Of a stretch of 64,000 nt of DNA, positions 1 through 64,000 are shown in pieces. Source of the stretch: Saccharopolyspora erythraea NRRL 2338 (lineage in GTDB: Bacteria; Actinomycetota; Actinomycetes; Mycobacteriales; Pseudonocardiaceae). The stretch covers positions 1,229,584 through 1,293,583 of the forward strand of contig NC_009142.1 in the NCBI RefSeq assembly GCF_000062885.1, in the 5' to 3' direction. Position 1 is the first letter of the stretch. The number at the start of each line of letters is the position of its first letter. The translations under genes and the position numbers were made by a program. The notes beneath the pieces were generated by a model, which was not told the origin of the DNA, ran no database searches, and was given only the letters and a program-made list of their open reading frames with translations.

Positions 1-553
1 GCGGCTCCTCCTGCGCGAGGACGTGCCCACCCGTGGACGGGTGTGGGTCGCGGACTGGAACGTCGCCAAGCTGCCCCGACGGCGGGTGCCCCGCCTGCGG
101 CAGCGCATCGGCTGCGTGTTCCAGGACTTCCGGCTGCTCAACAACAAGACGGTCGCCGAGAACGTCGCCTTCGCCCTCGAAGTGATCGGCAAGCCCCGCC
201 ACACCATCCGCAAGGTGGTGCCGGAGGTGCTCCAGCTGGTGGGCCTGGAAGGCAAGGCCGACCGCATGCCGCACGAGCTCTCCGGCGGTGAGCAGCAGCG
301 CGTCGCGATCGCCAGGGCCTTCGTAAACCGGCCGCTGGTGCTGCTCTGCGACGAGCCGACCGGGAACCTGGACCCCGACACCAGCCAGGACATCATGCTG
401 CTGCTTGAGCGGATCAACCGGACCGGCACCACCGTCGTGATGGCCACCCACGACCACGGCATCGTCGACTCGATGCGCCGCCGCGTCGTGGAGCTGAGCC
501 TGGGCAGGGTCGTGCGCGACGACGCCCGCGGCGTCTACGGCGTCGGCCGCTAG
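1..553 (+). CDS. ftsE: FtsE, cell-division ABC transporter ATPase (5' end outside window)
   Basis: ATPase of the FtsEX complex, which sits at the division site and controls peptidoglycan hydrolases through FtsX. The reading frame is open from base 2, so the Walker A part lies before the window. Visible are the Q-loop region ([10 protein letters not shown]), the ABC signature [15 protein letters not shown], Walker B ([12 protein letters not shown]) and the H-loop (ATHDH). The short C-terminal tail after the H-loop is usual for actinobacterial FtsE. ftsX follows after a 54-bp gap, as in other actinobacteria, which supports the assignment. Confidence 0.96.
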
Positions 554-607
554 CGGCGGTCTCCCCGGCAACCACGTCCCCCGACTCAAGCCAGGAAAGC
601 TGACACA

Positions 608-1510
608 ATGCGCGCGAGCTTCGTATTCAGCGAGGTCGTCAACGGCCTTCGCCGAAACGTGACGATGACCATCGCGATGATCCTGACGACGGCCATCTCG
701 GTCGGCCTGCTCGGCGGTGGTCTGCTGGTCGTCCGGCTGATCGACAAGATGCAGGAGACCTACCAGGACCGGGTCGAGGTCGTCGTCTTCATGACCGACG
801 ACGTCAGCGCCAACGACCCCGAGTGCTCCGAGCAGCCGTGCGCGGGCATCAAGTCCCAGCTCACCCAGGCCTCCGGCGTCGAGACCGTGCGCTACGAGAA
901 CCGCGAAGAGGCGTTCGCCAACTTCAACAAGGTCTTCGAGTCCCAGCCGGAGCTGCGCGAGGTGGCCCGCAAGGAGGCCATGCCCGCGTCGCTGCGCGTC
1001 CAGCTGGAGGACCCCGACCGGTTCCCGGTGATCGAGCAGCAGCTCTCCGGCAAGCCCGGCGTGGACAGCGTCGTCGACCAGGCCGACTACCTGAACCGGC
1101 TGTTCGAGGTGCTCAACGGCGTGCGCAACGCGACCTTCTCGATCGCGCTGGTGCAGGCCCTGGCGGCGTTGTTGCTGATCTCCAACACGATCCAGCTCTC
1201 GGCGTTCACCAGACGGACCGAGACCGGCATCATGCGCCTGGTCGGCGCGACCCGCTGGTACACCCAGCTGCCGTTCCTCCTGGAGGCGGTGGTCTCGGGT
1301 CTCATCGGTGCGACCCTGGCGATCATCGGCCTGCTGATCTCGAAGGCGACCTTCATCGACAAGGTGATGGCGCCGGTGTTCGGCACCGGCATCATCCCCG
1401 AGATCGGCTACGCCGACATCGCGTGGGTCTCGCCGATCCTGCTGCTGGTGGCGGCCGGCATCTCCGCGATCACCGGATATGTGACGCTGCGCCTCTACGT
1501 CCGCTTGTAA
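608..1510 (+). CDS. ftsX: FtsX, cell-division ABC transporter permease
   Basis: 300-aa integral membrane partner of FtsE. One membrane segment near residues 20-43 is followed by a large extracellular domain (about 45-165) that in the family binds a peptidoglycan hydrolase such as RipC. Three further membrane segments then form the FtsX/MacB permease core ([23 protein letters not shown] marks the conserved cytoplasmic loop; quoted in part: [14 protein letters not shown]). Length is typical (about 297 aa in mycobacteria). ATG at 608 follows ftsE directly and precedes smpB by 10 bp, so the three are probably co-transcribed. Confidence 0.96.
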
Positions 1511-1520
1511 AGTTGCCCTC

Positions 1521-1997
1521 ATGGCGAAGGAACAGGGCCGCAAGCTGATCGCGCAGAACCGCAGGGCGCGGCATGACTGGTCGGTGCTGGACACCTACGA
1601 GACCGGGATCGTGCTCACCGGGACCGAGGTGAAGAGCCTGCGGCAGGGCAAGGCGTCGCTGGTCGACGGGTTCGCCACCGTCGACCGCGGCGAGGTGTGG
1701 CTGCGCAACGTCCACATCCCCGAGTACACCGAGGGCACCTGGACCAACCACGAGCCCCGGCGCTCGCGCAAGCTGCTGCTGCACAAGGGCGAGATCATCC
1801 GGCTGATCGGAAAGATCCAGGAGAGCGGTCTGAGCCTGATCCCGCTGTCGCTGTACTTCTCCGACGGCAAGGCCAAGGTCGAGCTGGCCCTGGCCAAGGG
1901 CAAGAAGGCGCACGACAAGCGCCAGGACCTGGCCAAGAAGGACGCCCAGCGCGAGATCGAGCGGGCCATGGGCCGCGCCCGCAAGGGCAAGTGGTAG
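1521..1997 (+). CDS. smpB: SmpB, tmRNA-binding protein
   Basis: 158-aa SsrA-binding protein that loads tmRNA into stalled ribosomes for trans-translation. It carries the family signature motifs near the N-terminus ([24 protein letters not shown]), [13 protein letters not shown] in the middle, and a lysine/arginine-rich C-terminal tail ([19 protein letters not shown]) that reaches the decoding centre. The gene begins 10 bp after ftsX, and the tmRNA gene ssrA lies about 1.2 kb downstream with one gene between. That linkage is normal for actinobacteria. Confidence 0.97.
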
Positions 1998-2008
1998 CTC
2001 CGGAGCCG

Positions 2009-3142
2009 ATGGGCGGGGTCGCGCGGCCCGCGTCCGGGTCGGGTCCAGGGGCCGGTGCGGACCTGGAGACGGCGGGCTCTGCCGTCGGGTCGGGTTCGGG
2101 GGACGGCGCGGGTCCGGCGGCCGGGGCGGACCTGGTGGTCGGGTCCGTGGGCTCGGCGGCCGAGTCGGACTCGGGAGCCGGGGCGGACCTGGAGACGGAG
2201 TCCGCGGGCTCTGCGGTCGGGTCGGGTTCGGTGACCGGGTCGGCGGGGCCGGCGACCGACGGTGACGTGCCGGCGTGGCTGGCCGGGCTCGGCATCCCCG
2301 GGCTGATCGACCTGCACACCCATTTCCTGCCGGACCGGGTGCTGCGCAAGGTCTGGGCCTACTTCGACCAGGCGCACACCCACTACGGCGTCGAGTGGCC
2401 GATCCACTACCGCCATCCGGAACCGACCCGGCTGCGGATGCTGCGCGACCTCGGGGTGACGACGTTCGCGCCCCTGGTCTACCCGCACAAGCCGGGCATG
2501 GCGGCCTGGCTCAACGACTGGGCGCTGGACTTCGGCCGCCGCACGCCGGGGGCGGTGCCCACGGCCACGATGTTCCCGGAACCGGGCGCGCACGACTCCC
2601 TCGCGGCCGCCGTCGAGGCCGGTGCGCGGTGCGTCAAGGTGCACGTCCAGGTCGGCGGGTTCGATCCCAGGGACCCGCTGCTGGATCCGGCGTGGGGCCT
2701 GCTGGCAGAGGCCGGCATCCCGGCGGTGGTGCACTGCGGTCACGGGCCGCTGCGCGGCGACCACACCGGGCTGGAGGTCTTCGCCGAGGTGCTGGCCCGC
2801 CACCCGCGCCTGGTGGCGGTGCTCGCGCACGCGGGAATGCCCGAGTACGACGAAGCGTTGAGGATGGTCGAGAAGTACCCGAGGGTGCATCTGGACACCA
2901 CGATGGTGGGCGTCACCTTCAGCGAGAAGATGTCGCCGCTGCCGCCCGACTGGCCCGCGCGGCTGGCCGACCTGGGGGACCGGGTGGTCCTGGGCACGGA
3001 CTTCCCGAACATCCCGTACCCCTACGCCGAGCAACTGGCGGCCATCGCGGGATGGGCGGCGGCCGACGACCGGCTGGGCGCGTCGTTCCTGCGTGCTGTG
3101 CTCCACGACACGCCGGGACGCCTGCTGGGAGTGCTGTCCTGA
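2009..3142 (+). CDS. Amidohydrolase-2 family metal-dependent hydrolase with a repetitive N-terminal linker
   Basis: 377-aa protein of the amidohydrolase 2 (TIM-barrel) superfamily. The metal site is visible as IDLHTHF near the start of the catalytic domain, VHCGHG for later ligands, LAHAGMPE, and the C-terminal aspartate motif LGTDFPN. The substrate is not identifiable. ATG at 2009 is preceded by GGAG and gives an extra ~85 residues rich in Gly, Ser and Ala, encoded by about three imperfect ~63-bp DNA repeats (roughly 2045-2240). A GTG at 2267, just before the catalytic domain, is an alternative start. The gene lies between smpB and ssrA on the same strand. Confidence 0.85.
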   Translation: MGGVARPASGSGPGAGADLETAGSAVGSGSGDGAGPAAGADLVVGSVGSAAESDSGAGADLETESAGSAVGSGSVTGSAGPATDGDVPAWLAGLGIPGLIDLHTHFLPDRVLRKVWAYFDQAHTHYGVEWPIHYRHPEPTRLRMLRDLGVTTFAPLVYPHKPGMAAWLNDWALDFGRRTPGAVPTATMFPEPGAHDSLAAAVEAGARCVKVHVQVGGFDPRDPLLDPAWGLLAEAGIPAVVHCGHGPLRGDHTGLEVFAEVLARHPRLVAVLAHAGMPEYDEALRMVEKYPRVHLDTTMVGVTFSEKMSPLPPDWPARLADLGDRVVLGTDFPNIPYPYAEQLAAIAGWAAADDRLGASFLRAVLHDTPGRLLGVLS

Positions 3143-3240
3143 TCGGTTCGGGGATATGGGAATGATCGTCCGGTCGGCGGGCGTTATCCTGTTGTTCAGT
3201 GGTTCGAAGGACGGGCCACACGGCAGCAGCCACTCGACAG

Positions 3241-3608
3241 GGGGGTGAACGGTTTCGACTCCGTACGTTGATCCAAGGGAAGCGTGCCGGTGCAGGCGGA
3301 AGACCACCGAAAGCGTCGCCGCAACCAAATAAGCGCCGACAAGAGTCAGCGCGAGTTCGCCCTCGCCGCCTGAGCGAGGAGCGACTCTGTCGGACCGGGA
3401 ACGCCTCCGTCCCGGAATCCGGCATCATCTAGGAGGCTCTTACCGCCAGGTTCGGCCGCGGAACCTGGCGGGACACCAAACAGCGGCTGGGCTCGTCACA
3501 CCGGCTGGTTCGTGAGACCGGTGGAGCCAAGCAGAGGCACAGCGAACTGCGCACGGAGAAGTCTTGGTGAAGCGGCGGAGGACCCGGGTTCGATTCCCGG
3601 CACCTCCA
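3241..3608 (+). ncRNA. ssrA: tmRNA (SsrA)
   Basis: Transfer-messenger RNA. The 5' end GGGGGTG pairs with CACCTCC at the 3' end to make the alanine-type acceptor stem. The 3' T arm is GGGTTCGATTCCC. The internal reading frame begins at GCC 3335 and ends at TGA 3371-3373, giving tag ADKSQREFALAA, very close to mycobacterial ADSHQRDYALAA. The last genome-encoded base is the discriminator A at 3608, and CCA is not encoded. It lies downstream of smpB, its protein partner. A strong terminator follows immediately. Confidence 0.97.
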
Positions 3609-3609
3609 C

Positions 3610-4152
3610 TTGGAGCCTGTTCGGCGCCCTGGCGGGCGCCTTCCAGGCTCCTTGTTTTTTGTACGGGGGCCGAGTGCCCGTAGGCCCCTACGGTGCGGTG
3701 GGGGCGTTCGTCGGCTTCTCGGCTTTGGGGGCGTTGCCGGCCTGGTTCTGGACCAGCCCCATCTCTTGGCCGCCTTCGGTGGCCTTCGCCCTTTGGGGCC
3801 TGTTCGGCGCGCTGGCGGGTGCCTTTCAGGCTTCTTGTTTTGTACGGGGGCCGAGTGCCCGTAGGCCCCTACGGTGCGGTGGGGGCGTTCGTCGGCTTCT
3901 CGGCTTTGGGGGCGTTGCCGGCCTGGTTCTGGACCAGCCCCATCTCTTGGCCGCCTTCGGTGGCCTTCGCCCTTTGGGGCCTGTTCGGCGCGCTGGCGGG
4001 TGCCTTTCAGGCTTCTTGTTTTGTACGGGGGCCGAGTGCCCGTAGGCCCCTACGGTGCGGTGGGGGCGTTCGTCGGCTTCTCGGCTTTGGGGGCGTTGCC
4101 GGCCTGGTTCTGGACCAGCCCCATCTCTTGGTCACCTTCGGTGGCCTTCGCC
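3610..4152 (+). repeat. Three tandem ~181-bp repeats, each opening with a copy of the ssrA terminator
   Basis: The same sequence recurs with period 181 bp. The marker GTACGGGGGCCGAGTGCCCG starts at 3661, 3842 and 4023. Units begin near 3610, 3791 and 3972, and the last ends near 4152. Each unit starts with the terminator hairpin: perfect in unit 1 and G-U-rich in units 2 and 3 (GGGGCCTG with CAGGCTTC). Units 2 and 3 are nearly identical, so this is a recent tandem duplication. The open frames across it repeat the same peptide and are not considered genes. 4153-4346 holds nothing recognised. Confidence 0.9.
3612..3660 (+). terminator. Rho-independent terminator of ssrA
   Basis: GGAGCCTG (3612-3619) pairs with CAGGCTCC (3644-3651). 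An inner GGCGCC/GGCGCC pairing and a T run at 3655-3660 complete the hairpin. It starts four bases after the tmRNA 3' end. Degenerate copies of the same hairpin recur at about 3796-3840 and 3977-4021. Confidence 0.9.
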
Positions 4153-4346
4153 CCCCAAGCCCCGTCCCTGGGTCTTGCGGGGCCGGCTGGTCGCCTTGCT
4201 GGCTCCGCTGCGGCGGAGACAGGGCTCAGTCGGTATGAGCGCCCGGCGCCGGCAGTGCGTGGCCGACTGGGTGCGGCGGTGATCTCGGCGTGGATGCCGC
4301 GCCGGGAGCCCGCGGTGTCGGCCGGTGGGGCTGGTCGGCGGAGGCG

Positions 4347-4739
4347 TCAGTAGCCGTCGCCGCCGAAGAACATCTCCTCCAGTTGGTCGGCGGTGTCGGC
4401 CACGAAGGTGAGGGGGTCGGTGAACTCGTTGATGTCCAGGTTCTCCAGCGGCAGGGCGTGCCGCAGCACGACGTGGTCGCCCATGATCGCCGCGCCGCAC
4501 ACCACCGAGGTCTGGCCGATCTCCTCCAGCAGGCGCTTGAGGTCGACGTCGGCGACCCGTCCGCACACCGATGCCACCTGCACCCAGTCCTCGCTGCTGT
4601 CGAGGACCTCGTGGGCGAGGATGATGACCTGGCTGCGGCCGTCCTCGTACTCGATGAGGATCCTCAGCTCGTCGTCGCCGTCCTCGATGACGCGGTACTC
4701 GGTCCGCACGAAGGCGATCAGGTCCTGCCAGGTAGCCAC
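4347..4739 (-). CDS. Conserved hypothetical protein, 130 aa, YbjN/TY-chaperone-like fold suspected
   Basis: 130-aa acidic protein without signal or membrane segment. ATG at 4739 has a strong upstream ribosome site (GGGAGG). The alternating strands and helices (RILIEYEDGRSQVIILAHEV, VVCGAAIMGDHVVLRHALPL) recall the YbjN / type III chaperone-like fold common in actinobacteria. The family was not recognised with certainty. It is a single gene transcribed toward the ssrA repeat region and away from the MarR regulator. Function unknown. Confidence 0.75.
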   Translation of the reverse strand: MATWQDLIAFVRTEYRVIEDGDDELRILIEYEDGRSQVIILAHEVLDSSEDWVQVASVCGRVADVDLKRLLEEIGQTSVVCGAAIMGDHVVLRHALPLENLDINEFTDPLTFVADTADQLEEMFFGGDGY

Positions 4740-4920
4740 GTTTCCTCCCAGTCCGGCGAAATGCCGTCGCAGAGCCTATTGCAACGCCTGTCCCGCCGCC
4801 GGGGAATCGCCCTACCGGGTGCGCGTCCGACGACCGTCCACAGTGGTCCATCCTGCGCGCGCTCGTGGGCGTCGGGGTGGGGCGGGCTAGACTGCCCGCA
4901 GGCTAGGCGGTGGGAGACGA

Positions 4921-5385
4921 GTGGTGTCACGCAACGACCGGCGGGCCGACCGGATGACCTCGGACCCGGACCTGGTCGCGCTGAGCGCCCGGTTGCTGTT
5001 CGCGCTCCAGCGCGAGCTGTTCGACGCGCTGGCCGAGCGCGGCTACGACGACCTGACGCCGCGCCACGGCGCCGTGCTGGCCTACCTCGACGAGTCCGGT
5101 TTGCGGGCCAGCGAGCTGGCCCGGCTTTCCGGGCAGCACAAGCAGATCATCGGCACCATCGTCGACGACCTGGAAGCGCTCGGCTACGTCGAGCGCAGGC
5201 CGGACCCGGCCGACCGCAGGGCCAAGCTCGTGGTGCCGACCGAGCGCGGAAGGGCCGAGCAGCGCGAGGCCGACGCCGTCATCGCCGCGATCGAGCGGCG
5301 GCACGCGCGGGCGCTGCCGCCGCAGCGCTACGCGCGGTTCAAGGACGACCTGCGCGCGATCACCGAGCGGCAGCGGTCTCGATAG
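4921..5385 (+). CDS. MarR-family transcriptional regulator
   Basis: 154-aa winged-helix DNA-binding protein. The central region (DLTPRHGAVLAYLDESG, then LRASELARLSGQHKQIIGT) is the MarR helix-turn-helix, followed by the wing VERRPDPADRRAKLVVPTE. GTG at 4921 (or GTG 4924) follows GGGAG. The 3' end overlaps the 3' end of the convergent hydrolase gene by 26 bp. The regulator probably controls that neighbour or itself, and a possible operator lies at 6097-6113. The ligand is unknown. Confidence 0.9.
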   Translation: MVSRNDRRADRMTSDPDLVALSARLLFALQRELFDALAERGYDDLTPRHGAVLAYLDESGLRASELARLSGQHKQIIGTIVDDLEALGYVERRPDPADRRAKLVVPTERGRAEQREADAVIAAIERRHARALPPQRYARFKDDLRAITERQRSR

Positions 5386-6067
5386 CCCGCAGGAACCCCT
5401 CGGAGTCGGCGACCCAGCCGAGGTTGCGCTCGATGACGGCGAGCGACGCGTCGTGGTTGGCGCGGCTCATCGGCTCGCTGGTGCAGTCCTCGAGCACGAC
5501 CGGCACGTAGTCGCGGAACATCGCGTCGCGGACGGTCGACTCCACGCACACGCTGGTCGTGCAGCCGGTGACGACCAGGTTGGCGACGCCGAGCCGGCGG
5601 AGCACGGCGTCCAGTTCGGTTCCGTAGAAGCCGCTGTAGCGGTTCTTGCGCACCACGACATCGGTGGGCTCGGGCGCGAGTTCGGGCAGGATCTCGGTGT
5701 TCCACGTGCCGTGCACGAGAAGGCGGCCCTCCCCGCCGTCCGGCGTCCGGATCCGCCGGCCGACCTCGACGGCGTCGTGGGCGATGCGGTTCTTCGAGCG
5801 CGCGGGACCGAGGTCGGACAGGTCGGGCAGGTAGCCGTGCTGCAGGTGGACGACGGGGATGCCGGCCGCCCGCGCGGTGGTGCAGACCCGGGCGATCGGG
5901 CCGATCGTCGCTCGCGCCGGCGCGATGTCGTTGCCGACGAGGTCGCCCAGCCCGCCTTCGGCCGCGAAGTCGTTCTGCATGTCGATCACCAGCACCGCGG
6001 TTTCGGCGGTGTCCAGTTCGACTTCCTGCGGCCTGGCGTTGAGCGAGGCACGGAGCGACGCGGACAT
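5360..6067 (-). CDS. Isochorismatase-family cysteine hydrolase (RutB/ureidoacrylate-hydrolase-like)
   Basis: 235-aa cytosolic amidohydrolase of the isochorismatase fold. The catalytic triad is visible: Asp in VIDMQNDF, Lys in VVRKNRYSGF and the nucleophilic Cys in VTGCTTSVCVEST. The KxRYSGF pattern resembles RutB and biuret/ureidoacrylate hydrolases more than phenazine-type isochorismatases, but the substrate cannot be read from sequence. It converges on the MarR regulator gene with a 26-bp overlap. A palindrome lies about 30 bp upstream of its start. Confidence 0.88.
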   Translation of the reverse strand: MSASLRASLNARPQEVELDTAETAVLVIDMQNDFAAEGGLGDLVGNDIAPARATIGPIARVCTTARAAGIPVVHLQHGYLPDLSDLGPARSKNRIAHDAVEVGRRIRTPDGGEGRLLVHGTWNTEILPELAPEPTDVVVRKNRYSGFYGTELDAVLRRLGVANLVVTGCTTSVCVESTVRDAMFRDYVPVVLEDCTSEPMSRANHDASLAVIERNLGWVADSEGFLRAIETAAAR

Positions 6068-6096
6068 GGCGACCTGCTTTCGTCACGAAGTGTGAT

Positions 6097-6113
6097 AGTC
6101 AATATTCTTGACT
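6097..6113. promoter_or_regulatory. Palindromic operator candidate upstream of the isochorismatase-family gene
   Basis: AGTCAATATTCTTGACT is a perfect 6-bp inverted repeat around five bases in an AT-rich patch within GC-rich DNA. It lies 29-46 bp upstream of the hydrolase start at 6067. The size and symmetry suit a MarR or GntR dimer, and a MarR gene lies at the other side of the hydrolase. Binding is inferred, not shown. Confidence 0.5.
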
Positions 6114-6224
6114 GAATATAGGGCAGTGTGCGCCAACGGCGCTATTGCTTCGCGGAGCGCTGTGCGAGAGCGCTCGCGGTTCAGCGGGCGGCGCCCGCTG
6201 AACACCTGGTGGAGGCTCCGCGGC

Positions 6225-8201
6225 TCAGCGGGTCTCGACCTTGCCGATCCAGACGTAGTCGCGGGCGCGGGTCACCGCCACGAGCGCCTGCCGCTGTCCG
6301 GCTTCGGCCTCCTCGCGGTAGCTGGTCACCGGCCGGGGCTCGTCGGGCAGGAAGACGGAGCGGAACTCGGTGCCCTTGGCCCGGTGGACCGTGCCCACGT
6401 GCACCGCGGCCGACGGCGCGCCTTCCCAGCGGTCCAGCGGACTCACCTGGAAACCGGCCTGCCGCAACACTTCCTCCCAGCGCGCGGCGGCGTTGTTCGT
6501 GCGGGTCAGCACCGCCGCGTCCGAAGGGTCGTCGAGCGCCCGCAGCGCGGCGACCAGCGCCTCCTCCTGGTCGGCTCCGCGCCAGTGCACGGCGCGTCCG
6601 CCGCCGAGCACCGGCAGCGCGGAGCGCATCGTGACGGCCGGTCCGCCGTCGAGGTCGTCGAAGCGGTTCACCGCGTCGAACTCGCACGCCTCGTCGACGA
6701 TCGTGGTGCGGTTGCGGTAGTTGCGGCGCAGCACCTCGCCGCGCCCGCTCAGCGATATCCCGGCCTCCGACAGCCGCCAGCCGCCCGCGTAGACCTGCTG
6801 CTGCCCGTCGCCGACCAGCAGCAACTGGTTCGGGGCGTCACCGCTGATGGCGTGCACCAGCCGCAAACCGATGAGCGTGAGGTCCTGGACCTCGTCCACC
6901 ACCGCCGCGGTGAAGCGCCGCTCCAGCGGCTTGCGCCCCAGCTCGTCCAGGGCGCGCATCAGCACGTCGTTGTGGTCGTAGACACCGCGTTCGGACAGTT
7001 CGCGCTCGTACTCGCAGTAGAACTCCCAGACGTGCGCCCGGAAACCCGGCGTCAGGTTGCCGCCGCGACCCCGGCGCGGTGCGTGCCGGTACGCCTCCAG
7101 CGTGCCGAGGCCGCGACCTTTGATCACGCGGTCGATCTCGTCCTTCCAGTACGCGCGCGAGGGCCGGGCGGTGGCCAGCGGACCACCGGCCCCGGTGCGC
7201 TCCCACACCGCGCGGAAGGCCTCTTCGATCTGCTGCTCGTCGACCTCGGCGTCGCGCCCGCGCTCGACGAGGAACTCCCTGGCCCAGCCGTGCAGGTGCT
7301 GGAACCGGACGCGGTCGCGGACCTGCCCGGCCAGCGAGCGGAACTGCTTCTCGGCGATCCGCGGCAGGTTCCGCAGGTGCGTGGTGTAGAGGAGCTCGCC
7401 GGTGCTGCGCCGGGCGAGGTATGCCAGGCGGTGCAGCGCGAGAACGGTCTTGCCGGTGCCCGCCGGGCCCGTGATGCGCGCCGGTCCGGAGTACTGCCTG
7501 CGGACCAGACCGAGCTGGCTGTCGTCGAGGAAGATCCGCCAGTCCTGGAACGGACCGCGCACGGCGCGCTCGAAGCGCTCCTCGCGCAGCTGGTCCACCT
7601 CGAACAGACCGGAGGAGCGGCCGGAGACCCCGGTCTCACCCGCCCCGCGCTGCGCCGGGATGTGCTGGGCGTTCCAGCCGATCGGCGTCAGGTCGAACGT
7701 GCTGTTGCCGAGGTGGCGGGCCACCGAGAGCGCGTCGGTGGCTTCGAGGACGCGTTCGCCGCCGACGAGGACGCGGTCCAGCTCGTTCTCGGCGATCAGC
7801 AGGTGCTCGCCGCTGTGACCGCTGCGCGCACGGCCCGTGCGCGCCGGGACGACAACGACCGTCCGCAGTGCCGCTTCGGTCAGCATCCCGTGCGGCGTGG
7901 GCACACCGGCCAGCAGCTCGGCGGTCCAGACGAACGCGGCGCGGGAGTCCTCCCACGCCGGTTCCTCCTCCCGGAGCAGCACGGCGAGCACGCCCTGGGG
8001 GCCGGAGAGCACCACGTCGGGCCTGTTCGGCGGGGTGTCCGGGGCGAACTGGTTGAGCAGCGTGTACCAGCCGGTGCCGCGCTCCACGGCGAACCGCTCG
8101 ACCACGCGCCGCTGCCAGGTCGGAAGCGGCGGGCGTGCCTGGAGTTCCTGCTGCGCCTGCCGGCGCAGGCGTTCGTCGCGGTGGTTGAAGGTCCCGGTCA
8201 T
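6225..8201 (-). CDS. UvrD/HelD-like superfamily 1 DNA helicase with nuclease-related N-terminal region
   Basis: 658-aa ATP-dependent DNA helicase-like protein. Motifs: Walker A GPAGTGKTVL, Walker B AVVDEVQDLT, Q/arginine motif LLLVGDGQQQVYAGGWR, and late motifs VGTVHRAKGTEF and QALVAVTRARDYVW. The first ~150 residues (VVERFAVERGTGW, VVLSGPQGVLAVLL) look like a NERD-type region. ATG at 8201 is preceded by a G-rich ribosome site. The longer frame up to 8333 is disfavoured because its residues are low-complexity. Proteins of this kind are stand-alone repair or defence helicases in actinobacteria. Confidence 0.85.
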   Translation of the reverse strand: MTGTFNHRDERLRRQAQQELQARPPLPTWQRRVVERFAVERGTGWYTLLNQFAPDTPPNRPDVVLSGPQGVLAVLLREEEPAWEDSRAAFVWTAELLAGVPTPHGMLTEAALRTVVVVPARTGRARSGHSGEHLLIAENELDRVLVGGERVLEATDALSVARHLGNSTFDLTPIGWNAQHIPAQRGAGETGVSGRSSGLFEVDQLREERFERAVRGPFQDWRIFLDDSQLGLVRRQYSGPARITGPAGTGKTVLALHRLAYLARRSTGELLYTTHLRNLPRIAEKQFRSLAGQVRDRVRFQHLHGWAREFLVERGRDAEVDEQQIEEAFRAVWERTGAGGPLATARPSRAYWKDEIDRVIKGRGLGTLEAYRHAPRRGRGGNLTPGFRAHVWEFYCEYERELSERGVYDHNDVLMRALDELGRKPLERRFTAAVVDEVQDLTLIGLRLVHAISGDAPNQLLLVGDGQQQVYAGGWRLSEAGISLSGRGEVLRRNYRNRTTIVDEACEFDAVNRFDDLDGGPAVTMRSALPVLGGGRAVHWRGADQEEALVAALRALDDPSDAAVLTRTNNAAARWEEVLRQAGFQVSPLDRWEGAPSAAVHVGTVHRAKGTEFRSVFLPDEPRPVTSYREEAEAGQRQALVAVTRARDYVWIGKVETR

Positions 8202-8414
8202 GGTGCCCCCACGACCGCGCGGAAGGCCGCTGCCCGGTCGGTGCCCATGACCGGATTCGGGAGCTGAACGGTCATGGCGCCTCCCCGGCTCGACCCAAGC
8301 GCACCCCTCGACACCGACATTAGAGAGTTCCACGGCGTTTTCGAGCAGCTCGGCGATGTATCACCTGGATGTCGCATGGGCCACCTGGGTTTCACCCGGA
8401 TGCCGCAACGAGAA

Positions 8415-10151
8415 CTACAACGACTCCCGCACCGCCCAGTCCAGGGTGGACAGCGGTAGCGCTCCGTGGCCGAGGACCGCGTCGTGGAACGCCCGGATGT
8501 CGAAGCGATCGCCGAGCCGGCGCCGGGTCTCGTCCCTGATCCGCTCGATCTCCAGCCGTCCGGTCATGTAGGACAGCGGCTGCCCGGGCAGCACGATGTA
8601 GCGGTCGACCTCGCCCTCGACTTCCAGCGGGGTGAGCGTGGTGTGCTCCAGCATGTGGTCGACCGCCTGCCGGCGGGACCAGCCGAACTCGTGCAGCCCG
8701 GTGTCGACGACCAGCCGCGCGGCGCGCAGCGCGTCCTCGCTGACCATGCCCAGACGTTGCAGGTCGTCGGAGTACAGGCCCATCTCGTCGGCCAGGCGCT
8801 CGGTGTAGAGCGCCCATCCCTCGACGTAGGCCGGAGTTTCCAGCAACCTGCGCAGCACGGGCAGGTCCCCGAGCTCCTGCGCCAGGCTGAGCTGCATGTG
8901 GTGGCCCGGAACGCCTTCGTGGAAGGCGATGACCTCCGCGGTGTGGCGGCTGCGCTGCTCGGCGCGGTCGGTCGCGGCGAAGTAGGTGCCCGCCCGCGAA
9001 CCGTCCAGCGACGGCGGCACGTAGAAGGCGGGCGGCGTCGACGAACCGCTGGACTCGTGCACCGCCTTGACCTCGCAGCGCTTCGCGGGCAGGCGTCCGA
9101 ACCACCCGGGGGCCGCCGACTCCGCCCTCGCGATCGCGTCCCGGGCGGCCTGGAGCAGTTCGGCGCCGTCGCGCCAGCGACGCGGCGGATCGCGGCGCAG
9201 CAGGCGCACGATCTCGGCCGGGTCGGAGACACCCAGCGCGCGCCCGCCGAACTCGGCGTACTCGCGCTTCAGCTCGGTGAGCATCGCGACGCCGGTTTCG
9301 TGGAGTTCGAGCGGCGTCCGGTCGGTGGTGGTGTGGATGCGGACCAGGCGGCGGTAGATCTCCCGGCCGCCCGGTAGCCAGCACAGGCCGGGCTTGTCGT
9401 CGGGCCGGGCGTGCGGGGCGATCTCGGTGGCGAGCACGTCCCGGTAGCGCCGCAGGGCGGGGCGGACCCTGGCCTCCAGCAGGCGGGTGCGTTCGGCTTC
9501 CAGCTCGGCGCCGTGCATTTCCGGCGCGAGCAGCGGGTCCGATGCTGGTGCGGCGAGGTGGCGGTCGAGGTGCTCGACGGCTTCGGTGACCAGGCGACGC
9601 ACCGGGAGCCGGCCGGACTCCAAGCCGATGCGGTGCCGGTGGGCTGCGGACTCGGTGAACGCGGGAACCCCGTCGAGGCGGCGCAGGAACGCCCGGGCTT
9701 GCGCGGTGTCGGCGTTCGGCACCTGGCTCAGGTGGAACAGCAACCCGGCGACGGGCGCGAACAGCGAGCCGTTGATCGCGTACTCGGGTGCTTTCGCGTC
9801 GATCTCGGCGATCAGCGCTTCGGCCTGCTGCGCGACGACGGAGATCGTCATCCGGTCGGTCAAGGGGGTGTCGGCGGGCGAGCCGGGCTGCTGGACGGGG
9901 GCGTGGTCGCGGGTGTGGGTGGGCCGAGCGGCCGGCTCGGCGTGGGTGGGTCCCTGGGCCGGTGCGGGCGACTGCGCGGTCGCGCGGTCGCGGACGGCGG
10001 CGAGCCGGGAACGCAGCGCGCTTTCGGCGGCTGGGTCGAGGACGGGCAGCGACTCGTCGCGGTCCCGGTTTCCGGCGAGGGTCGCTCGCACCGGGTCCCG
10101 GTCGAAGATGATCTCCAGCAGCTCGTCGGCGAGCTGCGACGCCGTGGTCAT
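8415..10151 (-). CDS. DUF885-family protein (putative metal-dependent carboxypeptidase)
   Basis: 578-aa protein with the DUF885 hallmark HEGVPGHHMQ, an HExxxGHH-type site expected to bind zinc, plus downstream YVEGWALYTERLADEMG, which completes the metal site in the family. There is no signal peptide, so a cytoplasmic peptidase role is likely but unproven. ATG at 10151 is chosen because family proteins start with a similar short helix (LADELLEIIFDRDP). Residues 60-100 form a Pro/Ala-rich insert. It is divergently placed to the GNAT gene. Confidence 0.87.
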   Translation of the reverse strand: MTTASQLADELLEIIFDRDPVRATLAGNRDRDESLPVLDPAAESALRSRLAAVRDRATAQSPAPAQGPTHAEPAARPTHTRDHAPVQQPGSPADTPLTDRMTISVVAQQAEALIAEIDAKAPEYAINGSLFAPVAGLLFHLSQVPNADTAQARAFLRRLDGVPAFTESAAHRHRIGLESGRLPVRRLVTEAVEHLDRHLAAPASDPLLAPEMHGAELEAERTRLLEARVRPALRRYRDVLATEIAPHARPDDKPGLCWLPGGREIYRRLVRIHTTTDRTPLELHETGVAMLTELKREYAEFGGRALGVSDPAEIVRLLRRDPPRRWRDGAELLQAARDAIARAESAAPGWFGRLPAKRCEVKAVHESSGSSTPPAFYVPPSLDGSRAGTYFAATDRAEQRSRHTAEVIAFHEGVPGHHMQLSLAQELGDLPVLRRLLETPAYVEGWALYTERLADEMGLYSDDLQRLGMVSEDALRAARLVVDTGLHEFGWSRRQAVDHMLEHTTLTPLEVEGEVDRYIVLPGQPLSYMTGRLEIERIRDETRRRLGDRFDIRAFHDAVLGHGALPLSTLDWAVRESL

Positions 10152-10248
10152 CACCGCATCCTGCCGCAGCGGAGGGGGAGAGGGGTCGAGTTCGGGCCAT
10201 GGCGGATGCGGTTGGGCCGGTCGGTGGGACGGGCTCGACAATGGGGGC

Positions 10249-11079
10249 GTGGACCCGCTGCACGACCCCGACGACGAAGACCTGCTGGAACCCAGGCAGG
10301 CCCGCATGCTCGCGGGCCTCGTCGAGAACGCGCGGATGTCCTCGGCGGCGATCCGCTACGGGATGCGCACCCGGGTCGGTGCGGCGTCGCTGGTGCTCAA
10401 CCAGGACAACCCGCTGCCGACCGCCAACCACGCCTGCGCGCTCTGGGGGACGCTGGCGGAGGTGGCGAGCACGCTGCTCCTGCTGGAGGACGTCTTCGCC
10501 GAGGCCGGGCGTCCCGAAGCGCTCGTCTACGCCTCCCCGACGACGGTCGCGGAGATCGAGGGCATCGCCGACGACGCGGGCTGGCGGGCGGTCGACGAGA
10601 GCCTGGCGCTGCTGCACCGCTCCGAGCAGGTCTCCTACGTCTCGACGCGGCCCGCGGTCGACGCGGACCTGCCGGGCATCGCCGAACTGGTGGCCGACGA
10701 CGCGGGCCTGTCCACGACGGCCGAGACCCGGCTGGTCCGCAACCTCGGGCACCGCGTCGACGACGCCCGCTGCGTGCTCCACGTAGTCGACGACCCGGAC
10801 GCCGGGGCGGACCGCGTCGCGGGCTTCGTGCAGGGCTTCACCGAGCGCGGCGTCGGACTGGTCGAGCAGGTCATCGTGCGGCCCGGCCGCAGACGCAGGG
10901 GAATCGGGCGCGGGCTGGTCTGCGCCGCGGTGAGCGAGCTCCGCGAGCGCGGCGCGCGGCTCGTCGCCGCCCACGGCGACGAGAGCAGGCCGTCGGAGCG
11001 CTTCGCCGAGTCCTGCGGGTTCGAGCCCGCCTACGGCGTCACGGCCTACGCACGCCGGGTGGACGAGTTGCTGGGGTGA
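10249..11079 (+). CDS. GNAT-family N-acetyltransferase
   Basis: 276-aa protein whose C-terminal half is a GNAT domain: VIVRPGRRRRGIGRGLV is the acetyl-CoA pyrophosphate-binding motif A, and SERFAESCGFEPAYGVTAY is the terminal strand/helix pair. The N-terminal half (residues 1-130) is an unassigned helical region. GTG at 10249 is taken as the start because it opens the conserved-looking sequence VDPLHDPDDEDLLEP and follows a G-rich stretch. The acceptor substrate is unknown. Confidence 0.8.
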   Translation: MDPLHDPDDEDLLEPRQARMLAGLVENARMSSAAIRYGMRTRVGAASLVLNQDNPLPTANHACALWGTLAEVASTLLLLEDVFAEAGRPEALVYASPTTVAEIEGIADDAGWRAVDESLALLHRSEQVSYVSTRPAVDADLPGIAELVADDAGLSTTAETRLVRNLGHRVDDARCVLHVVDDPDAGADRVAGFVQGFTERGVGLVEQVIVRPGRRRRGIGRGLVCAAVSELRERGARLVAAHGDESRPSERFAESCGFEPAYGVTAYARRVDELLG

Positions 11080-11417
11080 CGTGAGCCTGGCTGCGCCATC
11101 AGGGCGGGGTAGTACCCGTGGCTGTTATTGCAGCGGGGCCGCGGTTCCGGGGCTTTGTCGATGTGGCGGCGGGCTGGGCGGCGCAGCGGTTTCGGCTCGA
11201 GGTGGGGATCTTTCGAGGTAAGCGGCCCGGGGTGGGGCGTGAAGCCCGTGCCGGTGACGCTGGCGTGAGGGAACTCGCGATGCGCCGTGCGCCTTTGGTC
11301 TGTTCCACTTGGTCGGCGCGCACCGGATCGGGCGGGGAGTGGTGTCCGTATCCGGATTGACCGATCCGCTGCGGTCTGCTTCGCTTAGTTCGGCTAAGAA
11401 GACAAGGGGGTCCCGGG
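11080..11417. other. Intergenic region between the GNAT and MFS genes
   Basis: 338 bp without a convincing gene. It should hold the promoter of the downstream MFS gene. A small inverted repeat, CTTAG-ttcgg-CTAAG, sits just upstream of the MFS start. Nothing else was recognised. Confidence 0.4.
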
Positions 11418-12720
11418 GTGTCCAGCAGTTCGGCTGCGACGGATTCGAGGCAAGTGGAAGGCACCGGTACCACAGCGCTACCCCGGGAAATCTGGATCCT
11501 CGTCGTAGGAAGCTTCATCGTCGCGATCGGTATGGGCATCGTGGCGCCCGCGCTGCCCGCCTTCGCCGCCAGCTTCGACGTGGGCGTCACGGCTGCCTCG
11601 TTCGTCATCAGCGCGTTCGCGTTCATGCGGCTGGCCTTCGCGCCGGTCAGCGGCAAGCTGGTGTCGCGGTTCGGGGAACGCCCCCTCTACGTCTGGGGCA
11701 TCCTCATCGTGGCGGCGAGCACCTCCGCGTGCGCGTTCGCCGAGTCCTACTGGCAACTGCTGGTCTTCCGCGCCCTCGGCGGGACCGGATCGACGATGTT
11801 CACGGTCTCGGTCGTGGCGCTGCTGGTGCGCCTGGCGCCGCCGCACCTGCGCGGACGGGCGTCGGGCCTGTGGGCGACGAGCTTCCTGCTCGGCAACATC
11901 TCCGGGCCGATCATCGGCGGTTTCATGGTCGGCTTCTCCCTGCGGCTGCCGTTCCTGACCTACGGCGCGACGCTCTTCATCGCGGCGATGGTCGGATGGC
12001 TCATGCTGCGCAAGTCCACCCTCGCGGCACCCGACCGGGACAACACGGTCCCGCCCCTCACGGTCCGCCAGGCCTTGCACCACCGCGCCTACCAGGCGTC
12101 CCTGCTGTCGAACTTCAGCAACGGCTGGGCCGTGTACGGCGTGCGGGTCGCGCTCGTGCCGCTGTTCGTCGTCGAGGCACTGCGGTCGACGCAGGCCATG
12201 GCAGGCGTCGCCCTGTCGGTGTTCGCCGTGGGCAACGCGGCCGTGCTGATGATCTCGGGACGCATCTCCGACCAGCGCGGACGCAAACCCATGGTGTTCG
12301 GCGGGCTGACGATCTCGGCGCTGGGCAGCGCGGCGCTCGGGTTCAGCGACTCGGTGCCGTGGCTGCTGGCCTGCTCGCTGATCGCCGGCGTCGGAGCCGG
12401 ACTGCTCAACCCCGCCCAGAACGCGGCCGTTGCCGACGTGGTCGGCGCGAAGGGCAAGGGCGGACCGGTGCTGGCGACGTTCCAGATGGCCGCGGACGTG
12501 GGAGCGATCCCTGATCGCGGGCGTCATCGCGGACGCGGTGTCGTACCAGATGGCCTTCGCCGTCACCGGCCTGACCAGCGTGCTCGCGCTGCTGGTGTGG
12601 CTGCGCGCCCCCGAGACGAGGTTCGAGGCGAAGGCGTCGGCCCAGGAGAGCGCGGCGGCGGAGGCCGGCCACCTCGACGAAGGCCCTGAGGTGCCGAGCA
12701 CGACTCGGGTGGCGGACTGA
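11418..12720 (+). pseudogene. MFS transporter (DHA1-like), apparent frameshift near 12510
   Basis: 12-TM drug-efflux-type major facilitator. The N-terminal 11 or so segments are in the frame starting GTG 11418 (ALPREIWILVVGSFIVAIG at the start). After FQMAADVGAI the frame turns into arginine-rich nonsense. The expected last segment (SLIAGVIADAVSYQMAFAV through LLVWLRAPETRFEAKA) continues in the +1-shifted frame to the stop at 12720. The break is at about 12508-12515 (GCGATCCCTGATCGCG), where one to four bases seem missing. Either a genuine recent pseudogene or a sequencing error. Spectrum unknown. Confidence 0.8.
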
Positions 12721-13266
12721 GGGTTTGGCGGGGGGCGCTTGGCCTTGGCTTCGCGGGGGCTTTGAACGCGGGGGGCGGGGTAGCGGCGGTCGTAGCCGGC
12801 GGATCACTTCGAGTGCGGGGGCGCGGGGTTTCGGGGTAGCGGCTAATGCTGGCGGGTCACTTTCAGCGCGGGGGCGCGTGAGTTTTCGGGCCGCTCACCC
12901 TGGCCTTGCGGGTCGCTTTTGGGTGGATGGTTTCCGGGGCGCTCGCCGCCCCCAGAGCCCCGGCAGGTCTCCGGGATGAGTTTTTCGGGGATGCCGCGGT
13001 GTCAGTGCGGGTGGTTCTCATCCCGTCGACCTCCACGAGGGCTATCAGACCGCGTCAATGGGGCCGGTTTTCGAGGCAGCCTGCGGTTGGTATCCAGAGG
13101 GCCCCTTGAACCGTCTGATCGGACTGGCGCCAGGTCGACGGAATGAGAACCACGGCACCGCTCGTGTGCGGGCCCGGGTGTTGATCGAGCGTGGCCGGGG
13201 TACTCCCGCGACGACAGGTTCCGACGCCGCTCCTTCGGCGTGCCCAAAGCGCAGGGGAGGACGACT
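12721..13266. repeat. G-rich intergenic region with a degenerate ~56-bp repeat
   Basis: 546 bp without a supported gene. From about 12782 to 12900 the sequence repeats imperfectly: AGCGGCGGTCGTAGCCGGCG... then AGCGGCTAATGCTGGCGGGT..., each followed by TCACTTnnAG and GCGGGGGCGCG. This is low-complexity decay or slippage. The promoter of the DUF6158/NADH dehydrogenase pair should lie in the last 150 bp. Small open frames here have unnatural composition and are rejected. Confidence 0.5.
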
Positions 13267-13506
13267 ATGAGCATGATCACCGGGATCCCCGGCAGCGAGT
13301 TGTCGGAAGCGGATCTGCTGCGCGAGCTCAAGCACCTGCACCAGACACGCCACGACACCTTCCTGCACGGCTCGCCGGAGGCGCTGCGCGAGCACACCGC
13401 CCGCTCCTTCGAGCTGGAGCAGGAGTACGTGCGCAGGCACCCCGACCGCGACGTCGATCCCAGGCGGACCCGCGAAGGTGCCAGGGGGGAGTCGCAGGAT
13501 GCATGA
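13267..13506 (+). CDS. DUF6158-family small protein, partner of the NADH dehydrogenase
   Basis: 79-aa charged helical protein (LSEADLLRELKHLHQTRHD, then ALREHTARSFELEQEYVRR). It resembles the small DUF6158-type actinobacterial proteins. ATG at 13267 has a good ribosome site, GGAGGACG. The 3' end overlaps the next gene by 8 bp, so the two are translationally coupled. Function unknown; a role with the flavoprotein downstream is inferred from coupling only. Confidence 0.8.
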   Translation: MSMITGIPGSELSEADLLRELKHLHQTRHDTFLHGSPEALREHTARSFELEQEYVRRHPDRDVDPRRTREGARGESQDA

Positions 13507-14836
13507 GCCGCGCATCGTCATCATCGGGGGCGGCCACGTCGGCCTGACGCTGGCGTTGCGGCTGCAGCGCCTGCTCAGGGCCGGTGAGGCCCGGGTCACG
13601 GTGATCGACACCCAGCCGCACATGACCTACCAGCCGTTCCTCCCGGAAGCGGCGGCCGGCTCGCTCGAGCCGCGCCACGTCGTGGTCCCCCTGCGGGAGG
13701 CGCTGCGCAAGAGCGAGGTCCTCACCGCCCAGGTCTCCTCGATCGACCACAGCAGCAGGACGCTGACGACCACCCTCGGCGACGGCACCGTCGAACAGCT
13801 CCAGTACGACTTCCTCGTCGTCGTGCCCGGCTCGATCTCCAAGGCGCTGCCGATCCCCGGGCTCGCCGAGCGGGGAGTCGGGTTCAAGACCATCGGGGAG
13901 GCCATCTACCTGCGCAACCACGTGCTCTCGCGGCTGGACATAGCGGCCAGCACCACCGACGAGTCGCTGCGGCGCAGGCTCCTGACCTTCATGTTCGTCG
14001 GTGGCGGCTACGCCGGGATCGAGGCGATGGCGGAGCTGGAGAGCATGGCCCGCTACGCCATCCGCGACTACCCGAACATCGAGCCGCAGGACATGCGGTG
14101 GGTGCTGGTCGAGGCCATGGGGCGGATCATGCCCGAGGTCAGCGCCCCGATGGGCGAGTACACCAAGCGCCGGCTCGAGGAGCGCGGCATCGAGGTCAAG
14201 CTGAACACCCAGGCCAAGAGCATGGAGGACGGCCACGTCGTGCTCTCCGACGGAGACGAGTTCGACACCGACACCATCGTCTGGACGGCCGGCGTCAAAC
14301 CCCACCCGATGCTGGAGGCCAGCGACCTGCCGCGGGACGAGAAGGGGCGCCTGGACTGCACGGCCAAGCTCCAGGTGCGCGGCACCACCGACGTCTTCGC
14401 CGCCGGGGACTGCGCGGCCGTGCCCGACCTCACCAAGGAGGACCCCGACGCGAAGTGCGCGCCCTCCGCCCAGCACGCCGTGCGGCAGGCCAAGGTGCTC
14501 GCGGACAACCTCGTGGCGCGCCTGCGCGGCAAGCAGCTCCAGAGCTATCGGCACAAGTACGCCGGGTCGGTCGCCGGGCTCGGGTTGTTCCAGGGCGCGG
14601 CGGAGGTCTACGGCGTCAAGCTGAAGGGCTTCCCCGCGTGGTTGCTGCACCGCGTGTACCACCTGGCGAAGATGCCGACCGTCTCGCACAAGGCGCGCAT
14701 CGCCGGCGACTGGATGCTGGAGCTGCCGTTCAAGCGCCAGGTGGTGGCGCTGGGCGAACTGCACGACCCGCGCTCGGAGTTCGTCAAGGCCGCGAACACG
14801 CGCGGCCTGCCCAGCAGCCACGGGCAGGCCGGGTGA
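13499..14836 (+). CDS. Type II NADH dehydrogenase-like FAD/NAD(P) oxidoreductase
   Basis: 445-aa two-dinucleotide-binding flavoprotein. The N-terminal FAD motif is IVIIGGGHVGLTLAL, the central NADH motif is FMFVGGGYAGIEAMAEL, and the FAD-closing motif is TTDVFAAGDCAAVPD. A C-terminal helical, hydrophobic and basic region (FPAWLLHRVYHLAKMP) matches the membrane-anchoring end of NDH-2 enzymes, which pass electrons from NADH to menaquinone without proton pumping. Length fits the family. It starts inside the end of the DUF6158 gene. Confidence 0.88.
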   Translation: MHEPRIVIIGGGHVGLTLALRLQRLLRAGEARVTVIDTQPHMTYQPFLPEAAAGSLEPRHVVVPLREALRKSEVLTAQVSSIDHSSRTLTTTLGDGTVEQLQYDFLVVVPGSISKALPIPGLAERGVGFKTIGEAIYLRNHVLSRLDIAASTTDESLRRRLLTFMFVGGGYAGIEAMAELESMARYAIRDYPNIEPQDMRWVLVEAMGRIMPEVSAPMGEYTKRRLEERGIEVKLNTQAKSMEDGHVVLSDGDEFDTDTIVWTAGVKPHPMLEASDLPRDEKGRLDCTAKLQVRGTTDVFAAGDCAAVPDLTKEDPDAKCAPSAQHAVRQAKVLADNLVARLRGKQLQSYRHKYAGSVAGLGLFQGAAEVYGVKLKGFPAWLLHRVYHLAKMPTVSHKARIAGDWMLELPFKRQVVALGELHDPRSEFVKAANTRGLPSSHGQAG

Positions 14837-14842
14837 GGCCTG

Positions 14843-16183
14843 TCACTCCAGGCCCGGCAGCGGGGCTACGCCGTGGCTCCAGCGCACCACGCGCCGGGCC
14901 TTGCCGTTGGTCGCGCGCGGGATGGTGCCGGGCTGGAGCACCCGGACCACGCAGCTGAGGCCGAGCCGTTCCGCGAGCGCGGCGGCGAGGTCGGTCTCCA
15001 GGACGGGGACGTCGCCGCCCTCGTCGTAGGGCTCCACCGCGACCAGCAGTTCCGGACGCGACGAGTCGCGGCGGTCCTCGATGACCATGTAGTGCGGCGC
15101 CACCCGCCGGTCCTCCAGCAGCACGGCCTCCACCTCGCTGGGGAAGACGTTGACGCCTCGGATGATCATCATGTCGTCGGCGCGGCCGATGACGCGGCTC
15201 ATCCGGCGAAGCGTCCGAGCCGAGCCCGGCACCGGACCGCAGAGCGCGGCGATGTCGCCGGTGCGGTAGCGCAGCAGCGGCAGACCGGTCTTGGTCAGTG
15301 TGGTGAACACCAGTTCGCCGGACTCGCCGTCGGGCACCGGCTCGCCGTCGACGCCGACGACCTCCGGGTAGAAGTGGTCCTCGGCGATGTTGAGCAACCC
15401 CTCGGAGTCCAGCGACTCGCACGCCACACCAGGGCCGATGATCTCGGTGAGCCCGTAGACGTTGAGCGCGCGCACCCCGAGCAGGCGTTCGATCTCCACC
15501 CGCATCTGCTCGGTCCACGGCTCCGCCCCGAACAGGCCCACCCGCAGCGAGAGCTGGTCGGAGGTGATGCCCGTGGAGCGGAACGACTCGCCGAGGTAGA
15601 TGCCGTAGGAGGGCGTGCAGCACAGCACGTCCGGACCGAGGTCGAGCATGAGCCGCAGCTGCATGTCGGTGCCGCCGCTGGACACCGGCAGCACCGCCGC
15701 GCCCAGCCGCATCACGCCGTGGTGGAACCCGAGCCCACCGGTGAACAGGCCGTAGCCGTAGGCGCAGTGCACCAGGCTCTGCCGGGTCACGCCCGCGCCG
15801 CCCAGCGCCCTGGCCATCACCTCCGACCACACCTCGACGTCGTGGGAGGTGTAGGGCACCAGCGTCTGGCGCCCGAGCGTGCCGGAGGTGCCGTGGACGC
15901 ACACGACGTCGGACGCCGACGCCGTCCGGAGCCCGAACGGGTAGGTGTCCCAGAAGTCCTGCTTGGTGACGTGCGGCAGGCGGTGCAGGTCGTCGAGACC
16001 GACGTCGGCACCGGCGCTCACCCCCGCTTCCCGCAGCCGTCCCGCCTGCAGCCCGTCGGCCGCCAGCAGCCGGTCGACGAGCCGCCGCAGGCGGCGTTCC
16101 TGCTGCTCACGACGGCGTTCCGGGTCGCAGCCCTCGGCCTCGGGAGCCACCAGCGGAGGCGACACGCGCTGTGCTGTGGTCAC
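14843..16183 (-). CDS. Phenylacetate-CoA-ligase-like AMP-dependent acyl-CoA ligase
   Basis: 446-aa AMP-forming ligase of the PaaK family. The phosphate-binding loop is VHGTSGTLGRQT, followed by PSYGIYLGES, YGLTEIIGPGVA and the hinge RYRTGDIA. The C-terminal lid ends IPRATNGKARRV with the conserved catalytic lysine. The acid substrate (phenylacetate or another aryl/alkyl acid) cannot be told from sequence; no paa genes are adjacent. GTG at 16183 is used as start. It converges on the NADH dehydrogenase gene with 6 bp between stops. Confidence 0.85.
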   Translation of the reverse strand: MTTAQRVSPPLVAPEAEGCDPERRREQQERRLRRLVDRLLAADGLQAGRLREAGVSAGADVGLDDLHRLPHVTKQDFWDTYPFGLRTASASDVVCVHGTSGTLGRQTLVPYTSHDVEVWSEVMARALGGAGVTRQSLVHCAYGYGLFTGGLGFHHGVMRLGAAVLPVSSGGTDMQLRLMLDLGPDVLCCTPSYGIYLGESFRSTGITSDQLSLRVGLFGAEPWTEQMRVEIERLLGVRALNVYGLTEIIGPGVACESLDSEGLLNIAEDHFYPEVVGVDGEPVPDGESGELVFTTLTKTGLPLLRYRTGDIAALCGPVPGSARTLRRMSRVIGRADDMMIIRGVNVFPSEVEAVLLEDRRVAPHYMVIEDRRDSSRPELLVAVEPYDEGGDVPVLETDLAAALAERLGLSCVVRVLQPGTIPRATNGKARRVVRWSHGVAPLPGLE

Positions 16184-16331
16184 GACCCACGGTGTAGCAG
16201 AGCGGCCTGCACGCTGGGTAGATCCAACCAGGGGGACCCCCCTGCGAGGGGGCTTCGCGGGCTGTTGTACTGTATGCAGGCACGAGATGAACGGGGCCGG
16301 AAGGAACCGGGAGGCTCGGGAGACAGAACAA

Positions 16332-16404
16332 GGGGCTGTGGCGCAGCTGGTAGCGCACTTGACTGGCAGTCAAGGGGTCACGGGTTCGAATCCCGTCAGC
16401 TCCA
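16332..16404 (+). tRNA. tRNA-Ala (GGC)
   Basis: 73-nt cloverleaf. GGGGCTG pairs with CAGCTCC as acceptor stem (one G-U), D arm GCGC...GCGC, anticodon arm CTTGA-CTGGCAG-TCAAG with GGC at positions 34-36, T arm ACGGG-TTCGAAT-CCCGT, discriminator A at 16404. CCA is not encoded. Its 3' 43 bases lie in the 44-bp sequence repeated at the far end of the integrated element, so the present 3' half came from the element and restores an intact tRNA. Confidence 0.96.
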
Positions 16405-16405
16405 C
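16362..16405 (+). other. attL: 44-bp attachment repeat within tRNA-Ala 3' end
   Basis: Exact 44-bp match to 36787-36830. It covers the tRNA anticodon loop to one base past the discriminator. The flanking bases differ on both sides (g/t before, c/t after), which fixes the repeat boundaries. The adjoining integrase gene marks this as the junction restored by the element. Confidence 0.93.
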
Positions 16406-16411
16406 CCAAGG

Positions 16412-16457
16412 AAGAAGCCCGATCACCACGGAGTAATCCCAGGTGATCGGGCTTCTT
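16412..16457. terminator. Strong hairpin terminator after tRNA-Ala / end of integrase gene
   Basis: AAGAAGCCCGATCACC (16412-16427) pairs perfectly over 16 bp with GGTGATCGGGCTTCTT (16442-16457). It lies between the tRNA 3' end and the integrase stop and can serve both strands. It is element DNA, so the element supplies the restored tRNA with its own terminator. Confidence 0.85.
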
Positions 16458-16486
16458 GCTGTTGGAGACCTCGGTGCTGCTCGTCG

Positions 16487-17689
16487 CTAGACGGCTCGGA
16501 GCTGTGGACCATCTGTGGACCGCCGAAGGTGTTTCGAGAGCAGCGCGCCGGCGTCGCTGACCGACTGCCGGTCCGGATGGAGGTACCTCTGCGTCGTGGC
16601 CAGTGACGCGTGCCCGGCAATCTTGCGCAGGTGATGAACGGGCACGCCGGCATCTGCCATCCACGTCAGGCCGGTGTGGCGTAGGTCGTGGCGCCTCAGG
16701 TGCTCGTAGCCGAGCCGGGTTGCGACCTCATCCCATGAGGTCGCGTCACGGAGGACCGCGGTCGTGATCCGCCCGCCACGGGGTCCGGTGAACAGCCGGG
16801 CGTCCAGCGTGCCGTCGGTCTGGGCGATCCGCCGCTGCACGAGTTCACGAACCTCATCGATCAGCGGCACGGTGCGGGCCCGCTTGCCCTTCGTTCCTTT
16901 GTCGACCAGGCCACCTGGCGCGGTGGTGGTCTGACGCCGGACATTCCATGTCCACTCGGTGGTGTTGATGTCTCTGACTCGGCATCCGGAGACTTCGCCA
17001 ATGCGGGCAGCGGTGCAGGCCGCGAAGATCACCACGTCGCCCCAGCCTTCGTACTCGGTAGCGGAAGCCGCTACGAGTGCATCCGAGAGCTTCGTGAGGG
17101 TGGCCCAGTCGGGCAGCGCGAGCGAACGCGGATCGTCGAGCTCGTCTTCGGCGCGAGCGAGTTCTCGTTGCCATCCGGTCACCCTTGCCGGGTTCCGATC
17201 GATGATGCCGTCCCGCAGGGCTTGCTCCATGACGCGCACAAGCGGGGCGATGCTGTTCTTGATCGTCGATTCGCTGTATTCGTCGGCGATCCAGGCATGC
17301 ACGGCTCGGTCTACGGCTCCATTGGTGATCATGCGGACTGGGATGTGACCGAGGGTCGGAACAACGCGCTTACGCCATCCCGCCAGGTACGGATCGCGGG
17401 TCTTGTCTTCCACACCCCGGAGGGCGAGCGCCATGTTGGCGTCGCCGTACTCGGCAAGACTCATGTTGGCGGCGATCGGGTCGATGCCTCCGGAAGCTGC
17501 TCGCTTCATCAGGTCGATCCACGCCGCAGCCTGCTCTTCGTCCTTGTGCGACTCGGACAGAGAACGACGCTTGCTCGTCTGCGGGTCCGTCCAGCGCACG
17601 CGAGCGCGGTACGGCGCTGGTCGGTTCGGCATGTATTCGACGTCCGACGAGACCTTGACGCCGATCGGCGGTCGCTTGGCGCTGTTCAC
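16487..17689 (-). CDS. int: Tyrosine recombinase, AICE integrase
   Basis: 400-aa site-specific recombinase. Catalytic residues in the order of the family: Arg about 229 (TAARIGEVSG), His334-Arg337 (HDLRHTG), His360 (KIAGHASL) and nucleophile Tyr369 (TQRYLHP). The N-terminal half contains the SAM-like core-binding domain (DYSE..STIKNSIAPLVRVME region). GTG at 17689 with upstream AAAGGAA is preferred over the longer frame from 17749, whose first 20 residues merely translate the GTGACA repeats. It adjoins attL, so it should act on tRNA-Ala. The last codons overlap arm-type repeats. Confidence 0.95.
   Translation of the reverse strand: MNSAKRPPIGVKVSSDVEYMPNRPAPYRARVRWTDPQTSKRRSLSESHKDEEQAAAWIDLMKRAASGGIDPIAANMSLAEYGDANMALALRGVEDKTRDPYLAGWRKRVVPTLGHIPVRMITNGAVDRAVHAWIADEYSESTIKNSIAPLVRVMEQALRDGIIDRNPARVTGWQRELARAEDELDDPRSLALPDWATLTKLSDALVAASATEYEGWGDVVIFAACTAARIGEVSGCRVRDINTTEWTWNVRRQTTTAPGGLVDKGTKGKRARTVPLIDEVRELVQRRIAQTDGTLDARLFTGPRGGRITTAVLRDATSWDEVATRLGYEHLRRHDLRHTGLTWMADAGVPVHHLRKIAGHASLATTQRYLHPDRQSVSDAGALLSKHLRRSTDGPQLRAV
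16503..16521 (+). other. Putative integrase arm-binding repeats, left end
   Basis: GTGGACC-ATCT-GTGGACC at 16504-16521, about 100 bp inside attL and within the integrase C-terminal codons. The same spacing and orientation occurs about 100 bp inside attR (36675-36692). Arm-type integrase sites are expected at such positions; assignment is by placement and repetition. Confidence 0.55.
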
Positions 17690-17718
17690 TGGGCGGGTTC
17701 CTTTCGTGGTGACACGGT

Positions 17719-17795
17719 GACAGTGCGGTGACGGAGGCGTCACCGTCATTCGTGCAGGTCAAGGCTGGTTTGGTGACACGGTGACAGCGGTGACA
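17719..17795 (-). repeat. GTGACA-repeat module, copy 1 (rep 3' end / int leader)
   Basis: Read on the minus strand it begins TGTCACCGCTGTCACCGTGT, then TTGACC, GAA and GGTGAC at the same spacing as two other copies at 32094-32170 and 33502-33577. It spans the last codons of the RepA-like gene and the leader of int. Direct TGTCACC units plus opposite GGTGAC units suggest a protein-binding array: replication origin, transfer locus or operator. Confidence 0.7.
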
Positions 17796-18795
17796 CTTCT
17801 GTCGTGGGGTCGGTGTCACCGTCGATCGGGAAGTACTTCCCGCTGCTGGTGGCATTGAGCTGGCCGTCGCCTGCCATGCGTCGACAGGCCTGCTTCACCG
17901 ACGACAGCTCGATTCCCGTGGCCCGCGCGATAGCAGTCGGCCCGTCGCCTGGGCTTTCGCGGACGTGGCGGAGGATGGTGGCGCGGGTGTCGTGGAGGGT
18001 GTGGTCGGTGGCGGGGCCCTCGAGGAGCTGCCAGGCGCCGCTATTGGGGTGGAAGGCCAAGGCGTATTCGGCTTCGTCGATGTCGCGGCCGGTGACCTGT
18101 AGGACGCCGTCGGCTTTGTTGCGGCCTCTGCGGAGCACGAGGGTGGCGTCAGCGGCGCCGGCGATGCCGTTGGAACCGGAGACCGTTTCGAGGAAGTCCT
18201 CGGAGCCCATCTTGCGGACGTGGTGCACGAGCACGAACGCGACGCCGTAGCGGTCGGCAAGTTGTTTGGCGCGGCCGATGGCGGCGTAGTCGGCGTCGTA
18301 GGCCGACATCCCCGCGGGCGGTGTGCCGCGCATCTTGGCGAACACGTCGAGCACGACCATGCGAGCGTCCGGGTTCTGATCCAGCCACGCCGCGATTGCC
18401 TCGTCTCCACCCGCGGGCAGGGTCGGACAACTTGTGGCCAGGCTGAGGTTGCGCGGGGCGGGCTCGTCTCCGAGGAGCTTGCCCATGCGGGTCTTCAACC
18501 GCCGCGGGGTGTCTTCCAGGGCGAGGTAGAGCACCGGTCCGGGTTCGACATCGACCATGTCGAACGCGCGGCCGCCGGAGGCGACGGCGAGGGCGAGTCC
18601 GAGGGACATCCAGGACTTACCGACCTTGGGTGGTCCAGCCAGGACGTTGACGCCTTCGGCGAGGATGCCGGGCACTGCCCACCGAGGGTCGGGGAAGTCG
18701 GTGGCCATGAGGGCATCGGCGGTCCAGGCGTCGGCGAGTGCTTCGGCCGGGTGGCGGCGCAGGGGCCGGACGTTGTCGGGCTCGGTGGTGCTCAC
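17746..18795 (-). CDS. RepA-like replicative ATPase (AAA_25 family)
   Basis: 349-aa RecA-fold ATPase resembling RepA helicases of plasmids and the helicase-like partner of primase-polymerases. Walker A is GPPKVGKSW (about residues 54-62), Walker B MVVLDVFAKM, followed by FVLVHHVRKMGSED. The C-terminus has a helix-turn-helix-like segment (GPTAIARATGIELSSVKQACRR). GTG at 18795 follows GAGGTGA. The longer upstream frame is the antisense shadow of the methyltransferase. Probably unwinds the element for replication together with the prim-pol and SSB encoded upstream in the same run. Confidence 0.85.
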   Translation of the reverse strand: MSTTEPDNVRPLRRHPAEALADAWTADALMATDFPDPRWAVPGILAEGVNVLAGPPKVGKSWMSLGLALAVASGGRAFDMVDVEPGPVLYLALEDTPRRLKTRMGKLLGDEPAPRNLSLATSCPTLPAGGDEAIAAWLDQNPDARMVVLDVFAKMRGTPPAGMSAYDADYAAIGRAKQLADRYGVAFVLVHHVRKMGSEDFLETVSGSNGIAGAADATLVLRRGRNKADGVLQVTGRDIDEAEYALAFHPNSGAWQLLEGPATDHTLHDTRATILRHVRESPGDGPTAIARATGIELSSVKQACRRMAGDGQLNATSSGKYFPIDGDTDPTTEVSPLSPCHQTSLDLHE

Positions 18796-18799
18796 GTGG

Positions 18800-19546
18800 T
18801 CACCTCGTGGTGGTGTGGGCGAGGAGGGCTCGCCCAATGTGCTCGGTGACGGCGGGGACGACGGCGTTGCCGAGGGCTCGCAGGTGGGAGGCAACCAGTC
18901 GTTTGGGAAGCCCATGAGCCACGCGACCCACGTCGGGTTCAGGTAGCCACCGCTCTGCCCGCGTTTGGCCACCCGCTGCTCCAGAGCGGGGGCGTCCGGG
19001 CGGTAGTGGGGCCGGTAGGTGCAGTGGGCGTTGGCCATCGTTGCCCGCGGGGTGGGCCAGTACGAACAGTCGCTGTCGTGTGTGTGGGGCACCCAGGGAG
19101 CACGCGGGGACAACCGACCATTCGACCAGGTACCCGAGGTGGGAAAGGTCGTCGAGGATGATGCGGAAGGCGTCGGTGTCGCGGAGCAGGGCGGCGACGT
19201 TTTCGGCGAGGACGTATCGAGGTCGAATAGCGTCGATGACGTCGCGCATCCAGGGCCAGCCCCAGCGTTCGTCGGCGATGCCGCGGCGGCGTCCGTAGGT
19301 GCTGAAGGGCTGGCAGGGGAATCCGCCGGCCACGAGTTCGACGTCGGGTCGGGGCTGGGAGTGCCACCAGTCGACAGCGGTGCGGACGTCGTCATGACGG
19401 GGGACCTCCGGCCAGTGGTGTGCCAGGACTTGGCGGCACCAGGGATCGAGTTCGACTTGGCCGACGACGCGCATGCCAGCGCGTTCCAGGCCGAGTTCGA
19501 GGCCGCCGATCCCGGCGAACAGCGACAGCACGGTCAGCGGGTTCAT
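18800..19546 (-). CDS. DNA (cytosine-5)-methyltransferase
   Basis: 248-aa C5 methyltransferase. Motif I is LFAGIGGLELGLERAG, catalytic Cys78 is in GGFPCQPFS (motif IV), ENV at 115-117 (motif VI), QRLFVLAHP (motif VIII) and a terminal LRALGNAVVPAV (motifs IX-X). The target-recognition region is short, as in phage-borne enzymes, so specificity cannot be guessed. ATG at 19546 overlaps the prim-pol stop (ATGA), and the stop lies 5 bp before the RepA-like start, so it is embedded in the replication operon. No cognate restriction gene is visible; it probably protects the element during transfer. Confidence 0.92.
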   Translation of the reverse strand: MNPLTVLSLFAGIGGLELGLERAGMRVVGQVELDPWCRQVLAHHWPEVPRHDDVRTAVDWWHSQPRPDVELVAGGFPCQPFSTYGRRRGIADERWGWPWMRDVIDAIRPRYVLAENVAALLRDTDAFRIILDDLSHLGYLVEWSVVPACSLGAPHTRQRLFVLAHPAGNDGQRPLHLPAPLPPGRPRSGAAGGQTRAERWLPEPDVGRVAHGLPKRLVASHLRALGNAVVPAVTEHIGRALLAHTTTR

Positions 19547-20487
19547 GCGGCCACCCGCCTCGGGCGCGCGGCCCCGGCCCGCAGGCCGGAGGCGATGGTC
19601 TGCCGCGCCTGGGCCCACTGGTAGGCGCCGGCGGCGACGTGGCTCTGTGCGGCGTGTAGCAGCAGGTCGGTGACCTCCTGCTCGCCGAGCGCGCCGCCGG
19701 CGACGAGTTGACCGAGCGCGGTGGCGGCGCAGTACAGCGCGAAGTTGCGTTGCCCGCCGTCGGCACTAGTGACGCGCCGGACCTCGCCCTCGATCGCTGC
19801 CCGCAGGAACCCGGCGCGGCGCCCGCTGATCGTGGCCACCGGGGTGGGTTGCTGCGGGGGCAACTCCTGGGGCCGCAGTCGCTCGATCAGCCAGCCCGGA
19901 AGGGGCATGAGCGGGCGGTCGTGGGTGATGGTGTAGGTGCCGTCGCGGCGGATCGAGCCGGGTGCGACGACGTAGCCGCCGTGGCCGCGGGTGTCGATGC
20001 CCCAGCCGAGCCCGTTGCGCTCGCCCTGGGTGATCCTCAGCCCCGCGTCGGCGGGGACGGTGAAGTACAGGTGTGTGCCCCCGCTGGGCGTGGCGACGGT
20101 GAAGGTCTCCAGCGGAGGCGCCTGTCCGGCCTCGGCACACAGCAGCAGAAACACATCCATCCCAGACTCGACACCCTGGGCGGCCCAGCGGTCGGGGACG
20201 GGCTTGCCGGGCTTGGGCACGTCGAAATCGACCACGAGGAGTCCGGCGGGGCCGGTGGCCAGGCCGATGTTGTAGGCGTCGTGGGTCCAGCAGGCGCGGA
20301 TGCGCTTGGCGTAGATCGTGGCGCGCTGCTCCCATTTGAGGTGCCCGTCGGCGCAGACGCCGGTGCGGGGGCAGTCGTCGACGCCGTGCAATGCGGGGAA
20401 GCTGCCACCGGGCTTGAGCGGGAACACCGGCCACCCGCGGGCGGCCACCGCCAGCGCGGCGTCGAGTAGTGCCTGGGACGCGGGCAT
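19543..20487 (-). CDS. Bifunctional DNA primase/polymerase (prim-pol)
   Basis: 314-aa archaeo-eukaryotic-type primase-polymerase. The N-terminal motif is GWPVFPLKPGGSFPA; the metal-binding DxD is in LLVVDFDVPKPGK. The central ATPSGGTHLYF and the closing GWGIDTRGHGGYVVAPGS are hallmarks of the PF09250 domain. CPRTGVCADGH may bind zinc. ATG at 20487 follows GGAGG. This is the replication initiator type of one class of AICEs, used instead of RepSA. It couples to the methyltransferase by an ATGA overlap. Confidence 0.93.
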   Translation of the reverse strand: MPASQALLDAALAVAARGWPVFPLKPGGSFPALHGVDDCPRTGVCADGHLKWEQRATIYAKRIRACWTHDAYNIGLATGPAGLLVVDFDVPKPGKPVPDRWAAQGVESGMDVFLLLCAEAGQAPPLETFTVATPSGGTHLYFTVPADAGLRITQGERNGLGWGIDTRGHGGYVVAPGSIRRDGTYTITHDRPLMPLPGWLIERLRPQELPPQQPTPVATISGRRAGFLRAAIEGEVRRVTSADGGQRNFALYCAATALGQLVAGGALGEQEVTDLLLHAAQSHVAAGAYQWAQARQTIASGLRAGAARPRRVAA

Positions 20488-20569
20488 GACGAGCCTCCAT
20501 TCCGAGAAAGAGCAGGGGACGGGACGGCGGCGGCCCGGCCGGTACTGCGCCGGCCGGGCCACCGGGCGA

Positions 20570-20995
20570 TCAGAACGGGGGTTCGTCGGAGAAGCCGCCG
20601 CCCGCCGGTGCCGGGGTGGAGCCGGTGGTGCGGGTGGCCTTGTTGACCGTGGCGGTGGCGAACTTCAGCGACACGGCGACCTCGGTGGCGTCGACCTCGA
20701 ACACGTGGCGCTTTTCGCCCTCAGCGGTCTCGAACGAGCGCTGCCGCAGCACACCGGTGACCAGGACTCGGGTGCCCTTGGTGACGCTTTCGGAGACGTT
20801 TTCGGCGGCTTGGCGCCAGATCGAGCAGCGCAGGAACGTCGCGCCGGCGTCGATCCATTCGCCCTTCTCGCGGTCGAAGCGGCGGTCGTTGGCCGCGACG
20901 GTGAAGTTCACGACCCCGGCCCCGGAGTTGGTGAAGCGCATCTCGGGGTCGGCGACCACGGTTCCGGCGATGGTGATCTCAGGCAGTCCAGCCAT
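20570..20995 (-). CDS. ssb: Single-stranded DNA-binding protein
   Basis: 141-aa OB-fold protein: ITIAGTVVADPEMRFTNSGAG at the start (first 20: shared SSB strand), TFLRCSIWRQAAENVSES, GTRVLVTGVLRQRSF, and the acidic tail ending DEPPF that recruits replication partners in this family. It is element-encoded and sits just upstream of the prim-pol gene in the same orientation, so it probably serves replication of the excised element. ATG at 20995 is clear. Confidence 0.94.
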   Translation of the reverse strand: MAGLPEITIAGTVVADPEMRFTNSGAGVVNFTVAANDRRFDREKGEWIDAGATFLRCSIWRQAAENVSESVTKGTRVLVTGVLRQRSFETAEGEKRHVFEVDATEVAVSLKFATATVNKATRTTGSTPAPAGGGFSDEPPF

Positions 20996-21020
20996 GACAG
21001 GTTCCTTTCCTGATCGGTGT

Positions 21021-21425
21021 TCAGCGGTCCCGGGAGGCGAGATGGGGTTTGCCGGTGGCGTGGGCGATGGCGTTGAGGACGAGCTCGGTGTTGAACTCGT
21101 CGAGTCCGACCAGGTCGCGGAGGTTGATCGGGGTGCCGTATGCGAGCGAGGCCGCGACGGTGAGCACGGTGATTTCGGACCGCGCGCCGGGCAGGGCGCT
21201 GGAGCCGATGTCGCGGACGAGCTTGTCCCAGTGGATGACCGCGAGCGGTTCGTCGGAGCCGGTGAGGTTGGGCTCGGTGGAGAAGTCGACGAAGCGGAGG
21301 AAGTCGGCTCGGCGCAGCCATCGGGCGTGCCCGGCGAGCAGGTTGATCGCGGCTTCCTCGGCGGCGAGTCCGGTGACGCAGCGCCGCAACGCGGCGGCGA
21401 GTTCGGCGGCGTTGGGGACCTTCAT
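21021..21425 (-). CDS. Hypothetical AICE protein, 134 aa
   Basis: Not recognised. 134 aa, soluble, mostly helical, with a moderately hydrophobic middle (SEITVLTVAASLAYGTPINL). ATG at 21425 is preceded by a strong ribosome site AGGAGG, which supports it as a real gene. It lies 25 bp upstream of ssb in the same run of minus-strand genes. Similar-sized proteins occur at this place in other actinomycete elements. Confidence 0.8.
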   Translation of the reverse strand: MKVPNAAELAAALRRCVTGLAAEEAAINLLAGHARWLRRADFLRFVDFSTEPNLTGSDEPLAVIHWDKLVRDIGSSALPGARSEITVLTVAASLAYGTPINLRDLVGLDEFNTELVLNAIAHATGKPHLASRDR

Positions 21426-21449
21426 GGTGTTCCTCCTTGGTGTGGGTGG

Positions 21450-21626
21450 TTACTTGCGCTTGTCGTGGGTCCAGCCCGCTTTGCGGGCGCAGCTCGGGCA
21501 CAGCGGCGCGTTCTTGGGGGCGCCGTCGCCGGAGCGGAGCTTTGTGCCGCAGTAGGTGCGGTAGCTGGCCAAGCCGACGGCGGCGAGGTCGGCGCGGAGA
21601 GTGGGAACGATGTGCATCACGGACAT
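21450..21626 (-). CDS. Small zinc-finger-like AICE protein, 58 aa
   Basis: 58 aa with a Cys at YCGTKLR and CPSC near the end (APLCPSCARKAGW), a possible zinc knuckle. ATG at 21626 has a textbook ribosome site (AGGAGGGA). The longer frame upstream is only the shadow of the neighbouring gene. It sits between the coiled-coil protein and the 134-aa protein, spacing 24-28 bp, so it belongs to the same transcript. Function unknown. Confidence 0.75.
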   Translation of the reverse strand: MSVMHIVPTLRADLAAVGLASYRTYCGTKLRSGDGAPKNAPLCPSCARKAGWTHDKRK

Positions 21627-21654
21627 GGCAAGTCCCTCCTGGACGGCGTGAGGG

Positions 21655-22539
21655 TCAGGCGTCGGTGTCGTCGCCGGTGGTGAGGGGGCCTTGGTGGTGG
21701 TGGATGATCGTGATGTTGGTGCTGCGTCCGGTGGTGTCCCGTCCCCGTGGTGGGCGGGGCTGTTCGGATGCGGGCGGGGTGTAAGGGCCGGTGACGTTGA
21801 TCTGCTGGCCGCTCCCGAGGTGCAGCGGCCCGGAGTGGGAGGGCAGCGTCTGTCCGATGCGGTATCCGGTGGGGGCGGCGTGGGTGGTACGGGTGGCCCG
21901 TTCCTGCGGCGCTTCGGGCTCGTCGGCCAGGGCAATCTCGTCGGCTTCCCGGCGCATCTGAGCGGCCTTCTGTTCGCAGCGTTCGGCGTTGCGCAGGTCC
22001 TCTTCGGTGGCGTCGGGGTCGGCGCGGTAGTCGGCGGCGAGCGCGTCTTCGAGGCTGGCGGCCTTGAAGATCGCGGCACGGACCTCGGCGAGGTCCTCGG
22101 TGTCCAGCTCGCGGCCATCGCCGCGCCGGATGCCGCCTTGGGAGGAGTAGAGGCCCCGCGGCGGTTGGAACCTGCCGAAGGTGAAGCCGGGGACCGTGAG
22201 CACTGCGCCGCGTTCGCGCGGGGGCGTTTCCGGCGGGGCGCTGGAGGCTGCGGCGGTCGCGCCGCCCTCGGCGTCCCGTCCCCGGTCTTCGGCCGGTGCC
22301 ACGGTGCGGGTCACCTGCTCGGGGCCGGACTCGGCCTTGTGCTGAGCCTCGTGTGCCCGGGCATCGGCGAGTCGCTGCCGGGCGACGTCGAGCTTGGCCT
22401 CGGCTTCGGCGATCTGCTCGCGGGTGCCGGTGGCCTGGGTGGTGGCCAGGCGGCGCCTGGCGCGGGTGACGGCCTTGCGTGCGGTTTCGACGTGCCGGCG
22501 GTTCTGGCCGGGGCAGCGTCGTCCTCCTGCACGGCACAT
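21655..22539 (-). CDS. Hypothetical coiled-coil AICE protein, 294 aa
   Basis: No family recognised. The N-terminus is short and Cys-containing (MCRAGGRRCPGQ), followed by a long charged helix (about residues 18-70, KAVTRARRRLATT to ARAHEAQH) likely to form a coiled coil. Then comes a disordered Ala/Glu/Arg-rich middle and a second helix (about 155-205). The C-terminus is Pro/Thr-rich with HHH. ATG at 22539 follows GGAGGA. It is the first gene after the translocase and a GTTAG-rich spacer, so it may open its own transcript. Confidence 0.75.
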   Translation of the reverse strand: MCRAGGRRCPGQNRRHVETARKAVTRARRRLATTQATGTREQIAEAEAKLDVARQRLADARAHEAQHKAESGPEQVTRTVAPAEDRGRDAEGGATAAASSAPPETPPRERGAVLTVPGFTFGRFQPPRGLYSSQGGIRRGDGRELDTEDLAEVRAAIFKAASLEDALAADYRADPDATEEDLRNAERCEQKAAQMRREADEIALADEPEAPQERATRTTHAAPTGYRIGQTLPSHSGPLHLGSGQQINVTGPYTPPASEQPRPPRGRDTTGRSTNITIIHHHQGPLTTGDDTDA

Positions 22540-22778
22540 AACAACTCCTCCAGTTGACTACGTTGCGTAACGACTTGTGGGTGTGCGAGGTCTGCGGTCC
22601 CACCGGAAGGCGAGTGAGATCGGGGGTTAGATCAGCGGTTTCGGGTTAGATTTCTAACTTCGGCGCCATAGCGGCTCTGACCTGCGGAAGTTAGGCGAGT
22701 TAGGTCGGTGAGGGACTGACCCGGGGCCCCGCCGGCCCCGCCGTAGGTGGGTGGCGGGCGGGGGCGCCCTGGGCTAAC
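22540..22778. promoter_or_regulatory. GTTAG-repeat spacer downstream of the translocase gene
   Basis: 239 bp without a gene. It contains GGGTTAGAT twice, the perfect 14-bp palindrome GTTAGATTTCTAAC (about 22652), further AAGTTAGG and GAGTTAGG, and CTAAC on the other strand near 22777. It directly follows the 3' end of the FtsK/TraB-like gene, where known clt transfer loci lie, and directly precedes the next gene, so it may be a clt site, an operator or both. Confidence 0.5.
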
Positions 22779-25103
22779 TCAGTCGCTCGCGTCGGCGGGG
22801 GATCGCCGCGCCACTTGTTCACGCACGGTGAGGGGGTCGACGTGGTAGAGGTTCTTGGTGGACGGGACCTTGATGCCCTGGTCGGCCAGCTCTGCCACGA
22901 GCTGCGGGCCGGTCATGGGCTTGCCGCCGCGGTGGTAGGTGCGCCCGTACTGGGCGACCAGGGCCTTGGCGGCCTCAGCCGCGGAGACCTTCTCCTCGCC
23001 CAGCACGTGGTCGAGGTCGGTGAGCAGGTCCCGCGGCTCCTGCTCGACCGCGGCAATCGCGGTGATGTTGGCGGCCTGCCGCAGCTGCATGGCGCGTTCG
23101 ACGATGGCTTTGTGCTGGCCACGCGGCACGTAGTAGCAGCGCATGAGGCCGGGCTTGGCCAAAAAGCCGCGGCTGGTCATCGCCGTGCCCACGTCACCGG
23201 GGCCTTCCTCGGTGGCCGGCTCCAGCCCGACGGCGGAGATACCGCGCCGGTAGGCGCTGGTCCCGAGGATCGCGTCGTTGGACTGCTGGTCACCGATGGC
23301 GAAGCAGGCCGTGTTCGACATGACCGCCATGAGCTTGCGGGGCAGGGAGTCGGTGGAGGGCTCGGGGGTGAGGAACATCAGGGTGATGCCGTACTTGCGG
23401 GAGGCGTTCATCAGCAGGATCGCCAACCGCTGGGCCTCTTTGCCGTGTTCTTCGTGCAGGAACAGGGCCTGGCACTCGTCGATCACCATGATCCGGGGCC
23501 GCAGCCGCGCGTCCTTTTCCGCCAGGCGACGGGAGACCTTTTCCGCGTCGGGGTCGCCATTGCGGGTGTGCTCTGCCAGCGCCTTGCCGCGGATGTCCAG
23601 TTCGGCGTAGAGCTCGCGCAGGGTGTTCATGCACGCCTCGACGGTCTCCTCGCCGGCGCCGGTGACCAGCGACCGCAGGCGGGGACGCATCATCTCGTAG
23701 TCGGCGTTTTGGGCCAGCACGAACACGTCGATGTCGACCAGCGGATCGAGCATGGCGCCCAGGCAGGCGGTGATGGCCAGGGTGGACTTGCCCGAGCCCA
23801 TCATTCCGGCGTTGGCCCAGTTCTTGCCGGAGAAGTGGCCGGTCACGGTGTCGCCGCGCATGTTGACCGCGACCGGGACACCGGCGAAGTAGTCGGTGAC
23901 AGCGGTGGACAGCTCGGCCAGCAGCGGCCAGTCCTCGACCGGGTCGGTGAGCACGCCGGGGTCGGCGATCCACAGGTCGAGCACGCCGGGCTTGTCCTTG
24001 GGTTCGGTGGCCCACACCTCGACCGCCAGACGCCCCAGGTTGTGTGCCAGGACGTTCTTCTTGCGGGCGATCTCGGAGACCGGGACCTGCTGCGGCAGCC
24101 GGATCTGGCAGCGCCAGCCCTTGCCGTCCTTGCCCAGCCCCGTCTCCCACACCCGCGCGGGGTGCGTCGGGGTGCCCCAACCGGCCTTGAACGCCTTGTC
24201 CAGGCCGGAAATGCCCAGGTGACGCAGCGCTCCGAGGATGGAGCTCTCGTCGATGTCGTCGGCGGCATCCTGCTCGTCGTAGGTGGCGGAGGTGACCCAG
24301 TCGGGCAGGTTGTGGGACTGCTTGCCGGTCTTGTGCAGCGCGGCGATCCCACCGACGAGTCCGGCTCCGGTCAGCCACGGGAACAGCGCCATCGCCACCG
24401 ACCACAGGCCGGTCACGGTGTCGGCCACGCCGGTGGCGGTGCCGGCCACGGCGGCCCAGTATCCCTGGGTCCACACGCTCTCCCAGCTCGCGCCGCCGGC
24501 GTTGCCGGGGAAGAACTCCCCGATCTCCGCACCCGCCCCGTAGACCGCGACACCGACGGTGACCAGCAGGAACAGCGCGGACAGGGTAGCCAGGGTGTAG
24601 CCGGCGGCCTTGGTGGCCTTGCCCGCGACGGTGAGCATCTCGCCGATGCGGGACCAGCGGGCGTTGGCCGACTCGCGGCGCTGCTGCTCGAGCACCGCCA
24701 GTTCGCCGTAGTTGCGGTCGGCGCGGGCCTGGCGGATCGCCGCGGTCAGATCGCGATGCAGCAGCCGCGCCCACGCCCGGCTGTTGACGTCGCGGGCCCC
24801 GGCGTAGACGAACATCAGGTGCCGCCGGGCCCCTGCCGAGGCGTCCCACCCGGTGCTGATCGCGCCCGGGGTGGCCTTGATGCCGCGGACCGCGAGGGCA
24901 CCGCCGCGCTGGGCGACCGCCGTGATGCCGGTTCGGGCCGGGGGCTGCTGGTCGTCGCGGACGTCCAGCTCGCGGTCGGCGTCCTGCTCGGTGGTGGTGT
25001 CGGCGGGCAACGCCAGCGTCTGGCCCGCCTGCTGGTGCTGGGGGTGGGGGAACTGGATCAGCTTCGCCCACGTGTCGGTGGTGCCGTGCGGCTGCTCGGA
25101 CAT
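22779..25103 (-). CDS. FtsK/SpoIIIE-type DNA translocase (TraB-like conjugation protein)
   Basis: 774-aa membrane-bound DNA pump. Membrane segments lie at about 167-192 (ATLSALFLLVTVGVAVYGAG) and 230-256. The motor domain has Walker A GMMGSGKST (433-441) and Walker B RIMVIDECQALF (about 537-548). The C-terminal ~120 residues end in a helical region (GPQLVAELADQGIKVPSTKN) that may be the winged-helix DNA reader. In pSAM2-like elements one such hexameric protein moves double-stranded DNA between hyphae. ATG at 25103 with GAAGGGTGA is the real start; the longer frame is shadow. Confidence 0.93.
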   Translation of the reverse strand: MSEQPHGTTDTWAKLIQFPHPQHQQAGQTLALPADTTTEQDADRELDVRDDQQPPARTGITAVAQRGGALAVRGIKATPGAISTGWDASAGARRHLMFVYAGARDVNSRAWARLLHRDLTAAIRQARADRNYGELAVLEQQRRESANARWSRIGEMLTVAGKATKAAGYTLATLSALFLLVTVGVAVYGAGAEIGEFFPGNAGGASWESVWTQGYWAAVAGTATGVADTVTGLWSVAMALFPWLTGAGLVGGIAALHKTGKQSHNLPDWVTSATYDEQDAADDIDESSILGALRHLGISGLDKAFKAGWGTPTHPARVWETGLGKDGKGWRCQIRLPQQVPVSEIARKKNVLAHNLGRLAVEVWATEPKDKPGVLDLWIADPGVLTDPVEDWPLLAELSTAVTDYFAGVPVAVNMRGDTVTGHFSGKNWANAGMMGSGKSTLAITACLGAMLDPLVDIDVFVLAQNADYEMMRPRLRSLVTGAGEETVEACMNTLRELYAELDIRGKALAEHTRNGDPDAEKVSRRLAEKDARLRPRIMVIDECQALFLHEEHGKEAQRLAILLMNASRKYGITLMFLTPEPSTDSLPRKLMAVMSNTACFAIGDQQSNDAILGTSAYRRGISAVGLEPATEEGPGDVGTAMTSRGFLAKPGLMRCYYVPRGQHKAIVERAMQLRQAANITAIAAVEQEPRDLLTDLDHVLGEEKVSAAEAAKALVAQYGRTYHRGGKPMTGPQLVAELADQGIKVPSTKNLYHVDPLTVREQVARRSPADASD

Positions 25104-25198
25104 CTTGTGCTCACCCTTCACGGACTCGCAGGGTCGACGGAGGAGGAGAAAGAGGGGCCGGTGCGGCAGGGGGACGGGACCGCACCGGCCGGTGCGGG

Positions 25199-26449
25199 TT
25201 ACTTCTTGGTCTGCTTGCGGGTCTGCCCGGTGGCCTGCTCCCAGGCGGTGATAAACCCGTCGGCGGTGGCCCAGCGGGTGCCGAGCTTCTTCGCGATGGC
25301 GTTCACCGACTCCTGCGCGGGATCGATCTCGCCGGAGTTCACCGCGGCCCAGAACGCCGCGCGGTGGTCGTCGGCGGCCTTGCGCTCGGGCTCCGGGACG
25401 AACCCGTTCTCGGCTTCGCCGGAGGCTTCGTCGCCGTCGTTTCCGGCGGCGGGGTGTGGGTTCTTCCCATGCAGGTGAGAAGGCGTGGAAGCGGGGTTCT
25501 TCCCGTCCTGGGTGGACGGCTGTCCCCATGCCGCCTTGGAGGCGGCGATGAACCGGTCGGTGAGGTGGGCGCGCAGCTTCGGCGCGGCCACCATCGACAC
25601 CGCCAGCCCCAGGGGGACGAGACCGAACACCAGCGCTCCCGCGGTGCCGGTGGCGCCGGTGCCGAGGTAGTGCGGGGCGACGTTGAGCACCACCTCGACC
25701 GCGAGCAAGCCGACCTTGAGCCACGTGAACGGCGCCCGATGGAAGGGGACCGTCGGGGCCGGGGCGGTGATGGTGAACCCCGCCAACTGCGCCACGAGGA
25801 TCGCGAACACCGGCACCGTGAAGATCGGGCTCACCACCCAGTTGATCCACGCTGTGCCCGCCGAGATGCGGTTGAGCTCGACGCCCACGTTGGCCGCCCC
25901 GAGGATCACCGCGAACACCGCCGGCAGCAGCGCCAGCATCGGCACCCACAACCGCGCCGTGTTCAACCGGGCCAGGTCACCGGTCGGGGAGGTCAGGCGC
26001 TTGTAGGAGTAGCGGGCCACCTGGGTGGCGGCCTCGTCGTCGCGCTCCCGCTTGGTCATGCCCTGCTCGTGCTCGCGACGCGCGGCCTCGTCGTCCAGCA
26101 GCGCCTTGCGGGCCTGGTAGGCGTGTTCGCGCTGGTCGGCCCGCAGCCGACGGGCGTAGTCCTGCGCGGACTGGATCTCGCCCGCGGACAGCGCCTCGAA
26201 CAGCGCCTCGTCGCCCTGCAACCGGACCGCGGCCTGGGCGGTCTGCACCGCGCTTGCCAGCCCCAGCAAGTCCGGGGTGTGCTTGTCACCCCAGATCGCG
26301 GTCTCGTCGGCGATCGGCGTGACCGGGTGGGTGTCCACCCGCCAGTTGGCCGGCAGATACCCGTCGTCGGCGCCGCTCGCGGTGGGCGGCTCGGTCGTCA
26401 GGTAGGGGTCGAGCACGTCGCCGCCGCGCTGACGTTCGGTGCTGGTCAT
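25199..26449 (-). CDS. SpdB-like / DUF2637-type membrane protein
   Basis: 416-aa protein with a charged N-terminal helical half (residues 60-150, partly coiled coil) and four membrane segments in the middle (LWVPMLALLPAVFAVILGAA, WINWVVSPIFTVPVFAILVA, WLKVGLLAVEVVLNVAP, GALVFGLVPLGLAVSMVAA). The C-terminal cytosolic part ends in a helix-turn-helix-like KKLGTRWATADGFITAWEQ. It resembles the spread proteins that help plasmid DNA cross septa inside recipient mycelium. ATG 26449 overlaps the upstream stop. It precedes the translocase gene by 95 bp. Confidence 0.8.
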   Translation of the reverse strand: MTSTERQRGGDVLDPYLTTEPPTASGADDGYLPANWRVDTHPVTPIADETAIWGDKHTPDLLGLASAVQTAQAAVRLQGDEALFEALSAGEIQSAQDYARRLRADQREHAYQARKALLDDEAARREHEQGMTKRERDDEAATQVARYSYKRLTSPTGDLARLNTARLWVPMLALLPAVFAVILGAANVGVELNRISAGTAWINWVVSPIFTVPVFAILVAQLAGFTITAPAPTVPFHRAPFTWLKVGLLAVEVVLNVAPHYLGTGATGTAGALVFGLVPLGLAVSMVAAPKLRAHLTDRFIAASKAAWGQPSTQDGKNPASTPSHLHGKNPHPAAGNDGDEASGEAENGFVPEPERKAADDHRAAFWAAVNSGEIDPAQESVNAIAKKLGTRWATADGFITAWEQATGQTRKQTKK

Positions 26450-26658
26450 CGGCTCGTCTCCTTCCTGACGGGCTGTGCCGGGATGCGGTTGATGACCGCC
26501 ATCAACCGGTCCGTGGTGCGTTCCAGCAGGTGCACCGCGACCGCCAGCCCCACGGCGGGCAGGCGCAGCAGCACCGCGACGCTGAACAGCAGCGCCACCA
26601 GCGCACCGCGCGGGAACGTGTACTCCCGCAACAGGTCGATCACCCCGCCTTGGCTCAC
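26446..26658 (-). CDS. Small membrane protein, 70 aa (spread-type)
   Basis: 70 aa with one long hydrophobic stretch (GALVALLFSVAVLLRLPAVG) and a basic C-terminus. Start and stop overlap both neighbours by 4 bp (ATGA), so it is translationally coupled in the transfer operon. Small Spd proteins of this size accompany TraB-type translocases. No further function can be read. Confidence 0.8.
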   Translation of the reverse strand: MSQGGVIDLLREYTFPRGALVALLFSVAVLLRLPAVGLAVAVHLLERTTDRLMAVINRIPAQPVRKETSR

Positions 26659-26990
26659 GACGGCACCTCCTCGGCATGGGCCTCTGGCTGGGCCGCGGCA
26701 AACCGCTCGAAGTCATCGGCGCCGGCGATGAAGTGCTTGTATGCGGTCCGGAACGCGTGGATCAGCGCGACGTTCGCACCGACGTGGCCGACCACGTCGT
26801 AATAGGCCTCGGCAAGGTCGCGGGAGGCGTTGGCGCTGGACCGATAGACCTCGGCCCGCGAGCTGGAGTTCTGGCGCGCGGCCAACACCGCGCCAACCGC
26901 GTCGCGCCAGGCGTTGTAGGCGGTGTTCAGGCGCTCGACGACGGGCCCGGGGATCGTGATCGTCACATCGCCGGTCAGGGGCTCTACCAT
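26655..26990 (-). CDS. Hypothetical AICE protein, 111 aa
   Basis: 111-aa acidic helical protein without membrane segment (VVERLNTAYNAWRDAVGAVL, then NVALIHAFRTAYKHFIAG). ATG at 26990 is chosen since the upstream extension of the open frame is antisense-like. The stop overlaps the next start by 4 bp. No family recognised. Position within the spread/transfer run suggests an accessory transfer role. Confidence 0.75.
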   Translation of the reverse strand: MVEPLTGDVTITIPGPVVERLNTAYNAWRDAVGAVLAARQNSSSRAEVYRSSANASRDLAEAYYDVVGHVGANVALIHAFRTAYKHFIAGADDFERFAAAQPEAHAEEVPS

Positions 26991-27079
26991 CGGTCTTCTC
27001 CTTGCAGAGTCGAAGGATCGGTGGGGAGCCCGGACCGGCAGGCGTTCTTGGCGGGATTGACTGCCGGTCCGGGGCGGCC

Positions 27080-27553
27080 TCAGCGGGACCCGAAGGTCCG
27101 TGCGCTGGCGTTCAGTTCTCGGAGGATCTGGTCGAGGGCGTCGGTGAGGATCGTGCGGTGGTCGAAGGCCAGCCGGTTGGGCCGGGCCAGCAGGGGCGCG
27201 ACCGGGGTCCACTGCGCGTCGCGGGCGTCGTCACCGGCGGTGGCGGTGGCCATGGTGTCGAGCAGGGCGAGGAAGGCGACGCTGACGACGCGTCCTCGGG
27301 GGTCGCGGTGTGGTGCGTCGTAGACGCCGACCTGGACGAGCCGGTGGGCGGTCACTCCGGTTTCCTCGGCCAGCTCGCGGTAGGCGGCCTGAGCGAAGGT
27401 CTCGCCGGTGTCGACGTAGCCGCCGGGCAGCGCCCAGTAGCCCGCGAACGGGGGCCAGTTGCGGCGGATCAGCAGGACGTGCAGCTCACCGCCGGTTTGG
27501 GGCGCCAGCGTGACGATGTCGGTGGTCAGGTGCGCGGTCGTGATCTCGGACAA
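27080..27553 (-). CDS. Nudix hydrolase (possible Pif-like entry-exclusion protein)
   Basis: 157-aa Nudix protein. The box is GGYVDTGETFAQAAYRELAEETGV in full form; key residues are G, E in TGE, REL and EETG. Nudix enzymes hydrolyse nucleoside diphosphates linked to another group. In pSAM2 the Nudix protein Pif blocks redundant transfer into cells already carrying the element, and an analogous role fits here, though a housekeeping role is possible. TTG at 27553 follows AAAGGA. It sits within the transfer run. Confidence 0.9.
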   Translation of the reverse strand: MSEITTAHLTTDIVTLAPQTGGELHVLLIRRNWPPFAGYWALPGGYVDTGETFAQAAYRELAEETGVTAHRLVQVGVYDAPHRDPRGRVVSVAFLALLDTMATATAGDDARDAQWTPVAPLLARPNRLAFDHRTILTDALDQILRELNASARTFGSR

Positions 27554-27654
27554 GAGTTTGTGTCCTTTCCGGGCGAGCAGGTCAGGTGAAGGTGATGTCG
27601 TCGTTGCGGTACTCGGAGCGCGAGGGTGATCGCTCTGGCGTCTATCGCGGCTGG

Positions 27655-27915
27655 TTAGAGCTGGGCGGCGTAGGTGTCGATCGAGTCCCTGCCGGAGATC
27701 ACCAACTCTTGGGCCTGTTCGGCCTGGCTGAACGCCTGGTGGAACGCGCTGATGGCGTGCTGGGCCGACTCCCGGGCGCTGCTGGCCACGGTGGTGTCCA
27801 GTGCCCGCTGGACCTCGTTGATGGTCAGCGCGGCCTGCTTGAGCGCGTAGAGCGCTTCGCTGGCCTGGGTGGTGGCGGCGGACAGGTTCGCGCGGATCTC
27901 TTCGATACCGGCCAT
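27655..27915 (-). CDS. Small helical protein, 86 aa, first of a pair
   Basis: 86 aa, predicted as two long amphipathic helices (EIRANLSAATTQASEALYAL, then SAFHQAFSQAEQAQELVIS) ending YAAQL. Size, all-helical build and pairing with the next gene recall WXG100 proteins, but there is no WXG turn or YxxxD/E signal. ATG at 27915. It is 45 bp from its sister gene, which is also exactly 86 aa and ends in AL. Confidence 0.75.
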   Translation of the reverse strand: MAGIEEIRANLSAATTQASEALYALKQAALTINEVQRALDTTVASSARESAQHAISAFHQAFSQAEQAQELVISGRDSIDTYAAQL

Positions 27916-27960
27916 GACGGGTCTTCCTCCTGGAAAGGGTTGGTGTGACGGGAAAACGGG

Positions 27961-28221
27961 TCAGAGGGCCTGCTGGTATTCGCTGACCTTGTCGGTGGCG
28001 TCGTGGAGGACGCCGACGATCTCGGAGAGCTGGGTCTTGGCCAGGGCGAAGTTGGCCAGGGCCTGCTGCACCAGCTCGTTTTCCGAGCCCTGGGTGACGG
28101 TGGCGAGCATGTTGGCCAGGGCTTCGATGTCGTACTGGGACTCGACGAGGGTGCCCATCAAGCCGCCGGCCTGGATGTTGGTCTCCGACAGGACGCGGGA
28201 GACGTCTTCAACGTGGGGCAT
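27961..28221 (-). CDS. Small helical protein, 86 aa, second of a pair
   Basis: 86 aa, helical (LVESQYDIEALANMLATVTQ, then ALANFALAKTQLSEIVGVL), ending SEYQQAL. Same length and layout as the neighbouring 86-aa protein, though residues differ. The two may form a heterodimer. ATG at 28221. It lies in the transfer run between the zinc-binding protein and its sister. Not recognised otherwise. Confidence 0.75.
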   Translation of the reverse strand: MPHVEDVSRVLSETNIQAGGLMGTLVESQYDIEALANMLATVTQGSENELVQQALANFALAKTQLSEIVGVLHDATDKVSEYQQAL

Positions 28222-28273
28222 GACGCTCGTTTCTCCTGAAGCGAAGGGGTTGGTGGTTCGGTGCGGCTCGTGG

Positions 28274-28699
28274 TCAGGCCGCGGCGGTGTCGGGCAGGTA
28301 GCAGTCCCAGCACTGGCCGGCCGAGGTCGGCAGGTAGTAGGGCTTGACCTGCTGGCCGGGCGGGCAGGTCGGGCACGTGCGCCGCGCGGTCAGTGCCCGC
28401 TCGATCGCCGCGCGCTGGGAGGGGGTGGCGGTGCGCTTGGGCTTGGCCAGCTCGATGCGGAACAGCTCGGCGAGTTCCTCGCGCCGGTAGGGCTGGCGGT
28501 GGCGGAATCGCAGCAGCGCCACCGGATCGGCACCGCCGGGGCGCAGGCTCATCTCGCGGAGCTGCCGGCGGGTGGCCAGTCCGAGCCGGGCCGGGACCGA
28601 GCGCCAGGCGAAGACCGGCAGCCCGTCGAGGTGGCCGTGGCAGAACTCCCACGTGCCGTCCCACAGCGTCGTCTTGACGATCGGCCACTGCCGCGCCAT
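28274..28699 (-). CDS. RRQRL-motif-type zinc-binding protein
   Basis: 141 aa. The middle holds GLATRRQLREMSLRPGG, the arginine-rich RRQ-L motif of a family common in actinomycete elements. The C-terminus has CPTCPPGQ and CWDC, four cysteines placed to bind zinc. ATG at 28699 overlaps the end of the upstream gene by one base (stop/start sharing). DNA or RNA binding is likely but unproven; its constant link to AICE transfer genes suggests a regulatory or transfer role. Confidence 0.8.
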   Translation of the reverse strand: MARQWPIVKTTLWDGTWEFCHGHLDGLPVFAWRSVPARLGLATRRQLREMSLRPGGADPVALLRFRHRQPYRREELAELFRIELAKPKRTATPSQRAAIERALTARRTCPTCPPGQQVKPYYLPTSAGQCWDCYLPDTAAA

Positions 28700-29175
28700 C
28701 ACGCGCCCCCGAGTACCGCGGCCAGCGCCAGCGCGACCAGCAGCACCACCAGTCCCGTGACCAGTAGCCGCACCGCCCAGGCGATGCGCCGGTACTTGCG
28801 CCGGGCGATCTGGGAGACCACCACCATCGTCACGGCCACCCGCTCCGGCGAGGACTCCGTGTTGGAGTGCAGCTCCACCAGCTCGGCAGGCTTGGAGCGG
28901 GCCGCGTGCAGGAACGAGCCCGGCTCTCCGGCATCCAGGTAGGGGAAGACCACCGCCAGTAGCACCAGCACGCTCGCCGCGATCGGCACCGCCGCCGCCC
29001 ACAACGCGACCTCAGACGCCGTCGGCAGCGCGGTGCGGGTCAGCGACACCACCCCGGCGAAGGCTGCACCGACCAGCGTCAACAGCGTGGTGGCCTTGGT
29101 GTCGGCCCGTCGCAACTCATCCCGAACCTGACTCACCGCGGCGTTCAAGCTCTCCGTCGTCTCCGCCGACATCAC
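28699..29175 (-). CDS. Pycsar-effector-type (PycTM, DUF5706-like) membrane protein
   Basis: 158 aa. Helical start with the family pattern RDELRRADTKATTLLTLVGA, a first hairpin of membrane helices (to about residue 78, ending VVFPYLDAG), a soluble loop (HAARSKPAELVELHSN), then SQIARRKYRRIAWAVRLLVTG leading into the last membrane helix. This matches the PycTM fold: membrane effectors gated by cyclic CMP/UMP in Pycsar defence. No pyrimidine cyclase is encoded nearby. The start overlaps the excisionase stop (ATGA), so it belongs to the element's main operon. Confidence 0.8.
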   Translation of the reverse strand: MMSAETTESLNAAVSQVRDELRRADTKATTLLTLVGAAFAGVVSLTRTALPTASEVALWAAAVPIAASVLVLLAVVFPYLDAGEPGSFLHAARSKPAELVELHSNTESSPERVAVTMVVVSQIARRKYRRIAWAVRLLVTGLVVLLVALALAAVLGGA

Positions 29176-29393
29176 GCCACCTCGTCGGAAGCCGACTTGA
29201 TGCCCACACGCTGGAGGAAGGTCTCCAGCGCGTCGGCCGGGATGCGCACCGCGCCCTTCCCGAGTCCGCCGACCCGCACCGCGTGCAGCCGCTTGGAGTC
29301 GATCAGCCTGTACACCGTCGAGACGTGCACGTCGAGCATGTCCGCGACTGCCTTGACCCGGTACATCCGAGTCGAACTACCGTTGACCTGCAT
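29172..29393 (-). CDS. xis: Excisionase-like helix-turn-helix protein
   Basis: 73-aa winged-helix DNA-binding protein of the MerR/excisionase type: YRVKAVADMLDVHVSTVYRL is the helix-turn-helix, followed by RVGGLGKGAVRIPADALETF. ATG 29393 has GGGAG upstream. It is first in the long minus-strand run, facing the XRE regulator across a 227-bp divergent promoter region. It lies far from int, unlike pSAM2, so it may instead be the main operon's activator. Excisionase and transcription roles both fit. Confidence 0.8.
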   Translation of the reverse strand: MQVNGSSTRMYRVKAVADMLDVHVSTVYRLIDSKRLHAVRVGGLGKGAVRIPADALETFLQRVGIKSASDEVA

Positions 29394-29620
29394 CGTTAGC
29401 GCTCCCTGCTCTCGATATGCGCCCCGGCTGGTGTTGCCGCACCGGTCGGGGCTTCTTGCTGTTTGCGATCCCTGCGAAACCAACGAGCTTCGCAACTGAT
29501 GCGAGCACTAGTAAAAGTACTAAAATTAGTCATGTCAAGTTGCTGTTCGGCCGTGGGCTGGTTGAGGAAGCTGCATTAGCGCTAGTGTCAGTAGCGATAT
29601 CCGCAGCTCAGGAGGTTTAC
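29394..29620. promoter_or_regulatory. Divergent control region of the AICE
   Basis: 227 bp between the xis-like gene (minus) and the XRE regulator (plus). An AT-rich patch at 29505-29535 contains TAGT-AAAAGT-ACTA (29509-29522) and two more TAGT words, a likely operator/promoter area. A consensus AGGAGG at 29610-29615 serves the regulator. Probably the master switch for the transfer/replication operon. Confidence 0.55.
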
Positions 29621-29965
29621 GTGGCCAAGGATTGGGACGCCGTCGCCGACGTCATTGCCACCCGGATGGACGAGCTGGAGCTGACGCAACAGCAGCTCGC
29701 GCAACGGGCAGGCGTCTCGCTTCAGACGGTCCGCGAGCTCCAACACAACTTGCAGCCCCGCAAGCGCACTCCTCGCACGCTCCAAGCGATGTCCTCGGCA
29801 CTTGGCTTGCACCCGGACCATTTGGCGACGGTCCTGAGCGGTGGCCGGCCAATCAACGCCGCTGTGGATGACGGAGCCGGGGCTGAGCTGTTGGCGATGA
29901 AGGCGCAGCTTGCCGATCTCAGTCGTCGCCTAGAGGCAGTTGAACAGCAGCTTCGCCGCGACTGA
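29621..29965 (+). CDS. XRE-family repressor-like regulator
   Basis: 114 aa. N-terminal lambda-repressor-type HTH (LTQQQLAQRAGVSLQTVREL) and a C-terminal leucine-zipper-like helix (AQLADLSRRLEAVEQQL) for dimerisation. GTG at 29621 is fixed by the AGGAGG just upstream; the open frame before it is not coding. Divergent from the main operon, so it is the best candidate for the repressor that keeps the element quiet. Confidence 0.87.
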   Translation: MAKDWDAVADVIATRMDELELTQQQLAQRAGVSLQTVRELQHNLQPRKRTPRTLQAMSSALGLHPDHLATVLSGGRPINAAVDDGAGAELLAMKAQLADLSRRLEAVEQQLRRD

Positions 29966-29971
29966 GGCTGG

Positions 29972-30172
29972 TTAACCGCCAACAGCCCGAAGGAAGGTGA
30001 CGATGCCTTCGACTGCGCTACCCAGCCACGCCAAGACGGTTTGGACCCACGTCGCGGCCTCGCCGGGGTACCGCACCACCAGCACGACGGCCGCGATACC
30101 GAACAGCCAGCGGATCACCTTCCCTAACGGGCCTGCGCTGGCCTGCATGACTGGAAATTGGCTCTTCGCCAT
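29972..30172 (-). CDS. Small membrane protein, 66 aa
   Basis: 66 aa with one clear membrane helix (VIRWLFGIAAVVLVVRY) and a second amphipathic stretch (LAWLGSAVEGIVTFL). ATG 30172 follows AGGAAGG. Convergent with the XRE regulator (6 bp apart) and divergent from the next regulator. Unknown function; small hydrophobic proteins of this type occur as toxins or spread factors. Confidence 0.7.
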   Translation of the reverse strand: MAKSQFPVMQASAGPLGKVIRWLFGIAAVVLVVRYPGEAATWVQTVLAWLGSAVEGIVTFLRAVGG

Positions 30173-30325
30173 GATCTTCCTTCCTTCGTCGTGCGCTGTT
30201 GTCGCCACCTACTCTCGGGTTGCATGCGTTGCTGAGGTCGCATCGTTGTGAGGTAGTCAGGGAGTGCGGGTTCGACTAGTACAAAAGTGCGGGTTGCTCG
30301 ACAGCGAGAGCAGTTAGGTGGGCGC

Positions 30326-31525
30326 ATGGTTACCGAAGGGCCAATCGGCGAACGCATCCGCATCTACCGCCAGCGGCGAGGGCTGAGCCAGAAGGAGCTG
30401 GCTCACCTGGTCGGCCGCTCGGAATCCTGGCTATCGCAGGTCGAGCGTGGCATCCGCTCTGTCGATCGACTGTCCGTGCTTGTCGACGTGGCGCGGGTGC
30501 TCAAGACCGACGTCGAGACGCTCGCCGGCTACCGGATGGCCTACGCGCCGAACGGACAACCGGAACTTGAAGGGCTGGAGGACATCCGTCAGGCGATGAG
30601 CGCCTACGCGGGGCTCGGACTCAGCCGCACACCGACGAGCAGCGTCGCTGAGATTGCGAGCCTGACCACCGAGGTGCACCAGCGTTACCAGGCAGCCGAC
30701 TACGCGGCTGCTGCTCGGATCCTTCCTGGCTTGATCACTGCCTCAGACGCGGTCGTCAGCGAGAGCGGGTCGGCTGATCTACGGGCCGCGCTGTCGGTGC
30801 AGAGTCAGGCGTATGTGGCCGCGGCAAAGCTGGTCACCAAGATCGGTGACGGGCAACTCGCCTGGATCGCCGCCGACAGGGCCGTCACCGCAGCGATGCG
30901 TGCCGACTCGGACATCCTCAAGGCGATGGCGGCGTACCAGGTCGCTTGCGCGTTCCTCAAGACAGACCGGATCGACCAAGCCGAGCATGTTGCCATCACG
31001 ACGGCTGAGAACTTTGCTGACGACAGCCCAGATGGCCTCTCCGTTCAGGGTGCGCTGTTCCTCATCGGCGCGGTAATCGCTGGCCGCAGGTCTGACCGGC
31101 CAGAGGCAACTGACCGCCTTCGGCGCGCGCAGTATCTAGCGGACGCTCTTGGCTACGACGGCAACCACGGTTGGACCGCCTTCGGCCCCACGAACGTAGC
31201 GATCCACCAGATTTCCGCAGCTGCGGAGCTCGGCGACGCCAAACTCGCCATCGCCAGGGCGGAGGACGTCGAGACGGACGGCCTTCCGGACGGACTCCGC
31301 AGCCGGCGGGCTCAGGTCTTCATCGACACGGCTTGGGCCTACTCGCAGCATCGCGACGACGCGGCTGTTGTCGTCAACCTCATGGAAGCGGAGCGCACCG
31401 CGCCGCAAGCGCTGCGGTACAACGTGATCGTTCGTGAGATGCTGCGCGAGCTGCTGAAGCGTGAACGAAGGTCAGCCACGCCGGGCCTGCGGGCCTTGGC
31501 CAAGCGGTCTGGGGTGCTCCATTGA
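30326..31525 (+). CDS. XRE regulator with TPR-like C-terminal domain
   Basis: 399 aa. N-terminal HTH (RRGLSQKELAHLVGRSESWL, residues about 15-35) and a long helical repeat region resembling TPRs, as in the Streptomyces regulators that sense peptides or partner proteins. ATG 30326 follows AGGTGGG. The stop overlaps the next start (TTGA), so the flavoprotein is co-translated; this pair is frequent in actinomycete genomes and elements. Confidence 0.85.
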   Translation: MVTEGPIGERIRIYRQRRGLSQKELAHLVGRSESWLSQVERGIRSVDRLSVLVDVARVLKTDVETLAGYRMAYAPNGQPELEGLEDIRQAMSAYAGLGLSRTPTSSVAEIASLTTEVHQRYQAADYAAAARILPGLITASDAVVSESGSADLRAALSVQSQAYVAAAKLVTKIGDGQLAWIAADRAVTAAMRADSDILKAMAAYQVACAFLKTDRIDQAEHVAITTAENFADDSPDGLSVQGALFLIGAVIAGRRSDRPEATDRLRRAQYLADALGYDGNHGWTAFGPTNVAIHQISAAAELGDAKLAIARAEDVETDGLPDGLRSRRAQVFIDTAWAYSQHRDDAAVVVNLMEAERTAPQALRYNVIVREMLRELLKRERRSATPGLRALAKRSGVLH

Positions 31526-32052
31526 CGGCAAGCCGCGTTCTCTACGTTGTTGGAACAGCCGCGCCGCCAGTCCTCAACTTGGGCAACCTAATCCGACTAC
31601 TCCGAGCCGAGGGCTGGTTGACGTGCCTGGTTCTCTCTCCGACCGCTGCTGGTTGGGTCGACACAGCTGAACTCGAACAGCTCACGGGGATGCCTGTGCG
31701 TAGTGCGCTTCGTCAGCCGACGGAGCAGGACCCCTTCCCGCCGGCGGATGCCGTTCTTGCCGCCCCGCTAACCTTCAATACCGTCAACAAGTGGGCGGCA
31801 GGCATGAATGACACGACTGCCCTGGGGGTACTGAACGAACTCCTTGGCGCTGCGGTCCCGATCGTTGCCGCCCCATGCGTGAAGTCGTTGCTCCAAAGCC
31901 ATCCGGCCTACCGGGCGAGCGTTGAGCGTCTGACTGAGTCTGGCGTTCGGTTCCTTGAGCAATCCCAGACGGTGGTCAGAACACAAGACGCTGCGGTCGA
32001 TTTCGACTGGCCATCATTGGTTGCGGAAGTCCAGCGGCTGCGTAGCACCTAG
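31522..32052 (+). CDS. Flavoprotein of the HFCD/PPC-decarboxylase type
   Basis: 176 aa. VLYVVGTAAPPVLNLGNLIRL opens like the FMN-binding flavoprotein family (PF02441); ADAVLAAPLTFNTVNKWAAG matches the conserved PASANT-type active-site region, and later PIVAAPCVK. TTG start at 31522 overlaps the regulator's stop. Substrate unknown; the XRE-TPR plus flavoprotein pair may sense or modify a peptide cysteine. Confidence 0.82.
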   Translation: MTASRVLYVVGTAAPPVLNLGNLIRLLRAEGWLTCLVLSPTAAGWVDTAELEQLTGMPVRSALRQPTEQDPFPPADAVLAAPLTFNTVNKWAAGMNDTTALGVLNELLGAAVPIVAAPCVKSLLQSHPAYRASVERLTESGVRFLEQSQTVVRTQDAAVDFDWPSLVAEVQRLRST

Positions 32053-32093
32053 GCGGCCGAATGACAACGGGGTGGCACGGCTCCGCTGAGGTA

Positions 32094-32170
32094 GTGTCAC
32101 CGCTGTCACCATGTCACCGAACGCGGGGTGACCTGTGCGAACGATGGTGACAGTACGGTGACACCCCTAT
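32094..32170 (+). repeat. GTGACA-repeat module, copy 2 (upstream of the Shedu 3' end)
   Basis: TGTCACCGCTGTCACCATGT... then GAACGATGGTGACAGTACGG. Aligns without gaps to copy 3 (33502-33577), roughly 80% identical over 77 bp, and to copy 1 on the minus strand. Copies 2 and 3, both plus-oriented, flank the Shedu gene. Confidence 0.8.
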
Positions 32171-32205
32171 GCGCTTCGACACGTCGACATCCCTGCAAGA
32201 AATGG

Positions 32206-33255
32206 TTATTCAGAACCCTCTCGGGATGACTGATCCTTTTCCAGAATGTCTAGTCTGCGCTTGGCTCTGGCAGCCATTTGATCGTACGTAATTACCTGGA
32301 TGCTGTGAAGTCTGGCATTTAGTCCACGGAGCCCCTTGAACCAATTCAGATCCTTTCCCTGTGATCTTCCTATGACGATCGTTGCGCGAGGGTAGTAAGC
32401 CACTATGTTCTCGTAGTCATCCATTCCCTTCTTTGCGCTTTCGTGAAGCTTGTCAAGGTAGCGATGGCACTGCCCGATTGCTTTTGACGAGTCGCTGGAC
32501 CAGTACCACGATTTATGGGAACTGTCCCAGATTATTGGCTCCATTCTTGGCGTCTTGAGTTCGACGATGTCTCTTAGTCCATCCAGCGAATTTTCGAGCA
32601 TCATGTCGACGCTCTCTCTGTTTCCTATGGACCGTACTTCGTCTAGTGACCTGTACTCATCGCCTAGCGCCCAGGCGTGCCGCTCCATCCACCGTTGAAA
32701 ATCTGACTCTGGGTGGTCGGCGCTTGCATCAAGCATTCGATTGAGATCTTCAAGCGCCTGGCGCAGGTCTGCCGATCGAGCCGAAAGCTGAATCGACCGT
32801 ATTAGATGCTCGCCGTCGGGGTCGGCTGCAAGTCGCTTCAGTGAACCGTCGTCTTGTGAAATCTTGCGTATAAGGTTTCCCAGCGTGTGTACGTCGATTG
32901 ATCGTTCGCTGTCGCCATCCTCGTCGGCGCGAAAAACGAAATAGCGACCATTTTCGGGCTGGCTGGAAATGGCTGCGATTTTCTGTAGTTCTTCGCGAAG
33001 CTGCAGAAATTCATCATTATTCAAGGTGAAGTCAACGGGGTATCCTACCTGAAGCCCGCTGTCGTTCTTTTTCCAGTAGCGAACCTTTAGGGATACTTCA
33101 ATTCGTGATTCGCTTCGCGTTATATACCTTGGAATTAACTCGAAGTGTGTTCTTGAGCCCGCGCGCAATGTAATCGGATCGCTATATGAGAGACTTTCCG
33201 CTGCAGCTTGGCGCCGGTCGAAGATATCATCGCCCACGCTGACCTCCTGCTTCAT
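32206..33255 (-). CDS. sduA: Shedu anti-phage defence nuclease (SduA, DUF4263)
   Basis: 349 aa. The C-terminal DUF4263 nuclease domain is clear: FQRWMERHAWALGDEY, then VDMMLENSLDG (Asp217), DIVELKTPR (Glu232, Lys234), AIGQCHRYLDKL (Gln262), ATIVIGRSQG, LNARLHSIQVITYDQM. These form a PD-(D/E)xK centre; Shedu proteins nick foreign DNA as single-gene defence systems. The first ~170 residues are the variable sensor part. GC is visibly lower than in the element backbone, and repeat copies flank the gene, which suggests separate acquisition. ATG 33255 is used. Confidence 0.92.
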   Translation of the reverse strand: MKQEVSVGDDIFDRRQAAAESLSYSDPITLRAGSRTHFELIPRYITRSESRIEVSLKVRYWKKNDSGLQVGYPVDFTLNNDEFLQLREELQKIAAISSQPENGRYFVFRADEDGDSERSIDVHTLGNLIRKISQDDGSLKRLAADPDGEHLIRSIQLSARSADLRQALEDLNRMLDASADHPESDFQRWMERHAWALGDEYRSLDEVRSIGNRESVDMMLENSLDGLRDIVELKTPRMEPIIWDSSHKSWYWSSDSSKAIGQCHRYLDKLHESAKKGMDDYENIVAYYPRATIVIGRSQGKDLNWFKGLRGLNARLHSIQVITYDQMAARAKRRLDILEKDQSSREGSE

Positions 33256-33619
33256 GAAGAATCAACAACCGTGCATCGTGGCTGCCCGAAGAACCGTTAC
33301 GCACACGATGAAGGCTGGACAGGTACGGGCGCAGCGGTTGCAGTGACCGGCATGTCAGCGGCGGTGGGGGTACGTGCCTGAGCCTGTCCTGGTGTCGGAA
33401 GGCTGCGTCGTTCTGGTCGACGCAGCCCGCGCTCGCGGCGGGACAGAACAAGATCTTCGACAGTGCTCGTGAAGTCGGTGACAGAAGTTCTTGTCGCGGA
33501 CTGTCACCGCTGTCACCGTGTCACCGAACCTGGTTTGACCGGCGAGAACGCTGGTGACAGTACGGTGGCAGCCCTAGCTTGCGGTGTCACCGGACAGCTG
33601 AAGACGGCTGTAACAGTGG
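33256..33619. other. Noncoding region upstream of Shedu
   Basis: 364 bp. Contains the presumed Shedu promoter (minus strand), then GTGACA module copy 3 (33502-33577) and the left inverted end of the 325-bp repeat segment (33606-33622). No gene is supported. Confidence 0.5.
33502..33577 (+). repeat. GTGACA-repeat module, copy 3 (downstream boundary of the Shedu cassette)
   Basis: TGTCACCGCTGTCACCGTGT, then TTGACC and GAACGCTGGTGACAGTACGG. Same layout and length as copy 2. Its first 24 bases match copy 1 nearly perfectly on the opposite strand. Confidence 0.8.
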
Positions 33620-33622
33620 TTA
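33606..33622. repeat. 17-bp inverted end, left
   Basis: GGCTGTAACAGTGGTTA is the exact reverse complement of 36636-36652. The pair brackets a 3.05-kb segment that starts and ends with the 325-bp direct repeats. Within copy 1 itself, AACAGTGGTTA (33612-33622) is also inverted at 33934-33944. Confidence 0.75.
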
Positions 33623-33944
33623 ATCGCGCTCGCGTCGTTGGTTCACTTTGGCCTGTACTGCGGGGTGCTCCGGGATAGTCGAATCTCCACTTCGGTTTCG
33701 GACCTTGGCGTCGGTCGCGGACATGCGACACGCCTCGCTCCTATGCTGCCCGCGTCCCATGAGGGCGACGTACGTGCGAGCGCGAGTGCGGGGCAGCATG
33801 CGGAACTAGCCAGGGAGGCTTGTTCGCAAAGGTGTTCTCAAGGCCCTCTCAGATCGCCACAGACGACCGCTTGGCCCCACCCGCGGGTTCTGCCTAGGGA
33901 GCGATCGTTCATGAGCTAAGCCACGCCCTCGACTAACCACTGTT
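33620..33944 (+). repeat. 325-bp direct repeat, copy 1
   Basis: Starts TTAATCGCGCTCGCG and ends CTCGACTAACCACTGTT. Matches 36323-36647 over the whole 325 bp with a single difference seen (CGCAAAGG here, CGCAGAGG there). Open frames inside have no credible start or composition. Contains one member of a hairpin motif family (33836-33878). Confidence 0.92.
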
Positions 33945-34330
33945 GCTGGAACAGTGGGGTCTGCTTGGCGCCGGCGGGAGCCCTCTAGGCGCAAGGTGGC
34001 TGCTCAGGATGCGTGTGAGGCTCTAGCGCCCCCTCTAGACCTAGAGGGGGCTCCTTCTAGGTCTAGAGCGTCGGAATGTCACCGCTGTCCCCTCGGCCTG
34101 GTCAAGGCTGGAGCAGTGGGGGGATTGGCTGTCCTCACGTCGTCGACCACGGCCCGTCAGGCTCTGCCCTGGGCCTAAGGCGCCTACAGCCGGTGGGCGC
34201 AGGAAAGCGGATCTCAGAGCGCGCTGAGATCGCCGTAGACGCCCTGAACGCGAGTGTCGGTACTTGGCGCACTCGTCGACAGGCGTCATGTTCGACTCAT
34301 GACCGCGCCGCAAGCGCACAGCCCCGTCGT
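33945..34330. other. Noncoding region with hairpins and 3' module X of the adjacent membrane gene
   Basis: 386 bp. CTCTAGACCTAGA (34033-34045) is inverted at 34056-34068, and the same bases can pair alternatively as CCCCCTCTAG/CTAGAGGGGG. Module X (about 34084-34179) shares a 20-base exact core, CCTGGTCAAGGCTGGAGCAG (34097-34116), with module Y at 35042-35137. A third motif at 34211-34230 (ATCTCAG-AGCGCG-CTGAGAT) is a perfect hairpin. No gene supported. Confidence 0.6.
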
Positions 34331-34933
34331 CTACCAGATGATCACGCTTTCCCGGTCCCGCTCGATGTATTGCTGATCGACCCAAGGATTGTGTGCTTCA
34401 CCGGGATCACTGTCAGGAAGACGTGACAGCAGAACGACGCGAAGTTCCATCCGGGCAATCTGTTGCCAACCTTCTGGGAGTTTGACTGGAATTTCGAGTG
34501 GCTCGTTCCTGGCTCGGTTGTATTCGTATAGTGAAACCTCATATACGGGCGCGCCGTCCTGACTCGTCTCCGTTGCTGGCTTGAATATCTCACCTCGGTA
34601 CCGGAAATCGACGATTACGCCGGGCGGCCCCTCTTTGTATACTGCTTTGATGACGAATGTTTCTTCAGTTGTCTCAACTGAAAGAGACCACTTTGGTGCC
34701 GCATTGCGATGACTCGTGTCTTCTGTTAGTTCAACGGTCCGGAGCGCGGCAGCCGCGGATTTCTCGGCCGCCTGGGCGGCTTGCTCTGCAACAGGAAGGG
34801 CGCGTTCGGCGGATGCTGCGGATCGCTCTGCTGCGTTTGCCGACTTCCGAGACGCCCACCAGCTCAGGCTGCCTACTCCCAACGCGGCCCCAGCGATGAT
34901 GTTGGTGATAGCGGCAGCTATTCCTTCGTCCAT
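34331..34933 (-). CDS. Membrane-anchored coiled-coil protein of unknown function, 200 aa
   Basis: N-terminal membrane helix (AAAITNIIAGAALGVGSLSWW), then an Ala/Glu/Ser heptad region (about residues 30-70, SAASAERALPVAEQAAQAAE), then a beta-rich C-terminal domain (WSLSVETTEETFVIKAVYKE, MELRVVLLSRLPDSDPG). ATG 34933 with GGAAG upstream is preferred to 35002. Low GC and codon use differ from the element backbone, like Shedu and the next gene. Not recognised; architecture and location fit a defence or exclusion protein. Confidence 0.75.
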   Translation of the reverse strand: MDEGIAAAITNIIAGAALGVGSLSWWASRKSANAAERSAASAERALPVAEQAAQAAEKSAAAALRTVELTEDTSHRNAAPKWSLSVETTEETFVIKAVYKEGPPGVIVDFRYRGEIFKPATETSQDGAPVYEVSLYEYNRARNEPLEIPVKLPEGWQQIARMELRVVLLSRLPDSDPGEAHNPWVDQQYIERDRESVIIW

Positions 34934-35041
34934 TAAGAAGTGCCTTCCATTAGGTGGTAGGTTCACTGCTACATAGGCGCAAGCGTTGGACGCGTTACCC
35001 ATCGCCGTCCCGCCAGCGGGGAGGCGCCGTCAAGGTTTCCT

Positions 35042-35137
35042 GCTGCTCCCCTGACCTGGTCAAGGCTGGAGCAGGAGTGGATTGGCGGCCCTGAAGTCGT
35101 CGCCCACGGTCCGGCGGGCACGGTCCGTGGGCAAGGC
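35042..35137. repeat. Module Y, homologue of module X, on the 3' side of the second membrane gene
   Basis: Aligns with 34084-34179 at roughly three-quarters identity, including a 20-base exact core (35055-35074) and shared ATTGGC and GTCGTCG blocks. Each copy lies downstream of a minus-strand membrane/coiled-coil gene. Could be a structured RNA end, a recombination site or a decayed coding remnant. Confidence 0.65.
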
Positions 35138-35213
35138 GTCGGCCGCCCGTGGGAAGCTGGAAATCGTCGATCCGGCACCTGACGGTGGCTTCCACTTCAA
35201 TGCGTGTCCTGGG

Positions 35214-35906
35214 TCAGTTGTCAACCGACTTCGTGCTCTCGCCTGATCCTGCCAAGAGGGACAGGTAATAGGTTATGTCCGCCTCGACTTCGGTCGCAGT
35301 GCCCCATATTTTGTTTAGCAATTCCTCCTTCTTTTCCCTATCTATCACCTCGCCCTTGGTGATGTCATCAAGCAAACCGGTCGCAAAGTGAGAAATGGCT
35401 GCCATTATGTTGTGGAGTTTGTGCACCGGAGGCGGCGCGTCCTTCGGTGAATGCATTCCTGCACTCAGTAGGATGTGGTCAAATTCGGATCTTTTGGTTA
35501 CGACCGCCTCTATAAGTTCGGACACCTGTTTGCGTGTCGCGGAGTAGCTTAAATTATGGTCGGCTGCCAAAAGAAATAGTCTTTTTAGGTTGATGAGAAT
35601 CTCTCTCGACTTGAACAAGATGTCAGATAGTGATTCGCGATGTTTGGCAATCCGGATCTCGTTTCGGTCGGCCTCTGCGGATGCTAGCTGACCCTCCATT
35701 AAGCTGACCTGCTTCTCGGCCGCATCGGCTTGCCGTTTGGCATCGGCTGCCTGGTTCATTGCTGCAACTGCTTGCTCGCTAGCCGACCTGGCTTGCCTGC
35801 TCGCGATTCGTGCCTGATAGGAAGCGATACCCGCGGCTGCGAGTGCAACTACTACTGCGACCCACGCTGCCACGTCGCCCAGCACATTCTCGTCCACGCG
35901 GATCAC
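35214..35906 (-). CDS. Membrane-anchored coiled-coil protein of unknown function, 230 aa
   Basis: N-terminal membrane helix (DVAAWVAVVVALAAAGIASY), then a long coiled coil (about residues 30-85; ASRQARSASEQAVAAMNQAA, EKQVSLMEGQLASAEADR). A helical C-terminal domain follows (FKSREILINLKRLFLLAADH, ISHFATGLLDDITKGEVI). Same N-terminal plan as the neighbour at 34331-34933 but an unrelated C-terminal part. AT-rich for this genome. ATG 35906. Function unknown. Confidence 0.75.
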   Translation of the reverse strand: MIRVDENVLGDVAAWVAVVVALAAAGIASYQARIASRQARSASEQAVAAMNQAADAKRQADAAEKQVSLMEGQLASAEADRNEIRIAKHRESLSDILFKSREILINLKRLFLLAADHNLSYSATRKQVSELIEAVVTKRSEFDHILLSAGMHSPKDAPPPVHKLHNIMAAISHFATGLLDDITKGEVIDREKKEELLNKIWGTATEVEADITYYLSLLAGSGESTKSVDN

Positions 35907-36230
35907 CTTACTGAAGCGCGAGCCATTTGAGATACGGCTCTTCGTTGGTGATTCCGCCTCTGCGAGACACGGAACCGTACGTGCCGCTTGGTCGTACCTG
36001 TGGTTTCCAGGCTTCGGAGAATCGCCCTCAAGGGGCCTGACGTCGCCGTAGATGCACTGTCGAGCACTGCCGGGTGTTTCGGGTGGGCCGCAGCTGTAGG
36101 GCTGCCGGGAACGGGGGCCGCCTGGGGCTCAGTTCGCCCCCCGTGCGGACTGCCCCCCACTGTTCCAGCTGTCCCATCTGACCTGCGAAAAGTGAATCCT
36201 TGCACGGCTGTGAACCAATCGATCCGAGAA
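35907..36230. other. Noncoding region before the tRNA-Phe relic
   Basis: 324 bp. Should hold the promoter of the 230-aa protein gene. A motif near 36011-36062 belongs to the same hairpin family as 34203-34250 and 33836-33878. Otherwise nothing is recognised; small open frames here cross the tRNA relic and are not genes. Confidence 0.45.
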
Positions 36231-36272
36231 CTGAAAAGCGGAAGGTCGGCGGTTCGACCCCGCCCCTGGCCA
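36231..36272 (+). other. tRNA-Phe 3' half (attachment-site relic)
   Basis: CTGAAAA (anticodon loop with GAA), GCGG closing stem, variable AAGGTC, T arm GGCGG-TTCGACC-CCGCC, acceptor strand CTGGCC and discriminator A: the complete 3' half of an actinobacterial tRNA-Phe. No 5' half precedes it, so it is not functional. tRNA-Phe is a known target of actinomycete elements (pSE211). This marks the att end of another element inside the tRNA-Ala AICE. Confidence 0.85.
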
Positions 36273-36287
36273 CCTCGAAGAGCTGCG

Positions 36288-36324
36288 AAAACGGTCCTCG
36301 TCGATCTCGGCGAGGGCCGTTTTT
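36288..36324 (+). terminator. Rho-independent terminator following the tRNA-Phe relic
   Basis: AAAACGGTCCTCG pairs with CGAGGGCCGTTTT (one G-U) around a 10-base loop, ending in a T run. It lies 15 bp after the tRNA-Phe 3' half, as in an intact tRNA gene. Copy 2 of the 325-bp repeat starts in its T run. Confidence 0.85.
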
Positions 36325-36647
36325 AATCGCGCTCGCGTCGTTGGTTCACTTTGGCCTGTACTGCGGGGTGCTCCGGGATAGTCGAATCTCCACTTCGGTT
36401 TCGGACCTTGGCGTCGGTCGCGGACATGCGACACGCCTCGCTCCTATGCTGCCCGCGTCCCATGAGGGCGACGTACGTGCGAGCGCGAGTGCGGGGCAGC
36501 ATGCGGAACTAGCCAGGGAGGCTTGTTCGCAGAGGTGTTCTCAAGGCCCTCTCAGATCGCCACAGACGACCGCTTGGCCCCACCCGCGGGTTCTGCCTAG
36601 GGAGCGATCGTTCATGAGCTAAGCCACGCCCTCGACTAACCACTGTT
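36323..36647 (+). repeat. 325-bp direct repeat, copy 2
   Basis: Second copy of 33620-33944, one mismatch seen. It begins in the T run of the terminator at 36288-36324, so the left junction is different from that of copy 1. The right end runs into the 17-bp inverted end (36636-36652). Confidence 0.92.
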
Positions 36648-36652
36648 ACAGC
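36636..36652. repeat. 17-bp inverted end, right
   Basis: TAACCACTGTTACAGCC, exact reverse complement of 33606-33622. Five bases extend past the end shared by the two 325-bp copies, so the match is not explained by the direct repeat alone. Confidence 0.75.
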
Positions 36653-36666
36653 CATCTGTCGCCACC

Positions 36667-36692
36667 GTGGACTTGTGGACCATCCGTGGACC
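36667..36692 (+). other. Putative integrase arm-binding repeats, right end
   Basis: GTGGACT, then GTGGACC-ATCC-GTGGACC (36675-36692), about 100 bp inside attR. Same units, spacing and orientation as at 16504-16521. Confidence 0.55.
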
Positions 36693-36786
36693 ACGACATT
36701 GGCGACGGGTGCGAAACGCGCACGTCGGGGCTGCGTCAGCGAATGCCTGGGGGCACGGTTTTCCCAGCTCACGGGATGTTCAACGT

Positions 36787-36830
36787 ACTGGCAGTCAAGG
36801 GGTCACGGGTTCGAATCCCGTCAGCTCCAC
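36787..36830 (+). other. attR: 44-bp attachment repeat (displaced tRNA-Ala 3' end)
   Basis: Exact copy of 16362-16405. It is the original chromosomal 3' part of tRNA-Ala, now cut off from its 5' half. The tRNA's native terminator follows at 36840. Confidence 0.93.
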
Positions 36831-36839
36831 TCGAAAGAT

Positions 36840-36881
36840 AGCGGGGCCGATGTTCGCGAGAGCATCGGCCCCGCTGCTTTT
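36840..36881 (+). terminator. Native tRNA-Ala terminator, now beyond attR
   Basis: AGCGGGGCCGATG (36840-36852) pairs perfectly over 13 bp with CATCGGCCCCGCT (36863-36875), then GCTTTT. It marks the return to chromosomal DNA. Confidence 0.85.
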
Positions 36882-36998
36882 GTGCGTGACAACTAGAGTG
36901 ACTGCGGCTCTGTGCGCTATGGCGCATTTCTCGCGAGCGACCACGCAACGTTCTCGGCAACGTCAACGTGCGCCGCGGCTTTCTTTGCACCAAGGCCG

Positions 36999-37838
36999 TT
37001 ATGTCGTGAAGAAATCGACGAGGGCGCGGGCGATCCGGCACGGGGCGTTCTCCGTTGGGATGTGGTCCGCTTCCGGGATTCGTATGAGCGTGGTTCGCGG
37101 GATCTCCGAGGCGAACTTCTCGGCGTACTCCACCGTCTCGAAGCCGTCGTCCTCTCCCCAGATCAGCAACTTCGGCGTCGTGGACCGCTTCAGCGCGGGA
37201 ACCAGATCAAGGGTGTAGCGGCTTTCGGCCGCGCCCGCCATTGCCAGCCAGGAGCGGCGTACCCGCGGATCGGTCCACGGGTCCAGATAGTCGGCGATCA
37301 GTTGCTCGGTGGCGGCACCGGCAAGCGCCGATGTCACGGCCTGCCGGCGGGCGGCGAGAAGTTCATCGGCGGTGGTCGCAGCGGCGATCACCGGGTCGCG
37401 GAACCGGGCCACATGGGGCGCGGGCCAGGAGTCGTAGGTGACCGAGTTGACCAAGGCCAGCCGGGACACCTCCAGCCGATCCTGGGCGAGGAGGTGCTGG
37501 GCGATGGCGCCGCCGATGTCATGGCCTGCCACGGCGATCGGCCCGGAGATCTTCAGCGCCGACGCGAATCGCGCCACCCAGTCGGCAAGGGCCGGGACCG
37601 TGGCCGTTTCCGGGGTGAGTTCGCCCTCCGAGCGCCCCAGGCCGGGGAGATCGACCGCAAGGGGCCGCAGCCCCGCATCCGCGAGGCGGCCCATCACGGG
37701 AAGCCACACCCGGCTCCAATATGTGCCGTGCAGCAGCAACACGGCCGGGCCGTCCTGCCCTGCGGTCAGGTAGCTGGCGTTTTCGCCGTCGACCTGGACT
37801 GCGGTCCTCAGCACGCCCGTTCCAGTGGTTTCACGCAT
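36999..37838 (-). CDS. Alpha/beta hydrolase with aspartate nucleophile (epoxide hydrolase/dehalogenase-like)
   Basis: 279-aa hydrolase. Oxyanion motif LLLHGTYWSRVW, nucleophile elbow VAGHDIGGAI in which Asp replaces the usual Ser, acid in LLIWGEDDGFE, and catalytic His in EADHIPTE. The HDxGG elbow is typical of epoxide hydrolases and haloalkane/fluoroacetate dehalogenases; substrate unknown. ATG 37838 is chosen because it leaves a 70-bp divergent promoter gap to the GlxA-like regulator, which probably controls it. Confidence 0.87.
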   Translation of the reverse strand: MRETTGTGVLRTAVQVDGENASYLTAGQDGPAVLLLHGTYWSRVWLPVMGRLADAGLRPLAVDLPGLGRSEGELTPETATVPALADWVARFASALKISGPIAVAGHDIGGAIAQHLLAQDRLEVSRLALVNSVTYDSWPAPHVARFRDPVIAAATTADELLAARRQAVTSALAGAATEQLIADYLDPWTDPRVRRSWLAMAGAAESRYTLDLVPALKRSTTPKLLIWGEDDGFETVEYAEKFASEIPRTTLIRIPEADHIPTENAPCRIARALVDFFTT

Positions 37839-37908
37839 AGGGCCACTGTGCGCGGAGTCCGCCGCCAGGCCGAGAGTCCAAAAAGACATCAATGAGTACG
37901 ATCCTGCC

Positions 37909-38883
37909 ATGAGTCGTCATCGGGTGGTGGCCCTGCTCGACCCGCCCCAGTCGCCCTTCGAACTGGCCTGTGCCGCCGAGGTCTTCGGCACCGTCCGGCA
38001 GGACATGCCCGTCCACTACGACTTCCGGATCTGCGCCGAGCGTCCAGGTCCTCTGCTGACCACCGTTGGCTACACGATGCTCGTCGACGCGGGGCTGGAG
38101 GCCCTGCAGGAGGCAGACACCGTGGTCGTCCCCGGCTGGCAGCCGGCCGGCGCACCGGCGCCGCCGACCATCACCGAGGCGCTGCGGGCCGCCCACCAGC
38201 GCGGGGCGAGGGTTCTCGCCATCTGCACGGGGGCGTTCGTCCTCGCTGAGGCCGGACTGCTCGACGGCCGCCGCGCCACCACCCATTGGCGCAACACCGC
38301 CGAACTCGCCGCCACCTTCCCCGAGGTGCAGGTGGACCCCGACGTGCTCTACGTGGACCACGGCGACGTGGCGACCAGCGCGGGCACCGGTGCGGGCATC
38401 GACCTGTGCCTGCACGTCGTGCGTTGCGACCACGGCGCGGCGTACGCCGCCCAGGTCGCCCGGAACATGGTGCTGCCACCACACCGGGAGGGCAGCCAAC
38501 TCCAGTACGCCGCACGGCCCGCCCCGGCCAGGGCGGACGAGTCGCTGGCGCCGCTGCTGGAGTGGGCCGTCTCCCGGCTCGACGCCCGGCTGACCGTCGG
38601 CCGGCTGGCCGAACGCGCCGGGCTGTCGAGCCGGACCCTCGCCCGGCGGTTCACCGAACAGCTCGGCACCAGCCCAGGGGAGTGGCTGCTCTGCCAGCGC
38701 CTCGACGCGGCACGTGTACTGCTGGAACAGACCAACCTTCCGGTGGAAGCCATCGCCACCCGGGTCGGGCTCGCCTCGGCGGTCAACCTGCGCCGCCGTT
38801 TCCGGGCGCAATTCGGCACCACGCCGGGCGCCTACCGACGGACCTTCGGCGAAACCCGGTTGGCAAAGACTGCCCAGCACTGA
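37909..38883 (+). CDS. GlxA-family transcriptional regulator (DJ-1/PfpI domain plus AraC HTH)
   Basis: 324 aa. The N-terminal amidotransferase-like domain includes VLAICTGAFVLAEAGLLDGR (Cys elbow) and RRATTHWRN. The C-terminal AraC-type double HTH has LTVGRLAERAGLSSRTLARR and the second-HTH signature TRVGLASAVNLRRRFRAQFG. ATG 37909, divergent from the hydrolase at 37838. Effector unknown. Confidence 0.92.
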   Translation: MSRHRVVALLDPPQSPFELACAAEVFGTVRQDMPVHYDFRICAERPGPLLTTVGYTMLVDAGLEALQEADTVVVPGWQPAGAPAPPTITEALRAAHQRGARVLAICTGAFVLAEAGLLDGRRATTHWRNTAELAATFPEVQVDPDVLYVDHGDVATSAGTGAGIDLCLHVVRCDHGAAYAAQVARNMVLPPHREGSQLQYAARPAPARADESLAPLLEWAVSRLDARLTVGRLAERAGLSSRTLARRFTEQLGTSPGEWLLCQRLDAARVLLEQTNLPVEAIATRVGLASAVNLRRRFRAQFGTTPGAYRRTFGETRLAKTAQH

Positions 38884-39252
38884 CTGCTTCAAGGCACGGG
38901 ACTGCACCACTATCAACCGGGAGATTCCGCGGTCGGAAGGCTCCTGCGGCACAGTCGGAAAGACATCAGAGCGAATGAGGAACCTTGCCATGAACACGCC
39001 CGGAATCGCTCGAAGCTCACGGGCAGGGGTGGCGTCGGAGGTGCCGTGGGCGGCAGCGTCAACGGCAACGGCTGGCGCTGGGGGAGGCAGCGTTTCCGGA
39101 CCCGGACGCATTTCGCGCTGGCAGCCGACCTGGACAGCGGGTACCCATTGTCTGTTTCCGGGACCGGGCGGCCCGGGTGGGCGGGAGCGGGCATAGTGCC
39201 GGGTGGGGTCCGTGACCCGCGGCAGTCGACGGCAGGACGGGGAGCCAACCGC
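38884..39252. other. Intergenic region upstream of the PP2C-like gene
   Basis: 369 bp. No supported gene; short open frames have low-complexity Gly/Ala composition. Presumably holds the promoter of the PP2C-like gene. Confidence 0.4.
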
Positions 39253-40005
39253 ATGGACGTCACTTACGCGATCGAGCCGGCGCCGGACCGGGGGCCCGGC
39301 GAGGGCAACGAGGACTTCGTCGTGGCGGGGCCGTCCTGGGTGTTGGTGCTCGACGGCGCCACCGCGCCCGCCGGGGTCGACAGCGGTTGCGTCCACGACG
39401 TGCGGTGGCTGGTGCGCCACCTCGCCGCCGGGCTGGCGAAAAGCCTGGCGCTGCAGAGCGAGTCGCTGGCCGACGCGCTCGCCGGTGCGATCGGGATGAC
39501 CTGCGACGCCCACGGCGGCACCTGCGACCTCGGCAACCCGTCGAGCCCGTCGTCGACGGTTTCGGCGGTGCGGCTGCGCGGCGACGACCTGGAGTATCTG
39601 GTGCTCGCCGACAGCCCGGTGCTGCTGGAGGTCGGCGGCGAGGTCCGCGCGATCGTCGACGACCGCCTGGACCGGTTGCCCAGCCGCTCCCCGGCGGCGG
39701 TGCGCGACAGCCGCAACCAGCCCGGCGGCTTCTGGGCCGCCAGCACCGCCCCCGAGGCCGCCTACCAGGCGGTGCGGGGCAGCGTCCCGGCCGCGGACGT
39801 GCGGATCGGCGCCGTGCTCACCGACGGCGCGTCCCGCTACGTCGAGCGCTTCGGGCTGACCGACTGGACCGGGCTGCTGGGCCTGCTCGAACGCGAAGGG
39901 CCCGGCGAGCTGATCAGCCGCGTCCGCAAGGCCGAGAACACCATCGAGCGGGAGCGGGGCAAGCGCCACGACGACGCGACGGCGGCCGTCATGCGGATGT
40001 CGTAG
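39253..40005 (+). CDS. PP2C-like serine/threonine phosphatase domain protein
   Basis: 250 aa with the metal-binding layout of PP2C phosphatases in relaxed form: GEGNEDFVVAGPSWVLVLDGA (first Asp pair; key part VLVLDGAT), STVSAVRLRGDDLEYLVLAD, IGAVLTDGASRYVE and RHDDATAAVM at the end. Cytosolic, no membrane segment. ATG 39253. A stand-alone member of this kind could dephosphorylate targets of Ser/Thr kinases, none of which is adjacent. Confidence 0.78.
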   Translation: MDVTYAIEPAPDRGPGEGNEDFVVAGPSWVLVLDGATAPAGVDSGCVHDVRWLVRHLAAGLAKSLALQSESLADALAGAIGMTCDAHGGTCDLGNPSSPSSTVSAVRLRGDDLEYLVLADSPVLLEVGGEVRAIVDDRLDRLPSRSPAAVRDSRNQPGGFWAASTAPEAAYQAVRGSVPAADVRIGAVLTDGASRYVERFGLTDWTGLLGLLEREGPGELISRVRKAENTIERERGKRHDDATAAVMRMS

Positions 40006-40320
40006 CGTGACCGCGGATCACCTGATCGGCGTAGGTATACATTCCACTGTGGAGTTTCCGCAGTGCGAAATCCGTGGCTTGGCGTGCGAGGACGGTGTTC
40101 GCCGGCCTCGTCGATCGACGATCCACCGTCCCGTGCCGCGAGGCTGTTCGCCCTGGTAGCCGCCGCCGGCGGGACGAGTCGGACCGGCTTGGCGGTGCAG
40201 TCCCGCCGCCATCTCCGGTAAACAGGGACGAAAGCAAGCCGAAACCTACGAATTCCCCCGGTGGCCGTAATAGGATCACCGTCCTCGAGCCACCGCACCC
40301 TTCCGCAAAGGTCCTGATCG
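40006..40320. other. Intergenic region upstream of the conservon
   Basis: 315 bp without a supported gene. It should carry the promoter of the cvn operon. Confidence 0.4.
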
Positions 40321-41673
40321 ATGTCGACAAGCACCTCTGTTCGCGACCGGGCCGCGCCTTCACCGATAGGACGTGCCTTGCTCGTCCTGCTCGCCACCGC
40401 CCTGGTCGCCGGTGGGGCGTGCACGGTGACGACCATCCTGGCCCCGGCATCGATCCGGCTGCCGGCGGGTTTGTACGGGGGAATCGCGGCTGCGCTGCTC
40501 GCGGTGTCGATGGCCATGGCGACCTACTGGTCGCTGCGCAACCGCCGCACGCAGGAGCGCGTCGACGAACTGGAGAGCGAGGTCGCCGAGCTCGCCGACC
40601 GCAAGCTGCCCGAGCTGGTGGGGCGGCTGCGCAGTGGCGCATCGCCCGACACGGCGCTTGCCGAGATCGAGCTGCCCGCCCACGAGCACCAGGCGCGGAT
40701 CCTGCGCACCGCCGCGGCCGAGGTCGGCGGCGCGGAGCGGATGCGCGCGGCGACCATGGGCGCCTGCGCCAACGCCGCGGGCCGGGTCCAGGCCCTGACC
40801 ACCAGCATGCTCGCCGACCTGCGCGAGATGCAGCACCGGCACGACGAGAAGGTCCTCGGCGACCTGCTCAAGATCGACCACAGCATCGCCCAGGCGGGCA
40901 GGCTCGCCGACAGCATCGCGGTGCTGACCGGTTCCCGGTCCGGCCGCCGCTGGACCAAGCCGATCGTCATGGAGAGCATCCTGCGCGGGGCGGTCGGCCG
41001 CATCCGCGACTACCAGCGGGTGCAGCTGCACTCCACCAGCAACGCCGCCATCGCGGGCTACGCCGCCGAAGGCGTCATGCACGCGCTGGCCGAGCTGATG
41101 GACAACGCCACCAGCTTCTCGCCGCCGTCGGAGAAGGTCCACGTCTACGTCGAGGACGGCCAGGTCGGCATCGCGGTGACCATCGAGGACGGCGGCCTGG
41201 TGATGAAGCCCGCCGCGCTGGAGCGGGCGCAGCGCGCGGTCTCCGCCGAGTCGCCGGACCTCAGCACGCTGTCGGGCACCCGGCTCGGCCTGGCCGTCGT
41301 CGGCAGCCTGGCCCGCAAGTACGGGTTGAAGGTGTCGTTCCGGCCGTCGGCGCGCGGTGGCACCGGCGTCGTCGTGCTCATCCCGCGCGAGCTGCTCACC
41401 CAGCCCAGGAGCGAGCCGGAGCCCGCGCCGGCTCCCGTCCGCTCGCAGCCGGTGACCGAGCCCGTGCGCATCGGTGCGGCGGTCCCGCAGGGCGACGGGC
41501 AGCAGTCGGCGCTGCCGCAGCGCCGCCGGGGCCAGACCCTGTCGGCGGCTCCCCGGCCGCCCGCCTCGGCGTCCCCGAAGGCGCGGCCGGACGCGGGGGC
41601 CCGCTTCACCGCGTTCCGCAAGGCCCGCACCGGCAGGCTCATCGACGACGGCCAGGAAGACGACGCCCGATGA
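40321..41673 (+). CDS. cvnA: CvnA-like sensor histidine-kinase-type ATPase
   Basis: 450 aa. Two N-terminal membrane helices (ALLVLLATALVAGGACTVTT and GGIAAALLAVSMAMATYW), a coiled linker (RVDELESEVAELADRK), a dimer-type helical region, and a HATPase domain (LAELMDNATSFSPPSEKVHV is the N box; LAVVGSLARKYGLKVSF follows). It lacks a classical phospho-acceptor His H box, as is usual for conservon kinases. The C-terminal 80 residues are Pro/Arg-rich. First gene of a cvnABCD operon; conservons form a membrane-linked, G-protein-like complex. Confidence 0.88.
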   Translation: MSTSTSVRDRAAPSPIGRALLVLLATALVAGGACTVTTILAPASIRLPAGLYGGIAAALLAVSMAMATYWSLRNRRTQERVDELESEVAELADRKLPELVGRLRSGASPDTALAEIELPAHEHQARILRTAAAEVGGAERMRAATMGACANAAGRVQALTTSMLADLREMQHRHDEKVLGDLLKIDHSIAQAGRLADSIAVLTGSRSGRRWTKPIVMESILRGAVGRIRDYQRVQLHSTSNAAIAGYAAEGVMHALAELMDNATSFSPPSEKVHVYVEDGQVGIAVTIEDGGLVMKPAALERAQRAVSAESPDLSTLSGTRLGLAVVGSLARKYGLKVSFRPSARGGTGVVVLIPRELLTQPRSEPEPAPAPVRSQPVTEPVRIGAAVPQGDGQQSALPQRRRGQTLSAAPRPPASASPKARPDAGARFTAFRKARTGRLIDDGQEDDAR

Positions 41674-41760
41674 GCGCCGTCGCAGCAGGTACAGGCACGG
41701 ACCGGACCGAAGGATTGGAGGCAGGGGCGGACCGCCGCCGCGACGCCCCGGAACAGCGAG

Positions 41761-42177
41761 ATGAACACCACTGAACGCGACCTCGACTGGTTGCTGGAGA
41801 ACCTGCTGAAGCGAACGCCGGGGGCCCGGCACGCGCTCGTGCTGTCCAGGGACGGGCTCAAGCTCTGCTACTCCAGCGGGCTGACGATGGACCAGGCCGA
41901 CCAGCTCGCCGCCATCTCCTCGGGCATCCAGAGCCTTTCCTACGGCGCTTCGGTCGAGTTCGGCGACGGCACCGGCGGCGTGCGGCAGTCCATGACCGAG
42001 TTCCACGGCGGCCTGCTTTTCATCGTCGAGGCCGGGGTCGGCGCGCACCTGGCGGTGCTGGCCGACGAGGACGCCGAGGTCGGCAACGTCGGCCACAACA
42101 TGAACGAGCTGGTCGAGCAGCTCAGCGAGTACCTGACCGCGGCACCGCGCCCATCCGGAGGTGTGCGTCCGATATGA
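41761..42177 (+). CDS. cvnB: CvnB, roadblock/LC7 domain protein
   Basis: 138 aa. LDWLLENLLKRTPGARHALVLS opens the roadblock/LC7 domain; SSGIQSLSYGASVEFGDGTG and HLAVLADEDAEVGNVGHNMN continue it. In the mglB/cvnB family this protein modulates the small GTPase encoded downstream. Stop and next start overlap by 4 bp. Confidence 0.93.
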   Translation: MNTTERDLDWLLENLLKRTPGARHALVLSRDGLKLCYSSGLTMDQADQLAAISSGIQSLSYGASVEFGDGTGGVRQSMTEFHGGLLFIVEAGVGAHLAVLADEDAEVGNVGHNMNELVEQLSEYLTAAPRPSGGVRPI

Positions 42178-42533
42178 GCAGGCGAGAGCTGGAGAACGAG
42201 GACCCGGACCGGCTCTACATCGTCACCGGCGGGCGCAGCGACTCCGGGGAGAGCTCCCTCGACCTGGTCACGCTGATCGTCAGCGAGTGCGATCCCGCTC
42301 CGGGCATGCAGTCCGAGCACGCGCGCATCCTGCGCCTGTGCCGCAGGCCGACGGCGGTCGTGGAGGTCTCCTCGGAGCTGGGGCTGCCGGTGAGCGTGGT
42401 GAAGATCCTGCTGTGCGATCTGCTCGACACCGGCCGGGTCACCGCCCGCCACCCGTCCTCCGCCACCGCCAAGGCGGATCTGCCCGACCCCGAAACGCTT
42501 AAGCAGGTGCTCGTTGGACTCGAACGACTTTGA
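42174..42533 (+). CDS. cvnC: CvnC, DUF742 protein
   Basis: 119 aa DUF742: DPDRLYIVTGGRSD, ARILRLCRRPTAVVEVSSEL and VVKILLCDLLDTGRVTARHP, a winged-helix-like fold. Conserved third member of conservons. Overlaps cvnB by 4 bp and the GTPase gene by 20 bp. Confidence 0.93.
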   Translation: MSRRELENEDPDRLYIVTGGRSDSGESSLDLVTLIVSECDPAPGMQSEHARILRLCRRPTAVVEVSSELGLPVSVVKILLCDLLDTGRVTARHPSSATAKADLPDPETLKQVLVGLERL

Positions 42534-43146
42534 CCGGATGGTGCCGGGCGCCACCGGTGCGACCGGTGGCGAGCGCACCCCGCTGCACAGCACCGCCGCC
42601 GACGCCCTCAAGATCGTCATCGTCGGCGGCTACGGGGTCGGCAAGACCACCATGGTCCGCTCGGTGAGCGAGATCCGGCCGCTGAGCACCGAGGAGACGA
42701 TGACCCAGGCGGGACTGGGCATCGACGCCGACGTGCAGGGCAAGACCACCACGACGGTGGCCTTCGACTTCGGGCGGATCAGCCTGAACGCCGAGCTGGT
42801 GCTGTACCTGTTCGGCGCACCCGGCCAGGAGCGCTTCTGGTTCCTCTGGGACCAGCTGTTCTCCGGGACGCTGGGCGCGGTGGTGCTGGTCGACACCCGC
42901 AGGCTGGCCGACTCCTGGTACGCCATCGACCGGCTCGAGCAGCACGGCACGCCGTTCGTGGTGGCCAGGAACAACTTCGGGCCCCCGGACCACTCGCTGG
43001 AGGAGATCCGGCACGCCCTCGACCTCAGCCCGGGTGTGCCGCTGGTGGACTGCGACGCCCGGGACCGGGAGTCCTGCAAGTCGGTGCTGCTGACCCTCGT
43101 CAAGCACCTGTACGCGATGTCGATGGCCAGGGAGATCAGGTCATGA
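42514..43146 (+). CDS. cvnD: CvnD, small GTPase-like ATP/GTP-binding protein
   Basis: 210 aa. P-loop IVIVGGYGVGKTTMV, switch-type LFGAPGQERFWFLWDQL, and the later base-recognition region VVARNNFGP. TTG at 42514 or ATG at 42538 could start it; the TTG is consistent with family N-termini (LDSNDFDRM). Membrane-proximal G-protein of the conservon. Stop overlaps the P450 start by 4 bp. Confidence 0.92.
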   Translation: MDSNDFDRMVPGATGATGGERTPLHSTAADALKIVIVGGYGVGKTTMVRSVSEIRPLSTEETMTQAGLGIDADVQGKTTTTVAFDFGRISLNAELVLYLFGAPGQERFWFLWDQLFSGTLGAVVLVDTRRLADSWYAIDRLEQHGTPFVVARNNFGPPDHSLEEIRHALDLSPGVPLVDCDARDRESCKSVLLTLVKHLYAMSMAREIRS

Positions 43147-44435
43147 CCGGTGCGTCCGAAGTCGAGTGGCCCGCGGCCGACGCGCCGTCGGACTGCCCCG
43201 TGCAGGAGGTGCCCGCCGCGCCGCAGGAGCACGCCGTGCGCATGTACGGGCCGATCCTGCAGCGCGATCCCAAGGAGCTGTACCGGGAGATGCGCCGCGA
43301 GCACGGTCCGGTGGCGCCGATCCTGCTGGAGGGCGACCTGCCCGCGTGGCTGGTGCTCGGCTACCGCGAGGTGCACCAGGTCACCACCGACTCCGAGCTG
43401 TTCGCGCGCAACTCGCGGCGCTGGAACCACTGGGACGACGTCCCCGAGGGCCACCCGCTGTGGCCTTGGCTGGGCATCGACCACTCGGTGCTGGTCTCCG
43501 AGGGCGAGGAGCACCGGCGCCGGGCCGGCGCGATCAGCGACGCGCTGGCGGCGGTGGACCAGTTCGAGCTGTGGGACCACTGCGCGCGCATCGCCGACCG
43601 GCTGATCGACTCTTTCGCGGGCAGCGGGCGCGCCGACCTGATCGCCGAGTACACCGACCGGATCCCGCTGCTGGTGGTCACCACCATGTTCGGCATGACC
43701 GAGGAGCAGACGCGGAACCTGATCGGCGACCTGTCGACCACGATCGACGCCGCCGAAGGTGCCGGGGCCGCCCACAACCGGGTCGTGGACCGGATGCGCG
43801 CTCTGCTCGCGGTCAAGCGCGAACGGCCGGGCAACGACCTGCCGACGCGGCTGCTGGGGCACCCGTCGACCGCCGACGACGACGAGTGCGCCATCGACCT
43901 GGTCATCCTGCTGACCGCCGCGCACCAGCCGACCGCGAGCTGGATCGGCAACACACTGCGGCTGCTGCTGACCGACGAGCGCTTCGCGCTGACCCTCTCC
44001 GGCGGCCGGCGCAGCGTGGGCGACGCGCTGAACGAGGTGCTGTGGGAGGACAGCCCGGTGTCCAACCTCCTGGGGCGCTGGGCGGCGCGCGACACCCAGC
44101 TCGGCGGCCGCGCCATCCGCAAGGGCGACCTGCTGCTGCTGGGCTACAACGCCGCCAACTCCGACCCGCAGGTGTGGCCGGACGGCACCAACGCGCACAT
44201 GGCGGGCAACCACGCGCACATGGCGTTCGGGCACGGGGAGCACGGTTGCCCGTTCCCCGCGCCGGAGCTGGCCGAGGTGATCGCGAAGTCGACCATCGAG
44301 GTGCTGCTGGACCGGTTGCCGGATCTGCGCCTGGCGGTGGAGCCCGAGGCCCTGAGGTGGCGGCAGTCCACCACGATCCGCGGTCTGGTCGACCTGCCGG
44401 TGGAGTTCAGCCCGACCTACGCCAAGCGCCCCTGA
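43143..44435 (+). CDS. Cytochrome P450, CYP157-like, of the conservon (CvnE)
   Basis: 430-aa P450. Heme-ligand loop FGHGEHGC with Cys369. The I-helix reads LLTAAHQPTASW instead of AGxxT. The K-helix, where almost all P450s have ExxR, reads NEVLW (297-301), so the Arg is replaced by Trp. The CYP157 family of streptomycete conservons is known for the same loss (EQSLW in CYP157C1). Translationally coupled to cvnD. Substrate unknown; a signalling rather than catalytic role is possible. Confidence 0.9.
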   Translation: MTGASEVEWPAADAPSDCPVQEVPAAPQEHAVRMYGPILQRDPKELYREMRREHGPVAPILLEGDLPAWLVLGYREVHQVTTDSELFARNSRRWNHWDDVPEGHPLWPWLGIDHSVLVSEGEEHRRRAGAISDALAAVDQFELWDHCARIADRLIDSFAGSGRADLIAEYTDRIPLLVVTTMFGMTEEQTRNLIGDLSTTIDAAEGAGAAHNRVVDRMRALLAVKRERPGNDLPTRLLGHPSTADDDECAIDLVILLTAAHQPTASWIGNTLRLLLTDERFALTLSGGRRSVGDALNEVLWEDSPVSNLLGRWAARDTQLGGRAIRKGDLLLLGYNAANSDPQVWPDGTNAHMAGNHAHMAFGHGEHGCPFPAPELAEVIAKSTIEVLLDRLPDLRLAVEPEALRWRQSTTIRGLVDLPVEFSPTYAKRP

Positions 44436-44650
44436 GAGGCCGTCTTCGAACTCGCCTTGCGCGGCGGTTCCGAAAGGCGCTGAGCGCCGCTCACCGCTGA
44501 CCAACTGCTGTCCGTGTGCAGGTCGGAGCGAACTTTCCGACGATCGAGGCGTCGGTTCTCGGTAGAGTGATCAATCGAAGCTACGATTGCTCACCGCCGG
44601 TCACGACCAGCGCGGTTGGGGTTCCGCAGCGGATCACGATGGGCGGTGCC

Positions 44651-46147
44651 ATGGCCGATGTGCAGTTCGATCAGCGCGACTTGCGGATGCTGCTGCGCGA
44701 GGCCACCCGGCCGGACGGGACGCGGATGCTGCTGCGCTGGCTCGCCGAGCGGCTCGGCGTGCGGGCGCTGCTGCTGAACCGGTTCGGCGAGCTGGTCGCC
44801 TCGTACCCGGAGGGACCGGAGCCGGAAACGGCGCGGGAACAGGATCTGCTGGCGGAGGCGGCCGACACCATCGCGTCGGTGCTGTCGCAGCGCTTCCACG
44901 CCGCGGCGCACGACGCCGGAACGCATTCGGTGCGGGTGCTCGCCGTCGACGCCGAGCAGCTCGGCCCGGTGCTCGTGGTGGCCCGGCGCGGGGCCTTCCC
45001 CGACGACGCGAACGCGCTGATCGCCGACGTGGTGCGCCTGCTGCGGCTGCGGTGGCGGGCCGACGAGGCCGACCGCCGCCGAGCCGAGCTGGAGCGGGCG
45101 GAGTCGCTCAACCGCGAGGCGATCCTGCACATGCTCATGGTCGGCCAGCTCGACGGCGCGCGCCGCGCCGCGGGCGCGTTGGGGCAGCGGCTCCCAGACG
45201 TGCTGCGCGTCTACCTCATCGAGTGCGCGGGCGGCGACCGCGCGGAGGCCGCCCGCCGCTGTTCGCTGGTGTGCGGGGACCGGGCGTGGATCATCCCGTG
45301 CCCGGCGTACCACGACCAGATCATCGTGCTGGCCTCCGCCTCGGACGCCGGGACGCTGGAGTCGCTGGACGACGAGCTGCACGAGATCGCCGACGGCGCG
45401 CTGTGCATCGGTGCGGGCGAGGTGGTGCCGCTTCGCGACACCGCCGCCGGCTACCGGCAGGCGTTCCACGCGCTGGCCGTCGCCAGGAGCAACCCGACGC
45501 GCTTCGCGTTGTTCAGCCCGCGTGCGGAGCTCGACGCGCTGCTCGGCGTCGAGGGCGTGGTGTGGGCGCGCGCGGTTCTCGCGCCGCTGCTGGACTCCAC
45601 CTCCGAACGCGGCCAGGACCCCGACTCCGGTGAACTGCTCGCGACGCTGCACTCGTGGCTCAGCTTCTACGGCCGCGCGGCCGCGCAGCTGAAGGTGCAC
45701 CGCAACACGGTTGCGACCCGGTTGCGCCGGATTGAACGGACGTTGTCCTGCGACTTGACGGAACTTGAAACCCAGGCGGTGCTGCACCTGGCCGTCCGGT
45801 TGCTCGACCGTCCACGAAGGACTGCCGCCGTGCGCGGCGCGGTTCCCGATCTCGACAGCGTCCTCGACACGGACCCGGTGCGGCAGTGGGCGGCCGCGGT
45901 GCTCGCGCCGATCCTCGACAAGGACCCCCGCCTGTTCCTGGACACGCTGCGAACGTGGCTGGTCAACAACGCCAGGCTGGACGGCACGGCCGCCGCCCTG
46001 GGCGTCTCGGTGCCGGGTGCGCGCAAACGCCTGCTGCGCATAGAGGAGGCGCTGGGACGCTCGCTGCTGAACGGTCCTTCGGCCCGCTACGACCTCCTGT
46101 TCGCCTTGCGGATCCGGCAGCGCGGCTGGACCGACGCAGCATCCTGA
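44651..46147 (+). CDS. PucR-family regulator with two C-terminal HTH domains
   Basis: 498 aa. N-terminal sensor-like half, then a PucR-type HTH (SFYGRAAAQLKVHRNTVATR with RLRRIERTLSCDL). About 100 residues later there is a second, degenerate copy (VNNARLDGTAAALGVSVPGA with KRLLRIEEALGRSL). ATG 44651 or ATG 44639 may start it. It follows the conservon on the same strand after 215 bp, so it may be separately expressed. Target genes unknown. Confidence 0.85.
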   Translation: MADVQFDQRDLRMLLREATRPDGTRMLLRWLAERLGVRALLLNRFGELVASYPEGPEPETAREQDLLAEAADTIASVLSQRFHAAAHDAGTHSVRVLAVDAEQLGPVLVVARRGAFPDDANALIADVVRLLRLRWRADEADRRRAELERAESLNREAILHMLMVGQLDGARRAAGALGQRLPDVLRVYLIECAGGDRAEAARRCSLVCGDRAWIIPCPAYHDQIIVLASASDAGTLESLDDELHEIADGALCIGAGEVVPLRDTAAGYRQAFHALAVARSNPTRFALFSPRAELDALLGVEGVVWARAVLAPLLDSTSERGQDPDSGELLATLHSWLSFYGRAAAQLKVHRNTVATRLRRIERTLSCDLTELETQAVLHLAVRLLDRPRRTAAVRGAVPDLDSVLDTDPVRQWAAAVLAPILDKDPRLFLDTLRTWLVNNARLDGTAAALGVSVPGARKRLLRIEEALGRSLLNGPSARYDLLFALRIRQRGWTDAAS

Positions 46148-46246
46148 AACCGATTCGCGCCACCGTTGTGCAAATCGAACCTGGACTCGTTCGACGGCGG
46201 CTTCCTAGGGTCCTGGGAAACCGATCGCCGACCCCGGGAGCTCGAC

Positions 46247-46390
46247 ATGTCGAACCAATCCGATTCCCCGCTGGTACGGCGATATCCGCGATCGATCTCC
46301 GGTCCCATCCGGCAGTGCATTGTGGACATCGGGGCGGACGTGTCCGCCGCGGGCGGAATCCCGGCGCCGCCGGGCGCCGAGACGACGTGA
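46247..46390 (+). CDS. Possible small peptide, 47 aa
   Basis: ATG 46247 has GGGAG six bases upstream. The product is 47 aa (SPLVRRYPRSISGPIRQCIV, then DIGADVSAAGGIPAPPG) with a basic N-terminal half and a Gly/Pro/Ala-rich end. It ends 14 bp before the next small gene. Not recognised; could be a precursor peptide or a spurious frame. Confidence 0.4.
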   Translation: MSNQSDSPLVRRYPRSISGPIRQCIVDIGADVSAAGGIPAPPGAETT

Positions 46391-46404
46391 GAGCGGGGGC
46401 AGCG

Positions 46405-46635
46405 ATGAGGAACGACGACCGCGCCCTGGCGGTGGCGCTGCGCGGGGCGCAGTGGGCGCTCGACGACGCCGCCTACGCCATCCCGTCCGGGCAGTACGGT
46501 CCGCACCAGTGCCACGAGCTCGCCGGGATCCTGGAGCGCCTCGCCGTTGTCCTGCGCGAACGCGGGCGCAACCACGGCAGGACGGTGGACGCAGGCGTGC
46601 TCGCCGATGCCGCGGCGGAGCTGGCCTCGGGCTGA
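46405..46635 (+). CDS. Hypothetical protein, 76 aa
   Basis: 76 aa helical (ALAVALRGAQWALDDAAYAI, CHELAGILERLAVVLRERGR). ATG 46405 (an in-frame GTG at 46387 is possible) with G-rich upstream sequence. Soluble. Natural composition and codon pattern support coding. Function unknown. A strong terminator follows at 46802. Confidence 0.6.
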   Translation: MRNDDRALAVALRGAQWALDDAAYAIPSGQYGPHQCHELAGILERLAVVLRERGRNHGRTVDAGVLADAAAELASG

Positions 46636-46801
46636 GACGCCCGACATGACCGGGTGCGGGCGGATTCGGGGACGCCGCATCCGGGCGGGTGCCTTTCCGC
46701 CGCGGGGCCGCGCCCTCCCGAAGTCGCCGCCGTACCGACCCCCACACACGGTGGCGTCCGGGGCGCGGATCCGAAGCGGAAGCACGGAGGCGACCCGCAC
46801 C

Positions 46802-46835
46802 GGGCCATCCCCGCTTCCCTCCGCGGGGATGGCCC
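46802..46835. terminator. Bidirectional hairpin between convergent genes
   Basis: GGGCCATCCCCGC (46802-46814) pairs perfectly over 13 bp with GCGGGGATGGCCC (46823-46835), followed by CTCTCC. It lies 8 bp from the stop of the MFS gene on the minus strand and downstream of the 76-aa gene. Confidence 0.75.
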
Positions 46836-46842
46836 TCTCCGT

Positions 46843-48039
46843 TCACCGCTGCCCGGCTTCGTAGCGGCGGCGGGCCAGGGCCGCCACCGCGGTCAGCGCC
46901 ACCGCCAGCGCCGTCGTCGCCGCGAACAGCAGCGCGTACCGACCCCGTTCGACGAGGAACCCGCCGAGGGCCGACGCGACGGCGCTGCCGCAGAACAGGG
47001 CGGCGGCGAAGAACGAGACGGCCGTGCCCCGTGCCGACGGTGCCACCGACGTCGCCCACGTCTGCAACGACGAGTGCATGAACGACCAGCCGCCGCCCAG
47101 CAGCAACGTCGTGACGACCACGGTGACGACGTCGACGCGCAGGCTCACCAGCGCGTAGCCCGCGCACATCTGGGCGCCGCCGATCGTGATCAGCAGCCAA
47201 ACCGGACGCCCGCTGAAGGCTTTGCGCAGCAGCAACGAGAACAGCCACACGCCGACGCCGTAGGCCCCGGTCGCGATTCCGGCGACGGAGGCTTCGACAC
47301 CGCCGCTCTGCAGTGCGGAGGCCAGGAACGTCATCGTGCCCAGCAGTGCCCCGCCCTCGACGAGCGCCAGCCCGAAGACAAGCAGCGCCCAGCGGTTCCG
47401 CAACACCGCGGCGAAGTGCTGCCGCATCCCGCCGACGGCCGCGCGCTCGGGTTCGGGCAGGCCGCGCAGCGCGAAGGAACAGGCGAGGGCGAGCACGGCG
47501 GGTGCGGCGAACACCGCACGCCAGTGCAGGAGGTCGGCCAGGACCCCGCCCACCGCGGTCGCCAGCGCGGTGCCGAGGGCCATGAGCCCCATGAGCTCGG
47601 ACAGCGCGCGCTGCCGCCGCGCCACGGGCACGGTGTCGCCCACGTAGGTCAGCGCGGTCGGGACCACCGCGCCGAAGCAGGCGCCCGCGACCACGCGTGC
47701 GGCCACGAGCGCGCCCAGCGAGGGCACGACCGCCGAGACCAGCCCGGCGGCAGCGGCTCCCAGCAGGGTGGCCCGCATGATGCGGACTCGGCCGTAGCGG
47801 TCCGACAGCACACCCCACGCGGCCTGGGACAGGCCGTAGGCGAGGAAGTAGCCGCTCGCGGCGGCCACGGTGGCGGCCAGCGGTGCCCGCAGGTCCAAGG
47901 CGATGAGCAGCAGCATCGGGGTGACCGCGAAGCGGTCGAAGGTGCTGACGAAGGAGGCCGCGCACAGCACCATCGGCGGTCGTGCGGCGGCGGACATGTC
48001 GCTGGGGGAGGTGGCGGGGGAGCTGGCGGTACCGGACAT
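46843..48039 (-). CDS. MFS transporter (12-TM drug-efflux type)
   Basis: 398 aa with 12 membrane helices. The signature between helices 2 and 3 is GVLSDRYGRVRIMRATLLG, with the antiporter-type motif in helix 5 (LATAVGGVLADLLHWRAVF). ATG 48039 is preceded by GAGGAAGG. Divergent from another MFS exporter with a palindrome between them, so the two are probably co-controlled. Substrate unknown. Confidence 0.88.
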   Translation of the reverse strand: MSGTASSPATSPSDMSAAARPPMVLCAASFVSTFDRFAVTPMLLLIALDLRAPLAATVAAASGYFLAYGLSQAAWGVLSDRYGRVRIMRATLLGAAAAGLVSAVVPSLGALVAARVVAGACFGAVVPTALTYVGDTVPVARRQRALSELMGLMALGTALATAVGGVLADLLHWRAVFAAPAVLALACSFALRGLPEPERAAVGGMRQHFAAVLRNRWALLVFGLALVEGGALLGTMTFLASALQSGGVEASVAGIATGAYGVGVWLFSLLLRKAFSGRPVWLLITIGGAQMCAGYALVSLRVDVVTVVVTTLLLGGGWSFMHSSLQTWATSVAPSARGTAVSFFAAALFCGSAVASALGGFLVERGRYALLFAATTALAVALTAVAALARRRYEAGQR

Positions 48040-48365
48040 GGACCTTCCTCGGTTTGGTCGGTCCATTGATGATGGCTTTCGTGTGGCGAACTAACCAGGG
48101 GTTGTGGCGCGGACCGCTCGAACGCCCTGCGGTCGCCCGTCCTCTCGTCGCGCGGTCGGTCCTCCGCTACCTGTTCGGTTCGGATACCGGGCATCTGGAG
48201 CGAAGTAGAAGTATTCGCGGATCTGAAATGACTGGTCGCAGGTCATTGACCTGGAGTCAACTCGAAGTTTCAGAATCGTGCGACCACGACGCCGGAATTC
48301 CGCGGACGAGCCCGCGGCGACGCGATCTCGCCCTGCTCCGGTGCTGCCCGACCGAGAGGACCCCG
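48040..48365. promoter_or_regulatory. Divergent promoter region of the two MFS genes, with a palindrome at 48239-48253
   Basis: 326 bp without a gene. CAGGTCATTGACCTG at 48239-48253 is a perfect 7-bp inverted repeat around one base, with a GAGTCAACTC-like word beside it. Suits a TetR/MarR-type dimer. No regulator gene is adjacent. Confidence 0.55.
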
Positions 48366-49895
48366 ATGGTCACCGACCGACCGCTCGCCACCGGTGAACG
48401 CGCCGGTTACCGCGAATGGGCCGGCCTCGCCGTGCTCGCCCTGCCCACCCTGCTGCTCGCGGTGGACAACAGCGTGCTGTTCCTGGCGTTGCCGCACCTC
48501 AGCGAGGACCTGGCCCCGACGGGCGGCCAGCAGCTCTGGATCATGGACAGCTACGGGTTCATGATCGCCGGTTTCCTGGTCACCATGGGCACGCTCGGCG
48601 ACCGCGTCGGCAGGCGCAGGCTGCTGATGTCCGGCGCCGCCGCGTTCGGCGTCGTGTCGGTGCTGGCGGCCTACGCGCCCAGCGCCGAGGCCCTCATCGC
48701 GGCCAGGGCGCTGCTGGGCGTCGCCGGTGCGACGCTGATGCCCTCGACGCTGGCGCTGATCACCGAGATGTTCACCGACCGGCGGCAGCGCGCGCTGGCG
48801 ATCGGCGTCTTCATGAGCTGTTTCATGGGCGGTGCGGTGTTCGGCCCGGTGGTCGGCGGGTTCGTGCTCCAGCGGTTCTGGTGGGGAGCGGTGTTCCTGA
48901 TGGGCGTTCCGGTCATGCTGCTGCTCCTGGCGACCGGGCCGCTGCTGCTGCCGCAGTCGCGCGGGAACGGGCGAGGCAGGCTCGACCTGGTCAGCGTGGC
49001 GCTCTCGCTCGCCGCGATCCTGCCGGTCATCTACGGCCTCAAGGCGATCGCCGCGAACGGAGCGAGCTGGACGGCGTTGCTCGTCGCGGCGGCCGGCGGG
49101 GGCTTCGGCGCGCTGTTCGTGCGGCGGCAGCGCACTCTCGCCGATCCGCTGCTCGACCTGCGGCTTTTCGCCAACCGCTCGTTCAGCGCGGCGCTGGTGA
49201 TCCTGCTCTTCGCGATGTGCCTGCAGGGCGGTGTCTACCTGCTCGTCGGCCAGTACCTGCAGATGGTCGAGGGACTTTCCCCGCTCGCGGCGGGGATCTG
49301 GATGGCGCCGCCCGCGGTCGCGCTGGGCATCGGCTCGGTGCTGTCGCCGCTGCTCGCACGGAGGTTCCGCCCGGGCGTGGTGATCGGAGGCGGGCTCCTG
49401 CTGTCGGTGCCCGGTTTCCTCCTGCTGGCCGTGGCCGACCACAGCGGGGGACCGGCGCTGCTGGTGGCCGCGACGACCATCGGATTCCTCGGGACCGCCC
49501 CCATCGGTGCGCTCGGCATCGACCTGGTCGTCGGGTCGGCGCCTCCGGAGAGGGCGGGCGCGGCGTCCTCGGTCGCCGAGACCAGCGGCGAGTTCGGGAT
49601 CGCCTTCGGCGTGGCGGCCTTCGGCAGCGTCGGAGCGGCCGTCTACCAGCGCAGCGTGGCGGACTCGATTCCCCGCGGCGTGCCACCGGAGGCGGCCGAT
49701 GCCGCCCGCGAGACGCTGCCGGGTGCGGTGGCCGCGGTCGAAGGGCTTCCCGGGGACACCGCCGGCGAACTGCTCGGTGCGGCGCAGCAGGCCTTCACGA
49801 CCGGCCTGACGACGGTCGCGGGCCTGTGCGCGGTGGTCGTCGCCGTGCTCGCGGTGCTCTCGCTGACCGTGCTGCGCGGGCTGCGGACCGCGTAG
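48366..49895 (+). CDS. MFS drug exporter, DHA2 (14-TM, QacA/SmvA-like)
   Basis: 509 aa, 14 predicted membrane helices. DHA2 hallmarks: LAVDNSVLFLALPHLSEDL at the first helix, GTLGDRVGRRRLLMSG in the first loop, and a central GLSPLAAGIWMAPPAVALGI. ATG 48366 after GAGAGGA. Its likely substrates are cationic drugs or antiseptics as for QacA/SmvA; unproven. The 3' end adjoins a convergent P450 gene (3 bp apart). Confidence 0.9.
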   Translation: MVTDRPLATGERAGYREWAGLAVLALPTLLLAVDNSVLFLALPHLSEDLAPTGGQQLWIMDSYGFMIAGFLVTMGTLGDRVGRRRLLMSGAAAFGVVSVLAAYAPSAEALIAARALLGVAGATLMPSTLALITEMFTDRRQRALAIGVFMSCFMGGAVFGPVVGGFVLQRFWWGAVFLMGVPVMLLLLATGPLLLPQSRGNGRGRLDLVSVALSLAAILPVIYGLKAIAANGASWTALLVAAAGGGFGALFVRRQRTLADPLLDLRLFANRSFSAALVILLFAMCLQGGVYLLVGQYLQMVEGLSPLAAGIWMAPPAVALGIGSVLSPLLARRFRPGVVIGGGLLLSVPGFLLLAVADHSGGPALLVAATTIGFLGTAPIGALGIDLVVGSAPPERAGAASSVAETSGEFGIAFGVAAFGSVGAAVYQRSVADSIPRGVPPEAADAARETLPGAVAAVEGLPGDTAGELLGAAQQAFTTGLTTVAGLCAVVVAVLAVLSLTVLRGLRTA

Positions 49896-49898
49896 CGG

Positions 49899-51074
49899 TC
49901 AGGACAACCGCACCGGCAGTTCCCGCAGGCCGCGGTTGCGGAACGACGGCCGCCACCGGAGTTCCGCGGGGTCCACTGCCAGCGAGAGTGCGGGGAAGCG
50001 GGTGAGGACGGTGCTGAAGGCGACCTCGGCCTCCATCCGGGCCAGCGGGGCGCCGATGCAGAAGTGCGGTCCGTGGCCGAACGCCAGGTGCGCGTTGTCG
50101 GCGCGGTCGGGTATCAGTTCGCCGGGCGAGGTGAAGCGGGCCGGATCGTGGTGCGCGGAGACCAGGGAGAGCAGCACGGTGTCGCCCGCCGGAATCCGCA
50201 CCCCGCCGATCTCCAGATCCTCCTTTGGAAACCGGCGGATGGAAAGCTGCGGCGGAGGGTCGAACCGCAACAGCTCCTCCACTGTGGACGGAAGTAGGCC
50301 GCGGTCGGACCGGACGGCAGCGAGCTGCGCCGGGCGGGCCAGCAGGGCGGCGAGCCCGTTGCCGATCAGGTTCACGGTGTTCTCGTAGCCGGCGAACAGC
50401 ACCAGGAAGGCCGTGGAGGTCAGCTCGTCCTCGGTCAGGCTGCCGTCTTCGTCCCGCAGCCCGACCAGTGTGCTCGGCATGTCCGCACCGGGTTCGGCGC
50501 GTTTGCGCGCGATCAGGTCGACCAGGAACGCGTACAGGGAGCGCAGCGAATCGCGGGCGCGGTCGGGTGTGGACGGCGCGAGCATCTCGTCGGTCCACGC
50601 CCGGAAGTCCGGCCGGTCCCGCGCGTCGACGCCCAGCAACTCGCAGATCACGGTGATCGGCAGCGGACCCGCGAAGGCCGACATCAGCTCCGCCCGCTCC
50701 TGGCCCGCGACGGCGGCGAGCAGTTCGTCGGCGATCTCCTGGACGCGGGGCCGCAGCAGTTCGGTGCGGTGCGCGGTGAACGCCCTGGTGACGGTCCGGC
50801 GCAGCCGGGTGTGCTCGGGCGCGTCCATGTTGAGCAGGTTCGCGTCCAGGGCGGGCGGCAGCGACAGGCCGCGGTAGCCGTCGGTGGCGTGCGCCTTGTC
50901 CAGCGACAGCCGCGAGTCGGCCAGCGCGGCGCGGACGTCGTCGTAGCGGGTGACCAGCCAGACGCGCGAGCCGTCCGGTGCCACCGCCCGGTGCACGGGA
51001 CCCTGCTCGCGCAGCCGCGCGTACGCCGCGTGCGGGCAGGTCACGAACTCGTCGTCGATCTCGACCGGTCGCAT
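49899..51074 (-). CDS. Cytochrome P450 (CYP107-like)
   Basis: 391 aa, canonical. I-helix LFAGYENTVN, K-helix EELLR, heme loop FGHGPHFCIGAPLAR. N-terminal CPHAAYARLREQGPVHR is the usual bacterial class I start. Soluble; needs ferredoxin partners not encoded here. Resembles CYP107 members that hydroxylate secondary metabolites or xenobiotics. No biosynthetic cluster is adjacent. Confidence 0.9.
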   Translation of the reverse strand: MRPVEIDDEFVTCPHAAYARLREQGPVHRAVAPDGSRVWLVTRYDDVRAALADSRLSLDKAHATDGYRGLSLPPALDANLLNMDAPEHTRLRRTVTRAFTAHRTELLRPRVQEIADELLAAVAGQERAELMSAFAGPLPITVICELLGVDARDRPDFRAWTDEMLAPSTPDRARDSLRSLYAFLVDLIARKRAEPGADMPSTLVGLRDEDGSLTEDELTSTAFLVLFAGYENTVNLIGNGLAALLARPAQLAAVRSDRGLLPSTVEELLRFDPPPQLSIRRFPKEDLEIGGVRIPAGDTVLLSLVSAHHDPARFTSPGELIPDRADNAHLAFGHGPHFCIGAPLARMEAEVAFSTVLTRFPALSLAVDPAELRWRPSFRNRGLRELPVRLS

Positions 51075-51170
51075 CCCGGCAATCTATCGGCGGTGGCGGG
51101 GTGGTGTAGCCGTCGGGTGGCGCGAACGCCGCGGTGGGCGGGGCTGCGTCGCCGCCCACCGCACGGTGCG

Positions 51171-51395
51171 TTATCTCGACAGGGTTTCGTGGAAGTGCAC
51201 GTCACCGTGGATCTCCCCGGCCTGTACGACGATGCCCCCGCCCGCGTCGGCGACGTTGTTGTGCACCACGGCGGCGGAACGCTTCGGCTCCGTCCGGCGT
51301 GTGCCCCGCGAACCGTCCGTCCGGAGGTGGTCGAGGAGCAGCTCAGCGAGACCGAGGAAGACCTTCACCGAGAACGCGGTGAAACCGATGAGCAA
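51171..51395 (-). CDS. Small membrane protein with a VVQAGxIxGDVHxH C-terminal motif
   Basis: About 74 aa from TTG 51395; a stop at 51423 limits any extension. A hydrophobic N-terminal helix (LIGFTAFSVKVFLGLAELLL) is followed by a basic linker and NNVADAGGGIVVQAGEIHGD, then VHFH. The NNV...VVQAGxIxGDVHxH ending recurs in many actinobacterial proteins as a short C-terminal or N-terminal tag. The start is uncertain and no clear ribosome site is seen, but the motif argues for a real gene. Confidence 0.5.
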   Translation of the reverse strand: MLIGFTAFSVKVFLGLAELLLDHLRTDGSRGTRRTEPKRSAAVVHNNVADAGGGIVVQAGEIHGDVHFHETLSR

Positions 51396-51639
51396 GGCCG
51401 CCGCCGCGCCGAGCAGGAGCAGTCAGCCCGCGTGGACGGCAGGGGCTGTTCACAACGCGTGGCACGCGGCAACCCGTTCGACGCTCATCGCACTCGCCAC
51501 CTTCAGGAGCGAACCGGCAGAACATCCGACATGCTACCGGGCGCGGTGCGCATGTCATTGCGCCGAACGGACTTTTCCCGCTGCACAGCACTGCTTTCCG
51601 AGCCGAGGCCCGCATTCGGACCTCGGCTCCGAAACGGTC

Positions 51640-52455
51640 TCAGCGCGTCCGGGCGTTCTCCAGCGCACGCCTCACGAGCACCTTCGCCAGATGCTGCCGG
51701 TAGGCGGCGCCGGCGTTGTGCTCGTCCGGCGGCGAGGTGCCCTCGGCCGCGTGCTCGGCGGCCTCGGCCGGCGACGCGCCCGCGGCCAGCGCGGCCTCCA
51801 CCGCGCTCGCCCGCATCGGCTTCGGACCCATGTTCACCAGCGCAACCGCGTCACCGGCCACCGCGACGCCGACGATCGCCCAGTCGATGGCCCGCCGGGT
51901 GAACTTCTGGAAGTCCCAGCCCTGGCCGCCCCGCTTGGCGATGCGGATCTCGGTCAGCAGCTCACCGGGCTCGACGGCGGTCTCGAAGAAGTCCTTGAAG
52001 AACTCGGTGGCGGGCACCTCCCGCGAGCCCGCCGGACCGCGCACGACCAGCACCGCGTCCAGCGCGAGCGCGACAGCCGGGAGGTCCGACGCGGGATCGC
52101 CGTGCACCAGCGAACCGCCGATCGTGCCCCGGTGGCGGACCTGCGGATCGCCGATCGTGCCCGCCGCGTGCGCCAGCAGCGGCACCTCCCGGCCGAGCAG
52201 CTCCGAGGTCGCGAGGTCGTGGTGGCGGGTCATGGCGCCGATGGCGACGGTGTCGCCCCGGTCCTCGACGTAGGAGAGGTCCGGCAGGCCGCCGAGGTCG
52301 ACCACGACCTCGGGCACCGCCAGCCGCAGCTTCATCAGCGGCAGCAGCGAGTGGCCGCCCGCCAGCAGCTTGGCGTCCTCGCCGTGCTCGGCGAGCAGGG
52401 CGAGCGCGTCGTCGACGGAGCCGGCCCGCCGGTAGGTGAACGCGGCGGGGATCAT
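51640..52455 (-). CDS. coxM: Molybdenum hydroxylase FAD subunit (CoxM type)
   Basis: 271 aa, FAD-binding middle subunit of CO dehydrogenase/xanthine dehydrogenase-type enzymes: [19 protein letters not shown] (FAD site), [20 protein letters not shown] and [15 protein letters not shown] are the family fingerprints. ATG 52455 overlaps the FeS subunit stop (ATGA). Passes electrons from the FeS subunit to an acceptor. Last gene of the L-less order FAD-FeS-Mo read on the minus strand (Mo, FeS, FAD). Confidence 0.93.
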
Positions 52456-52925
52456 TCGGCAGCCTCCGTGGTCCGCTCCGCCGCGGCGAGCACCGACTCC
52501 ACGATGTTGTGGTAACCGGTGCAGCGGCAGATGTTGCCCTCGAGCCCGCTGCGCACCTCGGCGTCGGTCGGGTTCGGGTTCTCGCGCAGCAGGGACACCG
52601 ACGCCATCACCATTCCCGGTGTGCAGAACCCGCACTGCAGCCCGTGCTTCTCCTGGAAGGCGCGCTGCACCGGGTGCATGGACTCGCCGTCGGCCAGGCC
52701 CTCGATCGTGGTGACCGAGTGGCCGTCGGCCTGCGCGGCCAGCACCGTGCAGGACTTCACCGACTCGCCGTCGAGCAGCACGGTGCACGCCCCGCAGGAG
52801 GTCGTGTCGCAGCCGACGTTGGTGCCGGTGAGCCCGCGGGTGTCCCGGATGTAGTGGACGAGCAGCGTGCGGTCCTCGACCTCATCGCCGTGCTCCTCGC
52901 CGTTGACGTTGATCGTGACGTGCAC
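52452..52925 (-). CDS. coxS: Molybdenum hydroxylase [2Fe-2S] subunit (CoxS type)
   Basis: 157 aa with two [2Fe-2S] sites: [12 protein letters not shown] plus SCTVLAAQ for the plant-type cluster and CGFCTPG...[10 protein letters not shown] for the second. Overlaps coxM by 4 bp. It lies 80 bp downstream of the large-subunit gene. Electron relay between the Mo centre and FAD. Confidence 0.95.
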
Positions 52926-53005
52926 CGGGCACTCCTATGCAAGATCGTCCTGTGGCGGCCCGTCCGCGTTCGGCGCGGGCGGCCCGGCGCCGGGTGCGCC
53001 GGGGT

Positions 53006-55276
53006 TCATGCCTCGTTGATCGCCGCCCACACCCGCTCGGGCGTGGTGGGCATGTCGATGTGGCTGACGCCGAGGTGGGACAGCGCGTCGACGACCGCGT
53101 TGTGCACCGCCGGCGTCGCACCGATCGTCCCCGCCTCACCGATTCCCTTGACTCCCAACGGGTTCAGCGTAGTCGGCGTCTCCATGCGCAGCAGTTCGAA
53201 CCGGGGCAGCTCGGAAGCGGTGATGATGGCGTAGTCGGCGAAGTTCGCCGTCTGCGGGTTGCCGTCGGCGTCGTAGGACATGTGCTCCAGCAGCGCCTGC
53301 GCCGCGCCCTGCGCGATCCCGCCGTGGCGCTGGCCCTCGGCCAGGACCGGGTTGAGCACCGGACCGGCGTCGTCGACGGTGACGTGGCGGACGTGCTCGA
53401 CCGCGCCGGTCTCGGTGTCGACCTCGACGACGGCCAGGTGCACCCCGAACGGGAAGGTCGGGCTGTCGGAGACGAAGTGCACGTCGGCTGCCAGCCCACC
53501 GCGGTCACTCGCGCGCTCGGCCAGCTCGGCCCACGAGATCCCGACCGACGCGGCGCCGCGCACCCGCCAGTCGCCGTCGACCAGCTCCACGTCCCGCTCG
53601 TCGATCTCGATCAGCTCGGCGGCCAGCGCCCGTCCCTTGTCCCGCACGTCCACCGCGGCGCGCTGCACCGCCGACCCGCCGAGCTGGAGCGACCGCGAAC
53701 CCATCGTCCCGGCTCCCGCGGGCACCCGGTCGGTGTCGCCGTGGACCACCTGGACGCGGTCGATGTCGATGCCGAGCTGGTCGGCCACCAGCATCGCGAA
53801 CGAGGTGGCGTGGCCCTGGCCGTGCGCGGAGCTGCCGGTGAGCACCAGGGCGCTGCCGTCGGGCAGCACCTCGACGCGCCCGTGCTCGCCCTCGGTGTTG
53901 TTCGGCGCGGTGATCTCGACGTACAGGGAGATGCCGAGCCCGAGCTGGCGGATCGCGCCCTCCGCGCGCCGACGGGCCTGCTCCTCCCGGAGCGCGCGGT
54001 AGTCCGCGGCGTCGAGCACCGCGTCGATCGCGCGGACGTACTCGCCGCTGTCGTAGACCAGCCCGGTCGCCGTCCGGTACGGGAACTGCTCGGCTCGCAC
54101 CGCGTTGCGGCGCCGCACCTCGGCCGGGTCCAGCCCGACCTCGGCGGCGAACAGGTCCACGGCGCGCTCGATCGCCGCGGTCGCCTCCGGCCGGCCGGCG
54201 CCCCGGTAGGCGGCGGTGGACATCGTGTTGGTGACCACGCAGCGGGCGGTCGTCTCGACCTTGGCGATGTCGTAGGGGCCGCCGGCCATCAGGCCGGTGA
54301 AGGTCGGCAGGAAAGCCGACATCAGCGGGTACGCGCCGAGGTCCTGCACCAGGTCGAGCCGGTAGGCCAGGATCCTGCCCTCGCGGTCGCCGCCGATGGT
54401 CACGATCTGGCGCTGCCCGCGGCCGTGGGTCATCGCCACCATGTTCTCGCTGCGGCTCTCCGACCACCGCAGCGGTCTGCCGGCCCGCCGGGACAGCCAG
54501 CCCAGCAGCACGGCGTCGGGGTCGATGCCGATCTTGGCGCCGAAACCGCCGCCGACGTCGGGGGTGATGACGCGGACCTGGCCCTCGTCGAGCCCGAGTT
54601 GCGCCTGGACGGCGTCGCGGCACGCCTGGGCGTTCTGGTTCGACAGCCACATCGTGAGCCTGCCGTCGTCGCCCCACGCGCACGCCGCGGCGCGGGTCTC
54701 CAGCGGCGCGGCGGCCAGCCGCTGGTTCTCGATCCGCCGCGTGACGACGACCTCGCAGCCGTCGAACAGCGACTCGTCGCGCTCGCCGGACCGGGCGGCG
54801 GTGTTGGTGCCCGCCTCGGGGAACAGCAGCACCTCGTCCCGCAGCGCGTCGTCGACGTCGACGACCGCGTCCAGCGGCTCGTAGTCGACCGAGACCAGTT
54901 CGGCGGCGTCCACGCCCTGCGCGCGGGTCTCGGTCACCACTGCCGCCACGGGCTCGCCGACGTAGCGCACGACATCGCGCGCCAGGTGCGGACGTGCCAT
55001 CGCGGACGGGAGGGGCTGCCCGCCGAGGCCGGGGCCAGGGGCCACCGGGTCGACGTCGAGGTCCGCGCCGGTGAAGACGCCGAGCACGCCGGGCATCGCC
55101 GCGGCGTCGGCGACGTCGATCGCCTCGATCCTGGCGTGCGCCATGGGACTGCGCACGAAGGTCACGTGGGCGGCGCCTTCCAGCGCCGGTTCCCGGAGGT
55201 CGTCGACGTAGACGCCGCCGGAGGTGAGCAGGCGCGGGTCCTCGCGGCGTTCGACCCTGGTGCCGAGAATGCTCAA
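53006..55276 (-). CDS. coxL: Molybdenum hydroxylase large subunit (form II CoxL/aldehyde-oxidase type)
   Basis: About 756 aa. Mo-cofactor-binding sequences GGGFGAKIGIDPDAV, active-site loop AYRGAGRPEA, and VKGIGEAGTIGATPAVHNAV near the end (catalytic Glu in GEAG). The AYRGAGR loop marks form II enzymes; true aerobic CO dehydrogenase has AYxCSFR, so CO is unlikely and an aldehyde, purine or nicotinate-like substrate is more probable. TTG 55276 fits the family N-terminus (ILGTRVERREDPRLLTSGG). Confidence 0.92.
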   Translation of the reverse strand: MSILGTRVERREDPRLLTSGGVYVDDLREPALEGAAHVTFVRSPMAHARIEAIDVADAAAMPGVLGVFTGADLDVDPVAPGPGLGGQPLPSAMARPHLARDVVRYVGEPVAAVVTETRAQGVDAAELVSVDYEPLDAVVDVDDALRDEVLLFPEAGTNTAARSGERDESLFDGCEVVVTRRIENQRLAAAPLETRAAACAWGDDGRLTMWLSNQNAQACRDAVQAQLGLDEGQVRVITPDVGGGFGAKIGIDPDAVLLGWLSRRAGRPLRWSESRSENMVAMTHGRGQRQIVTIGGDREGRILAYRLDLVQDLGAYPLMSAFLPTFTGLMAGGPYDIAKVETTARCVVTNTMSTAAYRGAGRPEATAAIERAVDLFAAEVGLDPAEVRRRNAVRAEQFPYRTATGLVYDSGEYVRAIDAVLDAADYRALREEQARRRAEGAIRQLGLGISLYVEITAPNNTEGEHGRVEVLPDGSALVLTGSSAHGQGHATSFAMLVADQLGIDIDRVQVVHGDTDRVPAGAGTMGSRSLQLGGSAVQRAAVDVRDKGRALAAELIEIDERDVELVDGDWRVRGAASVGISWAELAERASDRGGLAADVHFVSDSPTFPFGVHLAVVEVDTETGAVEHVRHVTVDDAGPVLNPVLAEGQRHGGIAQGAAQALLEHMSYDADGNPQTANFADYAIITASELPRFELLRMETPTTLNPLGVKGIGEAGTIGATPAVHNAVVDALSHLGVSHIDMPTTPERVWAAINEA

Positions 55277-55722
55277 TGCTGCCTCGCAGTCGCTCCGAAC
55301 GTGGACGGGCGAGGCGACCACCACCGCGTGCGGTCGGGGTCGTCGCCCGGGTGGAGAGCGCTCTCGTACCGGTCGGGCGGAACCTCGGCGCCGAAATTGG
55401 AAAACCGAGCGCAACCCCCGTGCGGGGGATCAATGGTAGTACCAAGGATCTCGATGCGGGCGACTTTAGAACAACGGCGAGAGCCGGCGCAATACCGTGC
55501 GGCGAAAGGCTTTTCGGTCGACGCGAACGGCCCGAACAGGAGTAGAATACCGCGCGCGTGATCATCCACTGTGGACTGATCCGGGTGTCGTGGCGACGTT
55601 CGACCGCCCTCGCGCCGGCTCCGTCCGCTTCTTGCCGGATCAGTGGAGGTGCGGTGACCGCGGCCAGGCCACCCGCGCCCGTCAGCGCCGGTTTCCAGGC
55701 CTGGCGGCGCAGGGCGTCCGGA
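55277..55722. other. Intergenic region upstream of the molybdenum hydroxylase operon
   Basis: 446 bp. Should hold the operon promoter (minus strand). A CCCCCGTGCGGGGG hairpin lies near 55418. No gene supported. Confidence 0.45.
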
Positions 55723-56826
55723 TCAACCGTCGCAGAGCACCGGGACTCGCTGGACCGCGTTGTTGGCGAACCCGCCTGCGTTCCACGTCTGGTCGGCAGG
55801 CTGGGTCCGGCCGGTCGCGTCGGTCGCGCGGGCGACCAGGACGTGCCTGCCGGGTGTGGCGCGCCAGCTCGCCGTCCATGGCCGCCACGCCCACGGGTGC
55901 GGGTGCGGTCCGAGGTCGGCGTCGGTCCACGTGTGGCCGTCGTCGGTGCTGATCTCGACGCGCTCGACGGGGGCCCTGCCGGACCAGGCGCGGCCGGTGA
56001 GGCCGACGGCTCCCTGCCGCACCACCCGCGTCCGGGACATGAAGTCGGGAAAGCCCGGCGGGACGAGCAGCGCCCTGGGCTCGATCAGGGTGACCGGCTC
56101 GCCCTGCTCGCCGGGTTCGCGGCGCAAGCGGTAGGCGACCGCGTTCTGGAAGCCGGTGAACGGCTGGTCGGCGACGGTGATCTCGCGAAGCCACTTGACG
56201 TGGGCCATGCCGTACCAGCCGGGGACCACGAGCCGAACGGGGCTGCCGTGCTGGGGCGGCAGGGGAGCGCCGTTCATCTCGTAGGCGAGCAGGACGTCCG
56301 CGCCGAACGCCTCGGCCAGCGGCAGCGACCGCTGGTAATCCTGCTCCGCGCCGCGTTCGACGCCGTGGTCCGCGCCGGTGAACACGACCTCCACCGCGGC
56401 CGGGCCGACGCCCGCCTCGGTCAGGACCTCGCGCAACGGGACTCCGGTCCACTCGGCGGTGCCCACGGCCTCGACCAGCCACGGCTGGCTGACCGGCCGG
56501 GGCAGCAGGCGGGCGCGGCCGTTGCCCGCGCACTCCATGGTCACCCGCACGGTCCGGGCGGGCCGCGAACGCAGACCGGCCAGGTCCAGTTCCAGCGACC
56601 GCGTCACCACGCCGCCGACGGCCAGCCGCCAGCGGTCCGGATCGACGACCGGGATGTCGTAGTGGGTCAGCAGGTAGTGCAGGCCGGTCGGCGTGACGTC
56701 GTAGCGCAGGGCTTCCAGCGGCATGCCGTGGTTGCGCGCCGCGAGCGCCAACTCGTCCATGCCGATCCCCTCGCCGGGTTCGGCCAGCCGCGCGGGGAAG
56801 CTGACCTCCGGCAGCCGCGCGTCCAC
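55723..56826 (-). CDS. Sulfite-oxidase-like molybdopterin oxidoreductase
   Basis: 367 aa. The molybdopterin-binding core (SUOX family) shows RVTMECAGNGR with the Mo-ligand Cys, GTAEWTGVPLREVL, and later GSPVRLVVPGWYGMAHVKWL. A C-terminal dimerisation domain (WSGRAPVERVEISTDDGHTW) completes it. No signal peptide or heme domain. Sulfite or another S/N-oxide could be the substrate. It precedes the large membrane protein gene by 36 bp on the same strand. Confidence 0.92.
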   Translation of the reverse strand: MDARLPEVSFPARLAEPGEGIGMDELALAARNHGMPLEALRYDVTPTGLHYLLTHYDIPVVDPDRWRLAVGGVVTRSLELDLAGLRSRPARTVRVTMECAGNGRARLLPRPVSQPWLVEAVGTAEWTGVPLREVLTEAGVGPAAVEVVFTGADHGVERGAEQDYQRSLPLAEAFGADVLLAYEMNGAPLPPQHGSPVRLVVPGWYGMAHVKWLREITVADQPFTGFQNAVAYRLRREPGEQGEPVTLIEPRALLVPPGFPDFMSRTRVVRQGAVGLTGRAWSGRAPVERVEISTDDGHTWTDADLGPHPHPWAWRPWTASWRATPGRHVLVARATDATGRTQPADQTWNAGGFANNAVQRVPVLCDG

Positions 56827-56862
56827 GGTCCGAGGATGCGCTCCCAGCGCCTCGCGCGCACC

Positions 56863-58170
56863 TCAGCCCGAGAGCAGCAGCAGGAGCCCGGTGCAGGTCA
56901 GCAGGACCATCGCGATGACGACGGGGACCTGCCCCCTGCGCGCCCGCCGAGGCGGGAACAGCCGCAGCGCCTGGTCGTGCGCGGCGGCCGTGCTCGCGAT
57001 GTGGCCGAGCACGATGGCGTTGATCTGCACCGTGGCGACCACCTCCGGCGCGAGCAGCCGGTAGTCGACCCGCGCGCCGGTCGCGCCGAACGGGTCGGCC
57101 GCCAGCAGGAACGGCATCTGGCCCTCCAGCAGGAAGAACGAGAAGTAGTGCGCGACGGCGTAGCCGAGCGCGATCGGCAGCAGGGTCGGCGCGAACAGCC
57201 CGGTCAGCGCCGCGCCGGTGCCCGAGACGCGGGCGCTGATCGTCATCGCGCCCGCGTACAGCGCCGACACGAGGGCGATCGAGCCGGCCAGACCGGTGGT
57301 CGCGACCAGCGTGCTGCCCGAGCCCGGCACCGCCTGCCAGCAGGTGGTGCGGGTGAGCCCGTCGAAGGCCGTGGCTCCGACCAGCACGCACGCGACAGCG
57401 GCCAGTCCGGGCTCGGTGTCGGCCCGGACCAGCCCCGCGAGCGGGTTGCGCAGAACCAGCGCGCCGTCGGCGCGGCGGCCGATCGGGCTCAGGCGGGCGA
57501 TGAGCGTCGAGTAGACCTCGAAGCCGTCGCCCCTGGCGAACCACGCCGGGCCGTAGACCGCCGCCGCGGCCAGGTTCACCGCTGCGTAGCCGACGATCAC
57601 CGCGCCGACCAGCCGCGGGTCGGACCGGGCTGGCGCGACCAGTTCCAGCCAGACGAACGCGAGCAACCACCCGGCGGCGGGCCAGTAGCCCAACCACGTG
57701 GGCAAGGGGCGCTCCCGCGCGGGCAGCAGCCGATGCAGTGTCCGAAGTGGATTGACGACGCGCCACACCGGACCGAGCAGCGCGCTGGCCGGCACCAGGC
57801 CGACCCAGAACGTCACGTACAGCACCCACGGCGCGAGGTTCGCGCCGGTGCCGGCAGGCCCGAGGAACGCCACCGCGACGACGAACAGCGCCAGCACGAG
57901 CACCAAGGCCCGCAGCGCAGCGCGGAGCCGCGCGGAGTCGGCGAACGCCGGGATCCCGCGTCCGGCATCGGGATCGAGCCACGGCTTCGACCACAGCTTG
58001 GTCACGGCGACGAACGACACGGCCACCGCGATGCCGCCGCCCACGATGGCCGCGGGCCCGTTGAGCGGCAGGTCGGTGCGCCCGCCGAGACCGTGCGCGA
58101 GCACGTCGGCGGTCGTGCCGAACGAGCCGGTCAACGGACCGGCCGCCGCGCCGAGTGCCTCGTTCGTCAA
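56863..58170 (-). CDS. Polytopic membrane protein, about 435 aa (fenitrothion-hydrolase-like annotation family)
   Basis: About 11 membrane helices (e.g. AAIVGGGIAVAVSFVAVTKL, RALVLVLALFVVAVAFLGP, ALGYAVAHYFSFFLLEGQMP). TTG 58170 overlaps the stop of the upstream lipoprotein gene (TTGA), so it is coupled to it. Proteins of this shape next to a cupredoxin lipoprotein carry the name fenitrothion hydrolase in databases, but their real role is unknown; a redox or metal transport function with the cupredoxin is plausible. The HYFSFFLLEGQ segment may bind metal. Confidence 0.75.
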   Translation of the reverse strand: MTNEALGAAAGPLTGSFGTTADVLAHGLGGRTDLPLNGPAAIVGGGIAVAVSFVAVTKLWSKPWLDPDAGRGIPAFADSARLRAALRALVLVLALFVVAVAFLGPAGTGANLAPWVLYVTFWVGLVPASALLGPVWRVVNPLRTLHRLLPARERPLPTWLGYWPAAGWLLAFVWLELVAPARSDPRLVGAVIVGYAAVNLAAAAVYGPAWFARGDGFEVYSTLIARLSPIGRRADGALVLRNPLAGLVRADTEPGLAAVACVLVGATAFDGLTRTTCWQAVPGSGSTLVATTGLAGSIALVSALYAGAMTISARVSGTGAALTGLFAPTLLPIALGYAVAHYFSFFLLEGQMPFLLAADPFGATGARVDYRLLAPEVVATVQINAIVLGHIASTAAAHDQALRLFPPRRARRGQVPVVIAMVLLTCTGLLLLLSG

Positions 58171-58517
58171 CGGACTTCCAGGCTCGGCAGCGCCAGGCCG
58201 GACTCGTGCAGCTCGATCTCGAAGACCCCCGGGATGTCCGCGGTGAACTCGACAGTCGCCGGCGCGCCCGGCGTCAGCCGCGCCGCCTTGTCGTAGCCGT
58301 GGACGTGCAGCTCGTCGGCGGCGTCGCCGCGCACGGTCAGCCGCACGCGCTGGCCCACGCGGGCCTCGACGCGCTGGGAGGGGGCGTGCACCTGGCCGCC
58401 GGACACCTCGACCTCGGTCGCGACCACGCCGCCCGCCGGACCGGGCCCGGCGGAGCCGCAGCCGGAGAACAGCAGGACGGCCGCGAGTGCGGTCAGGAGT
58501 GCTCGTGCGGTGGCCAT
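58167..58517 (-). CDS. Cupredoxin-like lipoprotein
   Basis: 116 aa. Signal peptide with lipobox (ALAAVLLFSGCGS), so anchored outside the membrane. The rest is a beta-rich cupredoxin-like domain (VRLTVRGDAADELHVHGYD, GVFEIELHESGLALPSLEV). The HVHGYD and ELHESG motifs supply possible copper ligands. ATG 58517 with GAGAGG upstream. Coupled to the polytopic protein. Confidence 0.85.
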   Translation of the reverse strand: MATARALLTALAAVLLFSGCGSAGPGPAGGVVATEVEVSGGQVHAPSQRVEARVGQRVRLTVRGDAADELHVHGYDKAARLTPGAPATVEFTADIPGVFEIELHESGLALPSLEVR

Positions 58518-58580
58518 CGTTCGCCTCTCCGTCGTCACGCCAGAAATTAACAACGCTCAATGTCACATTAGGGGGTGACA

Positions 58581-60428
58581 TTGTCCAGCTCCTGTTGTTC
58601 CATGTCCGGCATGACCTGGCTCATGCAGGCACCCGACGTTCGCCCGGCCGGAGGCGCCGCGATCGACCAGATCCTGATCGCCTCCGGTGGCGCGACCCTG
58701 CTCACCGCGCTCCTGCTGGTGCTCGGCCACGGCCACCGCACCGGCCGCATCGAGCTGCTGTCCAGGCTCGCCGACCACGCCGCGAACCGGTACTTCACCC
58801 GCGGCCTCCCGGGCTGGGCCGCGCTGCCGATGCAGCTGGCCCTGGTCTCCCTGCTCGTCGCGCTGCTGGGGATGTACTGGGACATCTCCCTGCACATCAC
58901 GCAGGGCCGCGACGAGGGACCGCTGGCCAACATCGCGCACTACCCGATCCTGTTCGGGCTCTTCGGCCTGTTCGCATCCGGCGCGCTGGCCATGGTCCTG
59001 CCCATGGAACGGCCGCGCGGCTCGGTGCGCATCACCCGCGACTGGTATGCCCCGACCAGCGGGATCCTGCTCTGCGGCGCCGGTTTCTACGCGCTGCTCG
59101 GCTTCCCGCTGGACGACGTCTGGCACCGCATCTTCGGCCAGGACGTCACCCTGTGGGGCCCGACCCACCTGATGCTCATCGGCGGTGCGGGGCTGTCGCT
59201 GGTCGCGCTCGCGCTGATGGAGCGCGAGGGCGTACCCGAGGGCGAGGGCGCGGGCACACCGCTCCGGCGCTACGTCCGGCGCGGCATGATGATGGGCGGC
59301 CTGCTGGTCGGTCTGTCGGTCTTCCAGGCCGAATGGGACTTCGGCGTCGCGCAGTTCCGGATGGTGCACCAGCCGCTGCTGATCGCGGTCGCCGCCGGGT
59401 GCGCGCTGGTCACCGCCCGGCTGTGGACGGGGCGCGGCGGCGCGGCGGTCGCGGTCTGCTTCTACGTCCTGATGCGCGGCGGTGTCGCGGTGCTCGTGGG
59501 GCCGGTGATCGGTGAGCTCTTCGCCAGCATCCCGCTCTACGCGGTCGAAGCGCTGTGCGTGGAGGCCGTCGCGCTGGTGCTCCTCCGCAGGCCGCTGGCC
59601 TTCGGCGTCGCGTCCGGGCTGCTGATCGGCACCGTCGGGTTCGCGGGGGAGTACTTCTGGACGCGGTTCGCGTTCGTCCTGCCGTGGACTCCGGACATCG
59701 TGCTCGAAGGCGTGGCCATGGCAGTCGCCGGCGGCGTCAGCGGCGGTGTGCTCGGCGCGCTGCTCGTGCAGGCGCTGCGCGGCGAGCTGCCCCGCGCCCG
59801 GCGGGCGCTGTTCGCCGGCGCGCTCGCGGTCGTCGCCCTCGCGGTGACCAACGGCCTGGTCGGCACCGCGCCCGCGGGCGTCCGCGCGACGGTGGCGCTG
59901 GAGGACGTGCGCGGCGGGACCGCGCAGGCCGTCGTCCGCCTCGACCCGCCGGGATCCGCCGCGCATCCGGCCTGGCTGACCATGACCGGGTGGCAGGGCG
60001 GTGACCTGCACGTCGACCACCTGCGGCCGGTCGGCGACGGCGTCTACCGCACGAGCAAGCCGATGCCGCTGCACGGCAACTGGAAGACCATGATCCGGCT
60101 GCACGAGGGCCGTGCGATGCTCGCCATCCCCGTCTACATGCCCGGCGACGCCGCGCTCGGGCTGCCCGAGGTGCCCGCGACCGAGCAGTTCACCCGCGAG
60201 GGCCGGCCGGAGTGGCAGGTGCTGCAGCGCGAGACCAAGCACGGCATCCCGGCGTGGCTGTGGCTGTCGGCGTCGCTGGTCGTCCTCGCCTGCTCGCTGG
60301 CCCTGGTGCTGGCACTGGGCTGGGGTGCGCAGCGGGTGTCCAGGGTGGTCTCGGGCGAGCCGCCGGCGCCGCGGCGGCGGCGGACCGCGCCGGCGGACAG
60401 CCTCGCGGACGGGGCGGCGAGCGCCTGA
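58581..60428 (+). CDS. Large polytopic membrane protein, about 615 aa
   Basis: About 13 membrane helices in the first 450 residues, then an extracytoplasmic beta domain (VALEDVRGGTAQAVVRLDPP, MTGWQGGDLHVDHLRPVGDG, MPLHGNWKTMIRLHEG) and a final membrane helix. TTG 58581 with AGGGGG is the best start; GTG 58575 and ATG 58602 are alternatives. The DISLHITQGRDEGPLANIAHY loop has several histidines. Divergent from the cupredoxin gene, with 63 bp between the starts. Likely the same metal/redox system. Confidence 0.75.
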   Translation: MSSSCCSMSGMTWLMQAPDVRPAGGAAIDQILIASGGATLLTALLLVLGHGHRTGRIELLSRLADHAANRYFTRGLPGWAALPMQLALVSLLVALLGMYWDISLHITQGRDEGPLANIAHYPILFGLFGLFASGALAMVLPMERPRGSVRITRDWYAPTSGILLCGAGFYALLGFPLDDVWHRIFGQDVTLWGPTHLMLIGGAGLSLVALALMEREGVPEGEGAGTPLRRYVRRGMMMGGLLVGLSVFQAEWDFGVAQFRMVHQPLLIAVAAGCALVTARLWTGRGGAAVAVCFYVLMRGGVAVLVGPVIGELFASIPLYAVEALCVEAVALVLLRRPLAFGVASGLLIGTVGFAGEYFWTRFAFVLPWTPDIVLEGVAMAVAGGVSGGVLGALLVQALRGELPRARRALFAGALAVVALAVTNGLVGTAPAGVRATVALEDVRGGTAQAVVRLDPPGSAAHPAWLTMTGWQGGDLHVDHLRPVGDGVYRTSKPMPLHGNWKTMIRLHEGRAMLAIPVYMPGDAALGLPEVPATEQFTREGRPEWQVLQRETKHGIPAWLWLSASLVVLACSLALVLALGWGAQRVSRVVSGEPPAPRRRRTAPADSLADGAASA

Positions 60429-60766
60429 TGCACCTGGCGGCGGCTGAGGCGCTGGTGTCGGCGCCGGGCGCGGCACTCGCGAGGTCGGGCCTCGCGTTCG
60501 TGCCGACGGACGTCGGGTTCCCGGCGACGGGCGCGGCGTCCGTGGCGTCTGCGGTGTCGGCGAGCGGGCGGCTCGTCCTGGCCGGCCACCCGATCATCAC
60601 GGCGGTGCCCTTCTTCGTGCCGACCTTCGTCGTCGCGGCCGTCATCGGCATCGTCATCTGGCGCGACCGCCGCCGCGGCCGCCAGGAGGGCGAGCCCGAG
60701 GGCGCCGACGGAGCGCCCGGTGCGTCCGACGGGACGGAGACCGCCGACCACCCCGAAGGGCCTTGA
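60428..60766 (+). CDS. Small membrane protein, 112 aa
   Basis: 112 aa. One C-terminal membrane helix (FFVPTFVVAAVIGIVIW) followed by RDRRRG and an acidic tail; the N-terminal part is Ala/Val-rich. ATG 60428 shares a base with the preceding stop (TGATG), so it is co-translated with the large membrane protein. Confidence 0.75.
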   Translation: MHLAAAEALVSAPGAALARSGLAFVPTDVGFPATGAASVASAVSASGRLVLAGHPIITAVPFFVPTFVVAAVIGIVIWRDRRRGRQEGEPEGADGAPGASDGTETADHPEGP

Positions 60767-61129
60767 TCGCGGTTGTCCGCCCGTCGCAACCGCTTACTCC
60801 TCAGTAGTGAGTGAGGAGTCGCCGAGGCGGCCGAGCGGGCCGATCACGACGTTGATCGTCACTCTCCGCAACCCGACTCGGCAGGCGCGGAGATCATCAA
60901 AGCCCTCCGGCAACACAGCGCCACCTGCGAGACGTCGATCACAACGTCCGGGCTTCTCGTGCAGGCGTCGGCCAGTAGTCCCTGCGTAGAACTCCGGTAG
61001 GGGGAATTGCTGTCGATCTTCCGTGTGTCTCTTGTCACAGTGCCCGGTTCGGGGCAGAGTCAGGAACCAGGCGCTGGCCCCCACGCCCGACGAACGTCAA
61101 CACGAACCGTGACTTGAGAGGTGTTCGGC
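60767..61129. other. Intergenic region upstream of the sdh operon
   Basis: 363 bp. ACTCCTCA (60796-60803) is inverted as TGAGGAGT (60812-60819), a hairpin that may end the preceding operon or act as an operator. The sdh promoter should be in the last 150 bp. No gene supported. Confidence 0.5.
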
Positions 61130-61420
61130 ATGTCCTCGACGACGACAGAACTGGCCGACCTCCAGCGAGCGCTCGGACAGCTCCGCACCAGCGTGGGCGC
61201 CCTGCGGTCGCGCTACGGCGACGTGAACGCCGTCCGCCGGATCAGCAACGACGTGGAACGGCTCGGCATCGACATCGCCGAGCTCACGTCGCTGCCGGTG
61301 CCGCGCGGCGGCGCCGGACCGGGGGCCGCCGAGACGGTGATCGTCCCGGACACCCCGTACGACTCGTCGCTGTGGCGGGACGCCGACGACGAGGGAGTGG
61401 GCGGCCAGCGCGGTTACTGA
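61130..61420 (+). CDS. Sdh1-associated small protein (Rv0250c-like)
   Basis: 96 aa. N-terminal helical half (ELADLQRALGQLRTSVGALR) and the conserved end IVPDTPYDSSLWRDADDEGV. The PDTPYDS.LWRD.DDEGVGG ending matches the small protein encoded upstream of Sdh1 in mycobacteria. ATG 61130 (GTG 61121 alternative). Gap of 32 bp to the membrane-anchor gene. Confidence 0.85.
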   Translation: MSSTTTELADLQRALGQLRTSVGALRSRYGDVNAVRRISNDVERLGIDIAELTSLPVPRGGAGPGAAETVIVPDTPYDSSLWRDADDEGVGGQRGY

Positions 61421-61452
61421 CGGGCACGACGAGACGACGAGGTCCTTCACAC

Positions 61453-62253
61453 ATGTCCGCTCCACCCCGCACCGCCGGCCGGGTCCGGCTGTCGGCGCGC
61501 ACCCTGCGAACGGACCGGTGGTGGCTGCCGCCGCTGGTCACGTTCCTCGCCCTGTTCGCGTTCGTGGTCTACGGCACGATCCGGGCGTTCATGAACGTGT
61601 GGTACTGGGTGCCCGAGTACCACTACCTGGCGCCGTTCTACTCGCCGTGCCTGAGCACTTCGTGCGTGCCGGGTTCCAGCCACTTCGGCCAGCCGTTCCC
61701 GGACCTGGTGCCGTGGGTGCCGCCGCCGCTGTTCGTGCTGCCGTTCGTGCTCGGCTTCCGCCTGACCTGCTACTACTACCGCAAGGCCTACTACCGCGCG
61801 TTCTGGGCGTCCCCGCCCGCCTGCGCCGTCACCGAGCCGCACGCGCGCTACACCGGTGAGACGCGGTTCCCGCTGATCATGCAGAACGTGCACCGCTACT
61901 TCTTCTACCCGGCGCTGGTCATCGCGGCGATCCTCACCTACGACACGGTGATCGCCTTCCACGGCGCCGACGGCGGCTTCGGCATCGGGCTCGGCACGGT
62001 CCTGATGGTGGTCAACGTCGTGCTCCTGTGGGCGTACACGCTGTCCTGCCACTCGTGCAGGCACCTGGTCGGCGGCAAGCTGAGGCACTTCTCCAAGCAC
62101 CCGGTGCGCTACTGGCTGTGGACGAAGGCGACCTGGCTCAACGGCAGGCACATGCTGCTGGCCTGGTCGTCGCTGGTGTCGGTGGCGCTGGTGGACATCT
62201 ACGTGATGTTGGTGGCCGCCGGCGCGTTCCCCGACCTCAGACTGATCAACTGA
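61453..62253 (+). CDS. sdhC: Succinate dehydrogenase membrane anchor (Sdh1 type, Rv0249c-like)
   Basis: 266 aa, five or six membrane helices. Histidines for heme or quinone: NVHRYFFYPALVIAAI, SCHSCRHLVGGKLRHFSKHP and WLNGRHMLLAWSSLV. SdhC of this actinobacterial Sdh1 type is a single anchor protein, not SdhC plus SdhD. ATG 61453. Followed by the flavoprotein gene after 22 bp, which is the Sdh1 order. Confidence 0.9.
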   Translation: MSAPPRTAGRVRLSARTLRTDRWWLPPLVTFLALFAFVVYGTIRAFMNVWYWVPEYHYLAPFYSPCLSTSCVPGSSHFGQPFPDLVPWVPPPLFVLPFVLGFRLTCYYYRKAYYRAFWASPPACAVTEPHARYTGETRFPLIMQNVHRYFFYPALVIAAILTYDTVIAFHGADGGFGIGLGTVLMVVNVVLLWAYTLSCHSCRHLVGGKLRHFSKHPVRYWLWTKATWLNGRHMLLAWSSLVSVALVDIYVMLVAAGAFPDLRLIN

Positions 62254-62275
62254 ACAGATTGCGAGCAGTACGCGG

Positions 62276-64000
62276 ATGGTTGAGATCGAGCGGCATGATT
62301 ACGACGTCGTCGTGATCGGGGCCGGTGGCGCCGGACTGCGCGCGGCCATCGAGACCCGTTCGCAGGGTCTGCGGACGGCAGTGGTGTGCAAGTCGCTGTT
62401 CGGCAAGGCCCACACCGTCATGGCCGAGGGCGGCATCGCGGCGTCGATGGGCAACGTGAACTCCCGTGACAACTGGCAGGTGCACTTCCGCGACACCATG
62501 CGGGGCGGGAAGTTCCTGAACAACTGGCGGATGGCCGAGCTGCACGCGAAGGAGGCCCCGGACCGGGTCTGGGAGCTGGAGACCTACGGCGCGCTGTTCG
62601 ACCGCACCGAGGACGGCCGGATCAGCCAGCGCAACTTCGGCGGCCACGAGTACCCGCGGCTGGCCCACGTCGGCGACCGGACCGGCCTGGAGCTGATCCG
62701 CACGCTGCAGCAGAAGATCGTCTCGCTGCAGCAGGAGGACAAGGCCGAGTTCGGCGACTACGAGGCCCGGCTGAAGGTCTTCCAGGAGTGCACGGTCACC
62801 GAGTTGCTCAAGGAGTCCGGCCGGATCGCCGGCGCCTTCGGCTACTGGCGCGAGTCGGGTCGGTTCGTGCAGTTCCGGGCGCCCGCGGTCGTGCTGGCCA
62901 CGGGCGGCATCGGCAAGTCCTTCAAGGTCACCTCGAACTCGTGGGAGTACACCGGCGACGGCCACGCGCTCGCGCTGCGGGCGGGGGCCTCGCTGATCAA
63001 CATGGAGTTCGTCCAGTTCCACCCCACGGGCATGGTCTGGCCGCCCAGCGTGAAGGGCATCCTGGTCACCGAGTCGGTGCGCGGTGACGGCGGTGTGCTG
63101 CGCAACTCCGAGGGCAGCCGGTTCATGTTCGACTACATCCCAGAGGTGTTCAAGGACAACTACGCCGACAGCGAGGAGGAGGCGGACCGCTGGTACGGCG
63201 ACCCCGACAGCAACCGGCGCCCGCCCGAGCTGCTGCCTCGCGACGAGGTCGCCCGCGCGATCAACAGCGAGGTCAAGGAGGGCAGGGGCTCCGAGCACGG
63301 CGGCGTCTTCCTCGACGTGTCCAGCAGGCTGTCGGCCGAGGAGATCACCCGGCGGCTGCCGTCGATGCACCACCAGTTCAAGGAGCTGGCCGACGTCGAC
63401 ATCACCGCCGAGCCGATGGAGGTCGGCCCGACCTGCCACTACGTGATGGGCGGCGTGGAGGTCGAACCGGACACCGCGCAGTCGCGGGTGCCGGGCCTGT
63501 TCGCGGCGGGTGAGGTCGCCGGCGGCATGCACGGCTCCAACCGGCTCGGCGGCAACTCGCTGTCGGACCTGCTGGTGTTCGGCCGCCGCGCCGGGCTCGG
63601 CGCGACGAAGTACCTGGAGGGCCTGGAAAGCCGCCCGGCGGTCCGGGAGTCCGAAGTGGACGACGCCGCGCAGCGCGCGCAGATCCCCTTCGAACCCGGC
63701 GACGGCGCCGAGAACCCCTACGGCCTGCACTCCGAACTTCAGCAGGTGATGAACGACCTCGTCGGCATCATCCGCAAGGGCGAGGAGATGCAGACCGCGC
63801 TGGAGAAGCTGCGCGAGCTCAAGCGGCGCGCGAAGAACCTGGCGGTGGAGGGCAACCGGCAGTTCAACCCGGGCTGGCACCTGGCGCTGGACCTGAGCAA
63901 CATGCTGCTGGTCAGCGAGTGCGTGGCCGCCGCGGCGGTGCTGCGCACCGAGAGCCGCGGCGGGCACACCCGCGACGACCACCCGGGGATGGACCCGCGG
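62276..64000 (+). CDS. sdhA: Succinate dehydrogenase flavoprotein subunit (3' end outside window)
   Basis: 575 residues visible, open at the window end. FAD motif VVVIGAGGAGLRAAIE, His-linkage region KAHTVMAEGGIAASMGN, substrate-site FHPTGMVWP and RGDGG, active-site Arg in DEVARAINSEV, and the closing LFAAGEVAGGMHGSNRLGG. Oxidises succinate and passes electrons through an FeS subunit, expected just beyond the window, to menaquinone. ATG 62276. Confidence 0.95.
   Translation, partial: MVEIERHDYDVVVIGAGGAGLRAAIETRSQGLRTAVVCKSLFGKAHTVMAEGGIAASMGNVNSRDNWQVHFRDTMRGGKFLNNWRMAELHAKEAPDRVWELETYGALFDRTEDGRISQRNFGGHEYPRLAHVGDRTGLELIRTLQQKIVSLQQEDKAEFGDYEARLKVFQECTVTELLKESGRIAGAFGYWRESGRFVQFRAPAVVLATGGIGKSFKVTSNSWEYTGDGHALALRAGASLINMEFVQFHPTGMVWPPSVKGILVTESVRGDGGVLRNSEGSRFMFDYIPEVFKDNYADSEEEADRWYGDPDSNRRPPELLPRDEVARAINSEVKEGRGSEHGGVFLDVSSRLSAEEITRRLPSMHHQFKELADVDITAEPMEVGPTCHYVMGGVEVEPDTAQSRVPGLFAAGEVAGGMHGSNRLGGNSLSDLLVFGRRAGLGATKYLEGLESRPAVRESEVDDAAQRAQIPFEPGDGAENPYGLHSELQQVMNDLVGIIRKGEEMQTALEKLRELKRRAKNLAVEGNRQFNPGWHLALDLSNMLLVSECVAAAAVLRTESRGGHTRDDHPGMDPR

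What the first reader, a model, noticed from the sequence alone, without database searches (positions are those of the whole stretch)
32094..33577. Shedu defence gene sits in a cassette bounded by two copies of a GTGACA repeat module
The sequence shows a DUF4263/SduA gene (Asp217, Glu232-x-Lys234, Gln262) flanked by two ~77-bp plus-oriented modules about 1.4 kb apart that share roughly 80% identity. The same module occurs once more at the rep/int junction of the element, so the element carries a spare homologous site. Recombination between modules could load or drop defence cargo. Base composition of the gene differs from the backbone.
Basis: partly seen in the sequence, partly recalled or inferred. 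Interest (0 to 1): 0.75.

Follow-up and report, generated by a model that had tools for sequence, protein, structure and literature searches.

The report
Shedu cargo between duplicated element-end modules
A phage-defence gene in a mobile element of an actinobacterium sits between two copies of a DNA module that nearly all related elements carry at both ends, and comparison of relatives shows that foreign genes are swapped in and out beside this module, which itself looks more like part of the element's replication machinery than a dedicated cassette site.

Summary
Two plus-oriented 75-bp modules (32095-32169 and 33502-33576, 85% identical) bracket an SduA/Shedu gene (32206-33255, minus strand, 51% GC against 70% in the backbone). 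A third copy lies inverted at the rep/int junction; these are the only three in the 8.2-Mb genome. The host element is a 20.4-kb tRNA-Ala Prim-Pol AICE (16362-36830).

In 40 relatives the module proved to be a conserved organ, not a Shedu accessory. It consists of TGTCNC-type iterons around a TGACC[A/T]GC core. One minus-oriented copy sits at rep/int and one plus-oriented copy near attR. Of 28 elements with mapped ends, 26 have the distal copy, and in 21 it lies 262-586 bp inside attR. Its sequence tracks Rep (an RSF1010 RepA-like helicase fold with a predicted winged helix) and not the integrase.

Cargo differs between closely related elements beside the distal module, and several elements carry two or three distal copies with unrelated genes between them. 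The Shedu segment fits a cargo insertion that duplicated the distal module. Module recombination is plausible but inferred. The modules are most likely Rep-linked, origin-type sites serving as recurrent cargo boundaries. The third copy is inverted, so exchange with it would invert DNA, not load or drop Shedu.

The parts
16332..16406 (+). tRNA-Ala(ggc); its 3' part 16362-16405 is attL
   Evidence: ARAGORN; 44-bp direct repeat
36787..36830 (+). attR (44 bp identical to attL)
16487..17689 (-). tyrosine integrase
   Evidence: PF00589 1.3e-21; start
17739..17797 (-). module M3 (proximal copy), overlapping the 3' end of rep, with further iterons down to about 17710
17746..18795 (-). Rep: AAA_25 helicase with predicted C-terminal winged helix; fold closest to RSF1010 RepA
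   Evidence: PF13481 5.2e-36; AlphaFold2 model; Foldseek top hits 1olo/1nlf
19543..20487 (-). Prim-Pol primase-polymerase
   Evidence: PF09250 8.6e-42; start
30326..31525 (+). XRE-type regulator, left of the cargo slot
   Evidence: PF13560; homologs up to 82%
31522..32052 (+). flavoprotein paired with the regulator
   Evidence: PF02441 1.7e-9
32095..32169 (+). module M1, distal type (core TGACC at 32129)
32206..33255 (-). Shedu nuclease gene sduA (349 aa), low GC
33502..33576 (+). module M2, distal type (core TGACC at 33536)
33620..33944 (+). R1: copy 1 of a 325-bp repeat (99.7%) bracketing a 2.7-kb insert
34084..34209 (+). repeat a, left of the 34331-34933 gene
   Evidence: 77.5% to 35042-35166
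34331..34933 (-). cargo ORF, no family
35042..35166 (+). repeat b, right of the 34331-34933 gene
35214..35906 (-). cargo ORF, coiled-coil-like, no family
36226..36272 (+). internal att remnant: tRNA-Phe 3' end, followed by a terminator-like hairpin
   Evidence: 98% to the attR of relative G122; 90% to ends of a second AICE at 7.82-7.84 Mb
36323..36647 (+). R2: copy 2 of the 325-bp repeat

Best explanation
Shedu is cargo in the attR-side slot of a Prim-Pol/RepA-helicase AICE. The module is a conserved cis-acting site of these elements: three left iterons, a TGACC[A/T]GC core and inverted right iterons. It most likely belongs to the replication system, as a Rep-bound origin-type site. Each element normally carries one copy at rep/int and one inverted copy near attR, so in the circular form the two copies flank attP-int. 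Cargo is gained and lost at the right end, mostly immediately left of the distal module. Here, recombination between right ends of related AICEs most likely inserted M+Shedu, leaving M1-Shedu-M2; the reverse exchange between M1 and M2 would drop Shedu and restore one module. Shown: anatomy, conservation, orientation, distance to attR, covariation with Rep, and cargo differences beside the module in near-identical elements. Inferred: Rep binding, origin function, and homologous exchange as the route.
For: Modules were found in 36 (proximal) and 29 (distal) elements. All 45 proximal copies are minus and all 35 distal copies plus; the one odd hit belongs to the neighbouring element of a tandem array. 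There were no hits at the same threshold in 1.16 Mb of reversed control sequence. 26 of 28 elements with mapped att have a distal copy, 21 within 262-586 bp of attR. Module-arm similarity correlates with Rep (Mantel r=0.46, p=5e-4; given Int 0.33, p=5e-4) and not with Int (0.07, p=0.22; given Rep 0.02, p=0.42). Rep is modelled with a C-terminal winged helix, and its best PDB matches are RSF1010 RepA. G112/G174, 96% alike over 8.7 kb, differ in the genes up to the left edge of the module and match again from there to attR. G345 and G332 share a 530-aa gene lying between module-type right ends in elements with different att sites, with att remnants after internal modules. In the window, removing the R-bracketed insert brings M2 to 548 bp from attR, as in relatives.
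Against: M1 and M2 share no exact run longer than 16 bases, short for efficient homologous recombination. No empty-site relative with the same flanks was found. M1 and M2 could have duplicated without Shedu and been separated by it later. Rep co-variation could reflect shared backbone ancestry, since Prim-Pol and other backbone genes correlate too. No replication origin of this AICE type was found described in the papers searched, so origin function is untested.
Confidence: 0.6

Rival explanations
1. The modules are dedicated recombination sites of a cassette system (integron-like) that captures single defence genes.
For: Single minus-strand genes with repeats on both sides occur several times at the right end: Shedu, the 34331-34933 gene, and the 530-aa gene in G345/G332.
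Against: Modules exist in nearly all relatives with or without cargo. Their sequence does not track the integrase. No second recombinase was seen. Junctions also occur at att remnants and at R, not only at M.
Confidence: 0.1
2. The modules are operator sites of an element regulator; Shedu merely sits between two operators.
For: Iterons in direct and inverted array suit a repressor; XRE regulators lie next to the distal end in the window and several relatives.
Against: The distal module usually lies in a gene-poor 260-590 bp stretch beside attR. The first plus-strand gene, a rough proxy for the regulator, correlates more weakly than Rep (r=0.27). A second AICE of the same genome carries a 91%-identical RRQRL zinc protein but different iterons.
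Confidence: 0.15
3. The modules are recognition sites of the conjugative translocase (clt-like).
For: Short repeated motifs are used by Streptomyces TraB proteins (general knowledge). The candidate translocase (22779-25121) correlates with module sequence (r=0.32).
Against: Its correlation is weaker than that of Rep. Known clt loci are single sites (general knowledge), whereas this is an inverted pair in fixed places.
Confidence: 0.1
4. M1/M2 are a local tandem duplication unrelated to Shedu; Shedu arrived by ordinary illegitimate insertion between them.
For: Tandem modules without cargo exist: distal in G273, proximal in G112 and others.
Against: In G345 and G332 multiple distal modules also enclose cargo, so association with cargo is recurrent, though the sample is small.
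Confidence: 0.25

Closest known systems
Prim-Pol AICEs (SLP1/pSE211-type actinomycete integrative and conjugative elements; PMC3218068)
   Same: Integration at the 3' end of a tRNA gene, tyrosine Int, Prim-Pol next to a Rep gene, Nudix gene, cargo near one att end
   Different: The paired inverted module at rep/int and attR was not found described in the papers searched; no FtsK/SpoIIIE Pfam hit in the tested ORFs of this element
RSF1010 (IncQ) replicon
   Same: RepA-like hexameric helicase fold, separate primase, iterons, and a pair of oppositely oriented sites (compare ssiA/ssiB, from general knowledge)
   Different: Primase is Prim-Pol and not RepB'; no RepC found; winged helix fused to the helicase; the two sites are split to either side of attP-int
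Shedu (SduA) defence
   Same: DUF4263 C-terminal nuclease domain with the D...ExK...Q residues
   Different: Nothing exceptional; a low-GC subfamily with no close relative in the 346 family genomes searched
ICE accretion / cis-mobilizable elements (PMC9513070 for AICEs)
   Same: Stacked att remnants and right-end fragments, including an internal tRNA-Phe att remnant here
   Different: The Shedu unit itself carries no recognised att remnant; its borders are the modules
Integron gene cassettes
   Same: Single genes separated by imperfect-repeat sites
   Different: No integron integrase; the sites are a conserved organ of the element and do not track Int

Membership tests
Shedu | DUF4263/SduA_C domain | tested here: met
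   PF14082 5.4e-13; PADLOC SduA 3.7e-93
Shedu | PD-(D/E)XK-type active-site residues | tested here: met
   D217, E232-x-K234, Q262 present
Shedu | anti-phage activity | not testable with these tools
   needs a phage challenge
AICE (Prim-Pol type) | tRNA att direct repeats and tyrosine integrase | tested here: met
AICE (Prim-Pol type) | Prim-Pol with adjacent replication gene | tested here: met
   PF09250 and PF13481
AICE (Prim-Pol type) | FtsK/SpoIIIE translocase | tested here: inconclusive
   22779-25121 has only a weak P-loop match (Zot, 8e-4)
RSF1010-type replicon | RepA-like hexameric helicase fold | tested here: met
   Foldseek ranks 1, 2 and 7 are RSF1010 RepA
RSF1010-type replicon | RepB'-type primase | tested here: not met
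   Prim-Pol family instead
RSF1010-type replicon | paired, oppositely oriented single-strand initiation sites | tested here: inconclusive
   inverted module pair present, function untested
Integron cassette array | integron-type integrase acting on the sites | tested here: not met
   only the tRNA-specific Int found; module sequence does not track Int
Cis-mobilizable element / accretion | cargo unit bounded by att sites | tested here: inconclusive
   att remnants bound cargo in G345/G332 and the R insert, none recognised around Shedu

The most novel reading that the evidence does not exclude
The two inverted modules are halves of one bipartite replication origin that integration splits to opposite ends of the element and excision brings back to about 2 kb apart on either side of attP-int. 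Replication would thus be coupled to excision by DNA architecture, and the same half-site would double as the landing place for defence cargo. In support, proximal and distal cores differ in type (A at +5 in 36 of 45, T in 30 of 35), and two other AICEs of this genome carry both inverted cores side by side.
Probability: 0.2. Interest if true: 0.85.

Novelty: new variant of a known kind. Interest (0 to 1): 0.6.

Why it matters
The papers searched gave no replication origin for Prim-Pol AICEs. A conserved inverted module pair whose sequence follows Rep gives a concrete candidate and a simple test. It also gives a mechanistic address, the left edge of the distal module, for where these elements exchange defence and other cargo, so new cargo genes can be found by looking there.

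Tried and rejected
Close Shedu relatives as direct cassette controls: family homologs are only 24-35% identical and the 29 loci examined have no module nearby at the working threshold; a genome-wide scan found none. Empty site through the neighbouring flavoprotein/regulator: the scan with the flavoprotein found nothing, and regulator homologs up to 82% lie in other contexts without a module. Integrase or Xis binding as the module's role: rejected because its sequence does not track Int. The RRQRL zinc protein (28274-28702) as module binder: it gave the highest Mantel r (0.68, only 17 elements), but a 91%-identical copy sits in an AICE with different iterons. R (33620-33944) as a widespread mobile repeat: found nowhere else in 249 genomes. 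PDB sequence search with Shedu gave only weak, irrelevant hits.

Full report
Observation. Two direct 75-bp modules, M1 32095-32169 and M2 33502-33576, are identical at 64 of 75 positions and bracket a minus-strand gene, 32206-33255. Its GC content is 51%, against 70% for the backbone. A third copy, M3, lies at the rep/int junction at 17739-17797 but is inverted. The genome (8,212,805 bp in one contig, which from memory is the size of Saccharopolyspora erythraea NRRL 2338) has no fourth copy. The element spans 16362-36830 between 44-bp repeats of a tRNA-Ala gene. It encodes an integrase, an AAA_25 Rep, a cytosine methylase, a Prim-Pol, an SSB and a Nudix protein.

Relatives. Rep homologs in 346 family genomes gave 40 oriented loci. 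Blasting each rep/int junction against its own element showed a second, inverted copy roughly 9-19 kb away in most of them. A rule-based scan (TGTC-type arms, a TGACC core and an inverted arm, without using position or strand) found 45 proximal copies in 36 elements, all minus, and 35 distal copies in 29 elements, all plus, including relatives from other families. A single odd hit belongs to the next element of a tandem array in G225. The scan rules were written after seeing examples, but reversed sequence gave no hit at the same threshold, and strand and distance to attR are independent outcomes. Of 28 elements with mapped att sites, 26 have a distal module, and in 21 the last one lies 262-586 bp inside attR. 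In the other five, the window element included, extra sequence, mostly with cargo genes, lies between the module and attR. Some of these elements are close relatives of each other, so the counts are not fully independent.

What the module is. Its arms differ between elements (TGTCACC, GTCCCC, CTGTCCCAC, CTGTCACTC and others) but match within an element (mean similarity 0.49 within against 0.27 between). Arm similarity follows Rep and Prim-Pol and is unrelated to the integrase, also after controlling for Rep. Rep folds as an RSF1010 RepA-like helicase with a predicted C-terminal winged helix. These are the signs expected of Rep-recognised iterons at an origin, but binding and origin function are inferred. 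The core base at +5 is A in 36 of 45 proximal copies and T in 30 of 35 distal copies, so the two ends are differentiated. Two other AICEs in the same genome, in which no homolog of this Rep was found, carry both inverted cores next to each other at one locus, with other arms (read by eye).

Cargo. Between near-identical elements the backbone is collinear and then differs at the right end. In G112/G174 the genes up to the left edge of the module differ, and sequence from the module to attR matches again. In G171/G032 the sequence is collinear for 12.5 kb and the right end differs, module included, until about 150 bp before attR. The relative with the closest Rep, G068, has an HNH defence-type gene between module and attR. 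G345 has three distal modules with different genes between them, and G332 has at least two plus a weaker third; they share a 530-aa gene in this position although they sit in different tRNA genes, and att remnants follow internal modules. In the window, the right end is itself layered. Beyond M2, a 325-bp repeat R (99.7%) brackets 2.7 kb containing two more low-GC genes, one of them bracketed by a 77.5% repeat, and a tRNA-Phe att remnant. Without that insert M2 would lie 548 bp from attR, the distance seen in relatives. A second AICE of the genome (285 kb) resembles the outer parts of the insert without the two genes.

Judgement. The Shedu segment is cargo in a conserved slot, and module duplication around it fits a recurring pattern of right-end growth by insertions that duplicate a stretch of the end. 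M1xM2 exchange could delete it; M3 could not take part in loading or dropping because it is inverted. The idea of modules as dedicated cassette sites is not supported. Whether homologous exchange at the module caused the gain is inferred: exact matches between M1 and M2 are at most 16 bases, and the empty sister element was not found.

Noticed in passing
30326-32052; L169-L181: The XRE regulator and flavoprotein pair has homologs (regulator up to 82%) in many Pseudonocardiaceae; in L171, L173, L175, L176 and L177 it is directly followed by CRISPR-like arrays.
   Followed up: partly
33620-33944 and 36323-36647: A 325-bp repeat, 99.7% identical, found nowhere else in 249 genomes, with one 25-bp inverted-repeat end on each outer side (33602-33626, 36633-36657).
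   Followed up: partly
36226-36322: A tRNA-Phe 3' end with terminator-like hairpin inside the element: an att remnant of another AICE.
   Followed up: yes
L153-L156 (7.823-7.840 Mb and 273.5-285.3 kb of the same genome): Two further AICEs that carry both inverted cores side by side with other iterons.
   Followed up: partly
28699-29175: A Pycsar-effector-type membrane protein (PycTM) encoded next to the RRQRL zinc protein; homologs in the corresponding region of G291 and G345.
   Followed up: no
L095, L096 (G225): Two near-identical AICEs in tandem, 17.8 kb apart.
   Followed up: no
22779-25121: Likely translocase or ATPase of the element without an FtsK/SpoIIIE Pfam match, only weak P-loop similarity.
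   Followed up: no

Follow-up and report, generated by a model that had tools for sequence, protein, structure and literature searches.

What is the 3-kb, repeat-flanked segment that lies beside a Shedu gene in the chromosome of Saccharopolyspora erythraea NRRL 2338? Within the 64,000-nt stretch analysed here (NC_009142.1, positions 1,229,584 to 1,293,583; referred to below as the window, whose numbering is used unless the chromosome is named), two direct copies of a 325-bp sequence and a pair of inverted ends enclose two genes, here called A and B. An earlier note on this DNA had proposed either a non-autonomous transposon-like unit or a duplication formed when cargo was inserted, with A and B as an undescribed defence or exclusion pair. 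The best explanation, and in our judgement a probable one, is that the segment is a recombination scar rather than a functional unit, which would have formed when recombination between AICE ends duplicated the repeat, R.

The segment is located just inside the attR of an integrated element, AICE1 (Table 1), a position that had not been recognized before. AICE1 is 20.4 kb long (16362-36830) and seated in a tRNA-Ala(GGC) gene, and its att cores form an exact 44-bp direct repeat (16362-16405 and 36787-36830). In a genus mate (G001), the tRNA-Ala locus is uninterrupted, with the equivalent of 14871-16405 directly adjoining that of 36787 onward; this contiguous empty site, together with the 44-bp cores, identifies 16362-36830 as one integrated element. 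Of 386 family genomes, 70 encode relatives of its tyrosine integrase at E<=1e-40, with a top identity of 79%. AICE1 furthermore encodes a Prim-Pol replication protein (PF09250, 8.6e-42) and an AAA_25 protein (Pfam). The reading frame at 22779..25103 is probably traB, judging from its size, Walker-type sequence and position; in Pfam, its product has weak ATPase matches, none of which is above the curated cut-off (Zot, 0.0015). The cargo includes Shedu, whose protein has an ELK motif at residue 232 that, by reading, would fit a PD-(D/E)XK nuclease. Close to attR, the two GTGGACCA repeats are likely integrase arm sites. An Rfam tmRNA match at 36727-36832 was discarded, being under the gathering score and overlapping the tRNA-Ala core.

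Table 1. Features of AICE1 and of the repeat-flanked segment, in window coordinates; z values, based on 60-100 mononucleotide shuffles, rank the matches rather than giving exact probabilities.
Feature	Position	Strand	Remarks
tRNA-Ala(GGC), AICE1 target	16332..16406	+	ARAGORN; att core copy 1 = 16362-16405
AICE1 tyrosine integrase	16487..17749	-	PF00589 1.3e-21; adjoins att core copy 1
Probable TraB/FtsK-like transfer ATPase of AICE1	22779..25103	-	probable start at 25103, from the reading frame
Shedu (SduA-like) nuclease gene, AICE1 cargo	32206..33255	-	SduA C-terminal domain, PF14082 5.4e-13; PADLOC SduA 3.7e-93
R copy 1	33606..33944		left inverted arm (33606-33622) whole; right arm broken off after CCACTGTT
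S2, left half of AICE right-end spacer	33945..34250		begins GCTGGAACAGTGGGG; 73% to AICE3 right end, z 46; AICE4 z 16
Gene A	34331..34933	-	200 aa (probable); TM, Ala-rich coil and probable beta domain; start M24 of listed ORF 34331-35002
S3	35028..35172		repeats 34069-34213 in diverged form; local alignment score 130 (highest shuffle, 44); 78% over 125 bp
Gene B	35214..35906	-	230 aa; TM, coil and four-helix bundle; single-sequence model pLDDT 85
S4, right half of AICE right-end spacer	36015..36169		ends CCCCACTGTTCCAGC; AICE3 z 21, AICE4 z 8
tRNA-Phe 3'-end attachment core	36231..36274	+	44 bp identical to chromosomal tRNA-Phe; non-tRNA sequence before core; attR or attP type
tRNA-Phe downstream sequence	36275..36322	+	terminator-like inverted repeat (AAACGGTCCTCG..CGAGGGCCGTTT)
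R copy 2	36323..36653		without left arm (join at TTAATCG); right inverted arm (36637-36653) whole
attR-proximal region of AICE1	36670..36786		two GTGGACCA repeats; retained at right ends of related AICEs, eight genomes
attR core of AICE1	36787..36830	+	44 bp, identical to tRNA-Ala 3' end

The direct repeat occupies 33620-33944 and 36323-36647, with a period of 2703 bp, and carries the single mismatch reported earlier (33829 A, 36532 G); since its copies differ at only 1 of 325 bases, the duplication is recent. The 17-bp inverted repeat GGCTGTAACAGTGGTTA is likewise perfect, as had been noted, with the correction that its right arm is one base further on (36637-36653 instead of 36636-36652); with 92% identity, the arms lengthen to 25 nt (33602-33626 and 36633-36657). 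Both the direct and the inverted repeat have lengths far beyond chance expectation. We designate as R the 325-bp unit plus its ends, 345 bp in all, with inverted ends of 20-21 bp. In DNA searches, R was found neither elsewhere in its own genome nor across 390 family genomes; short matches in two of these (G359 and G091) lie in DNA that reads as ordinary coding sequence and were taken as chance. An exact-pattern search of genome_contigs (84,980 species) returned no copy of the R arms, and a 16-mer of the R arm has 24 single matches in viral contigs. The predicted RNA fold of R is no more stable than those of shuffled sequences. Ten related AICEs with a similar integrase were fetched and the right ends of eight of them aligned: the conserved right end of these tRNA-Ala elements stops at about 36670, with nothing R-like to the left of this point, so that R appears as an extra piece. 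R is linked to AICE right ends by the end motif that they have in common and by a block of 15 bp; its overall alignment to them is weak and not convincing (R against AICE4, z 4.2, level with the best of 100 shuffles).

The DNA between the two R copies (33945-36322) can be related to other AICEs of the same genome. It matches positions 284770-285179 of the chromosome, which form the right end of AICE3; this element has att repeats of 56 bp in tRNA-Ser(GGA), and AICE4 has att repeats of 46 bp in tRNA-Thr(TGT). The integrases of AICE3 and AICE4 are related (45% and 60%, respectively) to that of AICE2, a tRNA-Phe AICE located at about 7.82-7.84 Mb of the same chromosome with an integrase of its own. 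In AICE3, the counterparts of 33945-34250 and 36015-36169 form a single uninterrupted right-end spacer, and the same is true of AICE4; genes A and B thus split this spacer, being placed between S2 and S4. The spacer is followed by a 44-bp tRNA-Phe 3' end, absent from the earlier note, and by a hairpin. Taken together, the spacer halves, the core and the hairpin lead us to read the insert as the right end of a second AICE of the tRNA-Phe type ("AICE5"), whose left part would be missing here. Of note, a hairpin within S2 (CTCTAGACCTAGAGG..TCTAGGTCTAGAG, 34034-34068) recurs in AICE3 and AICE4, and its region matches positions 11882-11966 of the Saccharopolyspora plasmid NZ_CP134056.1 as well as another genome (G362). 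Near the right end of AICE4 is a NUDIX-like gene (L092 8615-9157); a NUDIX protein of pSAM2, Pif, functions in exclusion (PMC3218068).

Inspection of the insert additionally disclosed a second perfect inverted pair that the earlier note had missed, the 15-bp GCTGGAACAGTGGGG at 33945-33959 and 36155-36169. Short, perfect inverted ends of this kind (the 17-bp and 15-bp pairs), with no transposase between them, are also found in MITEs and other non-autonomous TIR transposons, and R (345 bp, inverted ends of 20-21 bp) and/or 33945-36169 (15-bp ends) could accordingly be nested non-autonomous elements mobilized by a transposase acting in trans. In keeping with such a reading, the homology that AICE3, AICE4 and the insert share has its left edge at the motif GCTGKAACAGTGG. 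The genome contains 8 exact copies of this motif, which form four inverted pairs: the ends of R, the ends of the insert spacer, one pair in AICE3 and one in AICE4. In the latter two elements, the right member is found just inside attR and the left member 5.7 kb away, ahead of the replication gene. When one mismatch is allowed, GCTGKAACAGTGG is no commoner than its control (23 vs 65), so that only the exact copies are meaningful; over the 390 family genomes, it is near the control level among the matches listed. The motif pattern, the limits of the aligned segments and the control sets were fixed after the sequence had been seen.

Several observations nonetheless speak against transposition. 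The homology of the insert to AICE3 and AICE4 is unbroken at its right inverted end (36169) and extends toward the tRNA-Phe core, so that this end does not mark the limit of a mobile unit. No target-site duplication was recognized by eye in the flanks of R and, in agreement with the earlier note, no transposase family was found inside the segment or among the proteins searched. Solo copies of the 325-bp unit would be expected of a transposon; within the sensitivity of the searches, the unit is found only here in 390 family genomes and genome_contigs has no exact arms. The transposon-like unit that had been proposed therefore does not stand up, and we consider nested elements quite unlikely.

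The preferred recombination model starts from what is observed, namely the repeats, the boundaries of the AICEs, the insert's homology to AICE ends and the tRNA-Phe core. AICE1, in tRNA-Ala, would first have carried a single R just inside its attR, and the donor would have been an incoming molecule bearing R and the AICE5 end, i.e., the spacer with A and B, the tRNA-Phe core and the terminator-like hairpin. A single homologous R x R crossover of the Campbell type, which would be the simplest route, should then have produced an R-insert-R arrangement with near-identical R copies, an outcome in line with the earlier idea of a duplication formed when cargo was inserted. Conversely, RecA recombination between the R copies should remove the insert as a 2703-bp circle. 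We infer the crossover, the presence of R on the donor and the order of these events. AICE1 and AICE2 have in common about 1 kb at 88-91% identity (27653-28710 of the window and 7828266-7829533 of the chromosome, with small paralogous frames), the longer surrounding alignments being at about 58%, and this makes exchange between AICEs plausible in this lineage. The searches yielded no donor in which R adjoins an AICE5 end. Also counting against the model, two copies of the inverted motif lie precisely at the left junction of the insert; a simple R x R crossover would account for this junction only if it was already present in the donor.

Near-identical R copies in the same orientation might also have arisen locally, through in-place tandem duplication of 2703 bp or unequal crossing-over of two AICE1 copies; the outer arms would then have been lost, and no circular donor would have been involved. 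The cargo zone does indeed hold other, diverged direct repeats: a 75-bp repeat (85%), which resembles DNA at the integrase start, flanks Shedu on both sides, and about 145 bp recur around gene A, which is flanked by direct repeats as S3 is a second copy of 34069-34213. These repeats could stem from older rounds of the same process, or could be functional sites. Duplication alone, however, leaves a tRNA-Phe core inside a tRNA-Ala AICE unexplained, and we regard a purely local event as unlikely. Two further repeat families were seen in the window. GGTGACA repeats, with an iteron-like look, cluster at the integrase start (17708-17820) and on either side of Shedu (32095-32163 and 33477-33591), and three tandem 181-bp repeats, two of them identical and the third at 83%, are located at 3657-4199, just downstream of the tmRNA gene (3241-3609).

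The foreign core could also be the product of site-specific accretion, in which a tRNA-Phe AICE would have entered a Phe-like att site in AICE1 and subsequently shed the genes for integrase and transfer, so that a CIME-like remnant stayed behind. The embedded core is indeed a full 44 bp identical to tRNA-Phe, a tRNA-Phe AICE with its integrase is present in the same genome, and for elements of this sort both accretion and CIMEs have been described (PMC9513070, PMC5704250). A CIME, however, is a remnant between att sites of one target, so that two tRNA-Phe cores should be present after integration, whereas the segment has one; in addition, accretion does not explain the duplication of R. We thus hold it to be very improbable. 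A related proposal is that AICE1 carries a usable internal tRNA-Phe att site, at which tRNA-Phe AICEs integrate or recombine, with the A-B region leaving as a 2.7-kb circle; this we consider quite improbable too.

Returning to the two genes brought in, under the recombination model, with the AICE5 end, A and B each encode one likely TM helix and an Ala-rich coil, which agrees with their earlier description as membrane/coiled-coil genes, and each lies between diverged spacer repeats. Two full-length relatives (37% and 35%) were aligned with the product of gene A to set its start, which is thus probably at 34933. No Pfam, NCBIfam, PADLOC or PHROG family was found for its product, nor any match in genome_contigs, and its single-sequence structure is poor (pLDDT 54). 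The modelled structure of the gene B product matches generic four-helix or helical bundles, and its PADLOC matches, to LmuB, JetC and LeoBC, are weak (E 0.00047 to 0.016) and cover the TM/coil and adjoining helices. Searches of plasmids with both proteins gave no match. The two products are alike only in their N-terminal TM and Ala-rich coil, and no B-like gene was seen beside the full-length relatives of A in the two genomes concerned (G364 and G365). The defence or exclusion pair proposed earlier hence stays no more than a candidate.

Proteins with A/B-like N-termini are encoded close to a TraB-like gene in three other genomes. Three such TM/coil genes start 249 bp past the end of the TraB-like gene in G232, the nearer one ends 39 bp from it in G244, and the gap, to 9684, is about 2.7 kb in G079. 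The G232 genes (L190 7702-10259) are in tandem, directly after an FtsK/SpoIIIE-family gene. A common origin of A and B with these traB-adjacent proteins was considered but not retained: the likeness appears to be that of TM and coil only and did not survive a C-terminal shuffle control, in which shuffled A and B scored as well as or above the real proteins. Only the G365 relative of A beat its shuffled controls (50.3 vs 36.3). Two of the traB-adjacent relatives, used as plasmid queries, gave no match. A and B are best regarded as cargo of an AICE, with membrane-anchored coiled-coil proteins as their products. A role at the membrane, which might lie in transfer or in exclusion, is a tentative idea to which we attach limited credence. 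Their case argues against presuming a defence role from a position beside Shedu.

How does this locus compare with known elements? AICE1 resembles AICEs of the pSAM2, pSE211 and pMEA300 class in having a tyrosine integrase by a tRNA gene, an att core from the tRNA 3' end, a Prim-Pol replication gene and cargo, and its empty site is seen in the genus mate. It differs from them in its composite right end, which includes the end and the tRNA-Phe core of another AICE family. Accretion and CIMEs of integrative elements (PMC9513070, PMC5704250), as well as internal att sites in Streptomyces islands (PMC8369830), have already been described, and AICE1 is similarly a two-element composite with an internal attachment site. 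In the described accretions, however, one target site is common to both elements, whereas AICE1 has an Ala core outside, a Phe core inside and a 325-bp direct repeat flanking the join. A small literature search brought up no account of an AICE that harbours the end of an AICE with a different target, which suggests that, while composite AICEs are known, an end of one target family within an AICE of another is apparently new.

As a caution, the locus illustrates how inverted ends and direct repeats near attR can mimic a transposon. If the recombination reading is right, the segment would document that two AICE families differing in target gene swapped an end together with its cargo, and such an exchange would leave a foreign attachment core inside an AICE. 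Should the internal tRNA-Phe site in fact be usable, it would constitute a route by which cargo moves between AICE families of different target genes.

Follow-up and report, generated by a model that had tools for sequence, protein, structure and literature searches.

Integrative elements of the AICE type, exemplified by pSE211, pSE101, pSAM2, and pMR2, carry a tyrosine integrase gene by a tRNA att site, a replication protein, repeats of the tRNA 3' end, and cargo genes at the far end. Their replication proteins belong to the classes RepSA, RepAM, and Prim-Pol, and arm-type integrase sites are known from pSAM2 as well as from lambda attP. The element described here, which lies in a 64,000-nt stretch of Saccharopolyspora erythraea NRRL 2338 DNA (the window, whose numbering is used throughout unless stated otherwise), resembles these AICEs in each of those respects, its replication protein being of the Prim-Pol class. 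It differs from them in holding a second att end, of tRNA-Phe type, in its own P arm, and in having one noncoding block, M, doubled around cargo. A first-pass annotation of the window had described the two copies of this block as modules on the 3' side of two membrane/coiled-coil genes, and had suggested that they are cassette ends, a shared RNA structure, or recombination sites.

The 20.4-kb element occupies positions 16362–36830, is bounded by tRNA-Ala sequences, and has the modules near its far end (Table 1). The tRNA-Ala gene lies at 16332–16406, and 44 nt of its 3' end are repeated unchanged at the far end, while a tyrosine integrase (PF00589) is encoded at the tRNA gene and a plasmid-type replication protein, a Prim-Pol of family PF09250, at 19543–20562. 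When an FtsK/TraB-like transfer protein was sought, a 1056-aa frame at 22779–25949 was found to match no Pfam family at E 0.001 and to have an ATP-binding-like stretch recognizable by eye. The element also encodes an AAA_25 protein (PF13481, 17746–19395) and a helix-turn-helix regulator accompanied by a flavoprotein-like gene. A noncoding repeat with TGTCACC iterons surrounds the Shedu-type defence gene (32095–32169 and 33502–33576) and occurs as an inverted copy by the integrase gene (17739–17797); this module may represent an origin or a transfer site. Another repeat in the window, found at 3241–4199 soon after a tmRNA gene, consists of a 181-bp unit in three tandem copies (100%, 100%, and 83%).

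Table 1. Features of the tRNA-Ala element and of the element end nested in it (window coordinates).
Feature	Positions	Strand	Remarks
tRNA-Ala 3' end, att copy, integrase side	16362–16405	+	44 nt
Tyrosine integrase of tRNA-Ala element	16487–17749	-	PF00589
Candidate arm-type sites, P' side, by integrase gene	16504–16521	+	GTGGACC twice (16504/16515), 11 bp apart
Shedu-type (SduA) defence gene, cargo	32206–33255	-	Lies between 75-bp repeats (32095, 33502)
Left motif G2 of tRNA-Ala element	33606–33621	+	GGCTGTAACAGTGGTT
325-bp direct repeat, copy 1	33620–33944	+	tRNA-Ala element's own P-arm DNA
Left motif G of tRNA-Phe-type end	33945–33959	+	GCTGGAACAGTGGGG
Block H	33984–34068	+	~85 bp, CTAG palindromes CTCTAGACCTAGAG...CTAGGTCTAGAG
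Module 1, block M of P arm	34069–34214	+	Iteron-like start; core with motif G 34106–34121
Block D3, copy 1	34215–34250	+	TCTCAG...CTGAGATCGCCGTAGACGCC
Gene A, 201-aa membrane/coiled-coil protein, cargo	34331–34936	-	
Module 2, second copy, block M only	35028–35173	+	Degenerate motif G 35064–35079
Gene B, 230-aa membrane/coiled-coil protein, cargo	35214–35906	-	
Block D3, copy 2	36015–36063	+	Diverged direct repeat of 34202–34250
Block C	36124–36169	+	CTCAGTTCGCCC and inverted motif G' 36155–36170
tRNA-Phe 3' end, att core of putatively captured element end	36231–36273	+	
325-bp direct repeat, copy 2	36323–36647	+	One mismatch to copy 1
Right motif G2' of tRNA-Ala element	36638–36653	-	Inverted partner of 33606
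Candidate arm-type sites, P side, tRNA-Ala element	36675–36692	+	GTGGACC twice (36675/36686), 11 bp apart
tRNA-Ala 3' end, att copy, far side	36787–36830	+	44 nt, identical

The resemblance between the two modules is real, as first described: 104 of 135 aligned columns are identical (77%) around an exact 20-nt core, CCTGGTCAAGGCTGGAGCAG, and the best local alignment of the two regions scores 103, the highest score among 500 first-order Markov simulations being 30. The core has two exact copies in the window, starting at 34097 and 35055, and is absent from all of 100 dinucleotide-preserving shuffles. The homology covers the limits originally given (34084–34179 and 35042–35137), but its true extent is slightly wider, as listed in Table 1. 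A genome-wide search for the module, proposed together with the original description, was carried out by DNA comparison with the 96-nt form and found two copies in the genome, both at this locus, and none in 149 other relatives. Each gap in the alignment of the modules measures 1 or 2 nt, which leaves them no common protein frame; the possibility that they are remnants of one duplicated protein-coding gene, which had been named as the finding that would overturn the original reading, is thereby ruled out.

Both modules do lie 3' of minus-strand genes, whose stop codons end at 34331 (gene A) and 35214 (gene B), but module 2 is at the same time 5' of gene A. Neither gene product matches any Pfam family, and the PADLOC and NCBIfam matches to gene B are weak and coiled-coil in appearance. 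Homologues of gene A with 35–37% identity (G442 and G443) occur at a chromosomal-looking locus without modules, and homology to gene B is confined to its N-terminal membrane/coiled-coil part. That the two genes share no C-terminal sequence was borne out by BLASTP, which finds only a weak N-terminal coiled-coil stretch (E 0.26), and as judged by these comparisons the genes are not paralogues beyond the coiled coil. This last point argues against the idea that the modules are promoter or terminator regions of the membrane genes that were duplicated along with them. Such a role would suit the position of module 2 upstream of gene A and the location of both modules within ~120 bp of a stop codon, but a scan of 33900–36350 revealed no terminator-like site and one promoter-like site at chance level, and the homologous region at a tRNA-Ser site, described below, has neither gene A nor gene B; we consider it highly unlikely. 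The proposal of a shared RNA structure likewise finds no support, given fold z-scores of 0.65, -2.48, and -1.46 and a covariation term of 0.11, which is close to zero on three related sequences and constitutes a weak test. The Rfam matches comprise a fragment resembling tmRNA at the tRNA-Ala repeat along with weak, chance-like ones, and none of them falls in the module stretch.

The nature of the modules is best seen from a copy of the region that lacks genes A and B. Window positions 33945–34250 align at 73% identity to positions 284770–285060 of the same genome (positions 1501–1791 of locus L008), and window positions 36015–36169 align at 71% to 285012–285179. At 284.8 kb one aligned part runs directly into the other, with neither gene A nor gene B in between. 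This copy forms the far end of a second element, which is integrated at a tRNA-Ser gene (1543–1629 in locus L017) and whose 56-nt att repeat in L017 is found 115 nt past the beginning of block C. The order of blocks at the tRNA-Ser site is H, M, D3, C, att, and because the gene-free, contiguous copy lies beside an att site, module 1 can be identified as part of a conserved att-proximal region, the P arm. In the window, blocks M and D3 are each present twice, with genes A and B between the copies; module 2 starts where block H would be expected to end and stops where D3 would be expected to start, and it therefore corresponds to block M alone. A ~17-kb element in the same genome agrees in size with pSE211 as given in PMC3733707, where strain E3 is described as being without an 11-kb region containing integrase and phosphotransferase genes; this region is presumably the tRNA-Ser element.

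The gene-free copy also bears on the reading of each gene with its module as a mobile cassette, in which the module would be an integron-type recombination site. The succession of gene B and module 2, then gene A and module 1, all in one orientation, is indeed reminiscent of integron cassettes and their attC sites, where a gene is followed by a related noncoding module in repeated fashion, and a 75-bp repeat likewise follows the Shedu gene, with another copy on the opposite side of that gene. However, the module region exists without the genes at 284.8 kb, the genome has two module copies and no array, and the one integrase tested against the integron integrase profile TIGR02249 scored 12.6 bits against a cut-off of 265; unlike attC sites, the modules would derive from the element's own att arm. 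Nor do cassette ends hold up as a general rule, since 18 other element ends (L087, L094, and L097 omitted) mostly have no module repeats bracketing genes, the resemblances being limited to L095, where two att ends are 85.6% identical over 270 bp, and to short repeats of block C or D3 in L090 and L086. We therefore regard the cassette reading as very unlikely. The two att ends of L095 are 4.8 kb apart (-4915 to -4658 and -110 to 159 in oriented distance from block C) and represent a nested or tandem end in their own right.

How a block of P-arm DNA could have become doubled is suggested by the surrounding sequence. The tRNA-Phe att core has a match in plasmid pMR2, next to its integrase gene, and block C is followed by the tRNA-Phe 3' end and a terminator-like hairpin akin to those at the tRNA-Phe copies flanking the 17-kb element at 7.82–7.84 Mb. 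This tRNA-Phe 3' end and the similar hairpin give the segment 33945–36322 the appearance of a tRNA-Phe-type element end. On either side of the segment stands one copy of a 325-bp block that has no further copy in the genome. When one 2703-bp period is deleted in silico, the inverted 25-bp arms at 33602 and 36633 come to lie ~330 bp apart and the tRNA-Ala element is left with a short, gene-free P arm, whose G2–G2' spacing falls within the 228–361 bp between the left motif G and block C in L078–L082, L084, and L089. The tRNA-Ala element may thus have captured a tRNA-Phe-type element end, with the 325-bp direct repeats left as if by homologous recombination, although the sequence does not prove the order of events. 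As module 2 consists of block M only, capture of one whole element end would be insufficient and further duplication would be needed; the tandem modules would then be a relic of nested element ends, and the cargo genes would have settled between P-arm blocks. The 25-bp inverted repeats could instead bound a transposon or MITE by which the genes were brought in, as their arms are 92% complementary around a 3-kb segment and the 325-bp block stands in direct repeat. Against this, the genome has only two copies, both here, no transposase is seen in the segment given that neither gene A nor gene B falls in a Pfam family, and a like inverted pair is found at matching positions by att in other elements, which makes transposon ends very unlikely. 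If the capture of an element end is correct, one element end nested in another would provide a direct trace of how such elements become mosaic.

The inverted pair shared with other elements involves a short motif, G (GGCTGGAACAGTGGGG), which overlaps the 20-nt core; a forward copy lies upstream of block C and an inverted copy (G') just before att. With up to two mismatches allowed, forward motif G has 10 matches in the 9.2 kb around block C (-400 to +60 nt relative to its start, summed over 20 loci, L087 being omitted because it nearly duplicates L086, from the same genome), compared with four in 196 kb elsewhere. Three of these four lie 0.8–2.8 kb upstream in L083, L085, and L095, whereas the fourth is an exact copy at position 7447 of L017, by iteron-like DNA. 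A left copy with no more than two mismatches is present within 3 kb in 13 of the 20 loci. The search sequence by which block C was located contained G', which makes finding G' there in part a given, and the left copy alone constitutes independent evidence.

The two copies of an element moreover tend to match each other. Fourteen left–right pairs together show 11 mismatches, where shuffled pairings average 22.5 (p 0.0001), and the 13 pairs that remain after removal of the tRNA-Ala element show 11, where shuffling gives 17.1 (p 0.001), relatedness among the elements being ignored in both comparisons. Variants that depart from the consensus are common to both copies, namely ATTGGGG in L080, AGAGGGG in L082, GAAACAG in L084, and GTAACAGTGGTT in the tRNA-Ala element. 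The 14 pairs were kept out of 24 possible cases (23 sequences, with the window counted twice); L018, L086, L087, L088, L090, L092, L093, L094, L096, and L097 provided no pair judged usable with up to four mismatches, and of these L094 looks like a chance match and not an element end. For L017 the left copy at -195 was used and a weaker one at -355 passed over, and for the tRNA-Phe end in the window the copy at 33945 was used and not that of module 1.

Taken together, these comparisons make it probable that the modules are partial copies of att-proximal noncoding P-arm DNA of an AICE, present in a nested element end, and that the core works at the DNA level through the G pair. The motif G in the 20-nt core would be one of two matched, inverted sites enclosing the P arm, and a protein encoded by the element would bind both and thereby influence excision or integration, with a role in replication or transfer as the next choice. 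Among the original suggestions, recombination sites thus pointed in the right direction, as the modules appear to come from the P arm beside att, but the cassette reading fails as a general rule and the RNA reading finds no support.

That next choice can be put more strictly, with the modules as a replication or transfer origin consisting of iterons and a hairpin, and not a recombination arm, and motif G as a replication or translocase site. In keeping with such an origin, module 1 opens with a copy of the TGTCACCGCTGTC repeat that is also present at 32090 and 33497, it has GGTCAAGGCTGG in common with the repeat at 17739, and the exact motif G at position 7447 of L017 lies by an iteron-rich stretch upstream of a replication-type gene of the tRNA-Ser element. 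However, motif G is concentrated beside att, and it persists while the iteron sequences vary between elements. An origin is accordingly a possible but less likely explanation, and a P-arm site acting through the G pair remains our preferred reading. A much broader proposal, which we regard as doubtful, is that AICEs of this family carry an element-specific inverted G/G' pair that delimits the att arm, controls excision, replication, or transfer, and doubles as a slot for cargo including defence genes, with doubled modules as the seams of cargo gain.

A matched inverted site pair in such elements is not described in the titles and abstract openings that were searched, although a description elsewhere is quite possible. 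The pair is therefore an apparently undescribed detail, whereas nested element ends are a known kind of process. If the G pair has a role, it would mark element ends in genomes and show the place where cargo is taken up. Within a class-wide draw of 394 genomes, the arrangement of G' next to a tRNA was found in two, namely this genome and G109, the latter probably by chance; because motif G is unseen by a tRNA T-arm outside this genome except in G109, the arrangement may be limited to this element family.

The att core is flanked to either side by short tandem repeats that resemble the arm-type sites of the P and P' arms of pSAM2 and lambda attP. The P' side of all four elements for which both ends are available (L017, L081, L093, and L096) has a tandem CTCAGT, 12 bp apart, directly following the tRNA gene. 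On the P side, block C has a CTCAGT pair in L017 and L096 and a single exact site in L081 and L093. No other CTCAGT pair within 25 nt was found on the forward strands of these four sequences. The tRNA-Ala element has GTGGACC pairs in the corresponding places (Table 1), and the forward strand of the window contains no further pairs of this kind. On the basis of position and symmetry, both kinds of pairs are candidate arm-type sites of the respective integrases. What sets these arms apart from pSAM2 and lambda attP is the inverted G pair on the P side, the sequence of which is kept even though the arm repeats differ (CTCAGT versus GTGGACC). What was first an odd repeat becomes an anatomical landmark of actinomycete mobile elements, comprising a modular att arm, candidate tandem integrase sites, a CTAG-rich block, and a co-varying inverted pair.

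Among 390 genomes of the family, 46 have matches to parts of the region, this genome being one of them, and many of the matches are weak. The CTAG pattern of block H was found in 23 stretches of the species collection, from the genera Nonomuraea, Spongiactinospora, Streptosporangium, Herbidospora, Actinopolyspora, and Saccharopolyspora, and in none of the viral_contigs set. In a broad DNA search of plasmids and phages, the only matches were to block H, in a single Saccharopolyspora plasmid, and to the tRNA-Phe 3' end. The CTAG-rich palindromic block of ~85 bp is thus common to Nonomuraea and related genera and to Saccharopolyspora (L055–L077). The far ends of L078–L096, inspected by eye from translations, often have a helix-turn-helix regulator just before the P arm, followed by a gene of NUDIX, GNAT, phosphotransferase, or toxin-antitoxin type. 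Finally, head-to-head palindromes that resemble motif G, CGGTTACAGCC...GGCTGTAACCG and CGGTTCCAGCC...GGCTGGAACCG, with arms 10–11 nt apart, occur ~9 kb upstream of block C in L083 and L088 and near -294 in L096.
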